Source: Fibrobacter sp.
GTDB lineage: Bacteria > Fibrobacterota > Fibrobacteria > Fibrobacterales > Fibrobacteraceae
DNA length: 64,000 bases
Direction of reading: 5' to 3'
NCBI GenBank assembly: GCA_024399065.1
Contig: JAKSIB010000019.1
Span: 1-64,000 of the forward strand
Position 1 is the stretch's first letter, and the number at the start of each line of letters is the position of its first letter. The position numbers and the translations under genes are program-made. The notes below the pieces were generated by a model that was given only the letters and a program-made list of their open reading frames with translations, had not been told where the DNA came from and did not search any database. Shown piece after piece: positions 1 to 64,000 of this stretch.

Positions 1-47
1 AATGGAAAAATGTTGTCTAAATAAATTCTACACATAATCCCAAAAAC

Positions 48-86
48 AAAAAAAGTTCCCTGGAGAAATCCAGGGAACCTTTTTTA
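48..86. terminator. Bidirectional intrinsic terminator after glnS
   Basis: A 9-bp perfect stem (55-63 with 70-78, six-base loop) is flanked by seven A on the left and a T run on the right. It can therefore end minus-strand transcription from glnS and plus-strand transcription entering the window. A second perfect 9-bp hairpin (147-155 with 160-168) lies between it and the glnS stop codon and has no T run. Confidence 0.8.
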
Positions 87-183
87 ATTTCAAGCACGTT
101 CGCTAATTACTCGTGGCGCAAGCGCCAAGACCATCGCCTCACCTATGCAGGAGTGCAAACACTCCTGCGCAGGCTTCGGCTCG

Positions 184-1845
184 TTACTTGTTGAAGGAGT
201 CCTTCAGGCCGACGGTGCGGTTGAACACCAGGTGGCCCGGCTTGGAATCGTCGGAATCCAGGCAGAAGTAGCCGAGACGCAGGAACTGGAAGCGGTCTTC
301 CATCTTGGCGTCAGCCAGGCTGGGTTCCAGCTTAGCCTGCTTGATGACCATGGATTCAGGATTCAGGTAGCTGTGCCAATCTTCGCCTTCGGGAACATTG
401 GACGGATCTTCCAGTGTGAACAAATTATCGATGAGGCGGACTTCGGCGTCCACAGCGTGAGCGGCGCTCACCCAATGGATGGTTCCCTTGACCTTGCGGC
501 CATCCGGAGATTCACCACCCTTGGAAGCGGGATCGTATTCGCAGTGGATTACAGTCACCTTGCCGTCAGCATCCTTTTCAACGCTCTTGCAGGTAACGAA
601 ATATGCGCCCTTCAAACGGACTTCGCCTTCCGGCTTCAAGCGGAAGTATTTCTTGGGAGGTTCTTCCATGAAGTCGTCAGCTTCAATGTAGAGTTCCTTG
701 CCAAACGGTACCATGCGGGTGCCGGCATTGGGATCGTTGGGGTTGTTTTCAACTTCAACCATTTCCACCTTGCCATCTTCCCAGTTGTCGATGACAACCT
801 TCACCGGATCGATGACAGCCATAACGCGCTTAGCGCTCTGGTTCAATTCTTCACGGATGCAGAAGTAGAGCAAGTTGACGTCCACCATGGATTCAGCCTT
901 GGAGACACCGATACGGCTGCAGAATTCGCGGATGGAGCTAGGAGTAAAGCCACGACGACGGAAGCCGCAGACCGTAGGCATACGGGGGTCATTCCAACCA
1001 AGAACAGCCTTGGTTTCCACCAATTCAAGAAGCTTACGCTTACTCATCATGGTGTAGGTCAAGTTCAGGCGGGAGAATTCAATCTGCTGCGGGCGGTTTT
1101 CCAAACCAAGTTCGATGAGGAACCAGTCGTACAGCGGACGATGAGCTTCAAATTCCAAAGTACAGATGGAATGGGTAATACCTTCAATCCAGTCGCTAAT
1201 GGGATGAGCGAAGTCGTACATCGGGTAGATGCACCACTTGTCGCCAGTGCGATGGTGAGCGCAGTGCTTGGTACGGTAGATCACCGGGTCGCGCATGTTC
1301 ATGTTGGGGCTAGCCAAATCAACTTTTGCACGGAGGCACTTTTCACCGTCAGCATACTTGCCGTCACGCATTTCGCGGAACAGCTTCATATTTTCTTCAA
1401 CGCTACGATCGCGATACGGAGACGGCTTGGATGGCTTACCAGCGTCGTTACCACGGTATTCCTGCATTTCGTCACGGGTCAGGTCTTCAACGTAAGCCTT
1501 GCCCATTTCGATCATCTTTTCTGCAAATGCGTAAATTTGATCGTAGTAGTCGCTAGCGAAGAATTCTTCCTTCCACTGGAAGCCGAGCCACTTCACATCT
1601 TCACGGATGGAGTCAACGTATTCAACGTCTTCCTTAGTGGGATTGGTATCATCGAAGCGGAGGTTGGTAAAACCACCAAACTTCTGGGCGGTACCGAAGT
1701 TCAGGCAGATAGACTTGGCATGGCCGATGTGGATGTAACCGTTCGGTTCCGGCGGGAAACGAGTAAGCACCTTGTTGCGCTTGCCGGTCTGCAAGTCGTT
1801 CACGATAATGTCTTGAATAAAATTCGAAGATTCAGGAATATCCAT
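184..1845 (-). CDS. glnS: Glutaminyl-tRNA synthetase
   Basis: Charges tRNA-Gln with glutamine in the cytoplasm. At 553 residues it matches bacterial GlnRS. The class I signature is visible: [12 protein letters not shown] at 31-42 (HIGH motif) and the MSKRK form of the KMSKS loop in the middle of the protein. The first domain carries the usual FDDTNP segment and the C-terminal half is the beta-barrel anticodon-binding region. An AAAGG Shine-Dalgarno precedes the ATG by 7 nt. The gene is followed by a strong bidirectional terminator. A GlnRS gene implies direct Gln-tRNA charging, so GatCAB would not be needed for this tRNA. The plus strand opposite is open for most of its length, but that is an antisense shadow. 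Confidence 0.97.
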
Positions 1846-1903
1846 TTTTTAACCTTTGGCTTTCGGCCTTAATTTTACGCAAGAAATGTAGAAAAATCCC
1901 AAA

Positions 1904-1933
1904 TAAAAAGGCCTCCGACGTTCATCGGAGGCC
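1904..1933 (-). terminator. Intrinsic terminator after cysK
   Basis: An 8-bp GC-rich stem (1911-1918 with 1925-1932) is followed, on the minus strand, by a run of T. It lies 22 bases beyond the cysK stop and separates cysK from glnS. Confidence 0.8.
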
Positions 1934-1954
1934 AGCAAAAAGTCTGTTTGCGGA

Positions 1955-2875
1955 CTATTCGTTCCAGAGCCAGGTACTGAGGTAACGTTCTCCTGTATCC
2001 GGAAGCAGGGCTACAATACGTTTGCCCTTGTTTTCGGGACGCTTTGCCACGGTAAGCGCACACTCCAAAGCAGCACCGGAAGAAATACCCACAAAAATTC
2101 CTTCTTCCGCAGCAGCGGCACGAGCGGCAGTTCCTGCCTTTTCCGTGCTGGTCAGGTAGACTTCATCAATGACCTTCGGATCGTAAATCTTCGGGACAAA
2201 GTTTGCACCAATGCCCTGGATCTTATGGGGGCCAGAAACGCCCTTGGAAATCATGGGAGAGTCGTCCGGTTCAATAGCGATTACATACAAATTAGGGTTC
2301 TTTTCCTTCAAGTATTTTGCAGTTCCGCTAACGGTGCCGCCAGTACCTGCTGTAGCAATGAAAATATCCACCTTACCATCGGTATCACGCCAAATTTCAG
2401 GGCCTGTGGTCTTGTAGTGTGCTTCAGGATTTGCAGGATTCTCAAACTGCTGTGGAATAAAGCTACCCGGATTTGCAGCGGCGATTTCATTAGCCTTTTC
2501 AATGCAGCCTGCCATGCCCTTTGCGCCTTCAGTAAGTACAACTTCTGCACCCAGAGACTTAAGCAACATACGACGTTCCATGCTCATGGAGTCCGGCATG
2601 GTAAGCACCACCTTGTACCCCTTAACGGCGCCAACATAGGCAAGACCAACACCGGTGTTTCCGCTGGTGGGTTCGATAATCAGGGCGCCAGGTTTCAGCT
2701 TACCTTCTTTTTCTGCAGATTCAATCATTTCAAGGGCAACACGATCCTTGGCGCTGCCCAGCGGATTGAACATTTCCAATTTGACATAAACTTCAGCATC
2801 ACTCTTGTTCATCTTATTGATGCGAACAAGAGGGGTATTTCCAATAGTTTCAAGAATGTTATTATAAATCGGCAT
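1955..2875 (-). CDS. cysK: Cysteine synthase (O-acetylserine sulfhydrylase)
   Basis: Makes cysteine from O-acetylserine and sulfide using pyridoxal phosphate. The 306-residue length and full fold-type II pattern fit CysK: IGNTPLVRI near the N-terminus, the PLP-binding lysine K43 in PLGSAKDR, the EPTSGNTG substrate loop and a C-terminal LPDTGERYLST segment. The start is set by an AGAGGA ribosome-binding site eight bases before the ATG. A terminator directly downstream suggests a single-gene unit. CysK and CysM are hard to separate by eye. The C-terminus and asparagine loop favour CysK. Confidence 0.93.
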   Translation of the reverse strand: MPIYNNILETIGNTPLVRINKMNKSDAEVYVKLEMFNPLGSAKDRVALEMIESAEKEGKLKPGALIIEPTSGNTGVGLAYVGAVKGYKVVLTMPDSMSMERRMLLKSLGAEVVLTEGAKGMAGCIEKANEIAAANPGSFIPQQFENPANPEAHYKTTGPEIWRDTDGKVDIFIATAGTGGTVSGTAKYLKEKNPNLYVIAIEPDDSPMISKGVSGPHKIQGIGANFVPKIYDPKVIDEVYLTSTEKAGTAARAAAAEEGIFVGISSGAALECALTVAKRPENKGKRIVALLPDTGERYLSTWLWNE

Positions 2876-2952
2876 AAAAAGTCCTCTGAGGGAAAAATAA
2901 TAACAATAAATAAGCTACATTACAGGGGTATAAGCTAGGAAGGGATTATTCC

Positions 2953-4689
2953 ATGGAAAGTGCAAGAAAAACAATTAACCAGTTTCTAAAGAATAGCTAC
3001 ACCGAAAAGGAATTGAAATCCGAACTTTTCAAAGCCGGTGTTGCCGCTATGGAAGAAGGCTGGACCTTCATGGACGCAAGTTTCCAACTTGGTGGAAAAG
3101 CCAAAGACGAAGGTATGGATCCGGACGAAGTCGAACAGACTCTTCGTCGTGCTTTCGCAGCAGAAAAACGTTCTGAAAGACCTGAACCCGCACCTTCCGC
3201 TGCTCCAGCACAGCAGCCCGCAGCCCAACAGCAGGCCGAAGCCCCCACAATAGCCATGCCGGTCATTTCCCCGCTTTCCGCCGGAATGATTTCCATGGAA
3301 CAAATGTTGGCTCTTGGTCTGGATACCCAGTCCCTGGAATTGTTGCAGAACTTCAAGATTGACCCGGAAGCTCTTTCCATTCCTTGGCCCGCCGCAGACT
3401 GGCGTAAGGACTTGGCAAAGCTCCTGGAAGCCACCTTCGAACCAGATGAAACCATCGAATTCAAGGTTTCCAACACCCCCACTAGCACAGAAGAACTTGT
3501 TTCCAACATCGTCGGACAGGATGACTCCATCAAGAAGATCATGAAGAGCCTGGATAGTCCCGAAGGCGCTCTTCTCTGCATCAACGCTACCAAGGGTGGC
3601 GAAGAAGCAACCGACGAAAGCTGGCATTACCGTTACGTCGTTATCGACAACCCCAAGATGTCCTTGGCCAAGCAGTTGGCTTACTACAAGGCATTGAACC
3701 TCCCCTGCGCCGCCTTGGTGAACACCGGTGCAAACTCCGTGCAGGCCTGGGTCAAGATTCTCGCCAGCGACGAAGAAGAATACAACGAACGCGTTGACTT
3801 CCTTTTCAAGACCTTGGATTCCCAGGGTTTCAAGGTGGACTCCTCCAACCGCAATCCGCACATGATGGTCCGTATGCCGGGCGTGCTCCGCGGTGGTAAG
3901 CAGCAATACCTGATTGGCCTCGAACAAGGCGCCAAGAACTTCAAGGAATGGCAGGAATGGGTTGAATACTCCCTGGATGGCAAGCCGCTGATTGAACTGG
4001 CTAGCGATACGGAAGAAGCCCCGAAGAAAGACCAGTCCATCGTGGAAAACATGCTGCGTACAGGGGAATTCTTCCTGCTCACAGCACCCCCGAAGAGCGG
4101 TAAGTCCTTAGCACTCATGGACTTGGGCCTTTCCATCTGCTACGGCGAAGACTGGTTCGGAAACGCAACTTCTTCTAACGACGTCTTGTTCATCAACTTT
4201 GAACTTACCAAGTCCGTGTTCCTGAACCGCCTCTACATGCTGGGCGCAAAGAGAGACCTTAACGCAAGTACTCCGAAGTTCGGTTTCTTGAACCTCCGCG
4301 GTACGGCACTCTCCCCCATCGAAACCGCCCAGCTTATCGCAAAGAGAATTCAAGGTGCGAAGCGTCTGGAAAACCACGACTACCGCGTAGTGGTCATTGA
4401 CCCGATTTCCGCAGTGCTCCACAACCCCAAGTCCACCCGACTGAACGGCGCTCCCCACCAGATCTTGATGCAGATGATCGACACAATCATCGCACTCACC
4501 GGCTGCGCCGTGGTTTCCACTTGCAACCTGGACGAATACCCGTACCTCGAAGCTCGCGCCGACAGCGTCATGAAGTTGACCCCGGTTGAAGGTAGCTTGA
4601 ACCAGTACCAGATCAACGGCACCTTCCGTGAATTCCCGAAGATGCTGGCCCGTGAATGTTCCTGGATCTACCCGAGATTCCTGGTCTAA
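2953..4689 (+). CDS. Inactivated AEP primase-polymerase domain fused to RepA-like AAA ATPase
   Basis: A 578-residue protein in three parts. Residues 1-70 are a small helical domain, and 75-100 a Pro/Ala/Gln linker. Residues about 146-345 align in order with the archaeo-eukaryotic primase-polymerase domain of phage and plasmid replication proteins. Landmarks are RYVVIDNP, a QLAYYKALNLPCAALVNTG segment and NPHMMVRMPGVLRGGKQQ. The usual catalytic residues are missing: the motif I acidic pair is replaced at 231-233 (IDN), the motif II histidine of SxH is Q264, and NPSR is NPHM. Residues 370-525 form a RecA/RepA-type (AAA_25) ATPase with an intact Walker A (APPKSGKS, 378-385) and a Walker B ending at D483. 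It probably binds nucleotide, and perhaps nucleic acid, without making primers. The ribosome-binding site AGGAAGGGA is strong. First gene of a plus-strand run. Its cellular role is unknown. Confidence 0.7.
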   Translation: MESARKTINQFLKNSYTEKELKSELFKAGVAAMEEGWTFMDASFQLGGKAKDEGMDPDEVEQTLRRAFAAEKRSERPEPAPSAAPAQQPAAQQQAEAPTIAMPVISPLSAGMISMEQMLALGLDTQSLELLQNFKIDPEALSIPWPAADWRKDLAKLLEATFEPDETIEFKVSNTPTSTEELVSNIVGQDDSIKKIMKSLDSPEGALLCINATKGGEEATDESWHYRYVVIDNPKMSLAKQLAYYKALNLPCAALVNTGANSVQAWVKILASDEEEYNERVDFLFKTLDSQGFKVDSSNRNPHMMVRMPGVLRGGKQQYLIGLEQGAKNFKEWQEWVEYSLDGKPLIELASDTEEAPKKDQSIVENMLRTGEFFLLTAPPKSGKSLALMDLGLSICYGEDWFGNATSSNDVLFINFELTKSVFLNRLYMLGAKRDLNASTPKFGFLNLRGTALSPIETAQLIAKRIQGAKRLENHDYRVVVIDPISAVLHNPKSTRLNGAPHQILMQMIDTIIALTGCAVVSTCNLDEYPYLEARADSVMKLTPVEGSLNQYQINGTFREFPKMLARECSWIYPRFLV

Positions 4690-4718
4690 TCCCCTAGGCA
4701 AACAAATCAGTAGTTTAT

Positions 4719-6089
4719 ATGTACAAACAGCCTAAAAAGAATTTTTCTAGTCGTCCTGTAAAATACGACAGACTAAACAGCAGCCGCGGCTCTCTCGGCC
4801 GTAATCTCAGCCGTCTTAACGAAGGCAAAGTCGTTGACAATCAACGAGATAAAGAAGTTCAACCTAAGCCGACAGTCCGTGCTAAGTTGACCTTCGAAGA
4901 CCTTAAGCAGCAACTCACTGCTTGGGTCTCCACCGAAAAAATCCCTGGAAAAATTCAGGCTTGGTACACCGCCGACGCACAGGCAGAAAACGCCGATTGG
5001 CGCATCCTCAAGACCGTTCAAGGCGAACACGAAAAGCTTTCCATTGAAGCTCCTAGCCACGAAATGGAAGCTCCGGAAATCGTCACCAAGATTCTTGAAC
5101 AGTTGAAGAAGGACCACCTCCGCATTTTCAGCAAGGCTCTTCGTCAGATTTGGTTCCGCGCTGCAGGAAATGGAAGCTACGCACTCCTCGTCCAGGTAAA
5201 CCTGAAAGGCCGAAACTCCGCACACGGTTACAAAACTTTCATTGACTTCCTGGAACGTAATTGCCCTGAAGTCTGCAGTTGCCATCATATCCAGTGCCTT
5301 CCCGACTATTTGTTCGATCCCGCAAGCACCCAGGCCATGAAGGTTGAAGCCAAGGCCGCATTCGGCAACGATTTCATTTCCATCGGTAATTCCGGTTCTT
5401 ACATGCATGTGCTGGACTGGGCTCCACGAATTCGCGATGTCTGGTATGGCCTCCCCCTCCGCATCGAAAACGCAATCCACCCCAATCCGGAAGACTGTTT
5501 CTTTGAATTCTATTCCGGCAGTGGCTACGTCAGCTCCATGCTTGCAAACCAATTCAAGCGAGTGGACGCCATGGATTGCCGCGAATACGCCATGCTTTCT
5601 TCCCGAAAGAACGCCCGCGGCCTCATCAGCGAAAACATGCACTTCCATCGCGGCCACGTCGAAGCAGACTTTTTCCCGAAGTTCTTTAACAAGAAGGAAA
5701 ACGAAGGACGTTGGACTTTCTACTTCAATTTGCCCAATGATGAGACTCTCGCTCCCAGCGTAGAACAGGCCGCAGCACAGGCTCGTCCGGAAAGAATCCT
5801 CTTGCAGACCTCCAACCTGGAAGTCGCTGCCAAGGAAATCAAGAGATTCCGTCGTGAAAGCTACATGCTTCGCAAGAGCATCCCCCTCTATCTGGAACCG
5901 GGAAGCAACAAGTTTGATATGTTGTTCATCTTTGTGCCCGACAGAGCCGGTATTTTGGGTCAAAATCCCGCTATGATGGCAAAATCCCGCAATGTTCAGC
6001 GCCCGCAAGAACGAGTTTCCCGTTCAAATCGCCAAGAACAGCCCCATTTTGCCACTGAAGTACCAACATTTAAGCAAAGAAAAGGTTAA
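4719..6089 (+). CDS. TrmA/RlmD-family RNA methyltransferase homologue lacking catalytic residues
   Basis: A 456-residue protein whose C-terminal half has the Rossmann fold of the TrmA/RlmC/RlmD uracil-5 methyltransferases. The SAM-binding strand-loop is FFEFYSGSGYVSSMLA (261-276), followed by an acidic ribose-binding strand and an N-A-R segment. Where active members have DPPR this protein has NLPNDE (337-342), and where they carry the catalytic cysteine (SCNP) it has LLQTSN (361-366). The end of the family pattern (DMFPxTxHVE) survives only as LYLEPGSNKFD. The N-terminal 55 residues are basic and disordered-looking, as is the C-terminal tail. It may still bind SAM or RNA, but uracil methylation is unlikely. 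It lies 29 bases after the AAA ATPase gene and 31 bases before the LysM gene, so cotranscription is likely. Confidence 0.65.
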   Translation: MYKQPKKNFSSRPVKYDRLNSSRGSLGRNLSRLNEGKVVDNQRDKEVQPKPTVRAKLTFEDLKQQLTAWVSTEKIPGKIQAWYTADAQAENADWRILKTVQGEHEKLSIEAPSHEMEAPEIVTKILEQLKKDHLRIFSKALRQIWFRAAGNGSYALLVQVNLKGRNSAHGYKTFIDFLERNCPEVCSCHHIQCLPDYLFDPASTQAMKVEAKAAFGNDFISIGNSGSYMHVLDWAPRIRDVWYGLPLRIENAIHPNPEDCFFEFYSGSGYVSSMLANQFKRVDAMDCREYAMLSSRKNARGLISENMHFHRGHVEADFFPKFFNKKENEGRWTFYFNLPNDETLAPSVEQAAAQARPERILLQTSNLEVAAKEIKRFRRESYMLRKSIPLYLEPGSNKFDMLFIFVPDRAGILGQNPAMMAKSRNVQRPQERVSRSNRQEQPHFATEVPTFKQRKG

Positions 6090-6120
6090 ATTTTTTACGA
6101 ATTAGCCTGTAAGGATTATT

Positions 6121-7290
6121 ATGCGATTTTTCAAAAGTGCTTCCATCTGCCTCGGTTTGACAGCCTTGTTGGCTTCAGCCTATGTCGTCAAGCAGGGTGA
6201 CACCCTTTGGGACTTGAGTGATGAATTCCTCAAGGATCCGTTCGCATGGCCGGACCTTTGGGAAAACAACCGCCACATTAAGGATCCGCACTGGATTTAT
6301 CCGGGCGACTCCATCTATCTTGGCGACAGCATTAAGCACGAAGCCGTCTTGCAGGTCGATCCGTCTCGTAAAAAGTATCCTTGCGACGCTGCAGTAGCAG
6401 ATTCCAACCTTCCGAAGGGCATTACCGCAGCCGGCTGCGATGATGACGGGCGTGACAACGCTTTTGAATCCATGCTCGGTGGTTTGCGCGACATGGACAA
6501 AAAAGACAAGAAGAAGAAGCGCGAAGACGACCAGTACAATTATTCCCAGCGTCCCGCTCCGAAGATTTTCAACGGCTACTATCAGATTCTCGCTCCGGAA
6601 ATCTACACCTTGGATTCTTTGAAGAACGATTCCAACTTTATTTCCATCCGTTCTGCAGAAAAGAAGCAGCCCATCATCCATATGCCGGAACATGAGGTTC
6701 TCGTCGGTCTCGGTAAAAAGACCCACACCAATCTCAAGAAGGGCGACCTCATCGAAATTCTTGATGCACAAGCCATTGACGTTCCTGCGAACGGAAACAG
6801 AAGTGTAGACAAATACGCTTTGCTCCGTCTTTCTGGTATTGCAAAGATCACCGCAATCGGCGACACTCTTTCTCGTGCTCAGATCGTCCAGAGTTTCCGC
6901 GAAATCAAGATTGCACAGTCCAAGGCTCGAGTCAAGATGCCGTTGAATACCATCAACGTTTCTGGCTATACCCAGGAAAAAGCTGTCATGATGGACTCCC
7001 TGGCCATGATTAGATACGCAATGGACCCCATGCTTATCATCGGCTCCTATTCCTATGTTTTGATCGACATGGGTGCAGAACAGGGTTATAACACAGGTGA
7101 CGCAATTGCCGTGTGGGAAGAAGACAAGTCTGATGCAACTATTCCGCCCCACCTTCTCGGCCGAGGAATCATCACAAGATCTGCAAAGAACGAAGCTGCA
7201 ATCTTGATTATGGAAGTCTATTCCAACAATCGTCGTATCGCAACTGGCCATCGAGTTTCCGTAACCCACCGAGCAAACATCGTCCAGTGA
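6121..7290 (+). CDS. Secreted LysM-domain protein
   Basis: A 389-residue exported protein. A short hydrophobic signal peptide (about 1-20) leads directly into one LysM domain at about 21-66 ([12 protein letters not shown], then a YPGDSIYLG segment), which should bind peptidoglycan. A Lys/Asp-rich stretch (about 120-140) separates it from two beta-rich regions, with GD-I/A patterns ([18 protein letters not shown]) like those in long LysM envelope proteins of deltaproteobacteria. TAAGGATT lies six bases upstream of the ATG. Its stop codon overlaps the start of the next small gene by four bases. It precedes a histidine kinase, so it could be a cell-wall probe for that system. That last point is inference. 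Confidence 0.75.
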
Positions 7291-7403
7291 TTAGACAACT
7301 TTCGATTATTGCAGTCGCAGCATTAGCCTTGCTAATGCTTCTTATGGCAGGGAACCTTGTCATACTGCAATTTCCGCAGTTATCCATCCGAATTCCGTTA
7401 TAA
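7287..7403 (+). CDS. 38-residue single-span membrane peptide
   Basis: A small frame that starts at a GTG overlapping the stop codon of the LysM gene (GTGA, the usual coupled-translation overlap). It ends nine bases before the histidine kinase start. The product is 38 residues: a short basic start (MIRQLS), about 22 hydrophobic residues ([22 protein letters not shown]) that would form one transmembrane helix, and a short tail with one arginine. It has no clear Shine-Dalgarno of its own, so it would depend on coupling. It exactly fills the gap between two envelope-signalling genes, which argues for a real gene. I recognise no family. Confidence 0.5.
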
Positions 7404-7412
7404 AGGATAGGC

Positions 7413-9470
7413 ATGCAGGTTTCACGCAACAATCTGCTGTTTATACTTTTGTTTGCGGGGGGCATTATTTTGCCTACCGCAATTTTGGCGTATCTTAGCT
7501 TTAGAAACATTCAGAACGAGGTCTATCTAGCACAAAAGAATTTCGACGAAAGTCGAACCGCATTCCAGACAGAGCTTGAAGACGCCGTTTCTAAAGAACA
7601 AAAAAAAATATACCAAGAAGCCAAAGGCGCTTCGTTATTCCTGTACGAACAACCACGAGGCCTGCTAGATTTCGGTAACGCGACAGAATTCAAGTCTGTT
7701 GACGGAATTGAAGCCATATTCCTTTTCAACAACGGCAATCTCGTTTATCCGGATATTTCATCACGAAACTTTTCAAGTTCCCGAGGATTTCCCTCTAGTA
7801 TTCCGTCAACTCGAGAACGTAGTTTCTTCCAAGAAGAACAGGAAAATCCGGGCAGCCAGGACAAAATATACCAAAGCAGAGTCGCAAGGACATTCCACCC
7901 GTCATCCATCTTTTTCGATTCAAAGGACGACCAGGTACAAAACCTCCTGGGTATGATCCGCTACAACTACCAAAACAAGAAATATGACAGAGCATTGGAA
8001 CTGCTGGAAATTCTCGAAAAACAGCCACACCAGCAAGGCTACTTGCACATCGACTTAACTCGTTCAGCGAACCTACTTCATTTTGAAATCCTTGTTGCAC
8101 AAAAAAAGCATCAAGAAGCCCAAGATTACTGTCTACAAATACTTAATCAATTCCTTGAAGACAAAAACATCAAGGACCTGTCCTCATCTAGATTTTTCTT
8201 TGAATCCGCATTCACGCAGATTCTTTCCTTTGAAAAGCTTTCCCAAGATAAGCGAGAAGCGTTCTGGAACCTGCGCGAAAACTTCAATCGTCAGCTTGGA
8301 TACATGGACATTCTTTTCAAACACAAGAATATGTTTGAAGAAATTCTTGAGGATGAAAGATCTGCAAAAGACGGAATTCTGTATAAGCAAGAAGACGACA
8401 TAACCCTTCTCAAAATGTCTTACCCTTATTTATCGGGTGATCAGAAGGTCATCGCCAAGATTGACACCAAGGCTTACAAGGATCGTCTTCTAAACAAAAT
8501 GAAAGTTGTTGCTCAGAGTTGGAAAAACATTCCTTTCTCTGTTGTTGACCAGAACGATAATCTCATTTTGGGTAGCATTCCTGACAGTTCTACAATCGTC
8601 AGCCAGAATTCATTGACAGACGCAATGAATTGGGAATTTACTCTGTACGAAAAGGACATGCAAGATATCAAGAAAGAATCTCGCCATCGCATGTTCTTGA
8701 TGTACGGTTTAATGCTTTTCGCCCTCATCGCCGTTATTTTCGGATCAGTCTTTATGTTCCGGTTCATCACACAGGAACGTAGGCTCCTGTCCATGAAAAC
8801 AAACTTCTTGTCCAGCGTTTCCCACGAACTGAAGACCCCTTTGACATCCATCAAGATGTTTGCGGAAATGATGGCTCGCGGCCGTGTCCAAAAAGTTGAA
8901 AAGGTCCAGGAGTATTCAAACCTCATTGGAAAGGAAGCCACTCGACTTGAAAATCTGATTGGAGCCATTCTGAATTACACCCGAATGGAAAACGGAACTA
9001 CAGCATTTAAATGGGAAAAATTGGACTTTTCCGCCTGTGCCAAAAAAGTATTTGATGCCGTAGAAAGTATCGGTATAGAAAAAGGTCTTGAATTTAGAGC
9101 CCATTTTGAGCCTTGCGCATTCGTCATGGGCGACTACACAGCACTTTACAGTTTGTGCCAAAACCTCATCGAAAACGCTATTAAGTATACAAACGCTCCT
9201 GGAGAAATAACTATAGACGTTCTCATCGTGGACAATTATGTTGTATTTTCCGTGACAGACACCGGCGTCGGTATTCCGCCTGCTGAACAAAAAAATATAT
9301 TTAATGATTTTTATAGAGTCGGCGACGAAATGACTAGAAGCACGAAAGGCTCCGGACTGGGTTTGGCAATTGTAAAAAGAGTTGCCAAGACTCATCGCGC
9401 CACAATTTCTTTAATCAGCAAACCAGGAAAAGGCTCCACCTTTACTGTACAATTTAAAAAGGCAGAATAG
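7413..9470 (+). CDS. Membrane sensor histidine kinase with large helical sensor region
   Basis: A 685-residue two-component sensor. TM1 is about 8-30 and TM2 about 427-451. The roughly 395 residues between them should be periplasmic. Within these, about 178-250 looks like paired TPR-type helices (YDRALELLEILEK, HQEAQDYCLQIL), an uncommon sensor make-up. The kinase core is complete: H-box SHELKTPLTS with phospho-acceptor H471, N-box NLIENAIKY (584-592), G1 DTGVGIP (616-622) and G2 GSGLGLAIVK (646-655). AAGGATAG precedes the ATG. The response regulator begins one base after its stop, so the two are a cognate pair. The ligand is unknown. The LysM neighbour suggests a wall- or envelope-related signal. 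Confidence 0.92.
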   Translation: MQVSRNNLLFILLFAGGIILPTAILAYLSFRNIQNEVYLAQKNFDESRTAFQTELEDAVSKEQKKIYQEAKGASLFLYEQPRGLLDFGNATEFKSVDGIEAIFLFNNGNLVYPDISSRNFSSSRGFPSSIPSTRERSFFQEEQENPGSQDKIYQSRVARTFHPSSIFFDSKDDQVQNLLGMIRYNYQNKKYDRALELLEILEKQPHQQGYLHIDLTRSANLLHFEILVAQKKHQEAQDYCLQILNQFLEDKNIKDLSSSRFFFESAFTQILSFEKLSQDKREAFWNLRENFNRQLGYMDILFKHKNMFEEILEDERSAKDGILYKQEDDITLLKMSYPYLSGDQKVIAKIDTKAYKDRLLNKMKVVAQSWKNIPFSVVDQNDNLILGSIPDSSTIVSQNSLTDAMNWEFTLYEKDMQDIKKESRHRMFLMYGLMLFALIAVIFGSVFMFRFITQERRLLSMKTNFLSSVSHELKTPLTSIKMFAEMMARGRVQKVEKVQEYSNLIGKEATRLENLIGAILNYTRMENGTTAFKWEKLDFSACAKKVFDAVESIGIEKGLEFRAHFEPCAFVMGDYTALYSLCQNLIENAIKYTNAPGEITIDVLIVDNYVVFSVTDTGVGIPPAEQKNIFNDFYRVGDEMTRSTKGSGLGLAIVKRVAKTHRATISLISKPGKGSTFTVQFKKAE

Positions 9471-9471
9471 T

Positions 9472-10185
9472 ATGGCAGAGAACTACAAAATTCTGATTGT
9501 CGAAGATGAAGAAATCATTCGATTTGGTTTGCAAGACAACTTCGAAATGGAAAACTACACCGTCGAAACTGCGGTCGACGGAGAAGAAGCCATCGAAAAG
9601 GCAGACACATTCCTGCCCCATTTGATTCTTTTGGACTTAATGATTCCCAAAAAGAGTGGCTTTGAAGTTTGCCGATACATCAGGAAGAAACATCCCGAAT
9701 GTCTCATCATCATGCTTACCGCAAAAACAGAAGAAACTAGCAAGGTCGCAGGCCTTGAAATGGGTGCGGACGACTATGTTACAAAGCCGTTCTCCATTCT
9801 GGAACTTTTGGCTCGAGTCAAGGCTTTCCTCCGTCGTTATTCGTCTCAACAGATTCCTGCAGAACCGGTACAGTTGCCGGAATGCCTAGACTTCTTCGAT
9901 ATCCATATTGATATCAAAAAATTTGAAGCGACAAAGAATGGCGTTCCTCTAGACTTGACAAACCGTGAATTTCAGGTTATCAAGTACTTCTGGAACCACA
10001 AGGGTGAAGTAATCACTCGTGAAGAACTCCTTAAAGAAATTTGGGGCTTCACAGATGAAAACATGCCGTCTACAAGAACAATTGACAACCACATCGTCAC
10101 TCTGCGTAAAAAGATCGAGGACGACCAGACAAATCCCAAAATCATCATTTCTGTAAGAGGAGCAGGTTACAAACTCGATGTGTAA
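9472..10185 (+). CDS. OmpR/PhoB-family response regulator
   Basis: A 237-residue DNA-binding regulator. The receiver domain (about 6-118) carries the acidic pair at 11-12, phospho-acceptor D55 in LILLDLMIP, T83 and K105 in VTKPF. The C-terminal half is a winged-helix domain with the typical TNREFQVIKYFWNHKGEVITREEL and RTIDNHIVTLRKKIEDD segments, ending in VRGAGYKLDV. It is the likely partner of the kinase one base upstream. Its last eight bases overlap the start of the beta-propeller gene, so all three should be cotranscribed. Target genes cannot be read from the sequence. Confidence 0.95.
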   Translation: MAENYKILIVEDEEIIRFGLQDNFEMENYTVETAVDGEEAIEKADTFLPHLILLDLMIPKKSGFEVCRYIRKKHPECLIIMLTAKTEETSKVAGLEMGADDYVTKPFSILELLARVKAFLRRYSSQQIPAEPVQLPECLDFFDIHIDIKKFEATKNGVPLDLTNREFQVIKYFWNHKGEVITREELLKEIWGFTDENMPSTRTIDNHIVTLRKKIEDDQTNPKIIISVRGAGYKLDV

Positions 10186-12703
10186 TTCAAAGAACAATTT
10201 TTGGATTACAAGAGCCATTTTCACAATGGCGGTTTTCTGCGCATTCTTTACACCGCAAGCAGCGGCAAGCATTATGGAGTCCTCCATTCAAGAGGCCCTC
10301 TACCTGTTTGAAATGAAAGGGGAAAAATCCGAAGCTATTCGAATTCTGGAAAAAGTCGCAAATAACGGCGATAACGAAGACAAAGAACAAGCCTATTTCT
10401 ATCTCGGAAAAATTCAGGAACTGGCAGGCAACAAGACCTCTTCTAGTTTTTACTACCAGCAAAGTCTCTCCAGAACCACTGATGTGGCAAAAGCATATTG
10501 GCTCTCGGAACGAGAAGCTGCCATCAACCCGCAACCGGAAAATTTGCAAAAGAAGAGCCTTCCAATAAAAGGCGGAATTGTTGCAATTTACGGAACAAAT
10601 CCCGCCATCATCCAATTCAAGGACGGCAGCATTCATAAAATTGAAGACGACAAGTTCGTTTCAATTCAGGTTCCACTTCCAAGCGGCGCAAACATTCTTG
10701 GAATTAACGCAAAAGGAATTTGGTATCAAAGCGAATTTCAGGACTCCCTCTTCTTCATGTCACTTTTTTCTGGAAAAATTCTTCGCAATTATGCCGTTTC
10801 CGCAATTTCCAGTTTCACAGAAAATGGAGACGAAGCTGCAGCAATCTCAGCAAACAGTCTTTTCTTATTCAGCAAGAAAAATTCTGTTTTGCAAATATCC
10901 GACAAATATGATCGTTGTCGTCTTGCAGGGCTCTTTCAAGCAACCAACGAATACGTTCTAGACTGTACGGACAACGCCCTTCATTTTGTCTCGACAGAAG
11001 ACGGATCCGAAACTAAAATCATCGCACAATTCGACATCATACAAAAAATTCTTTTCGACAAGCAGTTCTTATTCCTAACATCGGCAAATAATCTTTATTG
11101 TTACATGCCCAAAATTAGTTCGGCTCCGCTTTGGAAAATCCCTGTCAACAACGTAGAAAGCATACAATCCTTTGAAAACAACGTTGCCGTTCTTGAAGCA
11201 TCCGGAAAAGTAATGCTAGTTGACAAACCCACAGGTTTCGTAAAGTCATCCGTACGAAGTGACGCATCTGCATTGCATCCCTTAGCCCAAGGAACTTTGG
11301 GAATGTTCTCCAGCGAAGGATCCATCATTGCCGTAGACACCCTATTGCGCCCCATCTGGAATTTCAATTTTGCAAAGCCGTTAGTGTTTCCTCCTATTCA
11401 CACAAATGGTAACATATACCTTTATTTTGGAGAAAACAAACTTAGAGCAATCGCACCTCAGTACTATGGAAAAAAAATTCTCTTGTCCGAGGCTCTGGTA
11501 AAAAACGTTGCTCAATTAATTGAAGAAGAACAATGGGAAGACATTCCCCAGCAACTGGACACTTTGTTCACTCTTGAACCAGGTAACGCAGAAGCCTGGT
11601 TCTACAAAGCTCTGTACTTGGAAAAAAACAAAGGGTCAAACAAGGACAAGCAAAAAGCGTGGTCCGAAGCAGTTCGCCTGTCGGCCAGCAACCCTCAAAT
11701 TACGCAATACATTCTCAATCGTTATGGAAAAGCTATTGGTGCAAAGTTTGTAAGCTTGTTGCCGATTTCTCCCAAAACAAAATACCCTCAGTTCTTTAGC
11801 AACAAAAAGAACTTGTTCACAATAGACCCCGCAGCAAATAAACTGCTGTGCGTAAATATTGACAACGGAGAACTCCGCTGGGCTCGAAACCTTGGCAAAC
11901 TCGAAGAATCCCCCGTAGTCGCAAGCAGCGAAAACACACTTATTATCGCTTCCGGCTATGTGATGTCCATTTACGACTTGTCTCGTGACGGAACACCATC
12001 CACAATTCAGTTGCCGGGAAAAGCCTTCGAAGTAAAAGCTATCGATGGATCAATCTACGTTTCCACTTGGAACGGTTTTCTTCTAAAAATCAATGGAAAC
12101 GAAGGCAAGATTGTTTGGTCAAGAAAGATATTCTCTGTACCATTCCTTATGGCAAAAAACAACAGTCTGCTTCACTTGAGCAATCTGGAAGGCGACTTAG
12201 TTGACGTTGACGATGAACTCGGACAAGTAAAGGAAGGATCAACCAGAAAGGTTTCCGGCTCAGTAACCCATATAGCAAGTTCTGATTCCGTTCTCGCCAT
12301 AGCAACGGGAGCCAATAAAATTCACTTGTTCAACATCAAGCATAGCGATAGAAGCTCTACACAGATTCTCTTAGAGTCTTCCGTAACATCCATGTCCATG
12401 ATTAATGATAAAAATGAACAAAAGTTCATTATCGGTTTAGCGGACCAATCCATTTTGCTATACACGACCACTGGAGCACCTATTTGGAAATTCCAGGGCA
12501 AGAATTCCATCTTCACAAAACCTTACGTAAAAGACAGTGAAGCATGGATTGACCAGGGTAACGAAGTCGTATCAATTTCCCTTGCCGATGGCAAAATCGT
12601 ACGAAAATTTAGCACACCAGGTGGTGCCGGATCCCCGTTTGTAACAAACCATACTTTGTTCAGCGCCTCACCCAAACGTCTTCTTTACGGTTTTTCTCTG
12701 TAA
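10178..12703 (+). CDS. Exported TPR / PQQ-type beta-propeller protein
   Basis: An 841-residue protein with an N-terminal signal sequence (hydrophobic stretch about 12-30, ending AAAS). It has a TPR-like helical pair at about 35-95, then two blocks of beta-propeller repeats of PQQ/WD type. The repeats show patterns such as GELRWARNLG, GKIVWSRKIF and GAPIWKFQGK, where a tryptophan closes each blade. A second TPR-like stretch (about 445-520) lies between the propeller blocks. The start overlaps the response regulator by eight bases. No catalytic residues were recognised, so a binding or scaffold role in the periplasm is more likely than an enzyme. It may assist the sensor kinase encoded two genes upstream. 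Confidence 0.6.
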   Translation: MCNSKNNFWITRAIFTMAVFCAFFTPQAAASIMESSIQEALYLFEMKGEKSEAIRILEKVANNGDNEDKEQAYFYLGKIQELAGNKTSSSFYYQQSLSRTTDVAKAYWLSEREAAINPQPENLQKKSLPIKGGIVAIYGTNPAIIQFKDGSIHKIEDDKFVSIQVPLPSGANILGINAKGIWYQSEFQDSLFFMSLFSGKILRNYAVSAISSFTENGDEAAAISANSLFLFSKKNSVLQISDKYDRCRLAGLFQATNEYVLDCTDNALHFVSTEDGSETKIIAQFDIIQKILFDKQFLFLTSANNLYCYMPKISSAPLWKIPVNNVESIQSFENNVAVLEASGKVMLVDKPTGFVKSSVRSDASALHPLAQGTLGMFSSEGSIIAVDTLLRPIWNFNFAKPLVFPPIHTNGNIYLYFGENKLRAIAPQYYGKKILLSEALVKNVAQLIEEEQWEDIPQQLDTLFTLEPGNAEAWFYKALYLEKNKGSNKDKQKAWSEAVRLSASNPQITQYILNRYGKAIGAKFVSLLPISPKTKYPQFFSNKKNLFTIDPAANKLLCVNIDNGELRWARNLGKLEESPVVASSENTLIIASGYVMSIYDLSRDGTPSTIQLPGKAFEVKAIDGSIYVSTWNGFLLKINGNEGKIVWSRKIFSVPFLMAKNNSLLHLSNLEGDLVDVDDELGQVKEGSTRKVSGSVTHIASSDSVLAIATGANKIHLFNIKHSDRSSTQILLESSVTSMSMINDKNEQKFIIGLADQSILLYTTTGAPIWKFQGKNSIFTKPYVKDSEAWIDQGNEVVSISLADGKIVRKFSTPGGAGSPFVTNHTLFSASPKRLLYGFSL

Positions 12704-12817
12704 TATCATAAAAAGACGTGCTTTTTCGCATATTTTTCATGAAGTGTAAAGAAAAATTGGTGGTTTTTTTCATAAAAACACACTAAATTTCATATTAAGT
12801 ATACATATGGAAAAAAG

Positions 12818-14584
12818 ATGAGCTTTACGAAGTTTTTTAATACGTTGTCTTTAGGGACCATCGCTTTCGGAGCCCTTTTCCTCGTTGCTTGCAATGAGGA
12901 GAAAAAAGAGGTCGTGGAAAACGAAGATTCCGAGTACCCCCGCAAAGAAACCCTGTATGTCGGTGGTTTCGACTGGGCACCTCCATCCTCTTTTAACCCG
13001 TTGGACTACGATCCAAACTTCCCCACCGACGGCAACTGCCGTTTGAGCTATGAGGCCTTGTTGGCCTACAACCAGCTTTCTGGTGAACTGGAACCCATGC
13101 TTGCTGACAGCTATGCAGTTAAGGATTCCCTTATTTCCGTGCATCTCGATCCTAGAGCCAAGTGGAGCAACGGCCAACCGGTTACCGTGGATGACGTTGT
13201 CTACACATTCCATATCGACTCTATTCTTCCGACTTCTCGCCATGGAAACTGGAAGTTTCTCAGCAAAGTTACCGCAGATAACGACAACAATGTTTATTTC
13301 CACTTTAGCCAAATCAAGAATCCGCTCATCATCTTGAACGCTATTGCGGAAACATCCATCCTGCCGAAGTCCGTCTTTGAACCGCTGATCCAGAGTGCCA
13401 AGTCCGGCAAGGGCTATGACATGAACAAGATCACCGAGTTCAAGAACGACTCTGTCCAGGTAATCTCCGGTCCTTACAACTTAAAGACCTATTCCCCTGA
13501 ACAGATTGTCTTGGAACGTAATGACAACTACTGGGGCAACGCCAAGTACAATGGAAAAAAGCCCGCTCCCAAGTACATCATTCATTCTCTTTACACAGGC
13601 AACAACCATTTCAATAGCGCGATGAGCAAGGGTAACCTTGACATTTCCGCAGTGTTCCTGCCCCGCATCTGGGACAAGGCTAGAGACAGCATCCGCGCCT
13701 GGAGCCGTAACGAGCCTTACCATCAGCCGGGTTCTATCACAACTCTCTTTATCGAACACCAGAGGGAACCGTTCAATGACGTGGCAATCCGCCGCGCAAT
13801 GATGCACTCCATCAACTTCGAAAAAATCAAATCTCGCGCAGTATCCAACTACACCCCCGCAATCCAGTCCGGTTTCATTCTGCCATTCGGCAACGAAGCC
13901 AAGTACTTTGTTAAGGAAGATGCTGACAAGTACGGTTACAGCTATGATACCGAAAAGGCTAAGGCAATCCTTACTGAAGCAGGCTATAGCTGGAACGCAG
14001 ACGGCAAGTTGTTAGATAAGAAGGGCACTCCGGTTCGCAAGTTCGCCATCGAATGTCCGCAAGGTTGGACCGACTGGGAAGACGCAATCAAGGTCGTCGT
14101 TGAATCCTTCAAGGAAATCGGCCTCTCCGCCGAAGAAAAGTTCGTAGACTACGCTGTATGGGACAAGGATCTTCGTCTCGGCACATTTGACCTTGCCATG
14201 AAGACCCAGACTGCAGAACTTTCTGCAGCAACTCCCTGGAACCGCTTTGAACAAGTTATGGGCAGCAGTTCCTACAAGCCTGTTGGTGAAGAAACCTTCT
14301 CTAACCAGGGACGTTACCAGAACGTGGCAGCAGACAAGCTCATTCTCGAAATTCCGAGTATCACCGACGAAAAGAAGTTGGCGGAAGCTTATCGTGAATT
14401 GAACAAGATCTTTATGGAAACCATTCCGGTTCTGCCGGTGATGTACCGTCCTACGCAGTACTACCAGTTCTCTACTAAGCACTGGACCAACTTCCCCACC
14501 GAAGAAAATCCCTATGCTCCGCCACAGATTCTCATCGTGGCAGCAGGAGTCAAGGCTCTTTGGGGAATCAAGCCCACCAAGTAG
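12818..14584 (+). CDS. ABC-type peptide-binding lipoprotein (SBP family 5)
   Basis: A 588-residue extracytoplasmic solute-binding protein of the OppA/DppA family. A lipoprotein signal ends at LFLVAC with C25 as the lipidated residue. The family core is clear: YEALLAYNQLSGELEPMLADSY, then LDPRAKWSNGQPVTVDDVVYTF, then NDVAIRRAMMHSIN, then AKAILTEAGY. It would deliver oligopeptides or similar solutes to an ABC importer, but no permease or ATPase gene lies beside it. A terminator follows within 30 bases, so it is a single-gene unit here. The substrate is not predictable by eye. Confidence 0.9.
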   Translation: MSFTKFFNTLSLGTIAFGALFLVACNEEKKEVVENEDSEYPRKETLYVGGFDWAPPSSFNPLDYDPNFPTDGNCRLSYEALLAYNQLSGELEPMLADSYAVKDSLISVHLDPRAKWSNGQPVTVDDVVYTFHIDSILPTSRHGNWKFLSKVTADNDNNVYFHFSQIKNPLIILNAIAETSILPKSVFEPLIQSAKSGKGYDMNKITEFKNDSVQVISGPYNLKTYSPEQIVLERNDNYWGNAKYNGKKPAPKYIIHSLYTGNNHFNSAMSKGNLDISAVFLPRIWDKARDSIRAWSRNEPYHQPGSITTLFIEHQREPFNDVAIRRAMMHSINFEKIKSRAVSNYTPAIQSGFILPFGNEAKYFVKEDADKYGYSYDTEKAKAILTEAGYSWNADGKLLDKKGTPVRKFAIECPQGWTDWEDAIKVVVESFKEIGLSAEEKFVDYAVWDKDLRLGTFDLAMKTQTAELSAATPWNRFEQVMGSSSYKPVGEETFSNQGRYQNVAADKLILEIPSITDEKKLAEAYRELNKIFMETIPVLPVMYRPTQYYQFSTKHWTNFPTEENPYAPPQILIVAAGVKALWGIKPTK

Positions 14585-14607
14585 AGCAAATCTTAATTTT
14601 TCTTTTC

Positions 14608-14636
14608 AAAAAACGCCCTTACGGGGCGTTTTTTTT
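14608..14636 (+). terminator. Intrinsic terminator after the peptide-binding lipoprotein gene
   Basis: A 9-bp perfect stem (14610-14618 with 14624-14632) is followed by T residues. It lies 25 bases downstream of the stop codon and ahead of pssA. Confidence 0.85.
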
Positions 14637-14695
14637 GCTTTTCCGCCTAAAAATATCTATTTTTCGCACAGCACTATTTATAGTGGAGGATTTGA

Positions 14696-15502
14696 ATGGG
14701 TAAGACACGTTTTATTTTGCCGAATGCATTTACCAGCATGAATTTTTTGCTTGGTGTATTCGCAATCTGCTGGGTGACTGGCGCTTTCAGTTCTTTTACA
14801 AGTTCCGACCCGATTCGCATGGGCGCTTATTTCATCGTTCTTTGTGCACTTCTCGACAAGCTTGATGGTTTTGCAGCCCGTTTGGTTCACGCAAGTTCCG
14901 AATTCGGCGCACAATTCGATAGCCTTGCTGATTTGATCGCTTTTGGTGTCGCTCCGGCATTTACCGTATTCTTCACCTACAAGACCATCGCCCCGGAATC
15001 TTGGTTCCAGGCCAACGGTGTTCTTTTGATTGTGGTGTTCGCAATCTACGTGCTTTGCGCAGCAATGCGTTTGGCAAAGTACAACGCCTGCGACTCCGAC
15101 ACCTACCACCACCATTTCTCCGGCCTTCCGTCCACCTTCGCAGGTGCAATCAACGCCGTGCTGGTAGTCTATCTCAAGTCCAAGGGAGTCTTCACCGCAG
15201 ACAGTGCCTTGATCTTCGTCCCGCTTTTCGTAATGCTGATTACCGGTCTCCTCATGGTGAGCCCGTTGTTCTTGCCTAAGCTTCAGCCCCGCAAGAACGC
15301 AGCATTCAATACATTCCAGGCTGTCATGATTGTCATTACCTACATCTGCGGTTTCACATTCGTTTCCGAAGGCATCCCCTTCGTTACCGAATACATCTTG
15401 CTCCTGATGGCCAGCTACATTGTCATCGGCTTTGGCATCGGCATTGCAAAGCGCAAGGAAATCATTGCAGAAGCAGAAGCTGAAGCTGCCCAGAAGAAGT
15501 AA
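14696..15502 (+). CDS. pssA: CDP-diacylglycerol-serine O-phosphatidyltransferase
   Basis: Integral membrane enzyme that transfers phosphatidyl from CDP-diacylglycerol to serine, the first step to phosphatidylethanolamine. The CDP-alcohol phosphatidyltransferase signature is complete in DKLDGFAARLVHASSEFG followed by AQFDSLAD: D-x2-D-G-x2-A-R-x8-G-x3-D-x3-D. Several hydrophobic helices follow. At 268 residues it fits the Bacillus-type PssA rather than the E. coli type. A GGAGG site precedes the ATG. The C-terminus ends in a short acidic/lysine tail. It belongs with plsY and gpsA, also in this window, in phospholipid synthesis. Confidence 0.92.
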   Translation: MGKTRFILPNAFTSMNFLLGVFAICWVTGAFSSFTSSDPIRMGAYFIVLCALLDKLDGFAARLVHASSEFGAQFDSLADLIAFGVAPAFTVFFTYKTIAPESWFQANGVLLIVVFAIYVLCAAMRLAKYNACDSDTYHHHFSGLPSTFAGAINAVLVVYLKSKGVFTADSALIFVPLFVMLITGLLMVSPLFLPKLQPRKNAAFNTFQAVMIVITYICGFTFVSEGIPFVTEYILLLMASYIVIGFGIGIAKRKEIIAEAEAEAAQKK

Positions 15503-15522
15503 GTCTTCCGAGAATTTAAAAG

Positions 15523-15553
15523 AGGCTCCTGGTAAAACCAGGGGCTTTTTTTT
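15523..15553. terminator. Intrinsic terminator between pssA and mpaA
   Basis: A 9-bp stem with one G-T pair (15525-15533 with 15537-15545) is followed by eight T on the plus strand. On the minus strand it is followed by a weaker T-rich tract, so it can also serve the convergent gene ending at 15590. Confidence 0.8.
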
Positions 15554-15589
15554 CAACGACTTTGGATTGCAACAGGGCGCGATGTTTTA

Positions 15590-16294
15590 TCACAAAGTTT
15601 GAAGAAGTTCCGCAAAAGATTCGCCAAAGCGATCAAACAAAGCTTCAAGGGACATTCTAGGTAATTCGAGAGTTACGCATTCTAGAGGCGTCCCCGAGGC
15701 GGAACGTTCCTTGCTCCAGGTACCTAGACTTCCGGGCGTAGGATAGCCTATATCAGCCAGCCAAGGCAAGTTGAAGCATTCACACAGACGTTCCACCAAA
15801 GCAGTCCTTTCCGAGGCGTCTACGCAAGCAATTGGAGCATGCATCGACAAGATGGACTTGGGCTGAAGTTTTTGGATTAAATCTACGAGAGCACGGGTTT
15901 CCGGCTCACTGCCGGCTGCAGAACCTGCCGACAAAAGCGTATCTCTTTGAGCCTCTAAAACGGAACGGGAGGAAACCGCATTTGGCGACCAACTTGACGT
16001 AGGGAAATTGCGATTGAGGTCCACCCCATTGGCATTACCGCGGGTCCCTAAGGTCATTCCATCGGGATTTGCACAAAGGACAAAGGCAACATTTTCCAAA
16101 GGTATTGTAAAGGCACGGAGGGCGCGGCTCAAAAGGAACGTCGTTTCCGGCTCTTCGCCATGAATGCCCGCAACCACAAGGATGCGGCATTCACCAGAAC
16201 AAGGAACATAATGCAATGGAGCGCCAAGAACGGAACGGCCATATTCCTTTAGAGGCAAACGTAAGTGTCCACGATTTTCAGGATCAAGCATCAT
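15590..16294 (-). CDS. mpaA: Murein peptide amidase MpaA-like zinc carboxypeptidase
   Basis: A 234-residue M14-family peptidase resembling E. coli MpaA, which cuts the gamma-glutamyl-diaminopimelate bond of murein tripeptide in the cytoplasm. Visible features are the start RGHLRLPLKEYGRS, zinc ligands H45 and E48 in GIHGEEPE, and ANPDG followed by the substrate-binding NGVDLNRNFP. The third zinc ligand is H152 and the catalytic glutamate is E210 in VTLELP. There is no signal peptide, so it is cytoplasmic. It begins seven bases after the stop of a second murein peptidase gene, pointing to joint use in recycling wall peptides. The gene name is by resemblance. Confidence 0.85.
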   Translation of the reverse strand: MMLDPENRGHLRLPLKEYGRSVLGAPLHYVPCSGECRILVVAGIHGEEPETTFLLSRALRAFTIPLENVAFVLCANPDGMTLGTRGNANGVDLNRNFPTSSWSPNAVSSRSVLEAQRDTLLSAGSAAGSEPETRALVDLIQKLQPKSILSMHAPIACVDASERTALVERLCECFNLPWLADIGYPTPGSLGTWSKERSASGTPLECVTLELPRMSLEALFDRFGESFAELLQTL

Positions 16295-16301
16295 TCACAA
16301 C

Positions 16302-16985
16302 CTAGATGAAATACGGGTAGATGTAGTCTTCTGCCAGACGATTCAAATTGTCCAGCAAAGCAGATTTGCATGCGATATCAGTGCGTTCGTAGACGCGACG
16401 GAGCTCCGCCAGAGAGAAGTTTTCCAAGCGTTTTCTAGACGTGGGCAAATGAGCGATATGCCACAGCTCCGGCTGAATTTTTCCGCGACCCGGAACAAAG
16501 ACTCGACTAAAACCAAAGGCTCCCCCAGCATCCATCAACTGCGTCAGCCTCTGATGGAAGGTCGCGAACATGCCGTTGCATTCCGCAGGAGTCAACTGCA
16601 CTTCATAATCTTCGGGACAAGCGTTACCATCCACTACATCCAAGTCGGAACCAAGATGATGACGGCTAGCCCCAGGAAGAGCGGACCATGTAAGAATGGC
16701 GTACATCAACTTTTCTTCGTCGGCAGGACGTTCCATAGGAACCCCGTTAGCATCCAGCAACTTCAATTCACCGGAAGCCTTGCGGTTCCAAATACTCAAC
16801 TGACGTTCAAAGGGCCTATAACCAGATTCCAGGCGAAGAGCGAAGCCATCTTCGGCCAATCGTTCTTTTAATTTGTTATAAAAAGGAAGAACTTCTTTGT
16901 CAACAAAGTAACCATCTACATTGACAAAATCAGAAGATTCTACACTTCTGAATCCGAAACAATCCATCATTGCATTATCGGTCAT
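16302..16985 (-). CDS. VanY-type M15 carboxypeptidase, cytoplasmic
   Basis: A 227-residue zinc peptidase of family M15B. The metal site is readable: S107-x-H109-x2-G-x3-D116 (SRHHLGSDLD) and H176 in PELWHIAH, with E173 as the catalytic acid/base. SGYRPFERQ, a typical substrate-side segment, lies upstream. No signal peptide or membrane helix is present, unlike secreted VanY. This suggests it trims D-Ala from recycled murein tetra- or pentapeptides inside the cell. Its start overlaps the ruvC stop by four bases (ATGA), and mpaA follows seven bases after its stop. LD- versus DD-specificity cannot be told from the sequence. Confidence 0.82.
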   Translation of the reverse strand: MTDNAMMDCFGFRSVESSDFVNVDGYFVDKEVLPFYNKLKERLAEDGFALRLESGYRPFERQLSIWNRKASGELKLLDANGVPMERPADEEKLMYAILTWSALPGASRHHLGSDLDVVDGNACPEDYEVQLTPAECNGMFATFHQRLTQLMDAGGAFGFSRVFVPGRGKIQPELWHIAHLPTSRKRLENFSLAELRRVYERTDIACKSALLDNLNRLAEDYIYPYFI

Positions 16986-17569
16986 TGTATAGTTCCTCCC
17001 ATTTTTTCAATCAAGTCCATCCACTGCTTTGTCGTAGCCTTTTTCTTACGGGAAGCCACTTTGGACTTCTTCTTTGTTGTGCCCGCCAATGCAGCCGCCA
17101 TGGGAGCAGGATTTGCGTGAGTCCACGCAATGGCCAAGGCATCAGACGCATCAAGAGGCAAGTCTCCCCGTTCAATTCCAAGACGGGCAAAAATCATATT
17201 GGCCACTTGTTCCTTCGGGGCGTTACCCGTGCCTGTTACAGCTTGTTTTACGACTGTGGGAGGATATTCATTGTAGGTCATCCCTCGGCGCCTGCATGCC
17301 ACCAGCACTGCACCACGGATATGTCCCAGCACCAAGGCACTTTTAGGATTCTTGTAGAAGAATACTCCTTCCATACTGAGCGCCTCGGGGCGGTACTTAT
17401 CCAGCAGTTTTTCCAGTTCCGTAATGATATGCAACAAGCGGTCTTCCAACGGCTTAGATTCTGAAGCATGAAGAACGCCATACTCCAGAACTTTCGGGCT
17501 ATTTTCACCCGTATCTAAAAAAGCATACCCCGTTGTGATGGAACCAGGGTCAATTCCGAGGATAATCAT
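16982..17569 (-). CDS. ruvC: Holliday junction resolvase RuvC
   Basis: Endonuclease that resolves four-way DNA junctions made by RuvAB. All four acidic catalytic residues are present: D7 (GIDPGS), E67 (SMEGVFF), D140 and D143 (DASDALAIAW). At 195 residues it is slightly longer than usual. The extra part is a lysine-rich stretch (about 164-178) before the C-terminal helix. It starts a minus-strand operon with two murein peptidases, which is an odd partnership, and is divergent from the decayed primase gene at 17623 across 53 bases. ruvA and ruvB are not in the window. Confidence 0.95.
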   Translation of the reverse strand: MIILGIDPGSITTGYAFLDTGENSPKVLEYGVLHASESKPLEDRLLHIITELEKLLDKYRPEALSMEGVFFYKNPKSALVLGHIRGAVLVACRRRGMTYNEYPPTVVKQAVTGTGNAPKEQVANMIFARLGIERGDLPLDASDALAIAWTHANPAPMAAALAGTTKKKSKVASRKKKATTKQWMDLIEKMGGTIQ

Positions 17570-17622
17570 GCTTGAAAAATAAAAAATAAACTAGATTTCA
17601 AAGAGTAAGAAAGGAATCCGTT

Positions 17623-19509
17623 ATGCTTATAGATCAAGAACATGCCGGTATTATCATGCGTGCAAAGACCCACCCGCGTCAGTTGGGAATTCCTCTGAGC
17701 CGTTGGGGTCGTAACCTTATCGCTTGCTGCCCGTTCCACTCTCCTGAAGAAACGTCCCTGTTCTTCTACGATGCCCTGGGATACTGGCGCTACCGTTGCT
17801 TGCAGTGCGGCAGCGAAGGCGACTTGGTTGAATTCGTGATGCGTAGCCGTTTCAATGGAATGGAAGAACCGGCAGCTCGCGCAGAAGCTTTGGATTTCCT
17901 CGGAACTTTGGAACAGGAACACGAACCGAAACAGGATGAACATCCTTGGATCAAGGAAATCGGCGGCGAGAAATCCAAGGTCCTTGAAAACTTTGTCCGT
18001 TACTGCCATTGGGCCGCTTGCAAGAGCCCCTCTTCCGCAGAATTCCTGCAGTCCCGTGGATGGAGCATTGGTCAGGCCCAGCTCTACGGTATTGGCTACT
18101 ACAGCGGCGATCCGGAGCCGTTCGTCAGCTACTGTATGCTTTCCGGCATCGAACGCCACCAGATCAGTTTCTATCTGGATAACCTTGAAGCATATCGTGA
18201 ACCGCGCATTACTATTCCGGCCCGCAACTCCAAGGGTTTGATTCACTCCGTGTACGGTCGTGTTCTCGATGACAGCGACAGTAACCACACCTACGTTTCC
18301 TACGCTTCCGGTCCCAGCGACATCCCGTTCAACATCCAGGCTGAAAATGCAAAGCCTATTATTGTTGAAGGTTTCTTTGACGCTTTGACCGCAGATCTGG
18401 CCGGCATTCCGGGCGTAGTTTCCACCATGTACCAGGAACTATCCCTCAGCCACTTGTACAAGCTGAAGGCCTGTGGTGCAGATTCCGTTACTGTGATCCT
18501 CCGCCGCGAACAGGACCGTCGCGAGCAGGAATACCGCATTCAGAAGTATTTGAAGATGGCGGAAGAATTGGATTTGAAGTTCAAGTCCATCGTCCTCCCC
18601 AAGGAAGAAACCGTTGACCTGGTGGTTCGTAAGAATGGCGCAGACCAATTGCTGAATCTTATCCAGCAGACAGAAGAAGACACCGTTCACACCCACCGTC
18701 GTTCCATGCTTTTGCAGGACATCAAGGAAAACTTCGACATTGCCATGGGCTGCCCCCCGGATGTTCGTGTCGGCTATTCCTTAAATACCTTCCCCAAGTT
18801 GACCAAGACTATTGACGGCATCCAGTCCGGCTGTTTCTACGTATCTTCCAAGCCCTTCGGCCTCAAGACCACATTGATGTCCAGTATGGCCCTGGATTTG
18901 CTCCAGAGCAACCCCAAGCTGAAGCTGATCTATATCGCACTAGAAACGCCCCGCCGTCAGATTTTCGATCGTCTTGTAGCAATGCTCATCGGCGAATCTG
19001 TTCTTACCGTTCGTAAGCAGAGCGAAGACGAAGCCATGAATCAGAAGATTCTAGAAGCTACCCGCGAACTGATGGGATTTGTCCGTAGTAACCGTCTTGA
19101 AATTTGGGACGACCAGCCCGAATTCGACAACATGGAATTTATCGCCACCCTCAAGGAAGAAGCCAAGGAACATCCGAACCTGGTTGTATTCATTGATGGC
19201 ATCGACCACTTGAAGATTACCGACTACTTTGATTTGACTGATATTCACGAACGTCGTTCTTCCGTGATTCTTGACCTGTACAAGGCTCTGGACATTCCGC
19301 TGTTCATTGGTGGCGAATTAGTTGACTCCGAACACGGTCTCGTTGGCCCCCGCGCGTACCTCCGCGATTCCGACGCCATCTACTGGTTGGAATCCAAGGG
19401 TGGCAATTTGTTCCTGACAGTGAATTCCAAGCGTTTGGGCAGCAGCCAAGTGTACCAAGGCAACTTGTCCATCGACCCGCTTTCTAACAAGATGCAGGAA
19501 GAAACCTAA
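17623..19509 (+). CDS. DnaG/DnaB-like primase-helicase homologue with decayed active sites
   Basis: A 628-residue protein with the layout of phage-type primase-helicases. The N-terminal CHC2 zinc finger is intact (C36, H39, C59, C62). A Toprim-like region (about 242-345) keeps the first glutamate (E249 in VEGFFDAL), but the DxD metal site is replaced by VILRREQDRR (291-300). The downstream LPxGxDP segment is also lost. The C-terminal third is a RecA/DnaB-type ATPase fold with ALETPRRQIFDRL and a Walker B at FIDGIDHL (524-530). Its P-loop reads KPFGLKTT (410-417), with L414 where the glycine before the lysine belongs. Primer synthesis is unlikely and ATP use is doubtful. The AAGGAA site is good. 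A glycosyltransferase gene follows after 24 bases. Function unknown. Confidence 0.7.
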   Translation: MLIDQEHAGIIMRAKTHPRQLGIPLSRWGRNLIACCPFHSPEETSLFFYDALGYWRYRCLQCGSEGDLVEFVMRSRFNGMEEPAARAEALDFLGTLEQEHEPKQDEHPWIKEIGGEKSKVLENFVRYCHWAACKSPSSAEFLQSRGWSIGQAQLYGIGYYSGDPEPFVSYCMLSGIERHQISFYLDNLEAYREPRITIPARNSKGLIHSVYGRVLDDSDSNHTYVSYASGPSDIPFNIQAENAKPIIVEGFFDALTADLAGIPGVVSTMYQELSLSHLYKLKACGADSVTVILRREQDRREQEYRIQKYLKMAEELDLKFKSIVLPKEETVDLVVRKNGADQLLNLIQQTEEDTVHTHRRSMLLQDIKENFDIAMGCPPDVRVGYSLNTFPKLTKTIDGIQSGCFYVSSKPFGLKTTLMSSMALDLLQSNPKLKLIYIALETPRRQIFDRLVAMLIGESVLTVRKQSEDEAMNQKILEATRELMGFVRSNRLEIWDDQPEFDNMEFIATLKEEAKEHPNLVVFIDGIDHLKITDYFDLTDIHERRSSVILDLYKALDIPLFIGGELVDSEHGLVGPRAYLRDSDAIYWLESKGGNLFLTVNSKRLGSSQVYQGNLSIDPLSNKMQEET

Positions 19510-19533
19510 AGGGTTTCAAGGCCGTCAACAACA

Positions 19534-20718
19534 ATGTTCACTATCGTTGATTTCAATAATTTCTGGAGCCCGTCGGGAGGCGGTGTTCGTCGATACCATC
19601 TGCAGAAAATGGCATTCTACGAGCAGCAAAACGAAGTCCTTTCCGTCTTCGTGATGCCAGACTCCAAGACATTCACAGAAAAGAAAAGCGACGGCTTAAT
19701 TATTGAGCACGTGGAAGCATTCCGCTTTCCGGGAAACTGGGAGTACCGTTTTATCTGGAAGCAATCCCAGATCCGACCCATTCTTAAAAAGTACATGCCG
19801 GACATGATCGAAGTAGGTTCGCCCTACATTCTTCCGTCCGTCATTCGTTGCGCCGCAAAAAAGATTTGCCCCCAGGCAGCACTCCTAAGCTTTTGGCACG
19901 CCGACTTCCCTATCACCTATGTGGAACGTCCCGTCACCAACAAACTGGGATCAACCCTCGGCGCCCTTTGCAAGAAAATTGCATTCTGGTACGCCCGTCA
20001 GGAATTCAAGAAGTACGACGGCGTCCAGGTTTCCTGCAAGGAAGTTCTAGACCGCTGCGATGCAAATGGTTTGCCCAAGTCCCATTGGATTCCCCTGGGT
20101 TGCGACATACAGATGTTCTCTCCCGAAAAGCGAGACGAAGAACTTGTCCAGAAGCTGAAGGACGGCGACCCCGAACGTTTGACCATATTCTTCCCCCATC
20201 GTTTCTGCGAAGAGAAAGGTATAGAACTTCTGCTTGGTGCATACGATATTCTTTCTGCCAAGCTGAAGAGTGAGCCAGCCCTTGTGTTGGCCGGCACTGG
20301 TCCCTACCTCCCCCAGGTTCAGGAGGCCGTGCAGAAGCACCCGCGCATCCAATACGCAGGTTTTATCAAGTCTATTGACGAAATGGCAAGGCACTACGCT
20401 AGCGTAGATCTCGGTTTGGCCCTTTCCGGTTGGGAAACATTCGGTCTCTCCATTCTTGAAAGCATGGCTTGCGGAAACGCCCAGATTGGCGCCAGCACTG
20501 GGGCTGCAGCAGAGCATGTCAAGGAATCCAATGCTGGAGCAATCCTTGAGAACCGCACTGCAGAATCCTTGGCAAACGCCATCATCGAACTTTATCATTC
20601 TGACTTATCTCAGAAGAAACTTAACGCACGCAGCTACGCAGAGAAGTTCAGTTGGAACGACTGCTTCAAACGTCAGCTCAACCTTTACAAAGAAATTTCA
20701 CAACAAAAAAGGAAATAA
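19534..20718 (+). CDS. GT4-family glycosyltransferase
   Basis: A 394-residue group 1 glycosyltransferase with GT-B fold. The N-terminal glycine-rich acceptor loop (SPSGGGVRRYHLQK), the mid-protein PHRFCEEKGIELLL donor-domain start and the ETFGLSILESMACG nucleotide-sugar site (the EX7E motif) are all visible. No membrane helices are evident. It probably adds a sugar to a lipid-linked or surface glycan. It follows the decayed primase-helicase gene by 24 bases and precedes the Dabb gene by two bases, so it looks cotranscribed with both. Donor and acceptor are unknown. Confidence 0.88.
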   Translation: MFTIVDFNNFWSPSGGGVRRYHLQKMAFYEQQNEVLSVFVMPDSKTFTEKKSDGLIIEHVEAFRFPGNWEYRFIWKQSQIRPILKKYMPDMIEVGSPYILPSVIRCAAKKICPQAALLSFWHADFPITYVERPVTNKLGSTLGALCKKIAFWYARQEFKKYDGVQVSCKEVLDRCDANGLPKSHWIPLGCDIQMFSPEKRDEELVQKLKDGDPERLTIFFPHRFCEEKGIELLLGAYDILSAKLKSEPALVLAGTGPYLPQVQEAVQKHPRIQYAGFIKSIDEMARHYASVDLGLALSGWETFGLSILESMACGNAQIGASTGAAAEHVKESNAGAILENRTAESLANAIIELYHSDLSQKKLNARSYAEKFSWNDCFKRQLNLYKEISQQKRK

Positions 20719-20720
20719 TC

Positions 20721-21038
20721 ATGATCAGACACATTGTTTGGTGGAAGTTGAAGGCAGAAGCCGAAGGCGCTACCGCAAAGGAAAATGGAGAAAAGCTGGT
20801 TGCTGCATTCCATGCTTTGGAAGGCAAGATTCCGGGACTCGTTAGCATCGAATCCGGTTTAAATTTCAACAAGTCCGAACTGGGCAATGGCGACGTCGAA
20901 TACGATATCGCTCTCGACACCACCTTCCGCACCAAGGAAGCTCTGGACTTCTACCAGGGTCACCCGGATCACCAGGCTATCGTCGGCTTCGTGAAGAAGG
21001 TCGTGGTGGAACGCCGCGCCGTCGACTTCGAATACTAA
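20721..21038 (+). CDS. Dabb (stress-responsive alpha/beta barrel) family protein
   Basis: A 105-residue protein of the dimeric alpha/beta-barrel (Dabb) family: IRHIVWWKLK at the start, a central helix, and LDFYQGHPDHQAIVGFVKKVV with the family's HPxH segment near the end. The start at 20721 is chosen over an in-frame upstream ATG at 20652 because it has an AAGGAA ribosome-binding site and begins exactly at the domain. The upstream option would lie inside the glycosyltransferase gene. The family's functions are varied and mostly unknown. Confidence 0.82.
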   Translation: MIRHIVWWKLKAEAEGATAKENGEKLVAAFHALEGKIPGLVSIESGLNFNKSELGNGDVEYDIALDTTFRTKEALDFYQGHPDHQAIVGFVKKVVVERRAVDFEY

Positions 21039-21042
21039 TGGA

Positions 21043-21102
21043 GATCCCGGGTCCAAGCCCAGGATGACAAAAAATCTTGGGTCCAAGCCCGGATAACAAA
21101 AA
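21043..21102. repeat. Tandem pair of REP-like intergenic repeats
   Basis: Two imperfect copies of a roughly 30-base unit (about 21043-21073 and 21074-21102) share an exact 12-mer, GGGTCCAAGCCC, at 21049 and 21079. The first copy forms a small hairpin (CCCGGG with CCCAGG, one mismatch) and ends GGATGACAAAA. The layout resembles dispersed intergenic repeats of the type GATCCCGGGTC...AAGCCCGGGATGACA known from other bacteria. It lies between the Dabb stop and the terminator. Confidence 0.55.
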
Positions 21103-21136
21103 GCTCCCTCATCATTTTGATGGGGAGCCTTTTTTA
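21099..21136. terminator. Bidirectional terminator between Dabb and RND exporter genes
   Basis: A long stem pairing GCTCCCTCATCA with TGATGGGGAGC (about 21103-21128) has A-rich sequence on its left and T-rich sequence on its right. It can stop both converging transcription units. Confidence 0.85.
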
Positions 21137-21155
21137 ATGTTTTTCGCGACTACTC

Positions 21156-23744
21156 TTACTTGTTCTTTTTCAACCAAGTGCTGCAAAGGAACATGGAGAA
21201 AATAACGCTAGCCACAAGGAATACGGAAATACCAATGCAAGCCAAGTCACCAATACCCTTCAAGCCGCGATGGCTCGTAAAGAGGAATCCTACGAAGCCC
21301 GCCACCGTAGTCAAGGAGCTTGCAATCACGTTACGTCCAGTTGTATCCATCAACTGACGCAAAGTCATATCCTTGCTGGAGGACCAGGAAGTAATGAAGT
21401 GGATTGTTGCGTCAATGCCTATGCCCAGCGTCATCGGAATCACAATCACGTTGTAGATACTGATTTTACCGTACTCAAAGAAATGAGTCAGGAATCCCAG
21501 CAAACCAAGAGTGAGCAAGGTGCCCATACCAAAGGCAATGCAACCGCTAACAAAAAGCTTGGGCTTGCGGAAAGAAATGGCCAAGGTTGCAAAGATTACG
21601 AGAATAATGGCGAGGGCCAATCTAAAGCTGTCCTGCTTCACAGATTCAATCACATCAGAAAGAATGAATTGAGAGGAGAAGGTGCGAAGATTTTCGCCAT
21701 CGAAGTTCCAATGACCATAACGTTCCTGGAAGTCATGCAAGGCGTTGGCATCCCAGCTGGGGAAGTTACCGTAGATAAAGCCGATCTTACCATAGGAGCC
21801 ATCCTTTTCGCGAAGAATGTCCAAAGTCCAGCTAGGAATGTCTTCGGCAGAGAAAGTATTTTCCACAGCGGCCATCTGGCGGAGATTTGCAATGTTTGTA
21901 GAATCTTCACCTTCGGCGCGATCAAAGACGCGGGCTTCCACCAGGTCACGAATTTCTTCGATAACTTCCAAGCGAATCTTCTGGGAATCCTCAGGCGGAA
22001 CAAAGCTTCTCAAGGTAAGGAAGCTGCCCAGTACCGTATCTTTGTCCACGTTAAGGCGATACATCAAAGTATCGTGCAATTTATCCAGCTGTTCCTGCTT
22101 GGAACCCATCACTGCCGCCGGAGTCGAAGTCACAGCCTTATAGCTGTTTCTTGTAACCTTAGTAGAAATCTTGTTCTTCTTGGTGGTTTCCACCGTAGAA
22201 ACTCGGCGCAGATTCTTCAGGTTGTGTTCAAAGTCCACATTCGGCGCATAGTAAAGAGCTCCAAGGCCAAAGATCAAACCAACAACGGCAGCACCCTTGA
22301 AGAACTTGGCAATTTGAGCTTCGCTCCAAGACTTGGGCAAAAGACTATTCTGAGGCGCAGCAGGAATACCACCCATGCACTTGATAAGCACCGGCAGGAA
22401 CAACACGGAAGTCATCATACTGAACAGCACACCCACAGAAGCAACCACACCAAATTCGTAGAAGCCCTTGAAGTGAGCTGCAAGCAAAGTCAAGAAAGCG
22501 GCGATAGTGGTAAAGCTAGCCAGAATAAAAGGCTTCAGCATTTTCTTCTGGGCTTCTTCCAGAACTTCTTCCAAAGTTGCAAACTTATGGAGCATCTTCT
22601 GTGCGGTACCCAGAATATGGATGGAGTAGTCAATACCAATACCCAAAATAATAGACGCCACAAACACGGTGAAAGGACTCAACTTACCGTAGAAGATTGC
22701 GGTGAAAGCAAATGTAGGCACGCAAGCGTAAAGTACAGAGCAGGTCACCAGAATGGGGCCCTTGAAACTGCGGAAGAAGAAAGTTGTCAAGAAGAAAATC
22801 AGAATCAAGCTAATGCCAAAGGAGAAGATACTGTCATTAGCAACTTCGTCCACTTCCTTCAAGCCTTCGTAAGTGCCTTCCACGGTAAAGCGGGTAGGAA
22901 CATCAAACTTCTTTCCGTTGAAATGAGTAAGCAAGGTATCAGTACGAGCAAGAATGCGAGTTACGAATTCGTAGTCGGTAGAAGGCTTGATCAGCTTAGC
23001 ATTCACAACACCGTTGAAAAGAATCTTGCCAGTGCTATCAGGCTTGGGACAACCCATCAAACGAGTTCTTAAGTGTGCAGGAACAGGATCCTTGGGATGC
23101 CATTCATCGGCAGCCTTTTCTGCTTTCGTTGTATCCTTGGACTTCTTAAGGAAAGAGGCGAAAGCACCGATGGCTTCGTCGGGCAAGCCCAATTCCTGAG
23201 GAAGGTTGGCATCGAACCAAATACGTTCCTTTTTTTCTTCTACTTCGGCAGCGCCATCACCCAGAAGGTCCACAACCAAGGGGCCATTCTTACGACCGAT
23301 TTCCAGCTGCAGGTCTTCGAGATTGTCACGGATTCGTTCCAGATGGGTCACCGGAAGATAAAGAAGAGCATTGTCCTTGAAGAACTGATTGTTGTCATCT
23401 ATCTGGATAGAGACAAAGTCATCCTTCCAGTTCTCACGAATGTAGGCGCTAATGGAGTCCTGCATTGCTGCAACAATCTCGGGGTCTTCACTTTGGATTG
23501 CGATGGTAAAACGGTCTGCGCTACCAAAGCGAGTGTAGGACTCCTGAAGGGCAATGACACTGGGAGTGTCTTCAGGAAGAAGATGAGAAAGGTCGGCATC
23601 CAATTTCAAGCCTGGCTTAACCAGAATCGGATAAGCACAAAGCAGGGCAAGGATCAAATAAAAAGCTAGAGCCTTGTACTTGTGCTTACAAATTAGCGGA
23701 ATATACCACTTGGAAAATCTTTCTTGAAGAGAGGGTTTCGACAT
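21156..23744 (-). CDS. RND/MMPL-family lipid exporter
   Basis: An 862-residue inner-membrane transporter with the two-half RND layout. One helix near residue 25-45 is followed by a large periplasmic loop starting DADLSHLLPEDTP, then a five-to-six-helix bundle. The second half repeats this plan. The proton-relay aspartates are visible in two matching helices, LGIGIDYSIH and LGIGIDATIH. This fits the MMPL/HpnN-type subgroup that moves lipids or hydrophobic molecules rather than the tripartite drug pumps. It starts four bases after the stop of a glycosyltransferase gene, so it ends the surface-glycan operon and may move a glycolipid. The substrate is inference. Confidence 0.85.
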   Translation of the reverse strand: MSKPSLQERFSKWYIPLICKHKYKALAFYLILALLCAYPILVKPGLKLDADLSHLLPEDTPSVIALQESYTRFGSADRFTIAIQSEDPEIVAAMQDSISAYIRENWKDDFVSIQIDDNNQFFKDNALLYLPVTHLERIRDNLEDLQLEIGRKNGPLVVDLLGDGAAEVEEKKERIWFDANLPQELGLPDEAIGAFASFLKKSKDTTKAEKAADEWHPKDPVPAHLRTRLMGCPKPDSTGKILFNGVVNAKLIKPSTDYEFVTRILARTDTLLTHFNGKKFDVPTRFTVEGTYEGLKEVDEVANDSIFSFGISLILIFFLTTFFFRSFKGPILVTCSVLYACVPTFAFTAIFYGKLSPFTVFVASIILGIGIDYSIHILGTAQKMLHKFATLEEVLEEAQKKMLKPFILASFTTIAAFLTLLAAHFKGFYEFGVVASVGVLFSMMTSVLFLPVLIKCMGGIPAAPQNSLLPKSWSEAQIAKFFKGAAVVGLIFGLGALYYAPNVDFEHNLKNLRRVSTVETTKKNKISTKVTRNSYKAVTSTPAAVMGSKQEQLDKLHDTLMYRLNVDKDTVLGSFLTLRSFVPPEDSQKIRLEVIEEIRDLVEARVFDRAEGEDSTNIANLRQMAAVENTFSAEDIPSWTLDILREKDGSYGKIGFIYGNFPSWDANALHDFQERYGHWNFDGENLRTFSSQFILSDVIESVKQDSFRLALAIILVIFATLAISFRKPKLFVSGCIAFGMGTLLTLGLLGFLTHFFEYGKISIYNVIVIPMTLGIGIDATIHFITSWSSSKDMTLRQLMDTTGRNVIASSLTTVAGFVGFLFTSHRGLKGIGDLACIGISVFLVASVIFSMFLCSTWLKKNK

Positions 23745-23748
23745 AACT

Positions 23749-24906
23749 TTAACCTACAATAAAATCAACAGTTTTGACAAGATCGTCCTTTTGGCGGCGA
23801 CGGACTTCTTCATAACGAGTCTTTGCACGGACGGCGTACATCTTATAAATTGACGGATCCAAAAGCTGAATCATTCGGTTTTTCATTTCACTGACCGAGT
23901 AGGGATCAAAATAGATGGCCGCATTTTCACAAACTTCAGGAATAGAAGTAGAACCGCTTGCTGCGACAGGAACTCCGTAACGCATCGACTGCACAGGAGG
24001 ATAGCCAAAGCCCTCGTTTAACGACGGGAAAATAAAGGCATAGGCATTCTGGTGCAGGAATTCAAGTTCATTGGATTCAACATAATTCAACAATACAAAG
24101 CAATCTCGATTACGAACACTTTTCAGATAAACTCTGGAATTTGTCGCTCCGGTAATAACCATCTTATAATCAAAGGCCTTACCACAAGATCTGTATTGCG
24201 TCACCAATTCATCAAAGGCCTTTGCCGCACGAAGGTTGTTCTTTTCCCAACGGGCACCACTCGTCAAAAGGAAATACTTCTTTGGTTGCACCCCAGGAGG
24301 CAGGAATCCCTCCGGTTCGTATTCCGTCATGGGACTATAGAACACCGGGATTTCCTTATCCATCAATTCCGGAAAAAAGGACATGATGGAAGCACGGCTA
24401 TGCTCGCTCACCGTAATGGTTTCTGCACGGCCATCGGCAATGCGCTTTGCCAAGTCCTGGTATTTCGGCTTGTAGAAATACTTCTTCCAGGATTCACGAT
24501 AGCGGACCAGGGCTTCAGTTTTTTGCGCAAGCTTCTTGGCAAAGGAAATACCCTGACTGCTATACTGCATTTCAAGAGCACGAACACCATGCCAGGTAAA
24601 CACAAAACGCTTTACGTCAATCTGCCATTTCTTTTCAAGGGAGTAGAGCGGCGTGTAAAAAGCATCAATGTTGTTTTCATCAATTATCTGCTGCGGAGTC
24701 TTCTCGCTAACATCAAAAAGAGGAATTCCTTTTTCCTTACAGGCGTCTACAATCTTTGGATCCAAATACTTTCTGCTGTCGTAGGCACAACTAAACTTTG
24801 CCTGACGTTCCACCAAGGCCCAGAAGACAACCTCTCCATAGGAGCCTCCCCCATGGAACTTGGCACTATGAATGGGCTGGACTGCCACCAGGTTAAAAAG
24901 CATCAT
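23749..24906 (-). CDS. GT4-family glycosyltransferase
   Basis: A 385-residue group 1 glycosyltransferase. The donor-binding half has SGARWEKNNLRAAKAF, and then AFIFPSLNEGFGYPPVQSMRYGVPV with the EX7E-type site, followed by SIPEVCENAAIYFDP. The N-terminal half contains an HSAKFHGGGSYGE acceptor loop. The start codon overlaps the stop of the upstream gene by four bases (ATGA), a sign of coupled translation. It is the fifth gene of the minus-strand glycan cluster. Sugar specificity is unknown. Confidence 0.88.
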   Translation of the reverse strand: MMLFNLVAVQPIHSAKFHGGGSYGEVVFWALVERQAKFSCAYDSRKYLDPKIVDACKEKGIPLFDVSEKTPQQIIDENNIDAFYTPLYSLEKKWQIDVKRFVFTWHGVRALEMQYSSQGISFAKKLAQKTEALVRYRESWKKYFYKPKYQDLAKRIADGRAETITVSEHSRASIMSFFPELMDKEIPVFYSPMTEYEPEGFLPPGVQPKKYFLLTSGARWEKNNLRAAKAFDELVTQYRSCGKAFDYKMVITGATNSRVYLKSVRNRDCFVLLNYVESNELEFLHQNAYAFIFPSLNEGFGYPPVQSMRYGVPVAASGSTSIPEVCENAAIYFDPYSVSEMKNRMIQLLDPSIYKMYAVRAKTRYEEVRRRQKDDLVKTVDFIVG

Positions 24907-25910
24907 ATTATTTTACCAATCAAGGAAAGAAGCGGCAACACAAAGGGAAGTTTCTTGTACACGTAACCCAAGGATTTCGCAAAGGCATAGGAACGGATAA
25001 TGTCTGCACCAAACTTACCAGCATGTTTTGTCTGGTAAAGGAAAGTTTCCTTGGCATGGGCAATGACATCGTCATAATATTCGTTAATGGTTATGGACTT
25101 ATCCGCATTAACCTTCACAGGAATTTCCTTAAGGTTGGTATAGAAATCCTTGCGGAGAATTTTGGGAAGGAAAAGATCCATGCTATCAGGAACCTTGCGA
25201 CCGCAGGTATTGATGATACGTGAACCAAAGAAATGGAACACCTTTCCATTAGGAATAAAGTCCCTTGCATAAGCCATTTGGCAGTTCCATTCTCCAGGCA
25301 TTTTCTGGGTAATATAATTGAACTTAAAGTTGGCTTCGGCCAAGGATGCCATGTCATAGGGGAAATTCTTGGAAACGCAATACAGCCACAGTTCATGCCA
25401 CTTTTCAAAGAACGCACGAGCCTCGGGTGTATCGCTGGCGAACATCACACCACCATTGAAAATTTCATCATTCAAGATGGGAGAAAAGCCTAACATCTTG
25501 GCATTGTTCAAGATTTTCTTACGGTTGATGGCCTTGGACAAGTTGGTATGGAAATCCAGAACGGCATAGATGCCGTTCCATTCCTTAGGAATACTTAGGT
25601 CACCAACAATGGCGATGTCGGAATCCATGTAAAGGAAATCGCCGTCAATCACATTGCGCATAACTGTCTTAAGGTAACGAGAGCGGAGCATTGGAGAAAG
25701 ATTTTCATCCAATTCCAGCACCTTCAGCTCATCAACAGCATCTTTCAAGGCAGCGCGATTGCCGGTAAGGGTCGCTGCAGTCTTGTCGTCGGTCAATACA
25801 GTTACAAAAGCACCAGGATTGTGGACACGCAAAGATGCAATGGCCACCAAAGTCTGTTCACAAAAGAAATCCTTAGGAGAACTAGTCAGAACAAATAAAT
25901 ACTTAGTCAT
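24903..25910 (-). CDS. GT8-like glycosyltransferase with DxD motif
   Basis: A 335-residue GT-A-type enzyme. The nucleotide-sugar domain starts MTKYLFVLTSSPKDFFCEQTLVAIASL. FLYMDSDIAIVGDL then supplies the metal-binding DxD, and LNDEIFNGGVMFAS is a GT8-like acceptor segment. A later KVFHFFGSRI segment holds a likely C-terminal metal histidine. The last 30 residues are hydrophobic and basic and may attach it to the membrane. It sits eight bases after licD and overlaps the next glycosyltransferase gene by four bases. Family membership is by pattern only. Confidence 0.75.
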   Translation of the reverse strand: MTKYLFVLTSSPKDFFCEQTLVAIASLRVHNPGAFVTVLTDDKTAATLTGNRAALKDAVDELKVLELDENLSPMLRSRYLKTVMRNVIDGDFLYMDSDIAIVGDLSIPKEWNGIYAVLDFHTNLSKAINRKKILNNAKMLGFSPILNDEIFNGGVMFASDTPEARAFFEKWHELWLYCVSKNFPYDMASLAEANFKFNYITQKMPGEWNCQMAYARDFIPNGKVFHFFGSRIINTCGRKVPDSMDLFLPKILRKDFYTNLKEIPVKVNADKSITINEYYDDVIAHAKETFLYQTKHAGKFGADIIRSYAFAKSLGYVYKKLPFVLPLLSLIGKII

Positions 25911-25918
25911 AAAGCACC

Positions 25919-26722
25919 CTACTTCCAGTAGGCCTCAAAGGCATGGGTAATCTGTTTTTCCTTCGGCGGCAATTTCATGTAATCACCATACATTCGTTTT
26001 AGGTAATAATCGTAGTCGGCATAACCTTCATATTCACGATCTTCAAAAGGATAAACAGACACCTGTAACAGGCGTTCCTTATCCATCATGGAACGAGTGC
26101 CGTTATTGGTAAATAAATTGGCTATGTACTTTGAATCCGCAGCCTTGTAACGTTTGAAGATCCATTCATGAATGCGACAAACACGTTTCTTTCCGATGAT
26201 ATGTGCCAACGTGTAAAACAGACGCTTGTAAAACCAGTCAAAGCCAATCTTCATCTTGGAGAAGTTTGCATCCATGGCTAATACTACCACGCGCATAAAC
26301 GCACAAAGTCCCATATGGAACTTTGACTTCATGGGAGATTCAGTTACACCATCCAACGGGAAAATATCCACCCAAATACCGTGCTTGTTGGTATGGCGTT
26401 CCATGTTAACTTCGGTGCGGTTATCCACAATCTTTGCAAACGGATAAAAATAACCTTCAGACCTGTTGTCAATCAAGGAAAGGTGGCTATACTTTTCACC
26501 TAAACCATTCTTTACGATTTGCAGGAACTTTTCGTACTCTTCACGAACCATGCAAATATCAATATCATCGTCCCAAGGGATATAACCCTTATGACGGACA
26601 GCCCCCAACAAGGAACCAAATGCCAAATAATACTGCAGGTTGTATTCCTTGCAAATGGTGGCAATATCATCAAGAACATCCATCTGGACTTTTCTGATGT
26701 CTTCCTGGCTCATCATCTTCAT
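25919..26722 (-). CDS. LicD-family phosphotransferase
   Basis: A 267-residue LicD/fukutin-type enzyme. The hallmark FGSLLGAVRHKGYIPWDDDIDI (starting near residue 35, acidic metal site at 51-55) is intact. Members move phosphocholine, phosphoribitol or similar phospho-alcohols from a CDP donor to a glycan. Its start overlaps the cytidylyltransferase stop by four bases, and that gene could supply the CDP donor. Two glycosyltransferases follow. Together they suggest phospho-alcohol decoration of a surface glycan. Which alcohol is used cannot be read here. Confidence 0.88.
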   Translation of the reverse strand: MKMMSQEDIRKVQMDVLDDIATICKEYNLQYYLAFGSLLGAVRHKGYIPWDDDIDICMVREEYEKFLQIVKNGLGEKYSHLSLIDNRSEGYFYPFAKIVDNRTEVNMERHTNKHGIWVDIFPLDGVTESPMKSKFHMGLCAFMRVVVLAMDANFSKMKIGFDWFYKRLFYTLAHIIGKKRVCRIHEWIFKRYKAADSKYIANLFTNNGTRSMMDKERLLQVSVYPFEDREYEGYADYDYYLKRMYGDYMKLPPKEKQITHAFEAYWK

Positions 26723-27153
26723 TTTGAAGCCTCTTTCATCTTATCCTTGAGATCGGAAGTAGAAACACCCTTGGTGTAGGGCAAATATTCAATGCTTACG
26801 CCAAGTTCAGCAAACTGCTTTTCAGTGCGATTGTATCGTTCGGAACCTTTCCAGTCATCGCCAGAAAAAAGCACATCAAAATGAAACCTTTTCAAGGCTA
26901 GCATCTTGTCATCAATTTCTTCAAGGGTAATGGTCGAAACTTCATCTACGCACTTTAAGGCACCTACAATACGAATTCGATCGTTTTCCGGAACCACGGG
27001 AGTCTTGTGTTTTACCTGGGTCACATAGTCGTCGCCACATACGGCAACAATCAAGTGATCGCACTGAGCCTTGCAGCGTTCCAGCAAATTTAAATGTCCC
27101 ACATGGAACAAGTCAAAGACTCCAGTAGTAAAACCAACTTTATACTTTTTCAT
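26719..27153 (-). CDS. Glycerol-3-phosphate-type cytidylyltransferase (TagD-like)
   Basis: A 144-residue nucleotidyltransferase. It has TTGVFDLFHVGHLNLL with the HxGH motif at 17-20, a VVPENDRIRIVGALKCVDEV segment, and GVSTSDLKDKM at the end matching the family's signature. Size and pattern fit TagD or other CDP-alcohol forming enzymes that activate a phosphorylated alcohol with CTP. Translationally coupled to licD downstream. A glycerol-3-phosphate substrate is the default family guess. Phosphocholine or phosphoethanolamine remain possible. Confidence 0.82.
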   Translation of the reverse strand: MKKYKVGFTTGVFDLFHVGHLNLLERCKAQCDHLIVAVCGDDYVTQVKHKTPVVPENDRIRIVGALKCVDEVSTITLEEIDDKMLALKRFHFDVLFSGDDWKGSERYNRTEKQFAELGVSIEYLPYTKGVSTSDLKDKMKEASK

Positions 27154-27272
27154 ACATTCCTCTCCACATAAAAATAGACAATTTTCAATGAAGGAATGTT
27201 GTTTTTTTCCATATAAGCCGACGAATCAACAAAAACGGCTCTTGAGATGTATCCAAAGGGAAAATTGCAAGA

Positions 27273-28709
27273 CTAACGCTTAGCAGAAGCCTTGTCTTTT
27301 TCCAGTCTTTTTTTCTGAAGCATCCATTGCAAGCCAAGTGCCGCAAGGATCAACACGTAAATACAAATCTTCTCTGGAATCGAGGGAGTGAACACATCCA
27401 GGTTCAAAAGGATATAGAATGCGACAAGTCCGACAATCCAGATCATCTGGGAAATCAATCTTGACGAATAAGGCCACAAGCCAAGTTTAGCCAGATACGC
27501 ATTGTTCCACACCATTGCTATTACGTTGTACGTAAGCATAGAAAGGGCGGCCCCCACAAGACCATAAGCAGGAACAAGGAAATAACCAGAAATAAGAGCT
27601 ACCGCCAGAGAGAAAATATTCATTTTCAAAGTATAGAGACTCTTGCCGATTCCGTTCATAATTACAATGGCCATACCCCAGAAACCGGCCAACAGATGGA
27701 CCAGCAAAAGGATGCCCAAAGTTTCCGGCTGGACAATAAACTCCTTACCAGCAATGCTTAGTATTTCACCCGGGAATAGAATGATAAAGAAGCCCACGAT
27801 AAGCTGGATGTAGGTCACCATAGAAACACAATAGGAATAGACCGGCTTCAAATCCGTCTTGAGGCGATCACGGTCCATCCCTGCAATGACGGGGGTTAGA
27901 ATGGGAGTGAAACCAACGCGGATGGTCTGCAAAGCATTGGAAACCGTCACCATGATGCCGTAGGCACCAGCCATTTCAGGGCCCAAGAACATCATCACCA
28001 TCCACAATCCAGAACGAATCAGGAACGAGGATACAAACTCGTTAAAGCCTAGGGGAAGCGAGTAAATCAAAAGCTGCTTGGAAACCCGGAAAACAGGGTT
28101 TAAAGGCATCTCAGGGAACTGCCTGCGCACTAATGTAAAATGGACCGCAAAACCGCCCAGCTGGCCCACCAGAAGGCCCAAAGGCAAAGCATGGGGGATG
28201 CCCAGGAAATGCATGGCTATGGAAGAAGCCGGAGCAAGAACCGCTACCAAAAAAGAGTTGATAAAAATGGCATTTTGGGGTTTTCGATTGCTTTCAGAGG
28301 TATTACTCAAGACATAGCACGCTGCGTAAAACACCAAAGACAAGCCGTACCACGGCATCTCCTTTGAAATCAATGGCGTAAAGGAACCTACAAAGATAAC
28401 GAGAGTACAGAGGAAAGCAACAGCAACGGCAATCCAGAAAGAGCCCATGATACCGTCATAGGACGGACGATTCTGCAACTTGTTCTGGGGGAGGTACCAG
28501 TACAAGCCCTTATCCAGCCCCAAAGTCGACGATCTGGAAATGGTCAAAAGCAAGGTTTGTGTAGAAACAAATACACCAAATTCCGCAGGACCAAAAATAC
28601 GAGCGAGCAAAATGGTCAACATAGGACCACACACTTTCAGGATGGTACCAATAATATTTACCACCACGCTCTTTTTTAGATATTTACTGTCAGCATCAAG
28701 TTTATCCAT
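27273..28709 (-). CDS. Polysaccharide flippase (Wzx/MATE-like)
   Basis: A 478-residue membrane protein with about 12-14 hydrophobic helices. It starts KKSVVVNIIGTILKVCGPML and shows FGPAEFGVFVSTQTLL, the usual first-helix pattern of the Wzx/RfbX group that flips lipid-linked glycans. I prefer the ATG at 28709. The frame stays open to a TTG at 28757, but that would overlap the divergent gene at 28749. No strong Shine-Dalgarno is seen at either. It is the first gene of the glycan cluster, with a 119-base gap to the cytidylyltransferase gene in which I see no clear gene or terminator. Confidence 0.85.
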   Translation of the reverse strand: MDKLDADSKYLKKSVVVNIIGTILKVCGPMLTILLARIFGPAEFGVFVSTQTLLLTISRSSTLGLDKGLYWYLPQNKLQNRPSYDGIMGSFWIAVAVAFLCTLVIFVGSFTPLISKEMPWYGLSLVFYAACYVLSNTSESNRKPQNAIFINSFLVAVLAPASSIAMHFLGIPHALPLGLLVGQLGGFAVHFTLVRRQFPEMPLNPVFRVSKQLLIYSLPLGFNEFVSSFLIRSGLWMVMMFLGPEMAGAYGIMVTVSNALQTIRVGFTPILTPVIAGMDRDRLKTDLKPVYSYCVSMVTYIQLIVGFFIILFPGEILSIAGKEFIVQPETLGILLLVHLLAGFWGMAIVIMNGIGKSLYTLKMNIFSLAVALISGYFLVPAYGLVGAALSMLTYNVIAMVWNNAYLAKLGLWPYSSRLISQMIWIVGLVAFYILLNLDVFTPSIPEKICIYVLILAALGLQWMLQKKRLEKDKASAKR

Positions 28710-28748
28710 TACATTAAAAAATAGTTTTTTTACTATGTTTGTAGCAGT

Positions 28749-29243
28749 ATGGTACAATTAAGTCAAACATCGTGGCAAGAATATTCCCTTCTAAATGTGA
28801 TGGAAACCTTGCAGTATGCCCCGATGAATTTACAGATTGGAAAGAACCCTATTTTGCACTACACATTCCCCAAGGAATTGGTAGCAGGTTCCAGTGTGAA
28901 CTACTACATCCAGTGCGGGTTCAAATCCATCAAGTGGACTGGCATCATCAGTTCGGTGAACGAAAACAAGGTCACCGTCCGTCTTGGTGAAGGCCCGTTC
29001 CGCGGTTTTACCGCAAGCCATCAGTTTGTTTCTGAAGATTCCATGACCGCAATTTACGACGAGTTCTCCTTCCAGGGTTTCACAACTATCCCTGAAGAAG
29101 CCTTCGCCGCAATCATCAGCAAGACAGGTGTTGTGCACGCAATCAACGCTCGCAAGGATGCTCGCAACATTATCTTGGCAATGGAAAGCCAGAAGAAGAC
29201 CCAGGCCTTCGAAGCCTTGGATCAAAGCGCTACCGCAGGCTAA
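28749..29243 (+). CDS. SRPBCC-like ligand-binding protein
   Basis: A 164-residue protein. The segment GPFRGFTASHQFVSED followed by SMTAIYDEFSFQGFTTIP matches the central strands of SRPBCC/START-like barrels, including the family's 'GPF..w.H.H.F....T.i.De..y' pattern. No catalytic residues can be assigned. It may bind a hydrophobic molecule. The gene is divergent from the flippase and is followed after 24 bases by a UbiD-family decarboxylase, so the two are probably cotranscribed. Fold assignment is moderate and function unknown. Confidence 0.55.
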   Translation: MVQLSQTSWQEYSLLNVMETLQYAPMNLQIGKNPILHYTFPKELVAGSSVNYYIQCGFKSIKWTGIISSVNENKVTVRLGEGPFRGFTASHQFVSEDSMTAIYDEFSFQGFTTIPEEAFAAIISKTGVVHAINARKDARNIILAMESQKKTQAFEALDQSATAG

Positions 29244-29267
29244 ATCTTTCCAGGGGCGCTGGATTCT

Positions 29268-31136
29268 ATGTACAAAAACCTTGAACAGGCTCTGCTAGAC
29301 TTAGAAAAAGCAGGCATGCTTAAGCGTGTCCAGCAGGAAGTAGATCCTTATCTGGAAATGGCAGAAATAGCCCGACAAACCTTCGAAGCCGGAGGTCCCG
29401 CGCTGCTGTTTGAAAAGGTCAAGGGAAGCAAATTCCGCGCCGTTTGTAACATCTTCGGCACGGAAGAGAGACTGCAGTTTCTCTTTCGAAAAAGCCTGAC
29501 TGCCACCCAAACTGCGGTGCAGTTCAAGTCCAATCCGATTGAATTTTTCAAGAAGATTCAGCCCGTTCAATGGTTGAAAGCCGCAAGCGCCGGCGTTTGT
29601 GCTTTACCCCGCAAGAGCGGCAACATCAGAGATTTCGAGGAATGTTCCTTGCAAGATCTGCCCCAGTTGGTCAGCTGGCCGAACGACGGAGGAGCCTTCA
29701 TTACATTGCCCCAGGTTGCCACAAGGCCTGGTGAAAAAGCAAGTGTCATGACCACAAATGTAGGCATGTACCGCGTGCAGATTTCCGGTAACGAATACCG
29801 CCCTGGCGAAGAATGCGGGCTCCACTACCAGATCATGCGTGACATCGCAAGGCACCACCAGAAGGCCATTGAGGAAAATCGCCCACTGAAGGTAAGCGTT
29901 TTCATCGGCGGACCACCAGCACATACGGTCGCCGCAGTAATGCCTATGCCGGAGAATCTGTCCGAATTGGTTTTCGCAGGTATGCTAGGCGGAAAGCGTT
30001 TCCGTTACTTTGTTCATGACGGTTACCTCGTTTCCAGCGATGCTGATTTTTGCATCCTTGGAGAAATGCAACCTGAATTAAAACCGGAAGGTCCATTCGG
30101 GGATCACATCGGCTACTATTCCGACAAGCACAACTTCCCCTGCCTCAAGGTAAAGAAAGTTCTCTGCAAGAAGAACGCCATTTACCCCTTCACTGTCGTG
30201 GGGCGCCCGCCTCAGGAAGACACCTTGTTCGGTAGCTTCATCCATCAGGTCACAAAACCGATGGTTCCCGCATCCGTTCCTGGCCTCCATGCGATTCACG
30301 CCGTAGACGCCGCCGGCGTTCATCCCCTTTGCTTGGCACTTGCCAGCGAACGCTTCCTGCCCTATGCCAAGCCCGAAGACCGCGAGCCCCTTGAACTCCT
30401 CAAGACCGCAAGCGCACTTCTCGGCTTTAATCAGGCTAGCCTCAGCAAATACCTTTTGATTGCCGCCAAGGAAGACGAAAAAGAAAAGGGTTCCAACATT
30501 GATGTCAACGATGTGACTGCATTCTTCGGCCACATTCTGGAACGCATCAACTTCAAACGGGATTTGCATTTCCAGACTTCCACCTCCATTGATACTCTGG
30601 ATTACACCGGTTCCAGCCTTAATCACGGTTCCAAACTGATTATGGCCGCAACTGGTATCAAGCGCCGCGAACTTCGCAACGATAAAAGCGATCTTGAAAG
30701 CCTCACGCTTCCCGAAGGTTTCCGCAAAGATGCAATTCAGATTCCCATGCCAGGCGTTCTTGTAATCCAGGCTCCAGCCTATTCGAGCGAAGGTTCCTGC
30801 GCCTCCGAGGAAATCGTAAAGCAATTTGAAAAAAATCTTGAAAATTGGCCTTACAGAGATAATTACCCGTGGATCAGTTTTGTAGATTACAGCTCGGAAT
30901 TCGACGGTTCCAAACTTGCCGATTTCTTGTGGCTTACATTTACCCGTTCTGACCCTGCTCAGGATTTGTATGGTTTCCATTCAGAAATCATAAACAAGCA
31001 TTGGGGTTGCAATGCTCCAATCTTTGTTGACGCAAGAATCAAGCCACATCATCAAAAGGCGCTTGAAGTATCCGCAGACGTCAAAAACAAAGCACGAGAA
31101 ATTTTGCTAAACGAAAGAATTTTAGAAGCGAAGTAA
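29268..31136 (+). CDS. UbiD-family decarboxylase
   Basis: A 622-residue prenylated-flavin-dependent decarboxylase. GMYRVQISGNEYRPGEECGLHYQ and VSVFIGGPPAHTVAA lie in the prFMN-binding half. PELKPEGPFGDHIGYYS carries the catalytic glutamate region typical of the family. The length and the PEGPFGDHxGYYS wording are closest in my memory to the decarboxylases of the futalosine menaquinone route, rather than to the shorter UbiD of ubiquinone synthesis. No mqn genes lie nearby to confirm this. It needs a UbiX-type flavin prenyltransferase encoded elsewhere. The next gene starts two bases after its stop. Confidence 0.85.
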   Translation: MYKNLEQALLDLEKAGMLKRVQQEVDPYLEMAEIARQTFEAGGPALLFEKVKGSKFRAVCNIFGTEERLQFLFRKSLTATQTAVQFKSNPIEFFKKIQPVQWLKAASAGVCALPRKSGNIRDFEECSLQDLPQLVSWPNDGGAFITLPQVATRPGEKASVMTTNVGMYRVQISGNEYRPGEECGLHYQIMRDIARHHQKAIEENRPLKVSVFIGGPPAHTVAAVMPMPENLSELVFAGMLGGKRFRYFVHDGYLVSSDADFCILGEMQPELKPEGPFGDHIGYYSDKHNFPCLKVKKVLCKKNAIYPFTVVGRPPQEDTLFGSFIHQVTKPMVPASVPGLHAIHAVDAAGVHPLCLALASERFLPYAKPEDREPLELLKTASALLGFNQASLSKYLLIAAKEDEKEKGSNIDVNDVTAFFGHILERINFKRDLHFQTSTSIDTLDYTGSSLNHGSKLIMAATGIKRRELRNDKSDLESLTLPEGFRKDAIQIPMPGVLVIQAPAYSSEGSCASEEIVKQFEKNLENWPYRDNYPWISFVDYSSEFDGSKLADFLWLTFTRSDPAQDLYGFHSEIINKHWGCNAPIFVDARIKPHHQKALEVSADVKNKAREILLNERILEAK

Positions 31137-31138
31137 CC

Positions 31139-32779
31139 ATGGTAAGAATCACTTTAGCTGTACTCACCCTGTTTTTTTGCATAAACAGCAGCTTCGCCCG
31201 TAATAGCCATTGCGGAACAATCCAATTCTTTCAACAAAAAAACGAACTTCGCACAAATCCTTCTTCTGGAATTCTTGCAAGAACTACTATTGCAGATAAC
31301 GAATGCACTGCAGATGATTACTACGATTCCGTCTACACAAGAAAAACAGAGCATTTCCAGTTTTTCTACACGCTGAATGGTCCTCACAAAACCACGAAAG
31401 CCTACATCGATTCCCTAGAAGTCATCGCCGAGTACGCCTGGAATTTCCATACAAAAAACATGGGCATGTTGGCCCCAAAGGGATCAAAGCAAACTCTTCA
31501 TTACCAGCAAGAAGTTAGCGATGGACTCTACCCCATTGAAGTTCTTGATATAGAGAATTTTCGTTATTCAAGTTTCCGCTGCCGAGGTTGTTATGGGGTA
31601 ACCTTTCCCGATGATTATCAAGCAGGAGCAAGCAATCTTGTCCTCGATAACGACTTCCTGTTCACCCCGTCATTCAATAGAGAAAAGTCATCCGTAAATT
31701 TCAATGGAAAGACCTGTTCTTACACAAAAGCCTCCGAGGATCTAAGAAACGATTTACATGACTACTCTTACGCGGAACAATGGAGCAAGGCCTTACGCGT
31801 CACTGTCATCCACGAATTATATCATTCAGTACAGCTCCGTTACGTAGAACTGAACCATTACAATCTTTTTTGGTTTGAAGCCTCCGCTTCTGGCATGGAA
31901 GAGCTTGCCGCTCCCGACATAGACGATTACTATTCCTATTTGCCAAATATGTTCAGCCTTATGGGATCCGCTCTAGACGGCATGTTAGAACACTATGGCG
32001 TCGGCATTTTCTTTTTGTATCTGTACAATCATCTTGATAAACAATCCGACAAAATCATTTGGGAAAATTTCGGCAAGCAGCCCGATCAAAATTTTAGGCA
32101 TCATTTAAACGAATTAGGGAAAAAGAAAAAAATCTCAGTAGATTCCTTGTTCCATGACTTTTCGAAACGACTCGCTTTCGCAGGAAAGAAATCTCAGTTC
32201 CTAGATTCAAAAAAATGGATTACAAGCGATCAATACCTGTGGCCAGACTTTAACTATATCGCACCTAGAAAATCCAATGACGACTTTATTCCTAATGCAA
32301 CCGAATTTGCATATGAGTTCTACATCAACGGTCACCCCAATCTAGAAGAATTCAAGGGCAAGGCAAGTATCGTTCTCTTCAAGAACGACAAAGTTGAAAT
32401 ACAAGACATTTCCTCCATCGAGCATTTGGAAAGCGCCTACATGGGCGCTTCCGCAAATCCAAGCGTGGATTCTGTCGGTTGGATATTCAGCAATCTGACT
32501 AGTGCAAATTACATGCCTTTGGGCGAAACAAAGGACTATCCTCTCCACGCCTATCCAACCCCGTGGCGTTCAGGAAATCTCTGTTTCACACCGCTTCCAG
32601 AGAACAGCAATTTCATTGAAATAAGAAATCGCCGTGGCGACTTGATTTTCAAGGAATCCTATTACAGCAGAACCCATTGCATAGACGAAACCACAGTCAG
32701 AAACCTCATGGTTCCTGGCGTGTATCGATTCCGTGCAGGGAATTCAGGAAAACTCAAAGATTTCCTGATTATCTATTAG
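31139..32779 (+). CDS. Secreted zinc-metalloprotease-like protein with C-terminal sorting domain
   Basis: A 546-residue exported protein. The signal peptide (about 1-20) ends SSFA. The centre contains VIHELYHSVQ (zinc motif HELYH at 225-229) followed by FWFEASASGMEEL (about 245-256), which would give the downstream glutamate ligand. The last roughly 80 residues start at AYPTPWRSGN and end YRFRAGNSGK plus LKDFLIIY. They form a beta domain like the C-terminal sorting signals of type IX secretion. It is probably placed on the cell surface or released. Converges with the GH57 gene, leaving only eight bases between stop codons and no clear terminator. Protease activity is inferred from the motif only. 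Confidence 0.68.
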   Translation: MVRITLAVLTLFFCINSSFARNSHCGTIQFFQQKNELRTNPSSGILARTTIADNECTADDYYDSVYTRKTEHFQFFYTLNGPHKTTKAYIDSLEVIAEYAWNFHTKNMGMLAPKGSKQTLHYQQEVSDGLYPIEVLDIENFRYSSFRCRGCYGVTFPDDYQAGASNLVLDNDFLFTPSFNREKSSVNFNGKTCSYTKASEDLRNDLHDYSYAEQWSKALRVTVIHELYHSVQLRYVELNHYNLFWFEASASGMEELAAPDIDDYYSYLPNMFSLMGSALDGMLEHYGVGIFFLYLYNHLDKQSDKIIWENFGKQPDQNFRHHLNELGKKKKISVDSLFHDFSKRLAFAGKKSQFLDSKKWITSDQYLWPDFNYIAPRKSNDDFIPNATEFAYEFYINGHPNLEEFKGKASIVLFKNDKVEIQDISSIEHLESAYMGASANPSVDSVGWIFSNLTSANYMPLGETKDYPLHAYPTPWRSGNLCFTPLPENSNFIEIRNRRGDLIFKESYYSRTHCIDETTVRNLMVPGVYRFRAGNSGKLKDFLIIY

Positions 32780-32787
32780 CTTTAAAA

Positions 32788-34389
32788 TTAAAGCCAACTA
32801 AAGATATTGTTGGCCTGTTCCAACTTCGGCAGAACAGAAGATGCTACCGGTTTGTCAGAATTTCTAAGAACAGCTTTACATGCTTCAGCAAAAAGCATAT
32901 GACCGTTGTTATAATGATCATCCAAACGACGGCGTGCATAGCCGTCTGCAGAATGATTGTGAATCATGAAAGCCCAGTCAGAAGCTTGGAACAGCAGCAA
33001 TTCACGTTCCATCTGCTTGATGTAACGGGCAATAAGTTTCGCAGCCTTCGATGTTTTTGAATCCATTCTTTCAACAATCGTTTTAAGATGTTGAATCATG
33101 GCACGCAAACGATAGGACTGAGGATAATACTTGTCTGTTTCACCGTTAATCCAGACAGAACCAAAACCACCTTCACCCCAACTGGAGAATGGCGGTTCGT
33201 GAGTTTCAGGATCTGCAGATTCTGTCATCACTTGATCTGCGCCAGCAAATTCTATAACAGCAGAAGAAGCTGCATATTCAAGCATGGATTCCAGGAACAA
33301 CGGACCTTCAAACCACCAATGGCCAAACAATTCCGCATCGTAGGGGCAAAGCAAGGCAGCCTTGTTGCCGTCCATATTTACCAGCAATTCGGAAATTGTG
33401 GTTTCGCGGTTTACCACGAACAAACGGGCATGGTCGCCAGCCAATCGCATAGCATTCCAAGGGCGATAAATTTCTTTCTGTTCTGAACCTGTAATGCGGT
33501 TGTACTTGAAACCCGTATCAATGGGAGTTTCACCAGAGAAGAAGTAATCGCCAAGATAATCACGAGGCCGTTCAGAAGCGATGTCCTTAAAGAACTCACG
33601 GTATTCAGGATGGCCCGGATAACCTGTACGACGGCTCCAAACTTCCATGGAACTTTTCTGTTCACGACCCATAAAGAATAAACCGTTCTTTGTACGGAGC
33701 GGAGTAAACACGCCGTACTTGGGTGGAGGAGACGCAAGCAATGCACCATGGGTTTCCAGGAAGAAATACTGAAGATTAAATTCTGCCAAGTATTTATCAA
33801 GGCCCGGGAAATAACCACATTCCGGAAGCCACACGCCCTTAGGCTTACGGCCAAAGGCGCGTTCAAAGCAACGAACGGAAACATCCAGCTGCATGCGGAT
33901 TGATTCAGGGTCACTCTGATAAGCTGGCAGGAACGGATGTGTTCCTACGCAAGTGAGCAAATTCAATTTGCCAGCCTTTTCCAGGCGCAGGAATTCAGCC
34001 AATAAATTTCGATGGATTCTATTTTCCCAAGTATCGATTAAGGTTCGCTGACGTTCCTGATAGAACTTGGAAAGAGTTTCCAAAGGAGAGCCCGCATTGC
34101 GCTGAACTTCCTTTTCAATAAGTTCCAGCTGGCGGGACAAATGAACGGAGAACTTCTTAAGGAGATGTTCATCCGAAAGCATTTCAATAAGAGGAGCAGA
34201 AACACTAAGGTTCAATGTTCCCGGCACGCCCTTTTCAAGCAAACGCTGCAACGCCTGCACAAGAGGCAGGTAGGTTTCAGACATTGCCTCAAAGAGCCAA
34301 TTCTCTTCAAAGAATCGGTCATATTCCGGATGACGCACAAACGGAAGGTGTGCGTGCATCAGGAATACAATTCTACCGGGAGCTCCCAT
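32788..34389 (-). CDS. GH57 1,4-alpha-glucan branching enzyme (DUF1957 type)
   Basis: A 533-residue family 57 glycoside hydrolase that should form alpha-1,6 branches in glycogen. The start IVFLMHAHLPFVRHPE gives the conserved HAHLPFVRHPE. The catalytic nucleophile is E190 in VWLPECGYFPGLD, and the acid D351 lies in CPYDAELFGHWWFEGP. A C-terminal helical region contains QASDWAFMIHN, the usual branching-enzyme segment. It begins nine bases after the DUF4912 gene stop. The two families commonly occur together, so a role in glycogen metabolism is well supported. Cytoplasmic. Confidence 0.9.
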   Translation of the reverse strand: MGAPGRIVFLMHAHLPFVRHPEYDRFFEENWLFEAMSETYLPLVQALQRLLEKGVPGTLNLSVSAPLIEMLSDEHLLKKFSVHLSRQLELIEKEVQRNAGSPLETLSKFYQERQRTLIDTWENRIHRNLLAEFLRLEKAGKLNLLTCVGTHPFLPAYQSDPESIRMQLDVSVRCFERAFGRKPKGVWLPECGYFPGLDKYLAEFNLQYFFLETHGALLASPPPKYGVFTPLRTKNGLFFMGREQKSSMEVWSRRTGYPGHPEYREFFKDIASERPRDYLGDYFFSGETPIDTGFKYNRITGSEQKEIYRPWNAMRLAGDHARLFVVNRETTISELLVNMDGNKAALLCPYDAELFGHWWFEGPLFLESMLEYAASSAVIEFAGADQVMTESADPETHEPPFSSWGEGGFGSVWINGETDKYYPQSYRLRAMIQHLKTIVERMDSKTSKAAKLIARYIKQMERELLLFQASDWAFMIHNHSADGYARRRLDDHYNNGHMLFAEACKAVLRNSDKPVASSVLPKLEQANNIFSWL

Positions 34390-34398
34390 CCTAAGTGA

Positions 34399-35664
34399 TT
34401 ACTCCGTACGCTTCACAACGATCGGGACGATTGTTGTCGGGAAATCGCCATCCTTGTCAGTTGCAAAGACAGGGATAACCTTGGTGCAATCCGGAAGATC
34501 TTCTTCAAAGCTGAAGGTGCCATCCGGATTCAGCGGGAAGTCTTCGCCACGAACCTGAAGGTGTGCATCCGGACGAGTTCCACCGTAAACGATGAGACGA
34601 GTCTTAACCCACAGGAAGAAATCCTTACCGTAGTTCACAGAATCCTTGGATGCGGCAGCGAGAGCGGCATTGCTCTGGAGAGCGGCACTGGAAAGGGCGC
34701 CAGAGAACATGGATTCAGAAGAGCTACCGAAGTTTTCGCTGAGGGACTTGAGCCAAGATTCAGCAGTCTGGCTAGAGAAACCAGAGCTCATGAAGTTGCC
34801 CAAGGTATTGCCACCAAGGGAAGCCTTTGCGAAAGCATCGTCTGCAGCGGGAGCTGCGGCAGACTTATCAAATACAGCAACCGGAGCAGATTCAACGATA
34901 GGCATGAAGTTCTTGCCCTGAACCGCACCGAGAACAGCAACAACTGCCTGACCAGCAGTGTTTTCTACGTACCAGCTACGAGCGTTTGCCGGAACTTCAA
35001 CATCACGGAACTTACGTTTCTTGCTACGCTGGACGGTCAAGTCAGATGCGATATCAAACAAACGAAGAACGAGCTTCCCCTTGCCTTTCTTAGCCTGCTG
35101 AACACGCTTTTCAGAAACTTCCCAGAATGCATGCATCCAGTTCGGATCTTTCTGCATCAAGACCAAATATTCTGCATCAAAAGACTGGGCGAGAGTAGCG
35201 ACAGCGTCTTCGCCCTTTACAGCCTTGGATTCAGCCTTGGCAGCCTTTGCTTCAGCGACTTCAGCAACCTTTGCAGCAGCCTTGGAAGCAGCCTTTGTTG
35301 CAGTAGCCTTGGCTGCGGTCTTTGCTGCAGTAGCCTTGGTAGCAACCTTCTTCACGGCAGTTTTTGCAGCGGTCTTGGTTGCAGTCTTTGCAGCCTTAAC
35401 CTTAGCAACGACCTTTTCAGCCTTTGCTTCAGCTTCCTTCAAGGAATCAACAGTAGCCTTTGCAGATTTCTTCACTGCAGTTTTCTTTGCGGCAACAGTT
35501 TCAGACACCTTAGCCTTGGCAGTCTTTACTTCGCCTTCAACAGACTTAGCTGCAGTCTTAGTAGCAGTCTTTGCTTTCTTTACTGTTTCTACAGTCTTTT
35601 CAGCAACGCTCTTAGCAGCAGCCTTGATTTTGGACTTTGCGTCCGTTTCTTTTTTAGTAGCCAT
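34399..35664 (-). CDS. DUF4912 protein with histone-H1-like Lys/Ala tail
   Basis: A 421-residue protein in two parts. Residues 1-150 are almost wholly Ala, Lys, Thr, Val and Glu with KAAKTATKTAAK-type repeats, like the tails of bacterial histone-H1-like proteins. From about 153 comes DUF4912: FDAEYLVLMQKDPNWMHAFWEVSE, a middle Ser/Ala-rich insert (about 265-340), and a closing RLIVYGGTRPDAHLQVRG ... DGTFSFEEDLPD module. The ATG at 35664 is chosen because it has AGGAGA upstream. An upstream in-frame start at 35760 would overlap the previous gene by 73 bases. It lies between an outer membrane protein gene and the GH57 gene. DUF4912 is linked to glycogen branching enzymes, while the role of the basic tail is unknown. 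Confidence 0.8.
   Translation of the reverse strand: MATKKETDAKSKIKAAAKSVAEKTVETVKKAKTATKTAAKSVEGEVKTAKAKVSETVAAKKTAVKKSAKATVDSLKEAEAKAEKVVAKVKAAKTATKTAAKTAVKKVATKATAAKTAAKATATKAASKAAAKVAEVAEAKAAKAESKAVKGEDAVATLAQSFDAEYLVLMQKDPNWMHAFWEVSEKRVQQAKKGKGKLVLRLFDIASDLTVQRSKKRKFRDVEVPANARSWYVENTAGQAVVAVLGAVQGKNFMPIVESAPVAVFDKSAAAPAADDAFAKASLGGNTLGNFMSSGFSSQTAESWLKSLSENFGSSSESMFSGALSSAALQSNAALAAASKDSVNYGKDFFLWVKTRLIVYGGTRPDAHLQVRGEDFPLNPDGTFSFEEDLPDCTKVIPVFATDKDGDFPTTIVPIVVKRTE
35217..35650. repeat. Low-complexity DNA encoding the Ala/Lys tail
   Basis: About 430 bases of short, imperfect repeats of Ala, Lys and Thr codons (GCAGCC, AAGGCT, ACTGCA types on the minus strand) encode the H1-like tail. 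The repeats vary in codon choice, so they are not a simple recent slippage product, but the tract could differ in length between strains. Confidence 0.6.
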
Positions 35665-35687
35665 TATCAGGTCTCCTTCATAAACAC

Positions 35688-36923
35688 TTATCGACGGCTC
35701 TGGCCCCAAGTTCCGATACCGGTCAAACCAATACGAATTGCGAAGAATGTTTCTTCCCATTCGGATTTGACATCAGAGAAACGCTTACCAGCCTGGAGTG
35801 CCAAATCCACGGTCGTTCCTTTACGGCCCATGGGGAATCCTGCACCAACAGATCCGCCAATTTCAAACACATCCTTTACATACCAATTCTTGTACCAAGC
35901 ACCGGCACGATAATTAATCCGTTTCCAGTAGTCATCGTAGAACAATGGGCTACCATCACACTGATAACCAACAGAAGCCATAAAGTCGCTCTGGGTTTCA
36001 GTCACTTCAGGCATCGCCCAGCTTCCGCCAATATTTTCAATGTCTTCGTCCCATGCACGCCACTGCAAATCAAGCATGATGTTGTGGCGCTTGAGCAAAC
36101 GCATATTCATACCCGTAGCAAGCATTGCCGGCACCTTTATTTCACGTGTATAGGAAGAAGGAGCCAAGGTATCCGTTTCGCTAAATCTGAAATCGTAGTT
36201 AATATCGTTCTTCAGGGTATAGCCTGTTGTATAGGAGAAGAAGAAGGACGCCTGACGACCACGATATTGCAATGCTGCAGAGTAATAAGCAGGATGATTC
36301 TTAAGATCCCAGATACCATCAGCGTATTCGGAAATCAAGGTATTCCTAGTACCCCAAAGGTCTTCGTCTTCAACATTCTCGTTATTCGGACCTACAGTCA
36401 AGCTTCTGCTGGAGTTGCCCAAAATAACGTGAGCAGATGCGCCTAAAGAGAAGGAACGCAAATACGGCAAGCGAACCGCATATGTCGGAACCAATTCAAA
36501 AATACTTCCAGAATATTCAATCTTTGCGGACTTTGTAGAGTCATCAAAGGATTCACTGAAATTGGACATGTAGTGCTGCCACAGAGAAGCACCCATGGCA
36601 CCAAAATCACCCATAGGGAATGAAATATTAAAAGACGGCATCCCCATAGAATTGCTCAACAAGTGATGGCCCTTCTTAGATGCAGCATCCATTTCCAACA
36701 GGAAATTCAAATTAAACACAACGTTCTTATCAAAGGCTAGGCGAGCTGGGTTCACAACGGAAATACCTTCAGAGTCACCAGTCTTTGCGTTGCCTGCGTA
36801 GCCACGGCCAGCAGCGGAAGCCGTACCACCAAGAACTTGTTCTTCACCAAGAGCGTCAATACCGATGGAGGAACCAAAAGACAAACTTGCGAAAACGCAC
36901 AGGAAGGCAGCAAACTTTTTCAT
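35688..36923 (-). CDS. Outer membrane beta-barrel protein (PorV/FadL-like)
   Basis: A 411-residue exported protein with a signal peptide (MKKFAAFLCVFASLSFGSS). GRGYAGNAKTGDSEGISVVNPARLAF follows, the N-terminal 'plug' pattern of FadL-like and PorV-like outer membrane proteins. The rest is alternating beta-strand sequence ending with AIRIGLTGIGTWGQ. Its start overlaps the upstream lipoprotein stop by one base (TAATG). These two are therefore probably an envelope pair, followed by the cytoplasmic DUF4912 and GH57 genes. The exact role is unknown. A PorV-like function in type IX secretion is possible but unproven. Confidence 0.65.
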   Translation of the reverse strand: MKKFAAFLCVFASLSFGSSIGIDALGEEQVLGGTASAAGRGYAGNAKTGDSEGISVVNPARLAFDKNVVFNLNFLLEMDAASKKGHHLLSNSMGMPSFNISFPMGDFGAMGASLWQHYMSNFSESFDDSTKSAKIEYSGSIFELVPTYAVRLPYLRSFSLGASAHVILGNSSRSLTVGPNNENVEDEDLWGTRNTLISEYADGIWDLKNHPAYYSAALQYRGRQASFFFSYTTGYTLKNDINYDFRFSETDTLAPSSYTREIKVPAMLATGMNMRLLKRHNIMLDLQWRAWDEDIENIGGSWAMPEVTETQSDFMASVGYQCDGSPLFYDDYWKRINYRAGAWYKNWYVKDVFEIGGSVGAGFPMGRKGTTVDLALQAGKRFSDVKSEWEETFFAIRIGLTGIGTWGQSRR

Positions 36924-38314
36924 TACTTATCGATCCTCTTGGAAGACATCCAAAGTTTAAGGCTCATAGGATTTTCTACCGCCTTGGTAAAGTCATATCG
37001 GGCATAATCAAAATTGCCTAGGAATATGCGAATCGTATTACCATCATCATCGATGCGATCATAGTAAAGGGTATCTCGTTCCTGCAGCATCGGGTAACCC
37101 ATCTTCAGAACAATTCTCAAGGGGTTTTTATCGCTAGCCTTGTTAACCAATTCACGAACACCTTGACTTATCTGCAAAGACAAAGAATCAGATTCATGGA
37201 AGACCAAATTCGGATGGCCGTCTTCAACGATGACATTCTTGTTGAGACGATACTGTTCCATTCGACGGATTTCTGTTCCTAAGCTATCAATGAAGGAACC
37301 AACGACCACCTGAATAGGCAGACCGAATTCGCTTTCACTTTCACCATCATTGCTAGCCATAGTCAGCTGAGCAAGGGAAACCGTTTGACGAACATCGTAG
37401 CCATCACCCTTATTTTCAAGGGGACTATCCTTATAAGCTTCCTGAACCGCATCCAGAATTTTTTCTGAAGGGAATACAAGGACCAAGGAATCACGACCAC
37501 CGCCATGGATCACCGGGCAATCCTCGCAATCTTCGTTGATTTCCATGATATTGGCAGCACGGGCTGTATTGAACGTATGGAAAGAAGAGTCTCCTGCGAA
37601 CAAGTACATATACGGCTGGCGCTTCGTACCCGGCCCATAGAAACGATAAAGTTTTTCCAGCTTAGGAGTAGAAAGACGAAGTTGCAAATAAACACCATAG
37701 GTAGCCTTCTTCAATTCCTCAACCAAGGCAGAAGGCAAATCCAACCCAACAACGGAAGTATCCTTCTTTGTATAGGACACTTCAAAGGTGGTATCAGCAG
37801 AACCATCAGCTTCCCAATATTGCAAAGAATCCAGCCACACAGAATCGGCAACACTCGCCATTTTGATCAACTGGTTCTTTGTTTTAGCATAGCGAATTTT
37901 CCAGCTAAGATTTACATCAACGACTTCCTTGCCCGGAACTGAATCGGACGGAAATCCGGCTGTCTTATAAAGGTTCTGGAACCAGCAGAAAGACAAGGCT
38001 GCAGACAAAGAATCTGATTTCAACTTGGCAAGTTTTTTGTCAGTCAGATTGAAATAGAATTCCATAACCATATCTTGAGATACATTAGACGTTCTTCCCA
38101 AAAGGAAGGCCAAACTGTCCGCCTTGCGAGGCACAAGGTTTTGTCCAAGAATCACAGAGTCTGGTTTAAGATTGTCAATAGTCAGCACTTGAACCTTGTA
38201 ACTATCGGGCATGCCATGACTAGACAACCAACTACTTACACCAGAGTCGTCTGTGTCAAAAAGACACGATGTAAAAAGTGCTGCAACAGCAAACAATAAG
38301 CCTAATTTTTTCAC
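36923..38314 (-). CDS. Putative lipoprotein of unknown function
   Basis: A 463-residue exported lipoprotein: signal MKKLGLLFAVAALFTSC with C17 as the lipidated residue, then an Asp/Ser-rich stretch. The body has many beta-type segments and no motif I recognise. It overlaps the outer membrane protein gene by one base, so translation is likely coupled and the two products probably meet at the outer membrane. It is the first gene of the four-gene minus-strand unit. The 237 bases between it and thrC contain no convincing gene or regulatory site. Confidence 0.7.
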   Translation of the reverse strand: MKKLGLLFAVAALFTSCLFDTDDSGVSSWLSSHGMPDSYKVQVLTIDNLKPDSVILGQNLVPRKADSLAFLLGRTSNVSQDMVMEFYFNLTDKKLAKLKSDSLSAALSFCWFQNLYKTAGFPSDSVPGKEVVDVNLSWKIRYAKTKNQLIKMASVADSVWLDSLQYWEADGSADTTFEVSYTKKDTSVVGLDLPSALVEELKKATYGVYLQLRLSTPKLEKLYRFYGPGTKRQPYMYLFAGDSSFHTFNTARAANIMEINEDCEDCPVIHGGGRDSLVLVFPSEKILDAVQEAYKDSPLENKGDGYDVRQTVSLAQLTMASNDGESESEFGLPIQVVVGSFIDSLGTEIRRMEQYRLNKNVIVEDGHPNLVFHESDSLSLQISQGVRELVNKASDKNPLRIVLKMGYPMLQERDTLYYDRIDDDGNTIRIFLGNFDYARYDFTKAVENPMSLKLWMSSKRIDK

Positions 38315-38551
38315 TCAGAACTCCTAAGTTCTATCCATGTAAATTTCCACATAGAATATAGAAAGTTTCAATATGGCAAACCAAGAAAATGCCCCAAAGA
38401 AACAGGCTTTTATAGCCGGAGATTACACTACACAAAAGAACACCATTTATTCGTGTTTTTATTTTAAAAACAAACCTTTTTCCATAACAATCCAAAGACA
38501 TAAACTCTCTAGTTTTTCTAAATTTCAGCCCGTAAAATTTTAGAGGAAACT

Positions 38552-39892
38552 ATGACTAAGTTCAACGCTCATTTTAGAAACATCAACGGCGACGATACCT
38601 ACCCGGTAACCGACGTCATTTATCGTTCCAAGGTCGACAACAGCCTCCTAGAAGTGGAACACGACCGTAAGGCTCTGGCTGAACGCAGTCCGGAAGAATG
38701 GAAGAAGCTGTTTGCCGAACGCCGCATGAGCTTTGAACCGGCTGACCAGAGTGGTATCTGGAGCAAGCGCGAAATGGTTCTCCCGGATATGCCGGTGGAA
38801 GACATCGTCACCATGCGCGAAGGTTGGAGCCCGCTGTTCGACGCAGCTCCCATCGCCAAGGAACTTGGCATCAAGAGCCTGAAGGTGAAGCTTTGCGGTA
38901 ACTCCCATACCGGTTCCTTCAAGGATCTGGGCATGACCGTTCTCGTGAGCCAGGTGAACCACATCATCAAGAAGAACATTCACCCGATCGACGCCGTAGC
39001 TTGCGCCTCTACTGGCGACACCTCTGCAGCCCTTTCCGCTTACTGCGCTAAGGCAGGCATCCCGTCCATCGTGTTCCTGCCCGCCGGCAAGACCAGCGTT
39101 GCTCAGCTGATCCAGCCCATCTCTAACGGCAGCATCGTTCTCGCCTTGGACACCGACTTCGACGGTTGCATGAAGATCGTTCAGGAAGTCACCAAGGACA
39201 ACCGCATTTATCTCGCCAATTCCATGAACAGCCTCCGCGTAGAAGGCCAGAAGACTATCTCTCCGGAAATCTGCCAGGAACTTGGTTGGAAGGTTCCCGA
39301 CACCGTGATTATTCCGGGCGGCAACCTGGGTAACGTTTCCGCTCTCGCCAAGGGTTTCGAAGACTGCAAGGCTATGGGCCTCATCGACCGCATTCCTCGC
39401 ATCATCGTGGCTCAGGCCGAAAACGCAAATCCGTTCTACCAGGCTTACGAACGCGGCTTCGACCAGCTGGTTCCCATGCAGGCCAAGAAGACTCTCGCTT
39501 CTGCAATCCAGATTGGTAACCCGGTCAGCTATCCCAAGGCTGTTCGCGCCATCCAGAGCACCAACGGCATGGTGGTCAGCGTCTCCGAAGAAGAACTGGC
39601 AAACGCAGCACACCGCGGCGACCGCATCGGTCTCTACTGCTGCCCCCACACTGGTGTGGCTCTCGGCGCTCTCGAAAAGCTGGTTGCCGCAGGCAAGATC
39701 GACAAGGACGAAGAAGTGGTTGTCATCAGCACCGCTCACGGCCTCAAATTCACCGAATTCAAGGTGGGCTATCACGAACAGAAGCTGGAAGGCATTGCTA
39801 GCAAGTACGCCAACCCCGTGTTCAAGGCTCCCGCAGAAATCGGCCCCGTCATGGACATCCTGAAGAAGGAAATGGCTGCTCGCCGCAGATAA
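38552..39892 (+). CDS. thrC: Threonine synthase
   Basis: PLP enzyme that converts O-phosphohomoserine to threonine. A 446-residue fold-type II protein: EGWSPLFDAA, then NSHTGSFKDLGM with the PLP lysine K124, then ASTGDTSAALSAYCAKAG and the glycine loop IIPGGNLGNVSA. TTAGAGGA lies ahead of the ATG. Homoserine kinase and dehydrogenase genes are not adjacent. A terminator follows, so it is probably a single-gene unit. Codons look strongly biased, suggesting high expression. Confidence 0.94.
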   Translation: MTKFNAHFRNINGDDTYPVTDVIYRSKVDNSLLEVEHDRKALAERSPEEWKKLFAERRMSFEPADQSGIWSKREMVLPDMPVEDIVTMREGWSPLFDAAPIAKELGIKSLKVKLCGNSHTGSFKDLGMTVLVSQVNHIIKKNIHPIDAVACASTGDTSAALSAYCAKAGIPSIVFLPAGKTSVAQLIQPISNGSIVLALDTDFDGCMKIVQEVTKDNRIYLANSMNSLRVEGQKTISPEICQELGWKVPDTVIIPGGNLGNVSALAKGFEDCKAMGLIDRIPRIIVAQAENANPFYQAYERGFDQLVPMQAKKTLASAIQIGNPVSYPKAVRAIQSTNGMVVSVSEEELANAAHRGDRIGLYCCPHTGVALGALEKLVAAGKIDKDEEVVVISTAHGLKFTEFKVGYHEQKLEGIASKYANPVFKAPAEIGPVMDILKKEMAARRR

Positions 39893-39945
39893 TCGCTGCG
39901 CAAGTTCGTCGCGCGGGCAAACGCCCCGCAACCTACAAATTAAAG

Positions 39946-39977
39946 AAGCCTCGGGTAAAACCGAGGCTTTTTCTTTA
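39946..39977. terminator. Intrinsic terminator after thrC
   Basis: A 9-bp perfect stem (39946-39954 with 39961-39969) is followed by T-rich sequence on the plus strand. The minus side is also moderately T-rich, so it may serve the converging gene ending at 40003 as well. Confidence 0.85.
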
Positions 39978-40002
39978 TTTGCAACCACCCGCCAAAACCG
40001 AC

Positions 40003-40650
40003 TTATTTTCCGTTATACTGAACGTGAAGGTGTTCAGCCGCCTTGCCAGGAGACTCCAGCAAAACAACATACCGCTCATCAAGTTTCGCCCTTACTTTAT
40101 CCGCAATCAACTTACGGTTTTCCATAGAAATCTTTGAATCCTTGGTTCGAAAATCAAGGGCAGAATTCTTATAATGCTTGGAATTGCTCATATGACCGGC
40201 ATAGTCATTCCCACTGGTAACCACCGGGACATAATCGTTTCCAAGTACCTCCCAATAGACACCTACTACAACGACAAGAGCTGAGTCCATCTGGGGTTTT
40301 AGACGTTTCACATTAACGCTATTGTCCTTCAATTTGACTTGAGATAAAGCCTCCTTATGCATGGGGGTTGTATTGATCATATCGTATTCAGTAAGTCTTG
40401 CGCCATTCAAAATAATGAAACGTTTAACTTGCTCAGCTGACTCCCCCACAATGCTTTTCAAAGCCTTTGTTACATCTGGAGATTTTTCTTTCACGACGGA
40501 AGCTACACCATCTACAGCATCCATTCCCGTCTTTATGACTTTTTCGGCTGCAGGGGAAATTTTCACCTCGTTGCGCCAATTGGGATAGATTAGATAAAAA
40601 GCGGCGATGGTAATCAGGACACCAAGGATTAGAGCACAACCAAACTTCAT
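40003..40650 (-). CDS. Membrane-anchored M15-like peptidase
   Basis: A 215-residue protein: one N-terminal transmembrane helix (about 4-24), a helical stalk, and a C-terminal domain. The domain contains SNSKHYKNSALDFR and EHLHVQY, which together give the His, Asp and His zinc ligands of M15-type peptidoglycan peptidases. The start at 40650 begins directly at the membrane helix. The longer in-frame option at 40809 would run through a terminator hairpin. The domain should be periplasmic. Whether it cuts D-Ala-D-Ala or L-Ala-D-Glu bonds is not readable. Confidence 0.68.
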   Translation of the reverse strand: MKFGCALILGVLITIAAFYLIYPNWRNEVKISPAAEKVIKTGMDAVDGVASVVKEKSPDVTKALKSIVGESAEQVKRFIILNGARLTEYDMINTTPMHKEALSQVKLKDNSVNVKRLKPQMDSALVVVVGVYWEVLGNDYVPVVTSGNDYAGHMSNSKHYKNSALDFRTKDSKISMENRKLIADKVRAKLDERYVVLLESPGKAAEHLHVQYNGK

Positions 40651-40689
40651 ATAAGTAATGATACTAAAAAAACGAGGCGCTGAGCCTGC

Positions 40690-40722
40690 TTTTTTGATGG
40701 GGCCTTGAGCCCCTTCAAAAAA
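40690..40722. repeat. Inverted repeat using the terminator's T tract
   Basis: A 13-bp inverted repeat with one T-T mismatch: TTTTTTGA and GGGGC pair with GCCCC and TCAAAAAA around a five-base loop. One arm is the T run of the terminator at 40717-40750, so the two structures compete for the same bases. It lies ahead of the M15-like gene on the minus strand. Confidence 0.6.
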
Positions 40723-40750
40723 GAAAGGGCCCTCCAAAGAGGACCCTTTC
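40717..40750 (-). terminator. Strong minus-strand terminator
   Basis: A 12-bp stem with one mismatch (40723-40734 with 40739-40750) is followed on the minus strand by six T (40722-40717). It lies 195 bases beyond the stop of the gene at 40945. That is far for a simple gene end and fits the 3' end of a separate small transcript. Confidence 0.75.
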
Positions 40751-40849
40751 CTAAGAAGGAGAAAATATGAGCGGTTTCGGGACCCTTGAGCAAACCAGAT
40801 GGGGAGCAACGGTTCAACTCAAAAGAGTTTCATCCATTCACCGATCACG
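40717..40849 (-). ncRNA. Candidate small RNA
   Basis: Minus-strand segment of about 130 bases ending in the strong terminator. On the minus strand, a TATATT hexamer at 40861-40856 could be a -10 element, with a weak -35 (GTTCTT) 17 bases upstream. The body has nested pairs: AACTC with GAGTT (40816-40829) inside CGGT with ACCG (40810-40843), and GGTTT with AAACC (40773-40796). It fits no RNA family I know. It could instead be the 3' UTR of the upstream gene or a leader of the M15-like gene. Confidence 0.3.
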
Positions 40850-40944
40850 ACACGTAATATATGCTTTCTTTTTCAGCGAAGAACTACCATTTTGCTTACA
40901 TTTTTGTGAAAGCAATCGTTTTTCGCTTCCTTCCAGCAGAGTCG

Positions 40945-42258
40945 TTACTCTTCGCGGAAGATGATCTTGCACTTCGGAACGAAACGGAAGCCACCGCGGC
41001 GATGACGTTCGATTTCGAAGAACTTCTTAACGCCCTCAGTAGGACGAGAAGGATCATCAGAACCGTTAATATGAGCAATCACGCGATTCAAGCGGCTTTC
41101 AAAGTTAGGACGCAGCGGATCCATGCAAATGGCCGGGTCACGTTTAAATTCACGGTTTTCGTATTCTTCACGACCAGAAGCGGTGTACTCACGAAGCAAG
41201 TTACGGAGGATTCGAGCCGGAACGTTACGCATCAAGTGTTTGTTGTTCACGGAAATGGAATCGTCGCTCTTGTAGTAAACGATGGTAACAGAGTCGTTCA
41301 TGGCTTCGAGGAGCTGTTCCTGAGCCTTCTGGATCGGAGCCCAGGAATCAAATTCCTGCTTAACCACAGCACTCATCAACTTATTGAACGGTTCCGGAGC
41401 AGTGATGTTTGCCTTGTAGTCGAGATAAACGATACCTGCCGGAGCGCCATAGTAACAGTCCTTATGAATCAAGACTGTACCAGTCTTTTCATCGACAACG
41501 TCTTCAAGAGCCTTAACACAGGACATCTTCTTTTCAGCCTCGACGTCCCATTCCAGTCCGTTTTCAGCAAGGCAGTCACCGAAAGTCGCATACACAGCAA
41601 CCTTACGGCCATTAACGTAAACACATTCATCATCGCGCTTTTCTGCAGTAGCACGATTTTCCAAAGCTTCAACAAAAGAGGTCTGGGAAGCTCTAAATTC
41701 CATGTATTCGTACGGCGGGGTGTTCAAAAGGATGGGGCCAATCTGCACCAAGCCCTTGAACCAGCGCATGGGGTTCGTGACCAATGCACCCGGAGTATCA
41801 AAGCGGAACGAGAAGAATTCCTTGCGATTTCCGTCGATCAACTCACGACGAAGGAACTTGGAATCCTTAAGCAGAGTATAACGTTTCGGAATAATATCCA
41901 GGCAAAGCTGACGTACATCTTCTGTTGCATAGAACTGAGAAATGTAAGGCAGATAGGAACGAAGCACGCTACGAGCAGGAATAGCTTCGAAGGTTGCGCA
42001 ACGGTCAATAATACGCTGCATGAATGCATCCGGGCTTTCACCGCGTTCGTACAACCAGGAAACGACGCTATTCATCATCAAGCGATGAGAACTTTCATCC
42101 ACGAAAGAGTCTTCAAAATAAATATCATTCAACATCTTTACGTCGATTCGAGAATCGCGCTTTACCAAGGTCAAAATATCCTTGATCGGGTACGATATCA
42201 GCAGTTCGATATGAGTCAATTGAAGAAATAGATTTGAAAGCACTTTTTTACCTCTCAT
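40945..42258 (-). CDS. Conserved-looking protein of unknown function
   Basis: A 437-residue cytoplasmic protein (no signal peptide or membrane helix) that I do not recognise. The N-terminal 200 residues are helical. The middle has beta segments (TGTVLIHKDCYYGAPAGIVYLDY). The C-terminal 100 residues (RNVPARILRNLLREYTASG, NFESRLNRVIAHIN, then GGFRFVP) resemble a winged-helix DNA-binding module followed by a beta hairpin. This resemblance is weak. It is divergent from mutL across 93 bases. Its 3' side has a possible small RNA. A regulatory role is a guess from the C-terminal pattern only. Confidence 0.6.
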   Translation of the reverse strand: MRGKKVLSNLFLQLTHIELLISYPIKDILTLVKRDSRIDVKMLNDIYFEDSFVDESSHRLMMNSVVSWLYERGESPDAFMQRIIDRCATFEAIPARSVLRSYLPYISQFYATEDVRQLCLDIIPKRYTLLKDSKFLRRELIDGNRKEFFSFRFDTPGALVTNPMRWFKGLVQIGPILLNTPPYEYMEFRASQTSFVEALENRATAEKRDDECVYVNGRKVAVYATFGDCLAENGLEWDVEAEKKMSCVKALEDVVDEKTGTVLIHKDCYYGAPAGIVYLDYKANITAPEPFNKLMSAVVKQEFDSWAPIQKAQEQLLEAMNDSVTIVYYKSDDSISVNNKHLMRNVPARILRNLLREYTASGREEYENREFKRDPAICMDPLRPNFESRLNRVIAHINGSDDPSRPTEGVKKFFEIERHRRGGFRFVPKCKIIFREE

Positions 42259-42339
42259 TCCATGACCTGGATTTATTGAACTCAGGCCACACTTTTATCC
42301 TAATTTAGCAAAATAAATCTTTAGTGCAAAACAATTGTC

Positions 42340-42351
42340 TATATTTTACCC
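42340..42351 (+). promoter_or_regulatory. Possible -10 element placing the mutL transcript start at its ATG
   Basis: TATATT at 42340-42345 lies six bases before the mutL ATG. If it is the -10 element, transcription would start at or next to the start codon, giving a leaderless mRNA. No good -35 is seen and there is no Shine-Dalgarno before the ATG. Confidence 0.3.
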
Positions 42352-44262
42352 ATGAATTCGGCTAAAATCCACTTACTCTCAGATGAAATCATCAATAAAA
42401 TCGCAGCAGGCGAAGTTATTGAGCGACCGGCATCCGCCGTCAAGGAACTGGTAGAGAACGCTATTGACGCTGGAGCAACCCGAATTCAGGTATCCATCGA
42501 GCAGGGTGGCAAGAAAAAGATTCAGGTAACCGATAACGGCAAAGGAATGAACGCCGCAGACTTGGATCTCTGCTACCTCAGGCATACCACATCAAAGCTT
42601 TTTGATGCCGACGATCTTTTCCACCTCCACACAAATGGTTTCCGTGGCGAAGCCGTGGCATCCATTGCAGCCGTTTCAAAACTGACAATTACCAGCGCCA
42701 CCGACGAAGGAGACAGCGGACGCATCATCCTTAATGGCGGAAATGTCGTTGAAAAACAGGACATTCAAGCTTGCCGAGGAACAACGTTCCTTGTTGAAGA
42801 CTTGTTCTTCAACACCCCTGTCCGCAGAACCTTCTTAAGCAGCGAAACCGCAGAAGGCACCCGCATTTTTGAGGTAATCCTCAAAACAGCCATTGCACAT
42901 CCCGAAATTCGTTTCGACTACAAAGTCGGTGACAAGACTGTTTTCACAGGTGTTCCAGGAGAGCTCCGCAGCCGTATTGCAGAAGCCATCGGTTCCAAGA
43001 TCGCAAAAGCTCTCCTCCCCGTCGATTATACAGAAGCCGGCATCCACGTTTGGGGCTTTGTCTCCCCCACAACCGAAACCAACGGCAAACGCAACCATCA
43101 ATTCCTTTTCATCCGTAATCGTCCCATCGAAAGCAAGATGGTCAGCAAAGCGGTGACTCAGGCTTACGAGCCCTACGGCGCACAATGCAAGCCCGTATCC
43201 GTCTTGTTCCTAGACATGCCGGATATGGAATTCGATGTCAACGTCCATCCTGCCAAAAGAGAAGTCCGTTTCGCCAACGGCAACCTGGTATTCCTTGTGG
43301 TGTCCCACGCCATTCGCGAAACATTCAAGCAAGACATGGAAGCTAACGCACCCTTCATCGATCTTGCAGAAGAACTGGGAAAAGAACAGGACGAAGTTGT
43401 CCCCAATTGGTTGAGTGATGTAAAGCCAGCGCAAAGCTACGGATTTTCCGAGCCTGTAAAAACAGCACAAACATCCGGCACAACCAGCGAGACATCCAAA
43501 GATTTCAGAGAGGAACCAAGTTTCGGCGCCATGCCGCGTCCAGAAACACGCCCCGTTTTCACTCCGGTAAAGTCAAGTAAGCCCATCAGCGACGTTGCAC
43601 AGGATTTGTTTAGCCAGCCCGAAGCCGGCAAAATCATTTCTCTTGAAAACGAACCTGTAAAGCAGCCCGTCCAAGATCCCATTTGGAATCCGCCAACATT
43701 CTTCCAAATAGCAAACACATACATTGCTGGTGAAGACGCAAACGGATTGCTGGTTATCGATCAACATGCAGCCCATTCCAGAGTTCTCTACGAGCAGGCT
43801 CTCGACATTCTGCGCAACGGATCCGCATTGGACAGCCAAGAACTTCTCTTCCCTGAACTTCTTGAACTTTCCAAGATTGAAATTGAAGTTTTAAAGTCTG
43901 TTGCTGACCAATTCGAACGCTTAGGTTTCTTCATTGAACCCTTTGGCGGCGACACCTACCAGATTCGAGCCATTCCCAGCGCATTGCCCTTATCTCGGGC
44001 AATCAAGGCCGTAAAGGACTTCTTAGATAGCATTGGCGATCGTAACGACGGTAGCGGCGACATGGTCAAAGTGCAGGACGTTATAGCAAAGGCCTGGGCA
44101 AAAACAAATGCCTACCAGGCCGGGGATAAGCTGAAGTCCGAAGAAATGGCATCTCTGGTAGGGCAATTAATGGCTACAGAAGAACCGTTAAAGTCTCCCT
44201 ACGGAACACCAACCTTGATGCGTTTGACTCTAGACGAGCTTAGCAAAAAATTCAGACATTAA
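42352..44262 (+). CDS. mutL: DNA mismatch repair protein MutL
   Basis: A 636-residue MutL that links MutS mismatch recognition to strand cutting. The GHKL ATPase is complete: E35 in ELVENAIDAGA, DNGKGM (61-66), the RHTTSK segment and GFRGEA (96-101). A variable Pro/Ser/Glu linker spans about 340-440. The C-terminal dimer domain (about 445-636) lines up with endonuclease-type MutL, but the metal site is eroded. DQHA-x2-E-x4-E reads DQHAAHSRVLYE with S476 for the first Glu, the Cys of ACR is gone (AWAK), and CPHGRP is SPYGTP (615-620). Nicking activity is therefore doubtful. Ends 33 bases inside the converging lpxB gene. Confidence 0.95.
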   Translation: MNSAKIHLLSDEIINKIAAGEVIERPASAVKELVENAIDAGATRIQVSIEQGGKKKIQVTDNGKGMNAADLDLCYLRHTTSKLFDADDLFHLHTNGFRGEAVASIAAVSKLTITSATDEGDSGRIILNGGNVVEKQDIQACRGTTFLVEDLFFNTPVRRTFLSSETAEGTRIFEVILKTAIAHPEIRFDYKVGDKTVFTGVPGELRSRIAEAIGSKIAKALLPVDYTEAGIHVWGFVSPTTETNGKRNHQFLFIRNRPIESKMVSKAVTQAYEPYGAQCKPVSVLFLDMPDMEFDVNVHPAKREVRFANGNLVFLVVSHAIRETFKQDMEANAPFIDLAEELGKEQDEVVPNWLSDVKPAQSYGFSEPVKTAQTSGTTSETSKDFREEPSFGAMPRPETRPVFTPVKSSKPISDVAQDLFSQPEAGKIISLENEPVKQPVQDPIWNPPTFFQIANTYIAGEDANGLLVIDQHAAHSRVLYEQALDILRNGSALDSQELLFPELLELSKIEIEVLKSVADQFERLGFFIEPFGGDTYQIRAIPSALPLSRAIKAVKDFLDSIGDRNDGSGDMVKVQDVIAKAWAKTNAYQAGDKLKSEEMASLVGQLMATEEPLKSPYGTPTLMRLTLDELSKKFRH

Positions 44263-45399
44263 TTTTTCAGAATTGTAATCAGCTTGTAAATTCTGCAACA
44301 AATCTCTTGAAAATGACGGTGTCACAGCCGTCATTTTTTTTACGGTGTCCGCAACAGCATTTAACGTCTGCAAATCAAATTTTCTCGAAATAAATTCTGG
44401 GAAAACATTCTCTTGAAGAATGATATTCGGCAGAGCAAAAAATTTTGTTTTCACGGAACGTTTAGCCACGGCCATAGTCAAAAAATCCGGTTTCGTACAC
44501 ACCACCGTTGGACAATTGGACAAGGCAAGTTCCAGAGTCGCCGTGCCAGGTGCAGAAACGGCCATACAGGCAGATCGGTACAATTTCACACGCTCTTCTG
44601 CTAATTTAGGAGACACACAAACGGAGACCTTCCGTTCCAATGCTGAGCAAAACTTGGTCAAAGCCTTTTCGAAAACAGGAACAAGAGAATCCCTTGCAGC
44701 TAGCAAAACTACTTCCTTGCTCTGCAAAATAGCATTCTGTTCACACTTTCTTATAACATCAAGAAATACCTGAATGTTTCTCAAGGCTTGACTTTTTCTG
44801 CTTCCCGGCAACAAAAGAATTTTACCGCCATCATCAGCAGGAGAAGCGAAACACTCCGCATCAGCTTGCAAAACCGATCTTGCAAAAGGGTGAATCATTT
44901 TCACCACGTTGCAATTAGCACTCTTGTACGCCTCACGTTCAAAATCAAAAAATACAGCCAAAGAAATTCTATCACAATTGGCAAACAACTTCGCACGATG
45001 CGATTTCCATGCCCAAATCTGAGGTGGCGCAACGTACAGCACCGGCTTTCCTAATTTCTTTGCCAGAGCCACCAGTTTCATATTGAAGCCCGGATAGTCA
45101 ATGGACACCAAGCCTTTGCAGTCCTCGGATTTCAGCGCAGTTTCTAGGGCCTTGTAATTTTTACGAAGCTGAAAATATTTCGGAAGAACATCTCCAAAAC
45201 CAGAAACCGGCAGGGCATCGAAATTAATCAGCGGAAGCAAACCCGCTTCTTGCATACGGACTCCGCCAGCACCACAAGCCATGTAATCTTTTTGATTGCA
45301 GCGACTGGCAACAGCAACTTGCTTTACAAGTTCCTCGCCAAGGCAGTCCCCGGAATCTTCGCCAGCACAAAAAAGTATGTACGGTTTACCGCTTTGCAC
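44230..45399 (-). CDS. lpxB: Lipid-A-disaccharide synthase
   Basis: Joins UDP-diacylglucosamine and lipid X to form the lipid A disaccharide at the inner membrane. The 389-residue protein shows AGEDSGD near the start, SIDYPGFNMKL, APPQIWAWKSHRAK and the UDP-sugar site LLLPGSRKSQ followed by APGTATLELAL, all typical of LpxB (GT19). The start is a GTG at 45399 that overlaps the dnaE 3' end by 14 bases, so it is probably translated by coupling. It shows that the organism makes lipid A. Its 3' end overlaps mutL by 33 bases and holds the mutL terminator in antisense. Confidence 0.93.
   Translation of the reverse strand: MQSGKPYILFCAGEDSGDCLGEELVKQVAVASRCNQKDYMACGAGGVRMQEAGLLPLINFDALPVSGFGDVLPKYFQLRKNYKALETALKSEDCKGLVSIDYPGFNMKLVALAKKLGKPVLYVAPPQIWAWKSHRAKLFANCDRISLAVFFDFEREAYKSANCNVVKMIHPFARSVLQADAECFASPADDGGKILLLPGSRKSQALRNIQVFLDVIRKCEQNAILQSKEVVLLAARDSLVPVFEKALTKFCSALERKVSVCVSPKLAEERVKLYRSACMAVSAPGTATLELALSNCPTVVCTKPDFLTMAVAKRSVKTKFFALPNIILQENVFPEFISRKFDLQTLNAVADTVKKMTAVTPSFSRDLLQNLQADYNSEKLMSEFFAKLV
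44311..44341 (+). terminator. mutL terminator embedded in lpxB
   Basis: A 9-bp perfect stem (44311-44319 with 44328-44336) with an eight-base loop is followed by T on the plus strand. It lies 48 bases past the mutL stop but inside the coding part of lpxB on the other strand. On the minus strand it is followed by TTTC and should not stop lpxB transcription. Confidence 0.75.
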
Positions 45400-48300
45400 G
45401 GTTAGATACCCAGACCTTCAACGATCCCAAATCCTTACGGAGATACTGGAACAATTCCGGAGTATAGACAACTTTCTTTTTCTTCAGGGAAAGAATATGT
45501 GAATAGCCAGATTCGGTTTCTACGTGGCAGACAATTTCACAGGCATGTTCACTTTCATCGAAGGGTTCGTAGCGGTCCATAACATCTTTCAGTTTCTCAA
45601 TAAATTCCTCAGTCACCATTGAAGAATAAATTGACATGTGTATGTAGCTAACCATGCTAGAACGCACACGATCCAGCTGAACAACTTCTTCGACAATCAC
45701 TTGTTTTTCTTCACGATCGCGCTGCTGTTCCAGGACGCCCTTCACAAGAACGCGGTCATCCAAAGCCACAGAATCACGAAGCTGCTCCCAAGTATCCTTC
45801 TTGAAGAAAATACCAACATCACCGTGGAAGTCCTGAATATTGCCAGAACCCAAAGTGTCACCACGCTTAGTTTCAAAAGACTTCAAGGAAGTGATGACGC
45901 CGCCAACAATAACAGTGTCACCAAGATGCTTACTCAATTCATCATCCGCCAAGGAGCAGCTGGTAAAGCCCTGCAATTCCGGACGGAATTCATCAAGAGG
46001 ATGTCCGGAAAGGAACAAGCCAAGAACATCACGTTCCTTGTTCAGCATTTCCATAGCAGTCCATTCTTCAGCTTCTTCCAACACCTCTGCGGAGCTATCC
46101 ATTGCCGGAGCCGCGCCACCCAAGTCAAACAAGGAAATCTGACCACGGTCGCGATCTTCCTGACAACGGGCAGCCACTTCCAAGGCGCGATCTACAGAAG
46201 CCATCAACACGGCTCGGCTTCCAGGGAACTCATCCAAGGCGCCAGCCATAATCAAGCTTTCTACAAAGCGTTTGTTCATGGGAGCGCGTTTTTCCTTCTG
46301 CTCGCCTTGGTATTCAGCCACACGCTTGGTAAAGTCAAACAAATCCTTAAACTTGCCACGTCGTTCACGTTCAGCTACGATATCATCAACGACACCAATA
46401 CCCACACCACGAATACCGGCAAGGCCAAAGAGAATCTGATGTTCCTTATTTGCCGTAAACACACCCATGGAGGCATTGATATTAGGAGAAACCACTTCAA
46501 TATCAAGACGCTTACATTCCAGGATGATGGTCACGATATCTTCAGTCTTACCCATCTTGGATGTCATGGAGGCAGCCATGTATTCCGGACCATAATGGGT
46601 CTTCAGATAAGCAGTCTGATAAGCAACGTATGCGTAAGCAGCAGCATGACTCTTGTTAAATGCGTAACCGCAGAACGGAAGCACCGCATCCCACACCTTC
46701 TTAATCAATTCGTGGGAATAGCCTCGGGCTTCGCACTTGGCAAAGAATTCCGGAGTCAGCTTTTCCATCTTTTCAGGCATTTTCTTAGCCATGATACGAC
46801 GGATGTTATCAGCGCCACCTAGAGAATAACCACCAAGAATCTGGGCCAGCTTCATCACCTGTTCCTGGTACACGATAACACCATAGGTTTCACCAAGAAC
46901 CTGTTCCAAGTCCGGATGGTAGCAGTCCACTTCTTCAGTGCCCAACTTTCGTGCAATAAAGTGCGGAATCTGATCAATCGGGCCCGGACGATACAGGGCG
47001 TTCATAGCGATCAAGTCTGTGATACGGGTCGGTTTCAGTTCACGCAGGTATTTCTGCATACCCGGAGATTCGAACTGGAACACCGTAGTGGTCATACCCT
47101 TACTCAGAAGTCCAAAGGTTTCCTTGTCATCCAAAGGAATATGGGCCATGTCCACTTCGATATCACGGTTTTTCTTAACCATGTTCACCGTGTCTTGAAT
47201 GATGGACAAGTTGATGAGACCCAAGAAGTCCATTTTCAGAAGGCCGATATCTTCTGCGTAATGCTTATCGTACATCACCACCGGAGTATCTTCAGCGGCA
47301 GCACGATACAAGGGAGCCAAGTTGTAAATAGGAGTCGGGGTAATCACCACACCACAGGCATGAACACCCGTCTGGCGCGGAAGATCTTCCAGAGACAAAG
47401 CCACGTTCCAAAGGTTCTGGTAGGAAGCGCGGCTGTTGATCATTGCCTGCAACGGTTCCGGGCTATAGCCATCTTCCAAGGGATTGCCCTTCTTGTCCTT
47501 ACCCGTCCAAGCCTGCTTCAAGCTGAAATTCAATGTACGCTGGGGGAACAACTTGGTAATGACCTTTGCTTCGCCCGGGGCAAAACCAAGTACGCGAGCC
47601 ACGTCTGTAATCACAGCCTTGGACTTAAGCATGCCGTATGTAATAATCTGGCCTACGCATTCCTTGCCGTACTTTTGGGTCACGTAATCAATCACACGAC
47701 CACGGTCACGGTCCGCAAAGTCCGTATCAATATCAGGCATGGACACACGTTCCGGATTCAAGAAACGTTCGAAGAGCAAGTCAAACTTCAGCGGGTCAAT
47801 GTCCGTAATACCGATGATATAGGTAACAAGAGAGCCTGCTGCAGAACCACGGCCCGGGCCCACGGGAATACCATTATTACGAGCCCAGTTAATGAAGTCC
47901 CACACAATAAGCAGGTAACCCGCAACGTTCATGTTTCGGATACAGTTCAGTTCCTTATACATGCGTTTGCCAACGTCAGTCTCATGTTCCGGGAACTTAA
48001 AGTTCTCTTCCGGGAAACGCCACTTCAAGAAACCATTGCAAAGATGGATGATGTAGATATCAGAATCCGACCCTGGTTTACACCAGCGATGGACAGCCTT
48101 TTCCCAAGCCTTATGGTCATCTTCATTGAATAATTCAGGAGAAGCCAGGCGATCGATTTCAGCTTTGTCCTCGTCAGTCAAGGCATCTGGTTCGATACCT
48201 TTCTCTTCGCAAATCTTGGCCTGAAGTTTTTTCTTTTTATCCTTGATGACGCCGCCCAGTTCTCTTTCCTTGACAACCGGGTACTCAGCATCATATTCGG

Positions 48301-49249
48301 CCTTCATAATGGCCTTGATTTTCTGATATTCTTCACCCGCCAAGAAATCATCTGGGATTTTGAATCGGGGCCAGAATTCATCACCGATACCGGTTTTCAC
48401 GATATAGTTGCAACGTTCTGCAATCTTAACCGTATTTTCGATGGCTCCAGGAATATGACCAAACAGTTCGCGCATTTCTGCTTCGGACTTGTAGTAAAAG
48501 CCTTCTGTAGGAAAGCGTTTGTCCTGAGAATCGTTCAACGTTGTCTTTGTGGAAATACAACGGAGGATTCTATGTGCCTGGGCATCTTCTTTTTTGATGT
48601 AATGGATGTCACCGACAGCCACAACTTCACGGCCCAATTCATTGGCCAACTGAACAGTATAATCGTTCACCAGTTTCTGCGGAGCAAAGCCATTATCGCA
48701 AACAGAGAAATACAAGTGATCGTGATCGAAAATCTTGTCCAGGCGTTCCATGTATTCGCGGGCAACAGAATTTCGGCCTGCTGCAACGCTGGTACCATAC
48801 TTACTGAAAAAGTCACCTGCAATGGCAATAATGCCTTCCTTGAACTGTTCAACCGTTTCCAGGGGAACAGACGGAATTTCAGCCCAACGATCGCCATCTT
48901 CGTAACGGTAGCTGACAATACGAAGTAGGTTATAGTAGCCCTTTTCGTTTTCAACAAGCAGGGTCAAACGTTCGTATGTTGTAGTATCCTTGGGAGTGGC
49001 ACTGGGTGTATCCACATAGATGTGGCATCCGTGAACAGTCTTTACTGGTGGAAGGCCCTTTTCCTTTCGCTTCTTGTTCAACCCCTGTCCGCGAGTCTGG
49101 ATTTCCAAAATACCAAACATGGCGCCATGGTCTGTAAGAGCCACGGCGGGAGCATTATCATCGGCAGCTGCAGCCAAAATATCATCCAATCGAGCGGACG
49201 ACTGCAAAACAGAAAATTCAGAATGTGTCTGGAGATGAACAAAAGCCAT
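45386..49249 (-). CDS. dnaE: DNA polymerase III alpha subunit
   Basis: The replicative polymerase, 1287 residues against about 1160 in E. coli. The N-terminal PHP domain begins FVHLQTHSEFS. Q7 replaces one metal-binding His of the usual HLHxHS, much as E. coli has Arg there, so intrinsic proofreading is unlikely. The palm has GPGRGSAAGSLV and the catalytic MPDIDTDF (about 505-511). Tandem helix-hairpin-helix, OB-fold and C-terminal regions follow in order. Extra length comes largely from a Lys/Glu-rich insert at about 310-395. No Shine-Dalgarno is evident before the ATG. lpxB overlaps its 3' end. Confidence 0.96.
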   Translation of the reverse strand: MAFVHLQTHSEFSVLQSSARLDDILAAAADDNAPAVALTDHGAMFGILEIQTRGQGLNKKRKEKGLPPVKTVHGCHIYVDTPSATPKDTTTYERLTLLVENEKGYYNLLRIVSYRYEDGDRWAEIPSVPLETVEQFKEGIIAIAGDFFSKYGTSVAAGRNSVAREYMERLDKIFDHDHLYFSVCDNGFAPQKLVNDYTVQLANELGREVVAVGDIHYIKKEDAQAHRILRCISTKTTLNDSQDKRFPTEGFYYKSEAEMRELFGHIPGAIENTVKIAERCNYIVKTGIGDEFWPRFKIPDDFLAGEEYQKIKAIMKAEYDAEYPVVKERELGGVIKDKKKKLQAKICEEKGIEPDALTDEDKAEIDRLASPELFNEDDHKAWEKAVHRWCKPGSDSDIYIIHLCNGFLKWRFPEENFKFPEHETDVGKRMYKELNCIRNMNVAGYLLIVWDFINWARNNGIPVGPGRGSAAGSLVTYIIGITDIDPLKFDLLFERFLNPERVSMPDIDTDFADRDRGRVIDYVTQKYGKECVGQIITYGMLKSKAVITDVARVLGFAPGEAKVITKLFPQRTLNFSLKQAWTGKDKKGNPLEDGYSPEPLQAMINSRASYQNLWNVALSLEDLPRQTGVHACGVVITPTPIYNLAPLYRAAAEDTPVVMYDKHYAEDIGLLKMDFLGLINLSIIQDTVNMVKKNRDIEVDMAHIPLDDKETFGLLSKGMTTTVFQFESPGMQKYLRELKPTRITDLIAMNALYRPGPIDQIPHFIARKLGTEEVDCYHPDLEQVLGETYGVIVYQEQVMKLAQILGGYSLGGADNIRRIMAKKMPEKMEKLTPEFFAKCEARGYSHELIKKVWDAVLPFCGYAFNKSHAAAYAYVAYQTAYLKTHYGPEYMAASMTSKMGKTEDIVTIILECKRLDIEVVSPNINASMGVFTANKEHQILFGLAGIRGVGIGVVDDIVAERERRGKFKDLFDFTKRVAEYQGEQKEKRAPMNKRFVESLIMAGALDEFPGSRAVLMASVDRALEVAARCQEDRDRGQISLFDLGGAAPAMDSSAEVLEEAEEWTAMEMLNKERDVLGLFLSGHPLDEFRPELQGFTSCSLADDELSKHLGDTVIVGGVITSLKSFETKRGDTLGSGNIQDFHGDVGIFFKKDTWEQLRDSVALDDRVLVKGVLEQQRDREEKQVIVEEVVQLDRVRSSMVSYIHMSIYSSMVTEEFIEKLKDVMDRYEPFDESEHACEIVCHVETESGYSHILSLKKKKVVYTPELFQYLRKDLGSLKVWVSNRAKR

Positions 49250-49270
49250 AATTACAATTTAAAAATTCCC

Positions 49271-49304
49271 AAATAAAAAGACGACTTACCATCAGGTAAA
49301 TCGC
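49271..49304 (-). terminator. Terminator after the LamG lipoprotein gene
   Basis: A stem with one internal mismatch (49282-49290 with 49295-49303) is followed on the minus strand by CTTTTTATTT. It lies about 60 bases past the stop at 49362 and before dnaE, separating the two minus-strand genes. Confidence 0.7.
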
Positions 49305-49361
49305 CTTTAAATGAAGATTTGTCAAAAAAAATTAGAATCAGCAGGATCTTGATCAGTCGAA

Positions 49362-50885
49362 CTATTCTGCGATCGTGAAACTATTCACGACAATGTTATC
49401 AAAGGTTCCAGAACCATAATGAATGTTAGTCGTCACCTCACTCATGCAGCATTCATCCTTATAGCCAATCATAATCTTGTCATAGTTATAAATGTCGGTT
49501 CTGTATGACGGCATAAAGCCAAAATCGCTTTCTGCAGAAGCAATCAAGGTTCCATTGACATAAAGAGACATAGATCCTTCCAGCCATTCTGCACGAATCT
49601 TATTCCAACCGTCATTAAACTTCACCGGACCAAAGACATAGCGTTGTTCATCCTCCCCGTTCTTGAAGAAGTAAAGATTCTGATTCAAAACGAGGAAACT
49701 CATACGGCCTTCGTTAGAGCCAAGCAAAGCACTATTTTTGTAATTAAAAGCTGAATCCGGCTTGAAATCGAATTCTGCATAACCATAGGGAATTTCCATA
49801 TCAAAGCTAAAAGGCAAAACAACCTTTTCACCGGACTTAATAGACAAAGCCTTTCCACTAACACCTTCTACATAGGAAACTTCACCAAGGTCTGTTCCCA
49901 TGTCAAAGTTTTCGGAATAAATGGGAGTGGAAGATTCAATATGCTTCTTGGCAGGAGCAGCCGTATCTGCAGTAATAACAGTATCAACAACTGTGGTATC
50001 GATCACATCCGGCAAGTTCTTGTAGCGAAGGGTTCTGGAAATACGGAACTGGTCGAAGGAGCCCGATGTTGTCATGCCATGGTGCTGACCGGTAGGTTCC
50101 ATACAGCAGTAGCTCTTGTAGCCAATAACCAAAAGATTGCCGAACTTTTTACCACGGGTCGACGGCTCATAGCCCAGAGTATGTTCCATGCGGGCAACGA
50201 GAGAGTCATTTACCCACAGGCTTAAATAGCCATCGCCCCATTGACCGCCAATCTTAGTCCAACCAGAACCAAAATCAACAGGAGCCTTCACGAAGAAATG
50301 CTGATCCGCATGATTTTTCTGGAAAATCAATTCGCCGTCTTTCACAAAGAAATGAAGTCTTGCTTCGTCATTGCCAAGCAAGGTACGAGCAGGCTTGTCA
50401 AAGAAATCTTCGCCGGGACGGAACCAGAATTCTACGGTACCCTGAGACATGGGGCGAGTCAAGTTAATGCCCAACGGAGCAACCTGGCCATCCTTAAGAT
50501 TCAAAGCCAAGCCACAAACACCCTTAACCAAAAAACCTTCCTGGAAAATGTATTCCAGTTCATCGAGATTTTCCGTAAGTGCATCCATCATGAGTGCGGG
50601 GAACTTACATCCAAGGTCATCAAGCAAATTTGTATTAAGGGGTGCCTTACCAGAAGCATTTTCCAAGGAATCAAAATATTCCGGAACACCAAAAAGGTTC
50701 CAAGAGCGCCACAGGGTAGCTTCGCTTGAGCCCATTGCAACAACATTCTCATTGTTATCGGGAACATTGGGGCTGGAAACGTCTTCGGAATTAGATCCTT
50801 CCGAGCAAGCAATCAAGGACGCTCCCAAAAGACAGGACCCCATCAAAAGGGCGCCTATACTAAACTTTTTGCTGAAAAATTTCAT
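49362..50885 (-). CDS. Lipoprotein with two LamG-like domains
   Basis: A 507-residue surface lipoprotein. The ATG at 50885 has a strong GGGAGG site and starts MKFFSKKFSIG. The signal ends at SLIAC. Two tandem concanavalin/LamG-type jelly-roll domains follow (about 140-300 and 330-505). They share strands such as GTVEFWFRPGE and YAEFDFKPDS, LLGNDEARLHFFV and LLGSNEGRMSFLV, and IGYKSYCCME and IGYKDECCMS. The paired Cys-Cys near each domain end may form disulfides. Likely a carbohydrate- or protein-binding outer-surface protein. The ligand is not known. Confidence 0.78.
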   Translation of the reverse strand: MKFFSKKFSIGALLMGSCLLGASLIACSEGSNSEDVSSPNVPDNNENVVAMGSSEATLWRSWNLFGVPEYFDSLENASGKAPLNTNLLDDLGCKFPALMMDALTENLDELEYIFQEGFLVKGVCGLALNLKDGQVAPLGINLTRPMSQGTVEFWFRPGEDFFDKPARTLLGNDEARLHFFVKDGELIFQKNHADQHFFVKAPVDFGSGWTKIGGQWGDGYLSLWVNDSLVARMEHTLGYEPSTRGKKFGNLLVIGYKSYCCMEPTGQHHGMTTSGSFDQFRISRTLRYKNLPDVIDTTVVDTVITADTAAPAKKHIESSTPIYSENFDMGTDLGEVSYVEGVSGKALSIKSGEKVVLPFSFDMEIPYGYAEFDFKPDSAFNYKNSALLGSNEGRMSFLVLNQNLYFFKNGEDEQRYVFGPVKFNDGWNKIRAEWLEGSMSLYVNGTLIASAESDFGFMPSYRTDIYNYDKIMIGYKDECCMSEVTTNIHYGSGTFDNIVVNSFTIAE

Positions 50886-51035
50886 AAATTCCTCCCTATA
50901 GTTTTTCATATAGCAACTGAATTCAATATATGAAAAAATCACTTCCTTTGCAAGAAAGTGACCGAACGAGGGTCCTTTTTGCATTAGAAAATCAAAAAAG
51001 TTCTATTATTTATATAAAAGGACAAAGCCAAGACT

Positions 51036-52124
51036 ATGAAACAGTTTCCAAAAATAGCGATTGATGCACGCATGGTGCGCAAATCCGGTATCGGGACCTG
51101 TATACAGCATTGGCTAAAAGATGTGGGTTACCGCATTGCCTTGGGCAATCCCTCCGAACTTGACGAGTTCAAGGAATTTGTTCCTACGCAGATTCCCTTT
51201 ATCAGCAGAATTTACGGATACGAAGAGCAATTAAAGTTTCCTTATAGCAAACTGCGCAGGGAACACCCCGATATTTTACATGTTCCCCACTGCAACATTC
51301 CTCTGTTCTACCGAGGAAAGATGATTGCAACCGTCCATGACTTGACCCATTTGGTCTATCCGGAATTTTTACCGTTCAAATTGGTCCATCTCTATTTCAA
51401 ATTCATCTTTTGGTTTGTTTGCAAACGAGCCAACCACATTATGGTGGTTTCGGAAAGCACCAAGAGAGACTTGCTGCGTTTCTACAAAGTTGACGAAAAC
51501 AAAGTTACCGTCGTTCCCCTTGGTGCAGGCTCTGAATTCATACGAAAGCAAAAAACAGATATTGAATACCTTTACGACAAGTACAATATTCCGCGTGACA
51601 AGAAGACCGTTCTTTACGTAGGCAACTTCCTTCCCCACAAGAATTTGAACGGACTTCTGGAAGGTTTCGCCCAGATGAACGGCAAGGAAAACTGCAGACT
51701 TGTTCTCGTAGGAAAAGCGTTCGACGGTCGAACCAAGGCCACCAAGGAAGCTGAACTCGGGATTCAGGATTTGACAATCCACGCAGGAATGGTAAGCCAG
51801 GAAGACTTGGTCAACTTGTACAACTTGGCAGACCTATTCGTCCTACCCTCCTTGTACGAAGGCTTTGGTCTGCCCATTTTGGAAGCGATGGCTTGCGGCA
51901 CGCCCGTTGCCTGCTCCAACACATCATCCATGCCCGAAGTCGGAGGCGGCCTGGCAACCTACTTCAATCCCAAGGATTCGTCAAGCATTGCTCGCGCACT
52001 AGAAGCGGCTATCGACACCAAGGGGCTTCACGATGCAGAAATAGAAGTCTGGGTCCACAAGTTTTCCTGGGAAAACTGCGCAAAGCAGATCCAAGACATT
52101 GCAATTAAAGTTGCAGAGCAGTAA
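51036..52124 (+). CDS. GT4-family glycosyltransferase
   Basis: A 362-residue group 1 glycosyltransferase of the WbaZ/mannosyltransferase-like type. IAIDARMVRKSGIGTCIQ at the start, VVPLGAGSEF and VLYVGNFLPHKNLNGLLEGF in the middle, and LFVLPSLYEGFGLPILEAMACGTPV with the EX7E site are all clear. No membrane helix is seen. It is followed after three bases by a YbhN-type membrane protein gene, so the pair may act on a membrane glycolipid. The sugar is unknown. An A/T-rich region before it (TATTATTTATATA) could hold its promoter. Confidence 0.9.
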   Translation: MKQFPKIAIDARMVRKSGIGTCIQHWLKDVGYRIALGNPSELDEFKEFVPTQIPFISRIYGYEEQLKFPYSKLRREHPDILHVPHCNIPLFYRGKMIATVHDLTHLVYPEFLPFKLVHLYFKFIFWFVCKRANHIMVVSESTKRDLLRFYKVDENKVTVVPLGAGSEFIRKQKTDIEYLYDKYNIPRDKKTVLYVGNFLPHKNLNGLLEGFAQMNGKENCRLVLVGKAFDGRTKATKEAELGIQDLTIHAGMVSQEDLVNLYNLADLFVLPSLYEGFGLPILEAMACGTPVACSNTSSMPEVGGGLATYFNPKDSSSIARALEAAIDTKGLHDAEIEVWVHKFSWENCAKQIQDIAIKVAEQ

Positions 52125-52127
52125 TCC

Positions 52128-53069
52128 ATGAATCAGCGCTTAAAGAAAATCCTTTCCAACCTGCTGAAGATCGCCATTAGCGTTGGCGGTCTTGCATACA
52201 TTTTCTGGAAGGTCCCTTTTGGCGAGGTCAGCAACCACTGGACAACGCATGCGCTTCCCTGGATTGGACTCATCCTGCTTTGCACCGTTTTTAGCATGTG
52301 CATTCAAGCAATCCGTTGGCGTGGTTTGCTGCTCGAAGAAGGCAAGAAAGTTCCCTTCAAGACATTTTATTCCTACATCGCCCTAGGCTACTTCTTCAAC
52401 AATCTTCTGCCCAGCGGTTTTGGTGGTGACGCCGTTAAGACAATCGCCTTCGGAAAGAAATTCGGCAATACGGCCAATTCTGTTGCTGCGGTTGCCATCT
52501 CAAGAGTCATGGGACTTTTGGCAATGTTCATTTGTTTCTTTGCCATGTTGCCCTTCGTGATTTCCCGCTACGACATTCCACCTCTTTACACAGGTGCGGT
52601 AAGCGTTGTCGCCTTGATTTGCATATTCATTATCATTGGCGGCCTGTTCTCCGATAAAATTAAACTGCCGGAAGCCATTACAAAGCGCGTTCCCTTCTTG
52701 CTGAAATTGCAGAATGCCTTTTCCATCTACCGCAATTATCCCAAGGCATTTTTCCTTTCTGGCCTGGATTCCATCTGGTTGCAGATTTCCTCCATCGTAA
52801 TTCATTACTCCTATTTCCAAGCTGTCGGCGTTCCGGTGGATTTGGCAACCATCACCGTATTCATGACCATCACGATTACCATCACAATGCTTCCCATTTC
52901 TATTAACGGCATTGGTCTTCGTGAAAATCTGAACGTAAGTCTTTTCACTGGTCTCCTGGGAATCCCCGCCGACATCGTTCTAGCAGCAGCCCTTATCGGA
53001 TACATTCCTATGTTGTTCCAGGCCGTGCAGGGCGCCTTTGCTTTTGCCCTATTGAAAGGCAAGAAATAA
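52128..53069 (+). CDS. YbhN/UPF0104 family membrane protein (MprF flippase-like domain)
   Basis: A 313-residue integral membrane protein with about eight hydrophobic helices. Two segments match the lysylphosphatidylglycerol-synthase transmembrane family: ALGYFFNNLLPSGFGGDAVK and ISINGIGLRENLNVSLFTGLLG. Members move or flip lipids, or help glycosyltransferases at the membrane. It is encoded three bases after a GT4 gene, which supports a role in glycolipid handling. A shared terminator follows. Confidence 0.85.
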   Translation: MNQRLKKILSNLLKIAISVGGLAYIFWKVPFGEVSNHWTTHALPWIGLILLCTVFSMCIQAIRWRGLLLEEGKKVPFKTFYSYIALGYFFNNLLPSGFGGDAVKTIAFGKKFGNTANSVAAVAISRVMGLLAMFICFFAMLPFVISRYDIPPLYTGAVSVVALICIFIIIGGLFSDKIKLPEAITKRVPFLLKLQNAFSIYRNYPKAFFLSGLDSIWLQISSIVIHYSYFQAVGVPVDLATITVFMTITITITMLPISINGIGLRENLNVSLFTGLLGIPADIVLAAALIGYIPMLFQAVQGAFAFALLKGKK

Positions 53070-53096
53070 GTTCAATCGAAACCCACAAAAATTTTG

Positions 53097-53132
53097 AAAA
53101 AAAAGTCTCAGCACAAAGCCGAGACTTTTAAA
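53097..53132. terminator. Bidirectional terminator between the YbhN-type gene and gpsA
   Basis: An 11-bp stem with one mismatch (53101-53112 with 53118-53129, loop ACAAA) is flanked by A on the left and T on the right. It serves both converging units. Confidence 0.85.
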
Positions 53133-53150
53133 TTTTGATGTCGAGAAAGA

Positions 53151-54164
53151 TTATTCCCAGTTTTCAGCCTTGAGCTCGCGACCCCAGATTTCATCGAAGA
53201 CATCCTTAACAGTCTTGCCACCATAGAGCAATGCGTACACGCCGTTAACGATAGGCATATCCACACCAAGTTTATCAGCCAAAGCCTTAGTGCTGCGGCA
53301 GGTCGGAACGCCTTCTGCGATCATCTTCATGCCACCAAGAACCTGATCAATGGTTTCGCCCTTACCGATGTGTTCACCCACATAGCGGTTACGGCTGTGC
53401 TGAGAAAGGCAGGTCACAATCAAGTCACCCATACCGGCAAGGCCAGCGAAGGTTTCGGGATTGGCGCCCATAGCCTTACCCAAGCGGCACATTTCTGCCT
53501 GACCACGAGTGAGGAGAGCTGCACGGGTATTATCGCCAGCGCCGATGCCGTAGAGAACGCCGGAAGCAATTGCAATCACGTTCTTCACGGAACCGCAAAG
53601 TTCAACACCGATAATATCGGTAGAAGTATAGACGCGGAGGTAGGAGCAGCTCATTGCCTGCTGGACAAGCTTTGCAGAGTCCTCGTTAGTAGAGGCTGCA
53701 ACGATAGCGGTCAACACATGACGGCTAACTTCTTCAGCATGGGAAGGACCACTAAAGGCAACCATCTTGTCGTCGGTGAGCCAAGGAACCTTTTCAAGGA
53801 GAACTTCGCTCATGAGCTGGTTGGTACCTTCGAGAATACCCTTGGTAGCGCAAACCACAACCGGTTCCTTACCCTTTTCCGGAGTCCACTTACCAAGATT
53901 TTCGGCAACACCACCCATGAACTGGGACGGCACCACGATCATGACCATTTCAGCACCATCGAGAGCTGCGTTCATATCGGTGGTATACTTGAAATCGGCC
54001 GGGAAAATCACACCAGGAAGCTTATCCTTGTACTGGTGTTCGGTAGAGAGCAAGTCTACTTCAGCCTGAGAGTTTGTCCAAAATGTAATGTCGTTCTTAT
54101 TTTCGTAAATCACCTGACCCAGGGTAAGACCCCAGCCACCAGTACCCAAAACTGTAACTTTCAT
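53151..54164 (-). CDS. gpsA: NAD(P)-dependent glycerol-3-phosphate dehydrogenase
   Basis: Reduces dihydroxyacetone phosphate to sn-glycerol-3-phosphate, the backbone for phospholipids. At 337 residues it is of usual length. It has the nucleotide-binding VTVLGTGGWGLTLG at the start, VVPSQFMGGV, CATKGILEGTNQLMSEVL, FSGPSHAEEV and the catalytic lysine region ELCGSVKNVIAIASGVLYG. AGAGG lies eight bases before the ATG. It is the third gene of der-plsY-gpsA, directly supplying the substrate of PlsY. The glycerol-3-phosphate could also feed the TagD-like enzyme encoded at 26719-27153. Confidence 0.96.
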   Translation of the reverse strand: MKVTVLGTGGWGLTLGQVIYENKNDITFWTNSQAEVDLLSTEHQYKDKLPGVIFPADFKYTTDMNAALDGAEMVMIVVPSQFMGGVAENLGKWTPEKGKEPVVVCATKGILEGTNQLMSEVLLEKVPWLTDDKMVAFSGPSHAEEVSRHVLTAIVAASTNEDSAKLVQQAMSCSYLRVYTSTDIIGVELCGSVKNVIAIASGVLYGIGAGDNTRAALLTRGQAEMCRLGKAMGANPETFAGLAGMGDLIVTCLSQHSRNRYVGEHIGKGETIDQVLGGMKMIAEGVPTCRSTKALADKLGVDMPIVNGVYALLYGGKTVKDVFDEIWGRELKAENWE

Positions 54165-54227
54165 TGTGAAAACCTCTTTTTTGTAATCTACATAATTAAT
54201 GAGAAATAAAGTACTTTCAGCGTATTT

Positions 54228-54950
54228 TTATGCTTTCGGTGCCTCGGATTCATTTGTTTGAGCAATTTCAGCACCCTTCGGGGTCTTGCGCTTGCTACCA
54301 AAGCCATTTTCGGTACCATTCATCAAACGCTTGATGTTACCACGATGCTTGATGATAATGAAAATGCCGATCAAGGAAGTAACAATTGCCAGAGGCAAGG
54401 TGAAGTGGTCGTACACCGGATAAGGCGCGCCGCAGTAGCCCATGACAGACAGGACCACCAACATAGCGCAGGCACCAATGCTACCCACAGACACATACTT
54501 GGTGGAAACCGTAAGAACAATCCACACAGCGAACGCAGTAAGTGCGGTAACCGGGCAGAGGCAAAGGAACACACCGAGAGCAGCGAGAACGCCCTTACCA
54601 CCACGGAAGCCGGCAAAGCAAGTGTAGCTGTGGCCCAAGATTACCAGGAGGCCGGCAACCAGGGGAACCCAGTAAGTGTAATCGGCACCGCCGGCTGCAA
54701 CCTGGGCTTCACACATCTTCATGGCGATGAAAGGACCAAAGAAGCCCTTCAGCAAATCCATGAAGACTACGGGAAGAGCGGGCTTCCAACCAAGCACACG
54801 GAAGGTGTTGGTCAAGCCGGCATTCTTGGAACCGTAGTCACGGATATCAAAGTTTTTTCCTTTCGCGAGTTTTGCGATCCAGATTGCGCTGGGGATCGCC
54901 CCCAACACGTATGCTATTGGAAGACTCAGTAAACTGTTCAAGTTCTTCAT
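54228..54950 (-). CDS. plsY: Glycerol-3-phosphate acyltransferase PlsY
   Basis: Membrane enzyme that acylates glycerol-3-phosphate from acyl-phosphate, the first committed step to phosphatidic acid. Of 240 residues: a first helix with AYVLGAIPSAIWIAKL, then the phosphate-binding IRDYGSKNAGLTNTFRVLGW, then GHSYTCFAGFRGGKGVLAALG, and a last basic tail. All three PlsY motifs are present. The ATG at 54950 lies 104 bases inside der in another frame. A TTG nine bases further in, with AAGGA at better spacing, is an alternative start. The helix before the first motif must come from the overlap, so the overlap is real with either choice. Confidence 0.92.
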   Translation of the reverse strand: MKNLNSLLSLPIAYVLGAIPSAIWIAKLAKGKNFDIRDYGSKNAGLTNTFRVLGWKPALPVVFMDLLKGFFGPFIAMKMCEAQVAAGGADYTYWVPLVAGLLVILGHSYTCFAGFRGGKGVLAALGVFLCLCPVTALTAFAVWIVLTVSTKYVSVGSIGACAMLVVLSVMGYCGAPYPVYDHFTLPLAIVTSLIGIFIIIKHRGNIKRLMNGTENGFGSKRKTPKGAEIAQTNESEAPKA

Positions 54951-56283
54951 CCTTTCTAAGGGTTAATTTCATATCGAAGTTCAAGCGGAGGGGAGCACCC
55001 TGCAGCTGGAATTCTTCGTAAAACTTTTTCATGAGGTAGCGCTTGTAGGATTCTGCCACAAGATCCGGAGTACGGGTTTCGATGGCGATCACAGGCGGTT
55101 CCACCATAATCTGGCAAGCGCGGGTCAGCTGCACAACACGGGCGTTCTGGCTGGGCACCGGATTTTCTTCAATGAACTTTGCAAAGGCGGCGGCAACATT
55201 ATCGCGACCAAGCACACGGCGGCAGTTTGCATAAACTGTCTGGATTGCCTGGATAACACGGCTTACGCGCTGACCTTCCTTGGCGCTGATGCTGAGGATG
55301 GGAACATATTCCAACATAGGTTCACGTTCCAACATTTCCTTGACCATATGGTCGAAAGATTTTTCAGTCTTGTCCGGAAGAATGTCCCACTTGTTAAGCA
55401 CAAGCACAAGACCCTTACCAGCCTTACGGATATCGGTAATAATGCGGAAATCCTGGACTTCAAGACCGCGGGTGCAATCCACCATCAAAACGGAAACGTC
55501 GGATCGGCGGATACTTTCCAAAGTACGCATGTTACTGAAGATTTCAACTTCATCATCCACCTTGGCCTTCTTGCGGAGACCTGCGGTATCAGTAACAACA
55601 AACTTCTTGCCATCCACCACGAAATCGCAGTCGATGGAATCGCGAGTCGTGCCCGGAATATCGCTAACAACTGCACGGTCTTCATTAAGAAGACGATTCA
55701 GCAATGTGCTCTTACCTGCATTGGGGCGGCCAAGAATGGCAAAGCGAATGGGACGTTCTTCCTTGCGTTCTCCGCGTACCGGAGTAGGCAACACGGCAAT
55801 GACTTCATCAAGAAGAGAAAGGCAGGCATAACCAGTCAAGGCACTGATAGTGCGAGGCTGACCAAAGCCAAGTTTCAGGAATTCATAGCTTTCCTGACGG
55901 TCCTGACCATTCTCGCTCTTGTTTGCAACAAGAATAACCTTCTTATCCAACTTACGGATAAGACGAGCGAACTGCTGGTCCAGCTTGGTAATACCCACAC
56001 GGACATCCACCATGAAAAGAACCAAGTCGGATTCTTCAACGGCGTTGAAAATCTGGGTGCGAACGCTGTCGGCCAAGACATCGATGGTATCATCGGGCAA
56101 GAATCCGCCAGTATCCACCACCGTAAATTCATGTCCCTTAAAATTTGCAACCTGGTAATGACGGTCGCGGGTAACGCCATCGCGGTCACTGACCACGGCG
56201 GCTCGACGACCGAGGATTCGGTTGAAAAGGGAGGACTTACCCACGTTGGGGCGTCCAATGATACATACAATAGGTAACTTCAT
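54847..56283 (-). CDS. der: Ribosome-assembly GTPase Der (EngA)
   Basis: Tandem-GTPase that helps assemble the 50S subunit. Of 478 residues: first G domain with GRPNVGKSS (10-18), VTRDR and DTGGF, second with GRPNAGKST, GTTRDS and DTAGL, both with NKxD-type motifs (NKSE, NKWD), then the KH-like domain ending in QGAPLRLNFDMKLTL. NKSE in the first domain has Glu where Asp is usual. The last roughly 34 residues are charged, go beyond the usual end of the family and are encoded in the overlap with plsY. No Shine-Dalgarno precedes the ATG. Confidence 0.96.
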   Translation of the reverse strand: MKLPIVCIIGRPNVGKSSLFNRILGRRAAVVSDRDGVTRDRHYQVANFKGHEFTVVDTGGFLPDDTIDVLADSVRTQIFNAVEESDLVLFMVDVRVGITKLDQQFARLIRKLDKKVILVANKSENGQDRQESYEFLKLGFGQPRTISALTGYACLSLLDEVIAVLPTPVRGERKEERPIRFAILGRPNAGKSTLLNRLLNEDRAVVSDIPGTTRDSIDCDFVVDGKKFVVTDTAGLRKKAKVDDEVEIFSNMRTLESIRRSDVSVLMVDCTRGLEVQDFRIITDIRKAGKGLVLVLNKWDILPDKTEKSFDHMVKEMLEREPMLEYVPILSISAKEGQRVSRVIQAIQTVYANCRRVLGRDNVAAAFAKFIEENPVPSQNARVVQLTRACQIMVEPPVIAIETRTPDLVAESYKRYLMKKFYEEFQLQGAPLRLNFDMKLTLRKDEELEQFTESSNSIRVGGDPQRNLDRKTRERKKL

Positions 56284-56297
56284 TGGCTCTAAATATA
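56284..56297 (-). promoter_or_regulatory. Possible -10 element just ahead of der
   Basis: TATATT on the minus strand at 56297-56292 lies eight bases before the der ATG, with no Shine-Dalgarno between them. As with mutL, this would place the transcript start at or next to the start codon. No good -35 is seen. Confidence 0.28.
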
Positions 56298-56408
56298 GAA
56301 AAAGACAAGAACCGAGAAAAAAACGCCCTTATTTAAAAAGATTTTTTGACCTCAAATCACAGTTTTTTGCAACTTTAAATTTTTTCGCCGTTTTGTATCA
56401 TAAACCTA

Positions 56409-56437
56409 TTGACACGTGATACAAAAGAACTTATATT
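56409..56437 (+). promoter_or_regulatory. Sigma-70-type promoter for the three-repeat surface lipoprotein
   Basis: TTGACA (56409-56414) and TATATT (56432-56437) are separated by 17 bases, close to the ideal housekeeping promoter. Transcription would start near 56444 and give a leader of about 160 bases before the gene at 56603. Confidence 0.7.
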
Positions 56438-56602
56438 CCTTTACGGGTTAGGAGGTATTCAATGCTATCTTAAAAATTTTTCAAATCTATCCTCGTTCAT
56501 CTCTCCTGAAAAAAAGGACTCGCCAAGAGTTCCTTAACGGGTATTCTTGGCGAGAAAATTTTCAAACATACACACATAATTTCAATAAAACTTGGGGGTT
56601 TT
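56438..56602 (+). promoter_or_regulatory. Structured 5' leader with mini-ORF and stem-loop
   Basis: Part of the 319-base gene-free stretch 56284-56602. A perfect Shine-Dalgarno TAGGAGGT (56449-56456) is followed by ATG CTA TCT TAA, a three-residue frame at 56462-56473. Further on, a 10-bp perfect stem (56519-56528 with 56545-56554) encloses a 16-base loop. The loop contains TTCCTTAACGGGT, a near-copy of TTCCTTTACGGGT at about 56436. A/T-rich sequence follows the stem. It fits no riboswitch family I know. The rest of the stretch (56298-56408) shows nothing further. Confidence 0.45.
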
Positions 56603-58975
56603 ATGAAGGTCTCAAAACTTGCATTGGGATTAGTTTCTCCAATGTTGCTCACCGCTTGTAGCGAAATGATGGACAACGAAGTCGTCGCTTCCACCCTGTC
56701 AAACGCTGCTGCAGTTTGCAATGCTGATAACAACAACGACGTTTGGTTTTCCTCAAAGGACAACGCCTATTTCTCTTGTCAAAATGGTTCCTGGCACAAA
56801 ACAGAAGTGGTAGCCTCTGTTCGTACTCCGGAAGAAGCTTCGGGCAAGATTGAAGTACCCAACGCTGAAAAGAACTACGCAGAAATGCCGCAAATTCCTA
56901 TGAGTTGCGACATTGATGGCGATAAGTACAAAATCACAAAGGATTGGAGCGTATACCAGTGCCAATACGGCCTTTGGGTATTGGTCGCCGAAGACTGGGA
57001 TGTGGGCCCAGTCATGAGTAGCAGCAGTAGCTACAATCCGAATCATGGCAACCACCTCTATCTGCCAAACGCCATGTGGCGCGGTGACGAAAGCATCTAT
57101 CAAATTGAAACCGGAATGGACAACGGCTCCGAAACTTCTGGCTACTGGTTCTCTTTCAGCGATGACGCAGACGGAGGCATGTCCCAAATTATTTGGCCCG
57201 TAAACATCGGAAACGATTACAGTGAATTCGCATTAGATCCTATCATCGACTACTGCGAAGGTCTTTGCGGCACCTACGAACTCAATAAGGGGACCTTAAC
57301 CTTCGCCCCCTTTGCAGGTGTTGGCTTCAACGTTGCGGGAGAAGATGATTACGGAATGCCCGTCAGCGCCGACATTTCTTCCTGGGGCGGCATTTGCGTC
57401 ACATACAGCGCAGACATTCCTGTTAAATTGGAATTGGTCATGGACGATCCCCACGAAGCTGAACTCGATTTCGACCACCCTATCGTACTGATGCCCAAGG
57501 CAACAACAGATGCTCAGAAATGTTACGATTGGTCTAGATTCAAGCAAGAAGGTTGGGGTTCCGGAAAGATTACCGGTGAAGATGCTAGCCAAAAGACAGC
57601 ATCCATTCGATTCTCCTTCGCGGGACCTAGCGGTTCTAAGGGCAAATTCAACATCCTTTCTATTGGACGTTATAATGAAAACAGCAACAGCACACCTATT
57701 CAGAGTTCTTCCTCCTCTCACGAAGAGCTGAGTGTACAGCCTTGTTTCACTAAGGACGACATGTTCTGCCACGGAGAAAACAACGTCGTCAATACCGGAT
57801 TCAAGAACAACCAGGCCGGTTACTTGTTTGAATACAACGACGAAATTGACGGAGGCAAGTCTGCTTTCATCTGGCCCGTTGAATTGGACAAAAAGTCTGA
57901 CAATGCCTATGCTCCCATCATCGACCACTGCGACGGACTCTGCGGTTCCCTTCTGTTGGATAGGGGAACCATGTATTACGATCCGTTCACCAGCATCGGA
58001 TTCCGCGTAGCAGGTATCGACAAGTCTGGCGAGCCCATTTCTGCCGACATTTCCAACTGGGGTGGCATATGTCTTTCCTACCAGTCAGATGCCGCCATCT
58101 CCATGGAAATTGGCTACGACGAAGCCAACGAAGCTGAAGTTGGTTTTGACGTGCCGTTTGTAAGTCTTCCCAAAGCCAGCAATGGCACGCAGAAATGCTT
58201 TACCTGGAGCCAATTCAAGCAGGCCGGCTGGGGTACGAAAAAAATCGCACCCGAAGACAACGCAAAGAACGTAACCGCAATCCGCATTAAGTTCCAGGCC
58301 AAAACCGGCACCACTGCAAATTTCCGCATTGACGCCGTATCCAAGTACAACACCGTTTACCCGCCCGTACAGCCCAAAGGCTTTTTCTGGAACGGAACAG
58401 AAAGTGTCTATCAAATTGACACCGGCCTTGACTACGGCATGGAAGATTCCGGCTACTGGTATGAATTCGGTACTGACAGCAAGAAAACCTTCATTAAGTG
58501 GCCGGTAGATAAGGGTAACGGATACAGCGAAGAAGCAATGGATCCGATTATCGAATACTGCGGCGGCGTTTGCGGCACCGTTACTACAAAGAAGACCCTT
58601 TTTGGTAACACAAGTCAGAAAGTCGGTATCGCTTTTAACGTTGCAGGAACTGATGAAATCGGTAGCGTCATGACTGCAGACGCATCCAGTTGGAACGGCA
58701 TTTGCGTTACCTACACAGCTAGCGAAGCTTTTAGCATGGAATTAAGCATGGGCGATCTTGACGAAGTCCTAAACAACGATCTTCCTGCAGTTACCATCCC
58801 TAAGGCAGCTTCCGAAGCAAAGGTTTGCTACGCATGGGACCAGTTTAAGGGTTCAAAGTGGAGTCAGGTAAGCAAGGACTTTGCAGAAAACCTTGCATCC
58901 GTTCGTTTTGCATTCACTCCCGCAAAGAACAAGAACATCAACTTCAACATCATTGAAGTTTCCAGCAACAACTAA
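56603..58975 (+). CDS. Surface lipoprotein with three tandem cysteine-bearing repeats
   Basis: A 790-residue lipoprotein (signal ending LLTAC, C19). Residues 39-130 hold two short modules with a Cys pair and a G-x-W (SCQNGSWHK, QCQYGLWVL). A serine linker follows, then three repeats of about 190 residues (158-356, 395-581, 596-786). Each repeat has GYWxxF, an I-x-WPV strand, DPIIDYCEGLCGT-type and SSWGGICVTY-type segments, and KCxxWSQFKQ. The repeats look like carbohydrate-binding jelly-roll domains (CBM-like, disulfide-linked), but no catalytic domain is present. A serine linker also separates repeats 1 and 2. Likely a cell-surface binding protein, and glycan binding is inference. It has its own promoter and terminator. 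Confidence 0.75.
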   Translation: MKVSKLALGLVSPMLLTACSEMMDNEVVASTLSNAAAVCNADNNNDVWFSSKDNAYFSCQNGSWHKTEVVASVRTPEEASGKIEVPNAEKNYAEMPQIPMSCDIDGDKYKITKDWSVYQCQYGLWVLVAEDWDVGPVMSSSSSYNPNHGNHLYLPNAMWRGDESIYQIETGMDNGSETSGYWFSFSDDADGGMSQIIWPVNIGNDYSEFALDPIIDYCEGLCGTYELNKGTLTFAPFAGVGFNVAGEDDYGMPVSADISSWGGICVTYSADIPVKLELVMDDPHEAELDFDHPIVLMPKATTDAQKCYDWSRFKQEGWGSGKITGEDASQKTASIRFSFAGPSGSKGKFNILSIGRYNENSNSTPIQSSSSSHEELSVQPCFTKDDMFCHGENNVVNTGFKNNQAGYLFEYNDEIDGGKSAFIWPVELDKKSDNAYAPIIDHCDGLCGSLLLDRGTMYYDPFTSIGFRVAGIDKSGEPISADISNWGGICLSYQSDAAISMEIGYDEANEAEVGFDVPFVSLPKASNGTQKCFTWSQFKQAGWGTKKIAPEDNAKNVTAIRIKFQAKTGTTANFRIDAVSKYNTVYPPVQPKGFFWNGTESVYQIDTGLDYGMEDSGYWYEFGTDSKKTFIKWPVDKGNGYSEEAMDPIIEYCGGVCGTVTTKKTLFGNTSQKVGIAFNVAGTDEIGSVMTADASSWNGICVTYTASEAFSMELSMGDLDEVLNNDLPAVTIPKAASEAKVCYAWDQFKGSKWSQVSKDFAENLASVRFAFTPAKNKNINFNIIEVSSNN

Positions 58976-58995
58976 GTTTCCCTAGTACCAAAACG

Positions 58996-59028
58996 AGCAA
59001 CGTCGGATTTTTTTCCGGCGTTGTTTTT
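58996..59028 (+). terminator. Terminator after the surface lipoprotein gene
   Basis: A 10-bp stem with one G-T pair (58999-59007 area with 59014-59022) has a T-only loop and is followed by a T run. It lies 25 bases past the stop codon. The minus side has no strong T run, so mutT may not be ended here. Confidence 0.7.
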
Positions 59029-59428
59029 AATTAATTTCTTCAAGCTTTTCTACCACAGCAATATCAGCCGGAAGCCAATTCACGGAGCGGAGTTCTTGTT
59101 TGGTAAGCCAGCAGGCGGATTCGTGTTCCAACAACGTCAATTCGCCGGAAAGGATCTTGCAGAAATAGCAGTGCATGGTAATGTGGCGACCAGGGTAATC
59201 GTGTTCTACGGTTGTGATAAAATCACCCACTTTCACATCAACGGCCAGTTCTTCTTTGAACTCGCGAGCCAGAGCCTGCTCCGGAGTTTCTCCCGGTTCT
59301 GTTTTTCCACCGGGGAATTCCCAGCCACCCTTGAAATCACCATAGCCACGCTGGGTGGCCAGGAACTTCTTTGAACCATCGGGACATTCATCAACAATAA
59401 CGCCAGCAACCACTTCTATTGTTTTCAT
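59027..59428 (-). CDS. mutT: MutT-type Nudix hydrolase (8-oxo-dGTP diphosphatase)
   Basis: A 133-residue Nudix enzyme that removes oxidised nucleotides such as 8-oxo-dGTP. The full Nudix box is present in GGKTEPGETPEQALAREF followed by KEELAVD (G-x5-E-x7-R-E-x2-E-E-x-G/D). The start VVAGVIVDECPDGSKKFLATQR and the FKGGWEFPGG loop match MutT/CTP pyrophosphohydrolase members. The C-terminal WLTKQELRSVNWLPAD is the usual ending. Substrate preference within this group varies, so the symbol is by resemblance. A single gene between two plus-strand surface protein genes. Confidence 0.88.
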   Translation of the reverse strand: MKTIEVVAGVIVDECPDGSKKFLATQRGYGDFKGGWEFPGGKTEPGETPEQALAREFKEELAVDVKVGDFITTVEHDYPGRHITMHCYFCKILSGELTLLEHESACWLTKQELRSVNWLPADIAVVEKLEEIN

Positions 59429-59502
59429 GCAGCCATATGTAGAAAAATTCGCTTTTTACGGCTAAAATGTTTTGACAAAAGAAAATGTCTTCAACAGTTT
59501 AC

Positions 59503-59531
59503 TTGACCAGAACCTTATTATAGGATATATT
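59503..59531 (+). promoter_or_regulatory. Sigma-70-type promoter for the DUF4832 protein
   Basis: TTGACC (59503-59508) and TATATT (59526-59531) with 17-base spacing. Transcription would start about 30 bases before the ATG at 59569. The same spacing and -10 appear at 56409-56437. Confidence 0.65.
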
Positions 59532-59568
59532 ACGTTATAGGCAATTTTGCCTTGGATGTGATGGGATT

Positions 59569-61221
59569 ATGAAAAAGACACTTTCTCTTTTAAGTGCCGC
59601 TTTGGTGGCTACTTCTTTCGCTGCGGATCGCGGCATTGCTTTAAACAAGACTATCGAAACATTGGAGCCCATGAAGGGCATCGTGTTCTGGCCCGATCAG
59701 GCCAAGAGCAACAAGGATTATTTGGGAGCCATTTCCCTTGAATTTTCCTATTGCCTCCCCTGTGCTGTAGTCACAGGAAAGACAGGCGACAAGCTGAATT
59801 ACGACTGGAGTTCTTTCGAAAAGATGCTGGATGACGTGGCCAGCCGCGGGCACCAGGCCATTGTTCGATTCCGCATAGAATACCCCAGCGAAACTATTAG
59901 AAATGCGCCCAACTGCACCCAGAACGTGAAGGGCGCCACCGCAGTTCCGCTATACATCAAGAATATGGCGGGCTACACGGAAACCTATTCCGAAGACCCA
60001 GGCGGAGATGGTCCTACTTACTACGCGGACTGGAGCAGTACAGAGCTGATGTGGTTCTACAAGCAGTTCTATACAGACTTTGCAGCCGCTTACGACAAGG
60101 ACCCGCGAATTGCCTTTGTGCAGGTGGGTTTTGGACACTGGGGCGAATACCACATTTACGGCACAACGAAAAAGTTCGGTGTCAACTTCGCCACCAAGGA
60201 TTACCAGGCTGAATTCCTGAAGCACGTGGCCGCTCAATTTACAGAAACGCCCTGGAGTGTTTCCATTGACGCTGCGGATAAGCAGTATTCTCCAGTGGTT
60301 GAAAGGGATGATTTGCTGGCGTTAAATTTCGGACTTTTTGATGATTCTTTCATGCACGCCGAACACGACACCACACAGGGCTACGGCGACAACGAAAGGA
60401 ACTGGCGAGACATGGGTCTGGACCGCTGGAAAACAGCACCCGGCGGCGGCGAAGTCAGCTACTATACGGAAAAGGACCAGCAGGAATTTTTGAATCCCGA
60501 CGGACTTTACGGCATCACCTGGGAACAAGCCGCCAGCAAGTACCACATGACTTACGTTATCGGTAACAACTCTCCCGATGGCAATTACGCCACCAAGGAA
60601 CGTCTCTACGAAGCTAGCTCCTTCGCCGGCTACAAGTTTGAAATTACCGCCTACACCGCCAACGAAAATTTCGCCTCGGTAACAGTAAAGAACATCGGCA
60701 TCGCCCCGCTGTATCACAACGCCTACGTCACCATCAAGGGCAAGCGCAGCGAAACATCTCTGAAAGGTTTAATTCCCGGCGAAGAAATCATCTGCAAGAT
60801 TGACGGCTTGAACATCGCAGCCGACGAAAATCCCGAACCCACCATTACCAGCGACAAGCTGCTGGAAGGCAAGACCATTCCCTACCAGGCAAAGCTGAAG
60901 GCAAGCGCACCGGTCGCAGAAAGCAGTTCCAGCAGCGCGACTTCCGTCAGTTCAAGCAGCTCCGAAGCAGAATCCCCATCGACCATCGAACGCGGCGCAA
61001 CCATTGCAGGCAGCATCTCGGCAATCCATAAGGACGGAAGCGTTTTAAACTTCGCCCCAACTGCAGGCCACTCCATCGTCATCACAGACATGCAGGGTAA
61101 GGTTCTTGTCCAGAAAAACGGCCTAACAACTTTCAATACAAATCGTCTGCCTCGAGGCCACTACATCGTCCATTACCGCAGCGCAAGTTTGAAAGAAACC
61201 ATGCCGATTACGGTGCGTTAA
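59569..61221 (+). CDS. Secreted DUF4832-type TIM-barrel protein with serine linker and sorting domain
   Basis: A 550-residue exported protein. The signal peptide ends SFAAD. The large first domain has KGIVFWPDQ, HQAIVRFRIEYPSE, then FVQVGFGHWGEYHIYG and FGLFDDSFMHAEHDTTQG. This matches the DUF4874/DUF4832 pair found in predicted glycoside-hydrolase-like TIM barrels. A beta domain follows (about 355-440), then a linker rich in serine (about 445-470). The last 65 residues (GHSIVITDMQGKVL, RLPRGHYIVHYR) look like a type IX secretion sorting domain. Probably a cell-surface glycan-active or glycan-binding protein. The catalytic residues cannot be named with confidence. Confidence 0.72.
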   Translation: MKKTLSLLSAALVATSFAADRGIALNKTIETLEPMKGIVFWPDQAKSNKDYLGAISLEFSYCLPCAVVTGKTGDKLNYDWSSFEKMLDDVASRGHQAIVRFRIEYPSETIRNAPNCTQNVKGATAVPLYIKNMAGYTETYSEDPGGDGPTYYADWSSTELMWFYKQFYTDFAAAYDKDPRIAFVQVGFGHWGEYHIYGTTKKFGVNFATKDYQAEFLKHVAAQFTETPWSVSIDAADKQYSPVVERDDLLALNFGLFDDSFMHAEHDTTQGYGDNERNWRDMGLDRWKTAPGGGEVSYYTEKDQQEFLNPDGLYGITWEQAASKYHMTYVIGNNSPDGNYATKERLYEASSFAGYKFEITAYTANENFASVTVKNIGIAPLYHNAYVTIKGKRSETSLKGLIPGEEIICKIDGLNIAADENPEPTITSDKLLEGKTIPYQAKLKASAPVAESSSSSATSVSSSSSEAESPSTIERGATIAGSISAIHKDGSVLNFAPTAGHSIVITDMQGKVLVQKNGLTTFNTNRLPRGHYIVHYRSASLKETMPITVR

Positions 61222-61254
61222 AGAAAATCCGTTGCAAAGGTCTATCTATATCAA

Positions 61255-61289
61255 TGAAAAGCAGCTCTATTCAATGGCTGTTTTTTTTA
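61255..61289 (+). terminator. Probable terminator after the DUF4832 gene
   Basis: CAGC pairs with GCTG around an 11-base loop, extended by AAAA with TTTT past a bulged G. Eight T follow directly. The stem is weaker than others here, but the T run is long. Confidence 0.5.
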
Positions 61290-61309
61290 CGTTTTTTTGG
61301 AAAAATTCT

Positions 61310-61374
61310 AAATGGCGCTCTTTGAGCGCATTTAGTTCGGCTCGGATATGCCAAATTGTGTAAACACATTTGGC
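61310..61374 (+). promoter_or_regulatory. Two stem-loops in the valS leader
   Basis: The first stem is GCGCTC-TTT-GAGCGC (61315-61329), extended by AAAT with ATTT across a bulge. The second pairs GCCAAAT-GTG with CAC-ATTTGGC (61350-61374) with one bulged T. Both lie 60-120 bases before the valS ATG. No T-box specifier loop or T-box sequence was recognised. They may be an attenuator, a protein-binding leader or simply a second terminator. Confidence 0.35.
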
Positions 61375-61433
61375 GCATTTCTCACCTTTTTCTAAATTTG
61401 CCCACATTAAGAAATTATTTGTGGAAATAAATT

Positions 61434-64000
61434 ATGGAAACACGTTATAATTCTTCAGAAGTTGAAGCCCGCTGGCACCAGACCTGGGCTGACAAAAATA
61501 GCTTTGCACCTAGCGGTAAGGGCGAACCGTTCTCTGTCGTCATTCCGCCTCCTAACGTGACCGGAGCCCTGCACCTGGGCCACGCCTTGAACGACACCCT
61601 TCAGGATATTTTGGTACGCTACCGCCGTAAGACAGGCCGCGACACTTTGTGGATTCCGGGTACGGACCATGCCGGTATCGCAACCCAGGCTGTTGTGGAA
61701 AAGCGCTTGTTCCAGGACGAACACAAGACCCGTCACGACATTGGCCGCGACGCTCTGGTGGAACGCATCTGGAAGTGGAAGGAAGAATATGAAGCCCGCA
61801 TTACCAAGCAGTTGAAGAGCTTGGGCGTGAGCTGCGACTGGAGCCGTCAGCGCTTCACCTTGGACCCCATCTGCGCCAAGGCTGTTCGCCACGCCTTCTT
61901 CAACCTGTTTAAGAAGGGCCTGATCTACCGCGGTAAGCGTCTGGTGAACTGGGACACCAAGCTCCAGACCGCCGTTGCCGACGACGAAATCTATTACGAA
62001 CATGTGAAGGGTCACTTCTGGACCTTCAAGTATCCTCTGGCCGATGGTTCGGGCTTTATTCCCGTTTCCACCACCCGTCCGGAAACCATCATGGGCGATA
62101 CCGCTCTTGCCGTGCACCCCAGCGACGAACGCTATGCACAGTTCATCGGCAAGATGCTGAAGGTTCCCTTCGTTGATCGCGAAATTCCAGTGATTGCAGA
62201 CGCCATCCTCGTGGACAAGGACTTCGGTACTGGTTCCGTGAAGGTGACTCCGGCTCATGACCCCAACGACTATGCTACCGGCCTCCGTCACAAGCTCCCC
62301 ATGATCAACATCATGAACGATGACGGTTCCTTGAATGAAAACGCCGGCAAGTTCCAGGGCATGAAGGGCGCTGCCGCTCGTGAAGCAGTTGTTGCAGGTC
62401 TCGAAGAACTGGGCCTTTTGATCAAGGTGGAAGACCACGAAATGGACGTGGGCCATTCCGACCGTAGTAAGACTGTTATTGAACCGTACCTCAGCGACCA
62501 GTGGTTCGTGAAGATGGACGTTCTTGCCGAAAACGCAATGAACGCCGTGAAGTCCGGTGAAATCAAGATTATCCCCGAACGTTACGCCAACAAGTACTTG
62601 GATTGGCTTGGCGAAAAGCGCGATTGGTGCATTAGCCGTCAGCTCTGGTGGGGCCACCGCATTCCTATCTGGCACACCGACGCAAGCGAAGAAGAACTGA
62701 AAGCCGTATTCGGCAACCGTGAAGACATCTTCTTCTACAAGGCAGAAAACGGCGGCTACCTTGTTTGCTCTCAGGAAGAAAACCTTGCAGAAGACGCAGT
62801 TCCGGGTCACGTTCTCAAGCAGGAAGACGACGTTCTGGACACCTGGTTCTCCAGTGGTCTCTGGCCCCACTCTACCATGGGTTGGCCGGAAAACACCGAC
62901 ACTCTTAAGAAGTACTACCCCACTTCCGTGCTGGTGACCAGCCGCGACATCATCACCCTCTGGGTGGCTCGCATGGTGCTGTTCTCCCAGGAAAACATGG
63001 GTACGATCCCGTTCCACACCGTTTACATCCACCCGAAGATCCTGGACGGCAATGGCATGACCATGAGTAAGTCCAAGGGCAACGGCGTGGACCCCATGGA
63101 CATCGAACGCAAGTACGGTACCGACGCTCTCCGCTTTGTGATGGCAAGCCTCTGCACCGACAACCAGGACGTTCGTCTGCCGGTGAAGAAGGAAAAGCAG
63201 GAAGACGGTACCGAAATCAACACTTCTGAAAAGTTCGAAATTGGCCGTAACTTCTCCAACAAGATTTGGAACGCTTGCCGCTTCCTCTACCCGCAGCTGG
63301 AACAGGCTGGCGCCCTTGCCGCCGAACTTCCCATGGACAAGAATTTGTTCGCACTGGAAGACAAGTGGATCCTTTCTCGCCTGCAGACCACCATCAAGGA
63401 TGCTACCCGCATGCTGGAAGAATACCACTTCGCAGAACTTGCAGGTTTCCTCTACCGCTTCGTGTGGGACGACGTTTGCAGCCAGTACCTTGAAATCAAG
63501 AAGGCTGTGATCAACCGTGAAACTTTGGACGCCGAAAAGAAGAACGCCATGGCAATCCTCAGCTACGTGCTGAAGAACGTCCTTGACCTTCTCCACCCGG
63601 TAATGCCCTTCATCACTGAAGAACTGAACAGCATCCTGTTCCAGGGTTCCGAAATGGTGATCAGCCGCCCCTGGCCCACCGCTGATGAATCTCTCATCAA
63701 CAAGGATATCGAAGCAGCATTCGACCAGGCATTCGCCGTGGTGGAAGCCGTTCGCGGTGTCCGTGGCCGTTACAGCGTTTCTCCGGCAACCAAGCTGAAG
63801 GCTGTAGTGAGCGTCGACGATGCTGCTACCGAAAAGTCCGTGAATGAATGTCTCGCTATCATTACCGAACTTGGTGGCCTCGAAAGCATTACCGTTGGCG
63901 TGAAGGCCGCTAAGCCCAAGTTCAGCGCATCTGCCGTTGTTCCTGGTGGCGAACTCTTCATCCCGCTGGAAGGTATCCTTGACCCGGCTGCAGAAATCGC
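61434..64000 (+). CDS. valS: Valyl-tRNA synthetase (5' part, cut by window end)
   Basis: The first 855 codons of a class I synthetase that charges tRNA-Val. VIPPPNVTGALHLGHAL carries the HIGH motif at 47-50, and GMTMSKSKGNGVDPMD the KMSKS loop near residue 545. Between these lie the CP1 editing domain (STTRPETIMGDTALAVHPSD) and the DHAGIATQ catalytic segment. The anticodon-binding domain starts before the window ends. The frame is open to base 64000 with no stop, so the end is missing only because of the window. The ATG at 61434 has only a weak purine-rich site (GGAAA) upstream. The leader contains two stem-loops. Confidence 0.96.
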   Translation, partial: METRYNSSEVEARWHQTWADKNSFAPSGKGEPFSVVIPPPNVTGALHLGHALNDTLQDILVRYRRKTGRDTLWIPGTDHAGIATQAVVEKRLFQDEHKTRHDIGRDALVERIWKWKEEYEARITKQLKSLGVSCDWSRQRFTLDPICAKAVRHAFFNLFKKGLIYRGKRLVNWDTKLQTAVADDEIYYEHVKGHFWTFKYPLADGSGFIPVSTTRPETIMGDTALAVHPSDERYAQFIGKMLKVPFVDREIPVIADAILVDKDFGTGSVKVTPAHDPNDYATGLRHKLPMINIMNDDGSLNENAGKFQGMKGAAAREAVVAGLEELGLLIKVEDHEMDVGHSDRSKTVIEPYLSDQWFVKMDVLAENAMNAVKSGEIKIIPERYANKYLDWLGEKRDWCISRQLWWGHRIPIWHTDASEEELKAVFGNREDIFFYKAENGGYLVCSQEENLAEDAVPGHVLKQEDDVLDTWFSSGLWPHSTMGWPENTDTLKKYYPTSVLVTSRDIITLWVARMVLFSQENMGTIPFHTVYIHPKILDGNGMTMSKSKGNGVDPMDIERKYGTDALRFVMASLCTDNQDVRLPVKKEKQEDGTEINTSEKFEIGRNFSNKIWNACRFLYPQLEQAGALAAELPMDKNLFALEDKWILSRLQTTIKDATRMLEEYHFAELAGFLYRFVWDDVCSQYLEIKKAVINRETLDAEKKNAMAILSYVLKNVLDLLHPVMPFITEELNSILFQGSEMVISRPWPTADESLINKDIEAAFDQAFAVVEAVRGVRGRYSVSPATKLKAVVSVDDAATEKSVNECLAIITELGGLESITVGVKAAKPKFSASAVVPGGELFIPLEGILDPAAEI

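Follow-up and report, generated by a model that had tools for sequence, protein, structure and literature searches.

A gene of the gut bacterium Fibrobacter raises the question of what a bacterium gains from a primase-polymerase whose active site has been rewritten. The gene lies near the start of the window (the whole stretch of DNA that was analysed, 64,000 nucleotides in length) and was taken in a preliminary description to encode an AEP primase-polymerase domain that had lost every catalytic motif, fused to an intact RepA-like ATPase. Its reading frame, encoding 578 aa, corresponds exactly to positions 2953..4689 of the forward strand, and is open and real. The present analysis considers where the protein came from, which of its catalytic residues remain, how it is distributed and maintained, and what it might do.

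Architecture and phage ancestry

The gene and its parts are arranged as follows (aa, amino acid positions).

2953..4689, + strand: whole gene, a diverged, putatively domesticated InversePrim-type primase-helicase of 578 aa (open reading frame; PHROG 2597, E 4.7e-73; 95 of 111 family genomes)
2953..3159, + strand: N-terminal helical domain, aa 1-69 (helices in the model; conserved in Fibrobacterales; not detectably PriCT)
3160..3321, + strand: variable disordered linker, aa 70-123 (pLDDT <50; mean entropy 2.03 over 81-117)
3388..3987, + strand: AEP primase-polymerase fold, aa 146-345 (domain model pLDDT 89; PDB matches 6zp9, 3h20 and 3h25)
3634..3660, + strand: motif I, with D232 (S-2L E85) still acidic and P234 at the D87 position (alignments)
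3724..3744, + strand: motif II, TGANSVQ, with T258 and S262 kept, Lys changed to N261 and His to Q264 (alignments)
3838..3840, + strand: motif III, D296 (S-2L D146), kept here; some other genera have N, S or E
3853..3864, + strand: NPHM (301-304), replacing the phage NPSR (S-2L R154)
3871..3873, + strand: motif IV Arg, R307 (S-2L R157), invariant in Fibrobacteraceae
4000..4518, + strand: RecA-like AAA_25/RepA-family ATPase domain, aa 350-522 (Pfam AAA_25, 9.8e-21; RepA 1g8y, 1.2e-6)
4084..4107, + strand: Walker A, APPKSGKS (378-385; K384 and S385 in 65/65)
4201..4203, + strand: putative catalytic Glu417 (E in 58, D in 6 and N in 1 of the Fibrobacteraceae sequences)
4387..4401, + strand: Walker B, VVVID (479-483; D483 in 65/65)
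4522..4539, + strand: CNLDEY at the position of HH(H/A)SKG in phages and the RepA helicase; the subsequent DRASGSGVFxRDPDA, presumably the Arg-finger region, is missing

The N-terminal domain gave no Pfam match, and hhalign against phage PriCT-2 returned a probability of 0.3%; homology to PriCT is unsupported, and an alignment that had seemed to favour it was circular, as it included phage sequences. The AEP pattern that the preliminary description had recognised in residues 146-345 is confirmed, for residues 150-340, by profile, model, PDB matches to S-2L PrimPol and RepB', and a map of motifs I to IV. The match to PHROG 2597 ('DNA primase', a family of phage proteins) covers residues 153-521, with the E-value listed above. 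An AlphaFold2 model of residues 125-346, the alignment for which included active phage homologues, reached a pLDDT of 89 and a pTM of 0.87. Below 1e-3 it matched just three PDB entries, all of them AEP structures, those of S-2L PrimPol (6zp9, 2e-6) and RepB' (3h20, 3e-5; 3h25, 9e-5). Model, fold search and profile map thus agree on the RRM-like catalytic fold of AEPs. It was a fold search of the domain by itself that revealed the fold: with the full-length model the search was swamped by the ATPase, for which the best PDB matches were RAD51/RadA/KaiC, and a sequence search with a profile of the AEP domain retrieved no AEP. Pfam, NCBIfam and PADLOC all left the AEP part unrecognised, Pfam detecting the AAA_25 ATPase only (350-522), and phmmer of the protein against PDB produced no match.

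Homology to 49 phage records was found by tblastn, and the closest intact relatives are phage proteins of about 30% identity with a PriCT-AEP-RepA architecture, which match the InversePrim family (PrimPol-PV1; Kazlauskas et al., 2018, PMC5862659; PHROG 2597). In a tree of the shared region, which is unrooted and has long branches, every Fibrobacterales copy, the two sister-family ones among them, is separated from the phage copies by a branch with 100/100 support, consistent with a single capture. A catalytically intact-looking InversePrim-type primase-helicase also occurs at positions 1482-3713 of L071, beside a DEAD/type III-like helicase; L071 is a short contig from the Fibrobacter assembly G031, which has 8% contamination. 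The gene shows as much as 94% identity to viral contigs and probably belongs to a phage or prophage. Genera g3 and g8 carry AAA_25 ATPase-only paralogues of about 360 aa (L083, 7666-8739; L084, 2745-3842, reverse strand) whose similarity to the ATPase half of the 2953-4689 protein is weak.

Residues of the polymerase and ATPase sites

The features singled out in the preliminary description (Q264, NPHM at 301-304, Walker A at 378-385 and Walker B at 479-483) are all present in the sequence. Residues of motifs I to IV were mapped by profile alignment to S-2L PrimPol, with residue roles taken from PMC8065100. The motif spacing is the same in the two proteins; five positions are kept (E85=D232, T112=T258, S116=S262, D146=D296 and R157=R307) and four are changed (D87=P234, K115=N261, H118=Q264 and R154=M304). 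The loss of every catalytic motif is accordingly an overstatement, being correct for P234, N261, Q264 and M304, but not for D232, T258, D296 and R307. The arginine of NPSR has indeed been lost, to M304, and is kept in 0/67 sequences, but it is not that of motif IV, which is the retained R307.

The substitutions are fixed across the clade. Of 65 unique sequences from Fibrobacteraceae, 64 have Pro at position 234 and the remaining one has Asn, and with D234 found in 0/67 overall, the acidic pair of motif I (E/D x D/E) is reduced to D232-N-P234 in the window protein and its second acid is missing throughout. Position 264 is Gln in 65/65 Fibrobacteraceae and 2/2 sister-family sequences, so that the motif II His of InversePrim is replaced in all 67. 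The motif III acid D296 is present in the window protein, in most of the genus and in 58/65 sequences overall (elsewhere N, S or E), and the motif IV R307 is present in 65/65. By comparison, D234, S262, H264, D296, R304, R307 and R313 are invariant in 160/160 distinct viral homologues, and the viral-type motif I Asp (234), SxH His, NPSR Arg and HHxxK segment, found in 160/160 of these, occur in 0/67 Fibrobacterales sequences. The two sister-family sequences (L105, 5976-7664; L106, 945-2630, the latter adjoining a ClpC-like gene) have Lys or Arg at 234, Gln at 264, Glu at 296 and Ala at 307. Their motif I reads E-N-K/R and they lack the motif IV Arg, which, as judged from these residues, marks a further erosion of the same polymerase site. 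The altered motif II has a mean entropy of 0.29, versus 0.80 for the AEP domain and 0.34 for Walker A, and together with helix 240-249 is among the most conserved stretches of the protein.

E85, D87 and D146 of S-2L PrimPol have been described as crucial for both polymerase and primase activity (PMC8065100), and a change of motif I from DID to LIL abolished the activity of PolpTN2 (PMC5862659). The His to Gln substitution is by itself no proof of inactivity, because the active RepB' and PolpTN2 families have Gln in motif II (PMC5862659). The strongest argument for a probable loss of catalysis is instead the missing second acid of motif I, taken together with a motif III acid that is conserved in only part of the family.

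In the ATPase domain, Walker A (APPKSGKS) fits [AG]x4GK[ST], and K384 and S385, like D483 of Walker B, are invariant (65/65). At the putative catalytic Glu417, 7/65 sequences have D or N instead. The RepA-type HHxSKG loop and the DRASGSGVFxRDPDA stretch that follows it, both conserved in phages, are missing in 67/67 Fibrobacterales sequences; the HHxSKG part of the phage proteins aligns to HHASKG of RepA 1G8Y, and the deleted segment after it presumably holds the arginine finger of RepA. The loop and segment expected of a RepA-type hexameric helicase are therefore not found. The description of an intact ATPase does not survive this comparison, and 'intact ATP-binding core' is the better term for what the sequence retains.

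The protein can thus be set against three known systems. Like InversePrim, it joins an AEP domain to a following RepA-family ATPase in one chain (Pfam AAA_25; RepA 1g8y), is homologous over 153-521 and keeps, in the genus, the motif III and IV residues; unlike InversePrim, it lacks the second motif I acid, the motif II His and Lys, the NPSR Arg and the HHxSKG/Arg-finger segment. InversePrim has a PriCT domain before the AEP domain and is prophage-borne, whereas the Fibrobacter protein has no detectable PriCT and lacks the phage C-terminal extension, and its gene is chromosomal and vertically inherited. Cyanophage S-2L PrimPol (6ZP9) shares the AEP fold and motif spacing and plasmid primase RepB' (3H20) the AEP fold, the Fibrobacter protein differing from both in its changed catalytic residues and its fused RecA-like ATPase. 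RSF1010 RepA helicase (1G8Y) has the same RecA-like core with Walker A and B, but in Fibrobacter the HHxSKG loop and subsequent segment are absent and the ATPase is fused behind an AEP fold.

Distribution, selection and genomic surroundings

The gene is single-copy and occurs in 95/111 genomes of the family, including 80/80 of the genus; the gene-negative genomes are 12 of genus g4, one of g2 and three that are 71-83% complete. It spans at least eight genera with conserved gene order, which across Fibrobacteraceae runs AEP, RlmD-like, LysM, histidine kinase and response regulator. Outside the family, near-full-length homologues were confined to two genomes, both from a sister family belonging to the same taxonomic order. 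The gene is not mobile, occupying a fixed syntenic host locus rather than the prophage or phage location of InversePrim. Genus g4 and the single g2 genome lack it, so it is not essential throughout the family. Over 270 pairs, dN/dS was 0.092 overall, with values of 0.097 in the AEP part and 0.044 in the ATPase, and such strong purifying selection argues for a changed function, not decay.

The proposal of a new function instead of random decay is upheld by this selection and by the clade-wide fixation of the substitutions. It had been made to depend on an AEP fold, on conserved substitutions and on close relatives without the acidic and histidine residues in other positions: the fold is present, Q264 and the loss of D234 extend to all Fibrobacterales sequences, the viral homologues keep both ancestral residues in 160/160, and no close relative with the acidic and histidine residues was found.

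Immediately downstream in the window (4719-6089, + strand) is a homologue of RlmD/RumA-like methyltransferases that lacks both the catalytic Cys and the DPPR motif; the genuine RlmD of the genome lies at C2. This pseudo-methyltransferase is conserved beside the AEP gene in Fibrobacteraceae, occurs in genus g4 without it, and in the sister family the AEP gene is located elsewhere. The neighbour was rejected as a functional clue, and since the two genes occur apart, the neighbourhood does not fix the function.

A second protein of interest is encoded about 13 kb away at 17623-19509 (+ strand), a CHC2-TOPRIM-DnaB-like protein with a fold unrelated to the AEP-RepA type. Its CHC2 zinc finger is intact, the FDGD motif (DxD) of its TOPRIM domain is lost in 12/12 aligned orthologues, and the GK of Walker A is lost in most. 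An orthologue was present in 26/26 AEP-positive Fibrobacteraceae genomes tested and in 0/11 AEP-negative ones (genera g4 and g2), and in 22/26 both genes were on one contig, 11.6-15.3 kb apart; none was found in the sister family, which carries the AEP gene. The phyletic patterns, which are nearly the same, may reflect one evolutionary event, and the overlap is a lead that does not prove that the two proteins act together.

Possible functions of the protein

A role as the replicative primase was rejected, as genuine DnaG and DnaB are present elsewhere in the genome. The reading preferred here, with a probability of roughly 0.6, is that of a domesticated pseudo-primase derived from an InversePrim-type phage protein and acting as a nucleotide-binding, non-polymerising factor. 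An InversePrim-type primase-helicase would have been captured once by an ancestor of the Fibrobacterales and then domesticated. The fold, the descent from phage, the changed residues and their fixation under selection are shown by the data; loss of polymerisation, retention of a ligand, the switch-like role and a partner are inferred from them. Primer synthesis has most likely been lost, the metal ligand equivalent to D87 being gone and the triphosphate-holding Lys and His having become Asn and Gln. The cleft probably still binds nucleotide or single-stranded DNA without catalysis, because strong selection persists and D232, T258, S262, D296, R307 and R313 are kept, and the sensor role raised in the preliminary description is plausible for such a putative nucleotide or nucleic-acid cleft. 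The RecA-like domain would serve as an ATP-gated switch or scaffold and is probably not a translocating helicase, because the RepA-type DNA-contacting loop and Arg-finger segment are lost while the P-loop is kept. These features suggest a nucleotide-gated binding protein, with a putative ligand and partner, and not an enzyme of DNA synthesis or unwinding, and strong selection on the altered protein points to a new, non-copying job.

Among the other explanations, the least improbable, though still unlikely, is an accessory ATPase of recombination or repair, of the RadA/RepA type that binds single-stranded DNA, in which the AEP domain would be a DNA-binding module and ATP turnover by the RecA domain would remodel DNA or protein partners. 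The RAD51/RadA/KaiC matches of the full model, the retention of both Walker motifs and, in most sequences, of Glu417, and the very low dN/dS of the ATPase all accord with it. It is weakened by the loss of the loop and segment that couple hydrolysis to DNA and by the substitutions of Glu417; moreover, the Fibrobacter LexA box pattern had no match upstream of the 2953-4689 gene, and its conserved neighbours are a pseudo-methyltransferase, a LysM protein and a two-component system, with no repair genes. Less probable again is a divergent primase-polymerase that is still active, in which D232 and D296 would serve as metal ligands and a Gln would act in motif II as in RepB' and PolpTN2. The genus still has two of the three metal-binding acids, along with T258 and R307, and Gln is found in motif II of active families (PMC5862659), so some residual polymerase or nucleotidyl-transfer activity may persist; yet the D87 equivalent is Pro in 64/65 sequences and Lys or Arg in the sister family, which also lacks R307, D296 is replaced by N, S or E in other genera, and all three acids are described as crucial (PMC8065100).

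Marginally more doubtful than residual activity is a decoy against phages, whereby a dead InversePrim relative would co-assemble with incoming phage replication complexes and poison them. Derivation from phage replication proteins, changes at catalytic positions as expected of a dominant-negative form, and the active-looking, viral-contig-related InversePrim gene of L071 would suit such a role, but typical defence genes are patchy whereas this gene is universal in the genus, slow-evolving and syntenic, co-assembly is doubtful at about 30% identity to phage proteins, and PADLOC gave no close match. That the gene is a decaying prophage remnant is highly improbable: phage origin and lost catalytic residues would suit this account, which is contradicted by a dN/dS of about 0.09, by conserved gene order across at least eight genera, by full-length matches without stops in the reading frame, and by the lack of phage genes in the flanks that were read.

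The putative pseudo-primase may not stand alone. Rather tentatively, and with a good deal less confidence, both apparently dead primase-helicases of the locus could form a host-owned module of the Fibrobacteraceae, co-inherited and jointly serving as sensors of nucleotide or DNA state, not as replication enzymes.

The protein is real and conserved, a probable domesticated pseudo-primase of which no description was found in the literature searched; it is InversePrim-derived and, by the defining features of that family, not a member of it. PrimPol-PV1 primases have been described as nearly exclusive to mobile elements (PMC5862659), and here a relative has become fixed in the chromosomes of most members of a bacterial family, with a polymerase site that has been both rebuilt and conserved, which provides a testable example of a replication pseudoenzyme. 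Considered alongside the other apparently dead primase-helicase close by, it hints that selection at this locus has more than once favoured proteins that keep binding while losing catalysis.
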